DNA from: Irineochytrium annulatum
Taxonomy: Eukaryota; Chytridiomycota; Chytridiomycetes; Chytridiales; Chytridiaceae
Assembly: GCA_027600665.1 (NCBI GenBank)
Contig: JADGJL010000325.1
Location: 2,574 to 25,168 of the forward strand
Reading direction: 5' to 3'
Length of the DNA stretch: 22,595 nucleotides
How positions within the stretch are numbered: position 1 is the first letter of the stretch; each line of letters opens with the position of its first letter. The notes beneath the pieces were generated by a model that had not been told where the DNA came from, searched no databases, and worked only from the letters and a program-made list of their open reading frames with translations. Made by a program: the position numbers and the translations under genes. Shown here piece by piece: positions 1 to 22,595 of the stretch.

Positions 1-1266
1 AGCCCGACATCAGCTTCAACCCCACTTCCGCCGCGGTCGCATCAACTTTCCAACCTGTGTTCCCGGCTTCCCGATACTCACCGGACCGCCACGAGGCGGA
101 CCAGTTCGTCCTCGTCCCAGGCTGCAAGCAGTATCCGGTCAACCTACGGTTCACGCCTCCCTCTCCATTTTCATCCTCGGACATCGACACCTGCAACGTC
201 GACCTGGCTTCGATCGGTAAGCATTTGCATGCATCATGTTTTCTTGTGATCCAAATATCCTTTACTATCACAGAGCTGACGGATGACGCGAGCGCCAAGA
301 TCGAGGTCATCCTGTCGGCGATAGACCTGGAGTCGGACGTGCAGAGCGAGTTAGAGAGGGTTCCGTCGGCAAAGGACGACGAAGGATATGCAGGGAGGGA
401 TTCCGCCGTCGACATCCTCTCGGAGGTCGCGGGCACCACCGCTTCATGCTCGCCGACGTCAACCAGGGCGTTGTGGAGCGATGACGTTGAGGACAACGTC
501 AAAGGACCCTCCACCGGTAAGCATTAATATCATTCATATGCTTGCAACATCTCTTTCCTCATGTGAATTGAACGCTGCCATGATAGACTTTAACACACCT
601 ACCGTGTTGGCGCGCTCCGTTCCCAAGCCCTCGCGCAACCCCCGCCGTCGGCAGCAAGTCGACGTCCAACAACAAAACTTTTCCTCCTCAACCACACCCT
701 CCGCCTCGAACGGCGTCGGCCGCCGCCCGCAGCCCGCCCACAGCCGCCGCCATCGCGACACTCAACCGGTCCTGCCCCCGCTCCCGCGGCTCACCGGCCA
801 CGGCGGCCACAAACAGACAACGCCAAAAGGCTTGGCTGTCCGCGACGGACCCGATATCGCGTTCATGAGGAGCAGCAGCCGGCGGCCGGAAATGGGGCAG
901 GGGTTTAAGCAGCAGCCTCCCTCGCTCGGGCCCGGACGCGGACAGCGCATCACCGGGCGGCCATCGTCTCCCCGGAGGGGGAGGGCGGTGGAGAGCGGCG
1001 GGTGTCAGGAGGCGGTCGAGCCTAGGGTCACGCCAGCGCGGAGGTCCAGCCGGGATCTGGACGAGAGGATCAAGACGGGGAGGTGGGACGCGGGCAGCGC
1101 GGTGTCGGGCGGTTGGAGCGCCAGGAGGAAGGGTGGGGATTTTCGGGGCGCCGTGCCCGCGGGTGGCATGTCGACTCCCACGTCGAGCTCGGGAATGCGG
1201 ACTGTGCCGCCGCTTTGTGTTGATGGGTCGAAGTGCAGGATGCGGTCCTGCATTTACTCGCATTAG
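1..1266 (+). CDS. 3' part of an unrecognised disordered-protein gene (3 exons visible)
   Basis: No family is recognised. The window opens inside an exon, with codons starting at position 3. Three exons join in frame: 1-216, 274-516 and 587-1266, ending in TAG at 1264-1266. Both introns (57 and 70 bp) begin GTAAGC and end CAG or TAG, and both are phase 1, so the joins restore codons. The first intron has no in-frame stop, so an unspliced reading also stays open. The protein is low-complexity: a Ser/Pro/Thr-rich N-terminal part, an acidic segment, then a long Arg/Pro/Gly/Ser-rich tail with many basic pairs. I see no membrane segment or catalytic motif. It is most likely an intrinsically disordered, perhaps regulatory or nucleic-acid-associated protein, but that is only inferred from composition. 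The 5' part lies outside the window. Confidence 0.6.
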
Positions 1267-1610
1267 GGTTGAGAATTGAGCTTTGTTTTGTTGTACAGAT
1301 TTCCGTTTGGTCTCTAACTTGGCCCCTTCAAAATTCTTGAGAGCAATATGTTGTGCTTTTTTGTGACGTGCGCACTTCCCGTTTCATCGTTGTCGTTGTG
1401 CTCGTCAGCAGTTATGAATGATTTCTGCTTTTAATACTTAATACTTTCCTCTCCTCGTTGCTACTATCATATGCAGTCAATGCGCTTCAAGGGTCTTTGT
1501 CGTTCATGGTTTATTGCAACTCGGTATTTTGAAGGAAGCACTTTTTATTAAAATGTGATAATGGACGGACTCTCATAGAGGTGTTCCAACAAAAACTGAA
1601 GAGGGTCGGC
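1267..1610. other. Convergent intergenic region, AT-rich
   Basis: This separates the 3' end of the + strand gene from the 3' end of the small secreted-peptide gene on the - strand. It is clearly more AT-rich than the flanking coding DNA. It holds two TTTATT blocks (AATAAA on the - strand) that fit poly(A) signals for the secreted peptide. No coding stretch stands out. Confidence 0.6.
1510..1549 (-). terminator. Poly(A) signals for the small secreted-peptide gene
   Basis: Two AATAAA hexamers on the - strand (1515-1510 and 1549-1544) lie 62-100 bp beyond the stop codon at 1611. This is a normal position for 3' end formation. Confidence 0.45.
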
Positions 1611-1875
1611 TTACGGGCCAGTGGTACAGCAGAAGTCATCGAACTTGGCGCACTTCCCATCCACAAATGGGCCGGGGCAGCAGCATCCTGCAAGAAGAGC
1701 CGTTAGGAGAAAAGACAAGAGAGGTTCGGAATCGCAATGGTAGGAGCTTACCGCTGCCGCCGGCGGGGGCGCCTGTGTCCTCTGAGCCGCCGGGAGTCGG
1801 GGATGCGAGGGCCGGGGTCATGAGCGCGAGCACGGCCGCGACGACGAGGATGAGGGCGGAGGCGATCTTGACCAT
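1611..1875 (-). CDS. Small secreted cysteine-rich peptide (66 aa, 2 exons)
   Basis: Exon 1 is 1875-1752 and exon 2 is 1687-1611, with a 64-bp intron (GTAAGC to TTGCAG, phase 1). The N-terminus MVKIASALILVVAAVLAL followed by a small-residue site near TPALA-S is a clear signal peptide. A short Gly/Ser/Thr/Pro linker follows. The mature end packs six cysteines into about 25 residues: a CCC triplet, a single Cys in DGKCAKF, then a CC pair before the stop. Read without splicing the frame loses this domain, so the intron is well supported. Six closely spaced cysteines after a signal peptide suggest a disulfide-stabilised extracellular peptide. Candidate roles are surface or wall protein, antimicrobial, or host-interacting factor; none can be chosen from sequence. 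A TATA element sits about 70 bp upstream. Confidence 0.75.
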
Positions 1876-1942
1876 GACGGAGGTGATGAGAACTTGAAAG
1901 TGAAGAGTTGAGGTTGCAGGGCTGGAGAGCGAGGGATGTTTG

Positions 1943-1950
1943 CTTTTATA
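1943..1950 (-). promoter_or_regulatory. TATA box of the small secreted-peptide gene
   Basis: TATAAAAG reads on the - strand from 1950 to 1943, 68-75 bp before the ATG at 1875. Position and sequence match a canonical TATA element. The other secreted-protein gene here (ATG 10439) has a TATA-like block at the same distance. Confidence 0.6.
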
Positions 1951-2390
1951 CAGCTTTTACTAGAGGCGTCCTGAGGGCGAAAAAAGGCACCCAACGTGAG
2001 TGGAAAAGCCCAACGTGACTGATAGAAAGAGGTGGTGCCTTACCGGGAGCAAAAACACGAAAAAATAGCTGAGCAAATTCTCACACTCCGCTCATTGCAT
2101 TCTTTGTATCCACTGAAGGGAAGTCGCTCAAGGGTTTTCGTGGCGCTGCGCAAGCCTTGGCGCAACTAGATTTCTTTTGCCTCAAGAAAAAGTTTTACTG
2201 GTGCCTTATTGGGCAATACTCCAACAAGTACATGATATGCATTATTACATTTACTGTTGATCAATGGCTGCGAATGGGTATATGCCAGAGAATGATAACT
2301 TACAAACGAGGCTGAAAAGCAGCGGCGGAAAACAGACAGGGACAAAGCAAAAGGGTGGGTGGAGGCGGAATGCAGCATGAATCTTTCCGC
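1951..2390. other. Intergenic region between LAMTOR3 3' end and the secreted-peptide promoter
   Basis: No convincing coding segment. The open frame over 2251-2616 is LAMTOR3 exon 4 read through its last intron, and its tail below 2391 is 3' untranslated sequence. Confidence 0.5.
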
Positions 2391-2957
2391 TCACAAAATC
2401 TCCCGCAATGCCTCGACCTGCTTCTTCAACCGATTCCCGATGTCGATTAACAGTCCTAATGATGAAAGAAAGCGCGTGTAAGGCCAAAGCAGAAGTGCCT
2501 TTGGGAACTACCACAAGCCTACCTGAATTCGACGAAGAAGGTGCCACGAGCGAGAGGATGAGGGGGTCGTAGCTGAACTGGACAATCATGAACTCATCAA
2601 ACACGCTCATGATCATCTTCGTCCGTCCCAGGCCAATTTTTCCCGCCTGTGGTAGAAGTCATTAGGACCCTCCGAACAAAAAAAAAAGAAAATGCCTGGT
2701 CGCTTGCAACGCTGAACGTCGCACTCAGCGCCGCCTGAAGAACCTTCCCGGGCAGATTCGGGCTTTCCGCTAGATAATCGGTTAATTTCGCAGGAAATGT
2801 GACGCCGCACCTTTAACCAAGATCACCCCATCTCGATCCGTCACCAAAACAGCCAAGAGATCGTCTGTCCTACAAAGATTTTAGCACCAACCGATGAGAT
2901 CCGTGAACGGCCTGCTCACCGTTCCAACAACGACGCGAATAGCTGTTCCAAGTCCAT
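2391..2957 (-). CDS. LAMTOR3: LAMTOR3 (MP1/p14-partner) Ragulator subunit, 119 aa, 5 exons
   Basis: Exons are 2957-2920, 2869-2811, 2769-2696, 2646-2523 and 2455-2391; all phases agree and give 119 residues (human LAMTOR3 has 124). Recognisable landmarks in order are [12 protein letters not shown] near residues 19-33 (human VVSDRDGVPVIKV), [14 protein letters not shown] before the mid-protein strand, [20 protein letters not shown] (human YQVVQFNRLPLVVSFIA), then [20 protein letters not shown] and a terminal helix. This is a roadblock/LC7 fold. LAMTOR3 pairs with LAMTOR2 in Ragulator, which anchors Rag GTPases and TORC1 signalling (and a MAPK scaffold) on late endosomes or lysosomes. Intron 3 (2695-2647, 49 bp) has a GC donor but an ideal CCTAATGAC branch site and CAG acceptor. 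The gene is divergent from UBA2. Confidence 0.92.
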
Positions 2958-3015
2958 TTTTTGGACTTCGACAAACTTTCAAGCCGCCTGTCACGAACTG
3001 CTCCAAATCGCTTGT
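2958..3015. promoter_or_regulatory. 58-bp bidirectional spacer between LAMTOR3 and UBA2 start codons
   Basis: The two ATGs (2957 on -, 3016 on +) are back to back with only 58 bp between them. Both 5' leaders and core promoters must lie in this spacer or overlap the opposite gene. I see no TATA box. Confidence 0.6.
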
Positions 3016-5515
3016 ATGTCCGACATGTCGCAATCCACGCCTTCGCAGCGGCCGCCGCCCCGCGACGCGGCCCTGGCGGCCGTTTTTGGGGCCGTAGATT
3101 TCGCGCGGCTCACGGCCGCTCGCGTGCTGATGGTCGGGGCTGGGGGAATTGGGTGCGAGCTGTTGAAGAATCTGGTGTTGAGCGGCTTCAGAACCATTCA
3201 CGTCGTATGTGCCAACCCATCTTTGGGACAGATATTACTGCGAGGGAAATGCTGAGTGCTGCATGGAATAGGTCGACTTGGACACGATCGACCTCTCCAA
3301 CCTGAACCGACAGTTTTTGTTCCAGAGACAGCATGTGAAGAAGTCGAAGGCACACGTCGCTAAGGAGGCGGCCCTTAGATTCAACCCGGCCGCGGACGTC
3401 ACGTCATACCACGAGAGCATCTTCGCGCCCGAGTTTAGCGTCTCGTGGTTTGCTTCGTTCGACATTGGTGAGGGCCTTTCTGCGTTCGTTGGGTGAGTCG
3501 TTTTAACAAAAGAATAGTTCTTAACGCATTAGATAACCTGCGTAAGTATTAGTTCGCAATTTACTGTTGCCTTCGGTGCTCTCTGACTTCTTTGCGTTTC
3601 CCTCAATAGAGGCACGACGACATGTAAATCTCATGTGCCTAGCCGCGAACGTCCCGGTAAGTGCCTGTGTTAAGGGTCGATTTATCCTGACCTGTGCGTC
3701 ATAAAAGCTCGTCGAATCTGGAACGGCCGGCTACTTTGGTCAGGTGTCGGTGCATCAGAAGGTAGCTTGTCTTGAAAACAGCGCGTTACGATGATGGTTC
3801 TCACGCGGTTCTGTAAAGAATTTGACGCACTGCTACGAATGTGAGCCCAAACCGACGCCTAAGACGTTTCCCGTCTGCACGATTCGGAGCACGCCGTCGG
3901 CGCCGATACACTGTATCGTCTGGGCCAAAAACTACCTGTTCAAGTGAGCAATGTTATTAAGGCATTTTAGCTATGCGGGCAGTATTACTCATCCACTTTC
4001 CATAGCAAGCTTTTTGGGGAAGATGACGAGGACTCGGAGATAAAGGAAGGGGCGGATGAAGATAAAGGTGGCTTTCTACTTCTTTTGTGCGTCTATGTGC
4101 GACATGTTCATCCGTATGAAATACAGAGGAGCTTGAGAAGCTAAAGAGGGAGGCGAACGAGCTGAAGGTGCTTCGGAACGCCATAGGGAACGATGGGTTC
4201 GGCCGGAGCGTGCTGGAGAAGATCTACGTCGCCGACGTCGAGCGCCTCGTTTCCATGACAGACATGTGGAAGTTCCGGAAGCCGCCGACGCCGCTCGCAC
4301 TGGGAACGAAGGAACTGGGCGGTGGGGGCGTGAAGTTTGAGAACGACATCAAGCGGAATCATAACGTTTGGTCCGTGAAGGAGAACTTGAATGTTTTCTT
4401 GGATAGGTAAGTCCTCTCCTCAAATACATTGGAACGGAGTAGACGCCTGACAACGTCTACAGTGCGAAGCTTCTGGGCGACCGTCTTCTCCAACTCCGGT
4501 TAGACGACGCGTCCGCCGCCCTATCGTTCGATAAGGACGACGAGGAGGTTATGGACTTCATCACGGCCGCTACGAACCTCCGCGCTCATGTATTTGGAAT
4601 CGAGCTTCTTAGCCGGTTTAAGGCGAAGGGTATGCAATATTTTTAAGGATGTCGGGCAGAGCATTGTTGTGTATCGGTGTTAATTTCCTAACGTTGTGAC
4701 ATTTGTAGAAATGGCAGGCAACATCATTCCCGCGATCGCGACGACGAACGCTATTATCGCGGGTCTGATCGTCTTAGAGGCCTTCAAGATCCTTGCCGGC
4801 CGGTGGAAGGATTGCCAGAATGTAAGGTTCCCAATTCTTCTTCCACTGCAACGGTAACCTTTTTCCATGCCATTACAGACGTTCCTCGTTTACGGCGGGA
4901 AGCGGTCACAGCTCATTAGCGGCGAGAAGCCGCCCGACAAAGCCGCCGATGAATGCGCCGTCTGCAGGAACGGATTTCTTTCTCTCACCGCTGACGTCGA
5001 CAAGCTCACTCTCGGCGCGTTTGTAAAGGACATTCTAAAGTCGGATAAAAGTCTCGGGTTGAAGGGGGAGATTTCGTTAAGCGAGGGCGGTAGGTAATAT
5101 GATCAGGCGATTCAGACGTTGCGGGAAGTCTTCGCTAACTTGTCTTTACGGTGTTTTTTAAGATTATTGTATGACGACGATTTCGACGACTCGGCCGAGA
5201 TGACGCTCTCGGCACTGGGCGTCACGCACGGGAAAAACCTTATTGTTATTCATGACGGCGACGACGACGCATCAAACTTCAACATCAACTTCTTCATTGA
5301 GCACAAGTGCGTCAAGTTCAATTCATTTAACGCCAGCGATATTTACGCTAAATGTACAATGATTTTGCAGAAACGGGATATCTCCAATGTTATCGGGTGA
5401 CCGGACTTTTCCTCCACGTCCTAAACGTCCGACCGAGGACGAGCAGGACGGCGGGCCTGACGCGCAGAAGCAGAAGGTCGCGCTGGAGGATGATAGCGAT
5501 ATCGAGATTTTGTAA
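3016..5515 (+). CDS. UBA2: SUMO-activating enzyme E1 catalytic subunit Uba2, 586 aa, 13 exons
   Basis: Exons: 3016-3204, 3272-3467, 3518-3541, 3610-3656, 3708-3761, 3819-3943, 4006-4067, 4127-4406, 4463-4629, 4709-4821, 4879-5093, 5163-5306, 5371-5515. All introns are GT-AG, 50-79 bp, and phases agree. Uba2 pairs with Aos1 to adenylate SUMO and carry it as a thioester to Ubc9 in the nucleus. Motifs: nucleotide-binding [11 protein letters not shown] (about 40-50), [29 protein letters not shown], catalytic Cys190 in FPVCTIR, zinc pairs C175/C178 and C445/C448, [23 protein letters not shown], and a C-terminal ubiquitin-fold domain. The tail ends DDSDIEIL, a SUMO-interacting-type motif. Length fits the family (about 590-640). 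An in-frame ATG at 3025 is an alternative start. Exon 3 is only 24 nt and encodes the LNALDN core. Confidence 0.97.
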
Positions 5516-5565
5516 CGTTCTTCCACTTCGCTAGCAGCCGCCTTTTGCTTTGTTATGTATTTCTA

Positions 5566-6786
5566 TCACTTAAGCGCAGCCTTGATGTCTATTAAATCGT
5601 AAAAGTAAATTATATCGGTCGCAATCCACAGCGCAACAAAAAAAATTATTGGACTCACTCTCAATGACGCTCTCATACGCCGCAACGGCCGGCGAATCCT
5701 TATACACATCCATGAACGACTCCCCGTTGTCGCACGAAACTCCGATCCTCGGATCCAGCGGTATACTCCCCAAAAACATCACTCCCATCTCCTTCGCCAT
5801 GGCTCTCGCGCCCCCGGAACTCGCAGGGAAGATCTCGGCCGTCGTGTGGCACTTCGGGCAGGCGAACGAAGCCATGTTCTCGACTACGCCGAGGATGGGA
5901 ACCCCAACCTTCCGGCAAAAATTAATCTCCTTGCGAACGTCCTGGAGGGAGACTTCTTGGGGCGTGGTGATGAGGACTGCGCCGTCGATGCCGGCGTCGG
6001 CGAGGTAGGTCACGACCGAGAGGTGCTCGTCGGAGGTGCCGGGGGGTGTGTCGACGACGAGGAAATCGAGGTCGCCCCAGTCGACATCTTTTAGAAATTG
6101 CTTGATCATGCCTATAAAAGAAAAGTCAAGGCCCAGTCGGCGATGAGGGTCCAACCTCCACACCCATCAAAGCTACTGCTACGTGAGACACTCACCGTTC
6201 TTCTTCGGCCCTCTCCAAATAACGGCGTCGTCTTTGCTCGATAGCAAAAACCCGATCGACATCACGGCCAGATTGTCGCTCACGTACACCGGCACCCAAC
6301 CCGTACTACTCTGGTGTATAGGCTCTCCCGCCACGCCCGCCATATTGGGCAACGAAGGCCCGCAGATATCGATGTCCAAAATGCCCACCTAACCATCCGT
6401 TCAGTAATCGCAATCAACCCTCCACGAACGACAGCTGATTTACCTGCGAATTCTCATCTCTCGACAGACAAAACCCGAGATTCGTCGTAAACGTGCTCTT
6501 CCCAACGCCACCCTTCCCGCTCAACACCAGGATCTTCCGCTTCACGTTCTGAAACCGCTCCGCGATCACGGCCACAGCCGGGTCGGGGCCTTTCGGGGTC
6601 GTGGCGCATATCGTCTGATTCGGGCAGCCCTCGCAGGAGGAGGCTGTTCTCAGTCGAAGGTGAGAAACAATGAATCCCCAGGCCAGAGGGGTCAGATGAT
6701 CGCTCACCTTTCCCGGCTTGCTCAGACTCTGGGCCGACGCAGTGCTGGTCGGAGGGCGGGGTGATCTCCTGCGTGACGTCCGTCAT
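5566..6786 (-). CDS. NBP35: Cytosolic Fe-S scaffold P-loop NTPase Nbp35/NUBP1, 315 aa, 5 exons
   Basis: Exons: 6786-6708, 6643-6444, 6388-6196, 6111-5659, 5588-5566; phases agree. Nbp35 with Cfd1 assembles [4Fe-4S] clusters in the cytosol for transfer to nuclear and cytosolic apoproteins. The N-terminal ferredoxin-like motif has C16, C30, C33 and C39 with spacing 13-2-5, exactly the Nbp35/NUBP1 pattern that Cfd1 lacks. The deviant Walker [10 protein letters not shown] is at 69-77, with [46 protein letters not shown] following, and the bridging CPKC pair at C242/C245. The last intron (70 bp) is easily missed: reading through it replaces the true ending VIENIKAALK with a spurious tail. The 3' end faces UBA2 with 50 bp between stop codons. 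Yeast and human proteins are about 320-328 residues. Confidence 0.97.
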
Positions 6787-6961
6787 TGAGTGATATCGAG
6801 ATGGATTTGAAATCCGCGGCTTGAAGAATCTTGAAATGCGGCAAAGCGGGTTTTGACAGGAAATCATGAAGAACAGCGTCCTTATTAATCCATTTAAAGC
6901 AATTTGATTTACACGTTCTTCATTACTGGTACGCTTGATGGCCCTCGTCCGCACCCGTTCC

Positions 6962-9264
6962 TCACCCCGCCTTCTCACCAATGGCTTTCTTCAAGAGGTC
7001 CAATGCCCCCATATTAAGTACAGGCCCCTAAAAATAATCAGCGTGTGTAGCCTGAAATTGGTCTTACCTCCCCATCGGAATCCTCCAGCTCAATCTCGCT
7101 ATCATCCTCGTCGTCCACATCTATCGCCCTGGAGCTCGGTGACAGGCCTTTATTCGGTGTCCCCATCCCCGGGCCCTTGGCGAATGACACCTTTCCCAGC
7201 GTCAGCGCGTCGTCTCGCTTCCCGGGCGTCAGGGACAGGGTCAACCGCCTTCCCGCGGGCCTGACTTTCGTCGGGGTGGTGCCACGAGGACCATCGGCGG
7301 GCTCGCCGTATCGGTTTCGCAACGGTGAGGCAGTCGTGCTTTTCGACGGGCTCGGGTCGGCTTCGGTGACAACTTCCTTCCCGGTGGTAGGGTTGAAGCC
7401 AAGCTTACGGATGGCGTCGGCGTTAAAGACGGTTTTGTCGGCATCCCCGGCTTACAATGAAAAGTGTGAGAACCTTTGCACAGGAGCTGCCACAACAAGT
7501 ACCTAACGGCAAGCCTCTTGCTGCTCTAACGTACTTTGCGCCCTTGCTGTTTGTCTGCAACAGCAGCGCCCTAAAGTCGTGCTCAGACATGCTTGACGCC
7601 AGCCAGTACATACAACTCAGGCGTGACCAGCTTTGAGCCGTCACTCTTTGTGCAAGCCTCTAAGAGCTTCGCCTCCCTCCCGCCCTTTGTGGAAATTGTC
7701 GTGCCATCGGGCAGCATATAAGAGCCGTGTCCCGCTTCGGGCGGCTTAACTGGGCCGACATTCTTGGTCGGATCATTCATACATAGTACGGCATTGCTGT
7801 GATACGAAAGCAGTTCGTGTTTGCGTCGGTGATGTGCAAAAAAGCTCGCACCTCACTCGGAACTCGGGGCGCTTTTGACGGGACAACTGAAACGCGGCGA
7901 AGGCGTGGAATTCGCAGTATTGGGCGTGTCTCCTTGTAAAAGTAAACCAGAATGATAATCAACAAAAAACTTAAAGAGGCGCGGAAGTAGTACACCAACC
8001 TGTCAATCAAAGTCCCGCATTGAACACCGTGCGCAACGTTTTTGCACTTGATGCAGTCGAGGGACATCCCGATGGGCATCAATTTCCCGGGATGATCGAT
8101 GCTGAGACCCGGTGACGCGTCATGCTAGATTAACACGACCGCAGTCATCAAGAAATCAATATAATCAACAGTAAATCATCGTAACCTCACCTCCGTCGGC
8201 CTCAAAACTTTCGCATTTAACACCGCTATCACGGTCCCCATGGCGACCCCGCCGTGCTTCTCCAATGACTTTCCATACAAAAACATATTGACAACCTCAC
8301 CCAACAGATTTGCTAGTCGGATAATCCTGTACCCATTGCCCGTGCTGGACCTCAGCTGCTCGGACCTGCCCGAGACGACCCCCATGGTAACCCAGTCCCC
8401 TGGCGCGTCCCCGTAAAACTGTAGCTCGCGGAGGCTAGCGAGGGGCTTGAAGTCGCGCCCGGTCATGTGCCGGACCATTTGAGCGTTCGTGACCGAGCGG
8501 TTCCTGCGGTAGACTTAGTAGTGCGGACAGGTTGCGTCAGTGTGAAAGAGAACACACTTCAGCCTCAGCTGGGAGAACATTTCAACGTTCTCGTCCGCGG
8601 GAAGAGATGCCGCGGCCTCGTCGGCGTCGAACCCCTGTGCCGCAGCTAAATGAGACGACAATGTTGGCGAAGTGGTGATGAAAAGGTGAAGCATAGAAGA
8701 CTCACTCGGCGGCCTAGAGTCCGACCAAGTCGTCGTCATCATCTCTCCCTTCGCCTGCGCGATCTTATATGCCCTCCGCTTATCTACCACCATCTTCGTG
8801 AAGCTGCCTTTGTTGCCCCCCGCGCCTTCCTCCTTCACAGTCGCCATCGGCGACTCCGGTGACACCGGTCGCGGCATTTTGGGCCCGGATCTGCTCAGCA
8901 AGGAAGTGGCTGTGGTGTGCTGCAACGCGCCGCGCGACCGCCTGGTGGCCTTTGAGCTCGGTTCCGCCGCCGACGATGCGATGGGCGGGGGTCGGCGCTG
9001 TTGCTGCTGTTCGGCCTGTTGCGCAGCCCTGAAGCGATCCAGGGCCGCGTGGACGCCGGCGGCGGGGTTGGCGGCCCGCGGGCGATCAAGCCTGGGCTGC
9101 TCGATGACGGGTTTTGGTTCCGGCGGGCCGTAGAAGGAGGAGGAGGGACCGGGATTAGAGGAAACGTGGTGGACCTTCTGGCGCTTCGGGGTCGGCGGCG
9201 TCGGGCCCGGCTCGGCTGGGGCCGCAATCGCGGGCTCCATGTCCGCCGTCGCTGAACCGGACAT
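6962..9264 (-). CDS. MCM10: DNA replication initiation factor Mcm10, 621 aa, 9 exons
   Basis: Exons: 9264-8706, 8645-8558, 8503-8191, 8124-8000, 7932-7852, 7796-7614, 7570-7503, 7450-7068, 7027-6962. Mcm10 binds CMG helicase, single-stranded DNA and polymerase alpha at origins. The N-terminal 186 residues are disordered (Pro/Ala/Gln-rich). The OB-fold runs about 200-320 (FSQLRLKNRSV, DWVTMGVV, YRIIRLANL, VNMFLYGKS, GTVIAVLNAKVLRP). GLSIDHPGKLMPIG leads into a CCCH zinc finger at C347, C356, C368 and H371, followed by LSRQKRPEF. Downstream are LLLQTNSKGAKYVRAA and FNADAIRKLGFNP, also family hallmarks, then an acidic region and a short C-terminal helix. Introns are 40-66 bp; one has a textbook CTACTAAG branch site. 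I start at 9264 (A at -3); an upstream in-frame ATG at 9351 would add 29 unconserved residues. The exon 6-7 join (43-bp intron) and 7-8 join (52 bp) are the least certain. Confidence 0.92.
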
Positions 9265-9351
9265 GTTTGACCGCCACTGTTGGAAGCTCCAGACTTGGTT
9301 GTTGTGCTTCGTGGTTGCTCTGTGCTGCCCTGTCGAACACAAATAAATCAT

Positions 9352-9687
9352 CTCTAAGTCATAGGTAAGAAATGAACCCGTTTGTCGGGAAAGTTGGCTC
9401 GGCCGCCATGACGGCGGTCTCTAAGGTGAACGCCTAGCGACTGCCCTTATTTACAAAGGTAACAATCTGACTGGCCCTCTGAACTGCGCGTCGTAGCTCA
9501 CGAGGAAGAGCCGGCTTTTAGCTCAGCCATGAAGAAAAATCGAGTTGGTGAGACATGTTTATTGAGCGTTACAAGCATTTAAAATCGGAGCAGATGGTTC
9601 ACAAAAGAAGAAGATAATGAGAAAGCAGAAAATATAAAGAAAAATGAAGGATGCATATCAAAAAGAAGCCATCGGCCGTCCTATCCT
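9352..9687. other. Intergenic region between MCM10 5' end and the secreted modular protein
   Basis: AT-rich with short A-runs and no convincing coding segment. It carries the MCM10 upstream region and the 3' end of the next - strand gene, including an AATAAA at 9563-9558. Confidence 0.5.
9558..9563 (-). terminator. Poly(A) signal of the secreted two-module protein gene
   Basis: AATAAA on the - strand, about 125 bp downstream of the stop codon at 9688. It lies in an AT-rich 3' region. Confidence 0.45.
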
Positions 9688-10439
9688 TCACTTCCTGTAG
9701 CCGTATCCGTAGTCAGCGGCCGTCACGCACGGGCTCTGGTGGTACTGGAGCCAAGGGTCGACGCTGCACTCGGTGCCGGCCGCGCACCTCATCGCGACCC
9801 ACTCGCCGTGATCGCACTGGTAGAAGACCGCGCTCTGGCCGGACTCGTCGCACTTGTAGTTCTGGCCTTTCCACGAGCCGGCGGAGGTCGAGCAGTCACC
9901 CTCGTTGAGGGGGCGTAGCTGGGCTTTGAGGGCGTGTAGCTAGGCTTCAAGGGAGTGTAGCTCGGCGTGTAGCTCGGCTTGGCGGGCGTGTACGAGGGCT
10001 TTGAGGGAGGGTAGCTCGGCTTCAAGGGAGTGTAGCTCGGCGTGTAGCTCGGCTTGGCTGGCGTGTAAGAAGGCTTCGAAGGAGTGTAGGACGGCTTCTT
10101 CGGCGCGTACGTGGGAGTGTAGGCGGGCCTCCTCGGGCTGTAAGCCGGCGGCTCCGGCGCGTATCCGCCGTGCGAAGGGTGGTAGTCGGCCACACAAGGG
10201 CTTTGGCGGTACTGGAGCCACGGCTCGACGTCGCAGACGGTGCCAGCAGCGCAGGGCATGCGAACCCACTTGCCATGGTCGCATTGGTAGAAGACGGTCA
10301 CGTCACCGGACGCATCGCACTTGTAGTTTTGGCCTTGGAAGGAGCCACTGGAGGTCGAGCAGTCGCGCTCGTAGGCGTACGACTCTGCGACGGCGACGGC
10401 CGAGATTGATGCGACGGTGAGGAGGGTCGAGAAGAGCAT
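9688..10439 (-). CDS. Secreted protein with two Cys-rich (CBM19-like?) modules and a Pro/Tyr repeat linker; apparent 1-nt frameshift
   Basis: The start at 10439 gives a clean signal peptide (MLFSTLLTVASISAVAVA). Module 1 and module 2 share the same six-cysteine pattern and near-identical blocks: DCST, GQNYKCD, FYQCDHG, CAAGT, PWLQY and QSPCV. The shape (aromatic-Cys, W, PCxxGTxC) resembles family 19 chitin-binding modules, so binding to chitin or another wall glycan is my inference. Between them lies a linker of KPSYTP-type repeats. Module 2 is not in frame with the linker. The two frames meet at a run of five C on the - strand (9913-9909), and one extra base there would make the protein continuous. 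The second frame runs from about 9908 to TGA at 9690-9688, ending in GYGYRK. Either this is a recent null allele or an assembly/sequencing deletion. A 38-bp intron could also restore frame but would delete conserved module residues. Confidence 0.75.
9918..10140 (-). repeat. Tandem repeat encoding the KPSYTP linker
   Basis: A short Pro-Ser-Tyr-Thr-Pro unit is repeated many times, and it is organised into a larger 75-bp (25-residue) unit present twice. For example the block beginning gcttcaagggagtgtagctc recurs 75 bp apart (ttcaa at 9946 and 10021). Such linkers separate binding modules in secreted wall proteins and vary in length between strains. Confidence 0.8.
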
Positions 10440-10504
10440 TGTTATAAAGGTCGTTGGTTGTTGCTGAAGTTGCTGTTGATGACTGTTAGGGGACTTCAAC
10501 AGTG

Positions 10505-10512
10505 CTTAAATA
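10505..10512 (-). promoter_or_regulatory. TATA-like element of the secreted two-module protein gene
   Basis: TATTTAAG on the - strand, 66-73 bp before the ATG at 10439. This is the same spacing as the TATA box of the other secreted-peptide gene (1943-1950). Confidence 0.5.
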
Positions 10513-10989
10513 TGCTGATGTGCGGTGTCTCAGTCAAACCTCGCTCCACTTCCCCTTCATTGCCACAATCGCCTCACCAAGCCTTCCTTCCAAAAGTGCT
10601 GGCCAACAACACCCAAGAGCTTAGAACGACGTGGCATGCGGGTCCACAGTGGCGATCAGATTGATGGAGGAGGAACTAGGGAGGACGACGTAGCGCTCAG
10701 CGGAGACAATAGATGGCCGATTACTTTCTCAGCACATGCGTGCTGCGGCTACCCCGTGGAGAAGTGCGTGCGCAATAGCCTGACGGTACTCCAAGATTGG
10801 TCCATGGGCCATTTCGGACCAAAATGCTCTCCACGTCAGCATCCTGCTCATCGCGAACCCTATGTCAACCGATGGCGCAGCTGAGCCGTCCTGCGCATAG
10901 ATCGCCTTTAAAGCGAATTGATGACAGCTTCATTCTCCACTATCTACCACTGAAGTCCTTACTCGACGACTCCAACCCCTCCCCTCGAA
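10513..10989. other. Divergent intergenic region
   Basis: This is the promoter region between the secreted two-module gene (-) and the small + strand gene at 10990. A CTTTAAAG block at 10906-10913 is a TATA-like element about 80 bp before that ATG. Short open frames here show no conserved or codon-biased stretch. Confidence 0.4.
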
Positions 10990-11324
10990 ATGCCCTTCTT
11001 CGTCAAGAACTTGATCGCCCCCGCCAACTCCGACGCGAAGCCCATAGGCGCTGACCTCAAGATGCTCGACGCCAAGCCCGCAGTGCCGGCAGTCGCCAAG
11101 AAGGTCAAGAAGGCGCCTATCCTCATCCTCGGCCCTGGCGGGTCTCTCAGCGCCGGTCTTCTCTAAAAACACGATAGCAAGTCGAGAGTTCACACCAAGA
11201 ATCTATCAGCCTTATGGTCAACCAACCGCCTAGCCGCCAGCAAGCGCCATGAAGAGGCGACAGGTTCAACAAGAGCCGCTTCCGCTCTGCGGCTGTTGCT
11301 GACCAGGGCCCGGTCAAGGGCTGA
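10990..11324 (+). CDS. Small unrecognised gene: 58-aa ORF, possibly spliced to a 77-aa protein
   Basis: The simplest reading is a 58-residue ORF at 10990-11166 (starts MPFFVKNLIAPANSDAKPIG, ends GPGGSLSAGLL). Its codons strongly prefer C or G at the third position, like real genes here, and it has a CTTTAAAG element about 80 bp upstream and AATAAA at 11392-11397. A second codon-biased stretch follows at 11257-11324 (FNKSRFRSAAVADQGPVKG, then TGA). Splicing 11155 to 11257 (101-bp intron, donor GTCTTC, acceptor GAAGAG) joins the two in frame, giving 77 residues that end after SLSAGDRFNKSRF. That donor is poor and the intron is longer than the local norm, so the join is tentative. The protein is basic in the middle with a short hydrophobic segment (APILILGPGG). 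No family is recognised. Confidence 0.45.
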
Positions 11325-11391
11325 TGCTATGACCTCATCATCATCACGAAAGCTTGCAAGTTAGTCAGCAGTTCCTGTTATTTAAAGAGAC

Positions 11392-11397
11392 AATAAA
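11392..11397 (+). terminator. Poly(A) signal downstream of the small + strand gene
   Basis: AATAAA lies 68 bp past the possible second-exon stop (11324) and 226 bp past the single-exon stop. It supports a transcript across 10990-11410. Confidence 0.5.
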
Positions 11398-11399
11398 GT

Positions 11400-11946
11400 T
11401 GCTGTATAAGTTGATGAGTACTTTCAACTTTTTTGCTTAAAAGTACGGCGTGACCTGTAGTCGGAGGCGATCCGACCGTATAATTCTGCGTCGCAATACG
11501 GTCTTCGGGTGGGCGACGTGTGGTTTGCATCTGATTCACATGTTCCATGGGCATCTCCAGTGATTATCGACCCAGCGAGGGTGGCTCGATCGTTGCGATT
11601 CACGCACGAGGAACTTGTTCCTTAGCCTGCCGGAAGTCATTGCATGAAAGACGAAAGGAATGTAATGGCCTTTTTTTTAAAGCTTTAGGGAAAATTTAAA
11701 AACCTTGCAGCTGATCGAAGACAAAGCTATTGAACAGCATTAAGTTTGTAGTGCTTATGTTTCTCCATGTATGTTCATGCTCTCTATATGCTAAAGTGAA
11801 GCAAACATTCTAGCTTCAGACTAAAGGGGCCAAAAGCGTGCATCCAACGCCACAACTCCCTACCACCTCGACGAAGTGTCCCTGACGAAAACCTTCAATG
11901 CTCCGACCACCAACTCTCCTCGAACCGTCAACCCTGTTTCAGAGTC
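11400..11946. other. Intergenic region downstream of SCAR/WAVE
   Basis: Mixed-composition DNA between the 3' ends of two convergent genes, turning AT-rich after about 11650. I see no coding stretch, tRNA or repeat. Confidence 0.5.
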
Positions 11947-13867
11947 CTAATCCCATCCGTCACTCGCGTCCGACTTCCCACTCTCCTCGCTGTCGCTCAT
12001 CTCGAGCGCCACCCTTCTCATTAAGATCGCCGCCACGTTCATGTCCCCCGCGCTGCTCGCGGCTCCGGGAGCCTTCTTCCCACCAGGACCCGGCTTCATC
12101 TCCACCTTCCGGAGTTGAAACTATATCCATAAAGTTAAGTGGCTGCTCGAGCATATGAAGCAAAACTGAGTGTTACCTGGCCCTGACGGATCTCGCTCAA
12201 CAACCCGGACCTCTCCGGTCCGGACGCCGAAGGCCCATTCCGACTAAGCTGGGTCGCTTTCCTTCCCCCGCCGTCCTTCTGCAATAACTTCGTCACCGGC
12301 CTTGCCGCCACATCCTCATCCTTAAACAGCCCCGCGGGCGGTGCAGGCGGAGGAGGAGGCGGTGGCGGTGGTGCGGCGTGTTTCACAGTCGGCGCCCGCG
12401 CGGGCGATATGGACCGTGCGGGCGACTCGCTCCGAGCGGGTGATTCTGCCCGCGCAGGGGTTTCGACGCGGGTGGGCGATTCCGCGCGAACCTGTGCGGG
12501 CGGAGGAGGTGGTGGCGGCGGAGGCGCGACGGCCGTCGGTGTGGTGGGTCCCGGCTGTGCCACGGCATGATTGGATCTCGACGCCGGATGGTTGTGCTGA
12601 TGCTGAAGCGACCGCGCGCTGCCGCCGACGGTGGCCGCGCCGACCGACGACACGGTGTGATCGCTCCGGAAGGACTCCCTTGAGTGTGATTTCGGAATTC
12701 CGTAGCTGTGGCCGTGTGCAGGGATCGGGAGCGTCGCGGCGGATGGGAAGCTGTTATTGTTGGCAACGAGGGAGTGAAGGGAGGCCTGGGTCGAGATAGA
12801 GGGAATGGAGGGGCGTCGGGAGGGGGAGGAAGGGCGATCAAGGGAGTAATTTGTGCCGGTGAAGCCGATGACCTCGCCGTCGGAGTTATACCGCTTAATT
12901 TCGAGGTCGGGAGCCTGGGGCGCTGGTCGAGCTGGTCGAGGCTATCGAGGCATCAGCTTAACATGTCTACGTTGCAAAGGACCAGAGGGTACTAACCACC
13001 TTCGCCTCCCGATTCCGCCGTCTCGCAACCCGCATCGCCCTCTTTTCGTCGTGCTCTTTTTGCATGTCGGTTCTCCACTCCTCCTCAAAAAGCTGCGGAT
13101 AAGAGAAGAACTGAAAGGTTCATCCGTTTAGCTCCCCGGGTACGAACCATCGCAGTAACAAAACGTACTCGCATGCACTTCTGCCCGTCCGTGCGGAATA
13201 CATCCAAAAGATGAAGCTCTGGAGCTGGAGCGCACTGCTCGTAAAGCCTCAACACGCTTGGATGCTCGGATGCTTTGGTGAAGAGATTGTTATCGATTGT
13301 CGACTTAGCTCTCCATTCCATCCCTAAAACTCTCCCGATTATCACGGTGCCCAATTTCACAAACCAAAATGAGGAGAGGAAGCCCAAAACGTACGATCGA
13401 CTTCCAACGACTTCAACGGCGGCCGGTCCTCTACCACCCGCTCGACTGTCGGCAGCAGGCTCCTCATGGTCTTCACCCTCTCCTGCACAGATTCAATCCG
13501 ACCGGAGGTTAATGATGCCTTCTCTTCCAATTCTAAAAAATGCAGGATGAGATACAAGTTTACCATTTAGTGCTGAAGCAAAGCGAACTTAACGCGAGTA
13601 CGCTTACCCGAGAAGATTTCATTGACATAGAGCGAAAGCTGGCCAAGCTGATGAAGCTGGCGTTGGAGCTGCATGATCGAGAGCTAATTTGGTGGCCAGC
13701 GGGTCAGTTCTTCGCACATATTCGACCAAATGCCAAACTCTCAGTGCGACATAACCAACCTGCTTCGCCGCCATTTCCTTAGTACTGGTAGTAACAATCT
13801 CGCTGAATCGCTTGCGGGGATCGCTTGGGACCGGCGCCGGCCGCTCAACCTCCCGCTTCGCGAACAT
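11947..13867 (-). CDS. SCAR: SCAR/WAVE actin-nucleation promoting factor, 500 aa, 7 exons
   Basis: Exons: 13867-13760, 13683-13608, 13532-13395, 13323-13169, 13110-12997, 12914-12177, 12120-11947; introns 56-82 bp, phases agree. SCAR/WAVE sits in the WAVE regulatory complex and, when released by Rac, activates Arp2/3 at the plasma membrane to build branched actin. Domains: SCAR homology domain 1 to about 150 (start MFAKREVERP parallels MPLVKRNIEP; MQLQRQLHQLGQLSLYVNEI matches the RQLSSLSKHAEDIF helix; SVQERVKTM; CAPAPELHLLDVFRTDGQ matches the PPLNILTPYRDD segment; FFSYPQLFEEEW matches KFYTDPSYFFDLW). A basic region follows, then two runs of nine prolines (about 328-336 and 379-387) flanking ESPAR/ETPAR repeats, WH2 at 432-449 (SGLLSEIRQGQFQLRKV), C region 470-484 (MNVAAILMRRVALEM) and an acidic tail with W499. 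Length matches animal WAVEs. A possible 5'-leader intron lies at 13930-13887. Confidence 0.93.
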
Positions 13868-15427
13868 GTTGTTGAAGGTATGTCAACTTTTTTAATGAGA
13901 CACTATCCCTGCCAACAATATAGCACTTACCGTCCGCATCCCCCCCAAAAAAAAAAAAAAAGTAATGCGTTCGGAATATCTAAATTGATATCGATGGCAA
14001 GTTTTTTTTTTGTGCCAATATCCCCATAGCTTGTAATATTTGAGCTCCTGCCATCCGGCTTGTACGCCATGCCCTCTCCTCGCCGAAGCCCGGCCGTCAT
14101 CAACGCACACCGGCCCCCAGCGCGCCTTCTCGACGCGTCGCCCGCACTTCGACTCCCTGTCATCGACATGGTCAACTGCCACGACGACTGTGTTCCACGT
14201 CAGCTGGGGTAATTTGAAGCCACTTGGCAAGGCCACAATCTCCGCCAGTCTTCTCATCGTCCGAGGTGTTCGCTCTGGCCGTAACGCTTCTGTGGTCACG
14301 CGCAGATCAACGGTCTTCGGGGTTTCGTGCTTTCATCGTTGAGCAACTGTCTGCTACCGATCCAGGAGCGCTGCTCGGAGGTGTTTCTAAATGGGTTGAG
14401 CTCCACAAAGCCCAGATCGCGGGAAGAAGAAGATCCAGGTACGTGAGCTTGCTAAAAACGTCGCCATTCGCGAAGCGCTTAAACGGGTTTGAGCTAAGTC
14501 TTAATCGCGGGCCGCGAGCATCTCGTCGGGACGCGCTGGTCCGCGGCTTGTGAGCGCCACGAAGTCTCCGGTGCTCCAGTACCCACACGTTAATGACTAC
14601 CAACAGAGGTGCTCGCACGTGGCGAACTTACCACTTGCATTTTCGGTTGGCGCCGTCCGAAAGAAAAGAAGCCTCACCCCATCCCATCAGCGACACACCC
14701 GCGTCCGATCCGCACACCAACCCTGGTATTGCCAGCCTCCAGTCCAGCGCGGCACGCTCCTGTGGCTGGATATGCAGCCCTTCGCTCCGCCCGCGGTTGA
14801 CCACGACTTTTAACACTGAGGAATGAAGGCGAGCGCAACATCGGTCAGTCACCACCTCCCGCAGAAGCTCCACGCGCCTCGGCCGCGGCACAACGTCCCT
14901 ACTCAGAGCCTCTTGCTGACGCGCAAGCCCTCTTCAGAACGCCGCGTCGTCACGCATGGCGGCGCATGAGGCGTGAGTGCGATGTGGTGGGCCGGATGGT
15001 GGAGGTGGCGACGTCAGATATAACCCAGCACGCCGCTCCGCCTGTGTTCGTACACGCCCAGCGCGTATCCAGCTGTGGGATCGCACTGCAGCCACACCAA
15101 AACGGCAGTGACCCAGAATGTCATAAGGCCGGCCTTCCTGGTCGCCTTCCACACCGACTCGCATCCCATATACCGCGCAGAAGCAGGCGCCGGCACAAGC
15201 GGGAGACTTCCGGTCGGATGTCAACTCTTATTCCATCCCTACCAGGGAAGGGCCTTAGTTGTAAGAGGAAAAGCCTCCGTAAACACCAGCACAGAACGGC
15301 GTGAGCCGATCCGGACGTCTTTTTAGACAGTTGTAACATCACACCACCTACCTACCTTTGTACCTTTGTGGAGACTCGAGGTGCCTGGCCTTCCATCCCC
15401 AACCGCACTCCGGATCCCGTTGCTCCC
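13868..15427. other. Unresolved 1.5-kb stretch with coding-like segments on both strands
   Basis: No model could be closed. On the - strand, strong donors occur (GTAAGT after 14631; GTAAGT at 13930), and a frame around 14299-14150 reads ERTPRTMRRLAEIVALPSGF. Preceding - strand segments (FKRFANGDVFSKLT, then NTSEQRSWI) can be spliced to it with 56-bp and 68-bp introns. On the + strand, 14064-14208 has high third-position GC (MPSPRRSPAVINAHRPPARL onward) and could splice through a 40-bp GTAATT...CCAG intron at 14209-14248. Another + frame is open from about 14816 to 15304 (includes QRPYSEPLADAQALFRTPRR). These exclude one another in places. The C7/A15 run at 13940-13961 is non-coding low-complexity DNA. 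Transcript evidence is needed to decide. Confidence 0.4.
15014..15169 (-). CDS. Possible small single-pass membrane protein (51 aa)
   Basis: The ATG at 15169 opens MGCESVWKATRK, followed by a hydrophobic segment AGLMTFWVTAVLVWLQC that could span a membrane, then GYALGVYEHRRSGVLGYI and TGA at 15016-15014. Third-position GC is about 75 percent, above first (about 55) and second (about 47), which is the pattern of genuine genes in this window; the aligned antisense frame shows the reverse. The frame is open upstream to 15196. A donor-like GTTATA just before the stop could splice to a further short exon (ending RVSKRL near 14905), so the ending is uncertain. No family is recognised. Confidence 0.3.
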   Translation of the reverse strand: MGCESVWKATRKAGLMTFWVTAVLVWLQCDPTAGYALGVYEHRRSGVLGYI

Positions 15428-18400
15428 ATGCCGTCGCCGTCGTCATCGCCATTGGCCTCCTTCGAGACCGTGGCGGGGCCTCTTCCTCCCGACGACCATG
15501 CTAAGCCCGACACATCACATCGCTTAACGCCGGACCGGCAGGACCGGACCTCGCCATACAGCCTCCAGCGGATGCGGTCCTTGTCCCTGCAGGCTCAGCT
15601 TTCTACGTCGGCAAAAGCAGACATGGAGGACCGGAGCAGCGGGAGCAGCGCCGGCAGCAGCTCGCAAGGGGTCGCACATCATCCCTCGCCGCCACCGAGC
15701 CCTCCGAAGGGCAAGAAATTCGGCGGCGCCGCGGGGTCGTCATCGTCGAATGTCGCGACGAGCTCTGTCCCCGGATCGCCCTCGACGCCGTCGTCTCCAC
15801 CGACCCCTTCATCAGGGTTCAGATTTCTCATGCGGCGGATGAGCAGTGGGAAGGCGAAGCAGCCGACGGGCCTGGAGTGCGTGGGCCTCTCGTCGGAGCA
15901 GGAGGACGGGATTGTCAGGCAGCAGCCTCCTAGCGCTTTCGGCACCTTTTTTGGGCAGGACGGTGCGCCGCCAACACCGGCCACACCCTCGACACGACCG
16001 GAACTACCGATTTTGCAATCTCATCAGCCGCAGCAGTATCAAGTGCCATCACAACGAGCCTCGCAAGTGACTTCCTCGACCGCTGTCGTGTCTACGCCCG
16101 CGATGACGAGCCCGCTGATAGCGTGGGGGAATTCTATCATCGAATCGATGACGAACTCGATCAACAGCCCGGGGACCTCGAACGGCACCTTGGGCCGGAA
16201 GAAGGTCTCGATCTCAATGTCGATGTCGCCTTCTCTGCCACGTGGTGAATTGACGACATTGGCGGAGGAGCAGCCCGTTGCGCCGACGACGCCGAAGAGT
16301 AAGAAGAAGCAGAGGGAGGAGAAGGAGGGCGGGTTAAGGGAGGAATCGGGATCAAAGAAGAGGGAGAAGCAACGAGAGGATAAGGAGGGAGGACGGGAGA
16401 ATTCGAGCTCAAAGAAGGCGGACAGGCCGAGAGCGAAGTCGGCCGACCCGTCGGCGGGTGGAAAAAGGAAGCCTTTGGCGTCGAGTGTGCTTCCAAAGGG
16501 GCTCACCGGACGGGGGCAAAGCACTACAATTGGGGCGGCGCCGAGCGCTGAGGGGACGGGCGGCGCGGATGTGGCAGTGACAGCTTTCGTGCTCGACGCG
16601 GCGGAAGTGCTGCCGATGGCGGACGCGCGCACGACCTCTCGAACGGACTCGCCCGCCTCCGAGGAGGGGGTGGATGTGGCGGTGGACGTGCTGGCCGGTG
16701 ATGGGCACAAGCGGGTTAAGGAGTTTAAGAGACTTTTCCCGGAGCTGGCGGATGAGGAGACGCTGGTCGAGGATTTTATCTGCGCCGTGCAGCGGCCGCC
16801 GGGGTTGTTAATGGCCCAAGGGCGGATGTATATCTGCTCGACGAGACTGTGCTTTTATTCGTCCGTGTTCGGGGTTTACAAGGTTCGTCAACTGCTTTCA
16901 TTCAACAATATAGTAACCCTTTTATTCTTGGACAGATTTCAATTAAGTTTGAAGATATCGAGTCGTTACAAAAGCACCGATTTATCGGAATCCCGAACGC
17001 GATTTTGGTGGCCGAGGTTGGCAGCCACGACATCGACCGCACGGCCAGTAACGACGCCATGAAGATGTCGGCCGCAGCGTCAACGGCCTCGTCGTCCTCC
17101 GCAACTCTCGTCTCCCCTCAAGCTCAATCGCAATCGCCTCAGCAACAGCAGCATCTTTTCCACAACTTCCTCTCACGCGATGCCGCTTTTGACCTTCTGT
17201 GCCGTAATTGGACTGCATTGGCCCCATCGAAAGCTCTACAGGCGCTTAGAGATCAGTCGTCGCCCTCCCCATACCCTGTCGAGCCGACGCCTCCTTCCGA
17301 AACGCCTCCACCTCCCACCACCACTGTCGCAGGGGACGCCAATGCAACAAGCGGCTCCCGGATACGAAACCGGCGGCCGCGGGACGAGGAATCTATCATC
17401 CAACCGCCGCTGGGCTCTATGGAGGACGATACTGAGAACGAGCGCGAACCGCCAGCTCAGGCCTCCCTCCAACCTCGACCCATGCCGACGCCGACACCAA
17501 TAGTAAAACCAACCGGCTCGTGCCCATGTACCGAGCACGAATCGTGGATGCCCCTTGTGGACGAATCCTTTCCGATCCCGCTCCGCGCCCTCTGGGATCT
17601 CCTCTTTAGCGAGCGCAACGAGTTCCGCCGCCGTTTCCTTGAGGACGACCGACGGTGCCAATCCGTCTCCTTGCCGGGTTGGACGGGCAAGGGGCAGGGC
17701 GCGAGGCGGACGGTCGAGTACGTCATTCCGCTGGGTGTTGTGACTCCGCGGACGAGGGTGGAGGAGACCATTGTTAGGCACAACGAGGGGCTGTGCGTGT
17801 GCGTGCAGAGCCACTCGACGACGCCGCAGGTTTATCTAGGGGATCATTTTCGGACCGCCATGAGGTTCTGCATGAGCGCGATGCCGGGTGGGACGGGGAT
17901 GACCAGGGTGCGCGCGAGCTTTCAGGTCGAATTTGTAAAAAACGTGAGCTTTCTGACGCGAAACTCGATCATCTTTGCCATGAGGCCGAAGATTGTTGAG
18001 TTTCATGATGCGCTGTGTGCCGCTATAAAGGCACATGCGGCGTCGGCGGCCACGGGGGGTTGGCCGGACGAGGTGTCCCGGGATGGGGACGAGGACGAGA
18101 AGGAGGGGATGAGCAGGGGGCATGCTGCGGTTGTGGTTGGGGATGGGACGAAGGAGATTGGGAGGGTGGTGGAGGAGGAGAGGAGGTCTGTGAGAAGGAG
18201 GCGGTCTAGCGCGGCGGCGGAGGCGGCTGCCTCCGCAGGTGCGACCGAGAAGCGGCGATCGGTCTTGGCGTCCGACGGCGGTGCGCGGTCTGTGAGACAA
18301 TCGACGGCTGGGCTCGTCCGCGGGGCAGATCGCGTGGGGAGGTGGACTTTGTGGGTAAGCATGGACGTGCAAATTCTGCTATTATTGTTGATTGCGGTGC

Positions 18401-18489
18401 TCTTGATGGTGTTGGTGAGCGTGCTGTGGACGCTGACGGTGGAGGTGAGGGGCTTGAGGGATGTAATTCAGCTACGGGGTGGCCGGTAG
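15428..18489 (+). CDS. GRAM-VASt domain lipid-transfer protein with C-terminal membrane anchor (Lam/Aster family), 1002 aa
   Basis: Two exons, 15428-16882 and 16936-18489, with a 53-bp phase-0 intron inside the GRAM domain. The start is the first ATG in frame; codons upstream of it to 15368 begin with GTG. Residues 1-425 are disordered and Ser/Pro-rich with a Lys/Glu-rich stretch (KSKKKQREEKEGG). GRAM is at about 426-575: FKRLFPELADEETLVEDFIC, QGRMYICSTRLCFYSSVFG, then FLSRDAAFDLL after a Gln/Ser-rich insertion. VASt is at about 680-855: DESFPIPLRALWDLLF, VEYVIPLG, VEETIVRHN, FQVEFVKNVSFLTRNSI. A hydrophobic helix near 956-987 (ILLLLLIAVLLMVLVSVLWT) is close to the C-terminus. Relatives (yeast Lam/Ltc, animal GRAMD1) move sterol between plasma membrane and ER at contact sites; ER anchoring and sterol cargo are inferred from that. 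Confidence 0.94.
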
Positions 18490-19080
18490 AGTTTTTGACG
18501 TGGAAGGGTGTCTCTATGAGCGTTGTACTGCTCGCACCAGGTTTCCGTCGTGTACCTAGCGATTTGTCATTTTAGCGTCTCTTCTATTGTTTTTGTTTAT
18601 TCCTTAGTTTTCGCTGATGTTCATGTTTACCGCATTTTAACTCCAATATGGTATTGTTCGATCCCCCTCTTCGGAACGATTAAGTCTGGTTAGATTCGAC
18701 TCGCCGTATTTGCTTTATTTAATGATCTGAACGATTTCAGAATGCTTTTAGTAATCTGCTACATTCTATATCTAACTTACTTCCTCTTGTTCATTATATT
18801 TACCACAGTGACACATTTATTGTGACACTTTCAAGTCATGTTGCCGAAAATAAACGAACTTATTGCCGACAGCACGTTAAAGAATCATCTTTCCCCCACA
18901 AAAAAACAAGGGACTACTTCAACTACAGGAGATAATGCGTCAATGTTCAGGACATTATTACTGAAGCATTTTTTAATAACTTGTTGAATCATGCTTCCAC
19001 TGCGATTGCATAATCTTCTTTTTATAAATTTCCTCAACACATTTGCGTATCGCATGTCAAGGACTGAGTAACGGTGACTA
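18490..19080. other. AT-rich convergent intergenic region
   Basis: Composition falls sharply in GC after the GRAM-VASt stop codon. An AATAAA around 18849 could serve that gene. The - strand open frame over 18885-19250 becomes AT-rich and codon-poor past about 19080 and looks like read-through of untranslated DNA. No tRNA or repeat seen. Confidence 0.5.
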
Positions 19081-19904
19081 CTACCTCGTGTCGGCACCGA
19101 ACTCCTGCAACCGGCTCCACATCCAGTCATACGACCTTTCTTCGTTGTAGCCGCCTTCAGTCCGGGGTCGATCGTAGCAGCAGCGGAATCGAGCGCCGCA
19201 ATCAATCTAATTCGGCCTCCAACGCTCGAGTCTTGGCCATCGATTGGCATCCGGTCCAGTTACCTTAGTTTCGCCAAAGCCTTCATAACCGTAACGCGAT
19301 CAACGACCTCCTGCTCCCACCCGATATCCACAACGCTCTTCCCGTCCACGCCACCGACGCGATCCCTCACAATCGCCGGATCCACCCTCGCGTCCCCGCT
19401 GGCACCGTCATCCGTCCCAACCTCCATCACCCTCACCATCCGGCCGACCACCTCACACTCGCGCTCATGCGCTGCCACGACGCCGTCTATCCATCCAGCA
19501 GCCTCCACTACCGCCCCAATTGCGGGGCCAAACGTCTCCCCGTCACCACCTCGCACAGCAGGTCCGCGCGCCGCGGCAGCGGCCACGGCGTCCCTCCTCA
19601 AAGCTTTAAGCGGACCACTAGCCCTTGTCAGATCCTCCGCGGCGTCCAAGCATTGACCGCGCGCGTCTTCAATCCGCAGCGTTAGCGTCTTGGTCAGCCG
19701 CGGCCGAAGCGAGGGCTCGAAGGGCTGCATCGGCGGTGGGAGGTGCGAGAGAGAGAGGAGCGTACCACGCTGGAGGTGGAGGTTGGCGAGGTGGGTCAGG
19801 TGAGAGTGCAGCGCGGATCGCACGGCGGCGAGGGCGTCGAGGTGAGATTGGAGCCGAGTGAGGAGGGAGAGCGCAGCTGGGAGTGATGGGTCGAGATTTG
19901 GCAT
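19081..19904 (-). CDS. Unrecognised mostly helical protein, about 231 aa (3' splice uncertain)
   Basis: Exon 1 (19904-19264) encodes 213 residues from MPNLDPSLPAAL. It is Ala/Leu-rich with heptad-like helices (LTRLQSHLDALAAVRSALHS; AIGAVVEAAGWIDGVVAAH), suggesting helical bundle or coiled coil; I see no catalytic motif or signal peptide. It ends KALAKL plus a split codon at a GTAACT donor. The best 3' end is a strongly codon-biased segment reading SYDWMWSRLQEFGADTR then TAG at 19083-19081. It joins in phase if the acceptor is at 19136 (128-bp intron, longer than most here). An acceptor at 19207-19206 would instead give LIAALDSAAATIDPGLKAA in another frame. Without splicing the protein stops at 19260. 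Function unknown. Confidence 0.5.
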
Positions 19905-20446
19905 TTTCGTTCCATTTCTCGGACCGCGACAGCCGAACGATATTAATTACATATTCCTTCAGTCAATATCCAGCTTTTCATCCATTTACAGAGTTGATCA
20001 ACGCCAACCAACAAATTGCGGAGACATTAAATAAGACAAGTGGTCCAAAATCTCAACAAAAACACTACGCAGGCAAAATAACAAATAGTATATTGCGCTT
20101 TCCGGCAGACAACTCCTGATTTGTTCCTTCTATTCGTGCTACGTTTTAAATCTGAAGGGCACAAAGCGCAGTGGTTTCGAAGATGCTCTTAATACCAGCG
20201 AATATTCAGAAGGCAGAATGTAACTCTGTCCGTCCATGCTCTGTGCTAGGCACCGTCGGCCGTAGATTAACACAAGCCAAGTCTACAAGTAATCTCAAAC
20301 TGGCTTGTTTGAAGCACCTAATGAACAGGGCTATCATTAAGTCGACCAAGCTTCACCGGCACTTCCTGACAGCCTATTTCCAAAAGCTCTGGCTAGGCAA
20401 ATAGAATAGACAGATTGGCAATTCCTTCATTCGTCCATCATTTCTA
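19905..20446. other. AT-rich intergenic region
   Basis: About 540 bp of lower-GC DNA with no codon bias. The short + strand frame at 20171-20404 has neither biased third positions nor recognisable content, and I treat it as non-coding. Confidence 0.5.
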
Positions 20447-20839
20447 TTAGACACCTCCCAACATAGTTCTGCATCCACCGCGAAGAGCGACCATAGTCTC
20501 CGGCGTCTGCCATTTCGCTACTGTAAGCTTTTGGCACACCGACGCGTTCTCGATCAGCGCGCGAGGTGTCAACCCCTCTCTTCAGCCTTGAAGATCGAGT
20601 CCGAGTCCAGCACGTTCGAGCCGAAACCAGTTGTCAGCAAGTCCTCACGGTCTTCATGGTCTTCAGAGTCATATTGGTGCGCTCGCCAAACTTGCCGCAG
20701 GCCACGTCCTTCTCGAAAAGGTTCGTGAACGGCGCCCCGGCTTGACTGCAGACTCCCACGACGTAGTCGGACGCGGCGTGGTTGTTGATGGCCGCGTTGC
20801 CCACGCAGCGCAGGCTGTAACGGCGAGTAGTAGGCTCAT
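20447..20839 (-). CDS. Secreted cysteine-rich protein, 2 exons, with an apparent frame break at the signal peptide
   Basis: The ATG at 20839 opens a convincing signal peptide (MSLLLAVTACAAWA). The mature-type sequence is in a different frame from about 20800 on: RCVGNAAINNHAASDYVVGV, CSQAGAPFTNLFEKDVACGK, FGERTN. One extra base in the GC-rich 20810-20790 stretch would make it continuous. No room exists for an intron between the two, and no better upstream ATG is present. The exon ends ...MKT at 20649 with a GTGAGG donor. A 73-bp phase-0 intron (20648-20576) leads to exon 2 (20575-20447), reading LIENASVCQKLTVAKWQ, ETMVALRGGCRTMLGGV and TAA. Five cysteines are in the mature part (RC, VC, AC, VC, GC). 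No family is recognised. It may be a surface or secreted protein, a pseudogene, or an assembly indel. Confidence 0.5.
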
Positions 20840-21153
20840 CGCGAATTAAGTTAGCGGTGGCAGGCCCGCTGGCGCAAGAGCTTCAAGGTATGCACATCCG
20901 AAGACACGAAAGTTCCAAAAAAAATAAGGCGAGCGAGCAGTGACAAACGGAAAGTAATGTATACTCAGGAGAAAGCAATCTTTGTATCCTAAGCTCCGTT
21001 TCAATGGATGTAGAATGGCAACGGTGTTATCCTATGTTGGAGCTGGCGAGTTGCATAATGATGAAGGCTCAACTTTGACGCTTGACGCGATCTAAACATC
21101 GGGCCTCATCAGGCCCGGAACCATCGGCCCGACACGAGAGCAGACCTAGCGCC
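20840..21153. promoter_or_regulatory. Divergent upstream region between the secreted protein (-) and the long + strand gene
   Basis: AT-richer spacer of 314 bp between two outward-facing start codons. A GTATAC block near 20960 could be a weak TATA-like element. No other motif is clear. Confidence 0.35.
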
Positions 21154-22595
21154 ATGAAGCTCCGTCGCAGGACGATTGGAGAGGTTGAAGGCGAATTGCC
21201 TGGGAGGACTTTGGTGAGGAGGTGTCTCTGTCGGCGAGCATGCGGAAATAATGACCGGATGTGGATCCCGCAGCGTCCGAGGCGGCGGCCTGAGCAAGAG
21301 GCCCCGAAGTCTACGGTGAAGCGGCGTGGGGCTGGGTCCGGGAGGCGGAAGGCTCAACGCAACGAGGAGTGCGAGGAGGTGGTTGAGCTCGCGGGTTCCG
21401 AAGGGACGATGGCCGATGCCATGGGCACCTCAGCTGATGACGCGATACGGCAAACGGGAAAAGATCTGAAGCGGAGGGTGACCTGGGCTGCTGTTGAGGG
21501 GGAGGCGAAGGGAAATTGCGCGAAGGTCGAACTCGAGGGCAAGGAAGCTGTTGCTTCAGGGCAGATGGCCAATGTCGAAGCCGCACAGGAGGACGATGAC
21601 GACATGGACGTTTTCGACAGCGAGGATGCGCAACTTGGAATCACCTGCAGGAAGGGCCTGGTCGTGAACGGCGCGACGGGGCTGCCCCGTTTGATACTCC
21701 CGACAAAGCAGGTTAAACTGAAGGCTATCGATCATTGTACGAGCCTGCGCGCACGCACGCCGGCCGAGGACGTCTTCGACCGCCCCGAGGAAGATGAGGG
21801 TGATGTTGACATCGACGACGATCGGATGCAAGCGGCTCCCGCATCCCAACATGCCATCGCCGCCCCGGCCGAACCTCACCCCTCGTCAACCGCTAAAAAG
21901 AACCTCTCTCATTCCGGCCCCGTTGTCACCCCGAAACCCTTTAAGGATCCGACCGTAAAAGGGCGGATAGCGGTCACTCGTCAGCCCCCTCCGCCGCCGC
22001 CGGCTGGCTTTGGCCCGCGCGAAGATTTGAAATGCAAGGGAGAGGCCGCAAGGAAGAAGCCCGGCGTACCGCATCAACCTGGGTTGGCCGGGAAGGTCGG
22101 GAAATTTCGTTTCCGCGAGAACTGGCTGCGGAAGCTGCATGGGGCTCTCAAAGACGGGAAGCCGCTCGCCAAGACCGGCTGTTTGGCGCTGCGCGGGTAT
22201 AGGGCGCGGTATAAAGCGATGCAGGAGGAATTGGGGACAGATTCCGGGGCTCAGGGGGTTTTGATGACGGGCGACGAAGGGGTGAAGGATGAAGAGCACC
22301 GACGGGTTACCGAAAAGGCAATTGCTGAGATCTTGAGGTTGAAGTATGACCGTTTCGAACCGACTGGATGCTCGGGCGAATCGTCTGGTGAGCCTTCGTC
22401 CAATGCGGCCGAACTTCATAGCACAGCCAAGTGCTCCTCGACGGCAGACGTTGCGATACCGGAGTCATCGACGCCGAAGTCGACAACCACAAAGCAGATA
22501 ATTTCACTCTTACCCCAACCCCACGGTCACCCGCCGAAGCCGGCATCACTTGCCAGGAACACTATCCTTTCGAAACACCACCCCCACTCCTCCCC
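21154..22595 (+). CDS. 5' part of a long unrecognised gene running off the window (at least 480 codons)
   Basis: From ATG 21154 (MKLRRRTIGEVEGELPGR) the frame stays open without a stop to the last base, about 480 codons. Third-position GC is high, as in other genes here, and the opposite-strand frames over the same DNA are shadows. The upstream in-frame stop is at 21076, so the start is reasonable, though a 5' exon cannot be excluded. Features in order: Arg-rich N-terminus, KRRVTWA (fits the PP1-docking RVxF pattern), an acidic stretch (EDDDDMDVFDSED), LPRLILPTKQVKLKA, EEDEGDVDIDDD, a PPPPPP run, a basic segment FRFRENWLRKLHGALKDGKP, and a helical part ALRGYRARYKAMQEELG with AIAEILRLKYDRFEP. 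Composition suggests a nuclear or scaffold protein; no family is recognised. The 3' end is missing. Confidence 0.65.
   Translation, partial: MKLRRRTIGEVEGELPGRTLVRRCLCRRACGNNDRMWIPQRPRRRPEQEAPKSTVKRRGAGSGRRKAQRNEECEEVVELAGSEGTMADAMGTSADDAIRQTGKDLKRRVTWAAVEGEAKGNCAKVELEGKEAVASGQMANVEAAQEDDDDMDVFDSEDAQLGITCRKGLVVNGATGLPRLILPTKQVKLKAIDHCTSLRARTPAEDVFDRPEEDEGDVDIDDDRMQAAPASQHAIAAPAEPHPSSTAKKNLSHSGPVVTPKPFKDPTVKGRIAVTRQPPPPPPAGFGPREDLKCKGEAARKKPGVPHQPGLAGKVGKFRFRENWLRKLHGALKDGKPLAKTGCLALRGYRARYKAMQEELGTDSGAQGVLMTGDEGVKDEEHRRVTEKAIAEILRLKYDRFEPTGCSGESSGEPSSNAAELHSTAKCSSTADVAIPESSTPKSTTTKQIISLLPQPHGHPPKPASLARNTILSKHHPHSS

Follow-up and report, generated by a model that had tools for sequence, protein, structure and literature searches.

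One gene in the 22,595-nucleotide window (the whole stretch of DNA that was analysed) is almost certainly a genuine, apparently intact SCAR/WAVE gene of a chytrid fungus. SCAR/WAVE helps cells build the branched actin that is used in crawling. The gene runs along the minus strand from 13867 to 11947, from ATG to TAG, and its seven predicted exons, joined from a three-frame translation of positions 11840–14000, fall exactly at the coordinates of the original prediction. All six introns are GT–AG and 55–76 bases long, and the exons together give an uninterrupted reading frame of 509 codons, rather than the 500 residues first proposed (503–509 with alternative splice sites). It had also been held that every piece lies in a short exon, which is not so for exon 6: this exon has 765 bases and is visible within a 268-residue open reading frame.

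13760..13867, minus strand: exon 1, start methionine and first part of the SCAR homology region (MFAKREVER...), with a 3′ end of CAG followed by gttggt
13608..13683, minus strand: exon 2, SCAR homology domain (LHQLGQLSLYVNEIFS), within the WAVE1 alignment
13395..13532, minus strand: exon 3, SCAR homology domain, within the WAVE1 alignment
13169..13323, minus strand: exon 4, SCAR homology domain (LYEQCAPAPELHLLDVFRTDG), within the WAVE1 alignment
12997..13110, minus strand: exon 5, end of the SCAR homology domain (FFSYPQLFEEEW) and basic region, within the WAVE1 alignment
12177..12941, minus strand: exon 6, linker, two poly-proline tracts and first half of WH2 (ERSGLLSEIRQGQ)
11947..12120, minus strand: exon 7, remaining half of WH2 (FQLRKVE), then the central motif (NVAAILMRRVALEMSDSEE) and acidic tail to DGWD, stop TAG

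The family identity is carried by the N-terminal exons. Among the eight solved-structure (PDB) sequences listed for the protein, the top three are all WAVE1 (7usc_C, E 1.6e-18; 3p8c_D, E 3.1e-18; 4n78_D, E 2.2e-15), a match to the WAVE homology domain that the original prediction had named as its check. The SCAR homology domain of human WAVE1 is matched by residues 40–209 (i-Evalue 7.9e-15 to 7usc_C), an alignment that begins in exon 2 and not in exon 1, and the WH2-C-A tail of 7usc_C is matched after it, in the correct order. The remaining five sequences have E-values of 0.13–0.63, and the one that is N-WASP (E 0.3) matches in the tail only. A protein database search with residues 1–220, in which candidates were required to share exact 5-residue words, returned one weak relative, P0001, from 1078 candidates (E 3.8e-5, 25% identity). 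Residues 1–212 score 44.9 bits against the first 230 residues of P0001 while 200 shuffles reached at most 5.7 bits (0/200 at the observed score), a control that is not independent of selection, given that P0001 was itself found with the same query. P0001 derives from ENA and its N-terminus is SCAR-like; PF27560, the family assigned to it by the database, was not listed for it in the Pfam scan performed here.

The exon junctions are based on splice consensus and homology, and three alternative sites were tried singly and scored against P0001 (protein length range 503–509). At intron 4 the omission of FFSYPQ lowers the score from 40.2 to 37.2 bits, and the upstream acceptor is therefore preferred; the exon 5 acceptor of the model is also gapless against WAVE1, while the downstream acceptor scores lower against P0001. 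Exon 2 has a possible second in-frame acceptor 15 bases downstream, and the acceptors of intron 1 are indistinguishable against P0001 (40.2 versus 40.4 bits; 509 or 504 residues), as are the donors of intron 5 (40.2 versus 41.0 bits). Branch-point-like CTNA or TTNA sites, read by eye and without a chance control, start 15–38 bases from the intron end in five of the six introns; no such site is seen over that distance in intron 3.

Downstream of the homology domain, the elements follow in the order that had been proposed, and the 509-residue protein has them all: homology domain, basic region, poly-proline, WH2, C and acidic tail with its tryptophan. The basic region occupies residues 168–200 (11 K/R and 8 D/E of 33) around a short basic core, KRAMRVARRRNREAK, and the poly-proline region residues 333–402 (26 Pro of 70). 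The WH2 motif LLSEIRQGQFQLRKV, at residues 444–458, fits a pattern given in the available text of PMC3298513, with a 5-residue linker, and aligns with the WH2 of WAVE1; its Pfam score of 18.4 bits is nonetheless under the cut-off of 23.1, so that the proposed WH2 stands by pattern and alignment but not by the Pfam threshold. The central motif and acidic tail are likewise aligned to the WAVE1 tail, with a C-terminus of SDASDGWD, although the tail match as a whole (residues 437–506, i-Evalue 0.063) is weaker than that of the homology domain. Intron 6 splits the WH2 motif, and this is probably why a genome-wide WH2 profile scan did not report the gene and gave a sole match elsewhere, on contig C145 (32.6 bits).

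A rival reading would make these exons fragments of WASP or WIP, or divide them between two neighbouring genes that are unrelated, given that WH2, poly-proline and acidic motifs are common to WASP-family proteins, that WASP/Las17 and WIP/verprolin have WH2 and poly-proline in common with this protein, and that the Pfam scan up to E 1 lists WH2 alone for it. That origin is exceedingly improbable, as the N-terminal exons match WAVE1 and neither WH1 nor PBD/CRIB is listed in the protein by the same scan. WASP has WH1 and PBD, and WIP has an N-terminal WH2. Candidates for both of these genes sit on other contigs. The WASP candidate on C767 (228–362) has a PBD of 39.7 bits and a WH1 exon of 21.5 bits, just below the cut-off of 22.4, and is truncated by the contig end before any WH2-C-A tail. 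A PBD profile gave seven matches over the genome, including C767, C810 and C349, and the match on C810 is read as PAK because kinase-like frames follow it. The C145 match was considered as a second SCAR and rejected; it is a WIP/verprolin-like candidate, which we take to be WIP/verprolin by its motif LKKT..NDRSGPIVDG. Three further frames at that locus have no Pfam family, and none of them is the WH2 frame.

As a SCAR/WAVE protein, the product shares the order of SCAR homology domain, poly-proline, WH2, C and A with WAVE1/WASF1 of the WAVE regulatory complex (PDB 3p8c, 4n78, 7usc). It differs from WAVE1 in its short basic region, in a linker with SPAR-like repeats (read by eye) and in a WH2 linker of five residues rather than four, and alignment outside the domains is scant. 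The proteins of Spizellomyces punctatus (SPPG_02302), Batrachochytrium dendrobatidis and Allomyces macrogynus, set alongside by description, belong to the same family and the same fungal grade, and there too WASP co-occurs.

The distribution originally proposed, absence from Dikarya and presence in zoosporic fungi, agrees with several reports, so far as the portions of them available here extend (PMC5461030, PMC3298513, PMC7213984, PMC6733946). WAVE was lost in Dikarya and Mucoromycotina and WASH in all fungi then sequenced (Kollmar 2012, PMC3298513); Batrachochytrium and Allomyces have WASP and SCAR together while Dikarya are without SCAR, and Batrachochytrium cells crawl (Fritz-Laylin 2017, PMC5461030); and Spizellomyces, which also crawls, has both genes (PMC7213984). 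Further excerpts state that only Blastocladiomycota and Chytridiomycota keep WAVE among the fungi analysed (PMC6733946), that WAVE is one of the ancestral families lost within fungi (PMC10406608), that an aphelid and Rozella both have WASP and SCAR/WAVE (PMC6299283), and that early-branching fungi crawl using branched actin (PMC12050087, PMC10846614). SCAR/WAVE is thus already known from Chytridiomycota, Blastocladiomycota, Rozella and an aphelid, and a family member is expected here.

The genome (26,937,409 bases in 1082 contigs) was searched for the partners that the original prediction had named, of which CYFIP, a BRK1-like gene and Rac were found while NAP1 and ABI were not. A CYFIP gene on C514 gave seven exon matches in the profile search, six of them above the cut-off (best 1.2e-29). 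The BRK1-like gene on C312 has an E-value of 0.0028 unspliced, and its two joined exons align 39 residues to residues 28–66 of human BRK1 (26.3 bits). Rac is on C302, with GLWDTAGQEDY, and two Cdc42-like genes have GLFDTAGQEDY (C914:4598–5438 and C252:26549–27365), a distinction that presumably holds by the Trp or Phe preceding DTAGQ; the first exons of both Cdc42-like genes are each 93% identical to residues 1–27 of human Rac1. ARPC2 of the Arp2/3 complex is on C237 (four matches, best 1.8e-30).

NAP1 was found neither by profile nor by human protein search of the genome, and ABI was not found by profile and gave one weak match to the human protein (C219, E 0.31), both without a positive control; the ABI match was rejected, as it lies within a 412-residue frame read by eye as an SMC-like ATPase. 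The 14 control genomes gave no match in any completed family profile search, and hence no positive control, and a WH1 profile found nothing over the genome although a WH1 exon is present on C767. Empty genome searches are therefore weak evidence, and those for NAP1 and ABI are no evidence of loss. A reduced WAVE complex, in which SCAR, CYFIP and BRK1 were kept and NAP1 and ABI lost or replaced, is very unlikely. The description of this SCAR/WAVE as complete suits the protein, with all of its domains, but not yet the complex, of which NAP1 and ABI were not found.

By analogy with known SCAR/WAVE proteins, we infer complex assembly, regulation by Rac, Arp2/3 activity and a role in crawling. The N-terminal homology domain would take its place in a WAVE regulatory complex alongside CYFIP and BRK1, each represented by a candidate gene, and Rac-GTP would release SCAR/WAVE at the membrane. 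Once exposed, the WH2-C-A tail would supply Arp2/3 with an actin monomer and initiate branched actin, the most likely use being the pseudopod crawling of wall-less zoospores. Arp2/3-driven crawling is plausible for this chytrid. The gene may instead be decaying, or be used outside crawling, for example in endocytosis or sporangium cellularization, and the undetected NAP1 and ABI could be read in that way, as could Rozella, for which the available text of one source describes no filopodia alongside SCAR/WAVE and WASP (PMC6299283). Yet the frame is open, all six introns are GT–AG, the key motifs are retained, and Spizellomyces, a chytrid that crawls, carries both genes in the available account (PMC7213984), and decay or another use is considered unlikely.

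With its WASP candidate and its SCAR, this organism would be one more zoosporic fungus with the pair of genes that has been proposed to predict pseudopod crawling, and the pair yields a testable crawling prediction for it. The SCAR/WAVE gene itself is ordinary for the lineage and moderately useful as a marker. There is also a lesson for annotation, in that intron-split domains hide such genes.

The surrounding genome looks chytrid by its NBP35 gene, and it has flagellar radial-spoke and Arp2/3 genes. The radial-spoke protein has four matches on C1052 and one on C145 (best 9.5e-51), which suggests a motile flagellum. The NBP35/NUBP1 gene lies at 5570–6782 of the window on the minus strand in at least two exons. 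A search with residues 18–172 of the exon frame at 5573–6166 (minus strand) passed 7593 proteins, and among the best 120 listed the best match has 76% identity and Rhizoclosmatium globosum, the best named match, 78%, the highest identity among the matches listed. The first ten named organisms listed comprise nine chytrids and one blastocladiomycete, Catenaria; the three relatives whose taxonomy was looked up are Chytridiales. In a tree of one 155-residue piece from 37 named proteins, hand-picked from the listed matches, and the window gene, the latter groups with Zopfochytrium, Rhizoclosmatium, Chytriomyces and Physocladia (support 0.84), and this group adjoins Phlyctochytrium and Dinochytrium (support 0.86). 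The tree is noisy, with chytrids not monophyletic and several deep supports below 0.5. Taken together, NBP35 points to a likely affinity with Chytridiomycota and, tentatively, to a position near Chytridiales.

Other genes in the window were noted in passing. On the minus strand, 9789–10505 encodes a protein that combines a chitin-binding CBM19 domain with TPSKPSY-type repeat units (repeats read by eye), and 8176–9420 contains an MCM10 OB-fold exon (8176–8514) and a possible upstream exon without a Pfam match (8515–9420). On the plus strand, GRAM and VASt domains occur in two overlapping frames at 15305–18489 that are probably one gene, which we take to be a Lam-type sterol transporter, and 2803–5400 has a ThiF match and a UAE_UbL match under its cut-off and is probably the gene of the SUMO-activating enzyme UBA2, in exons.
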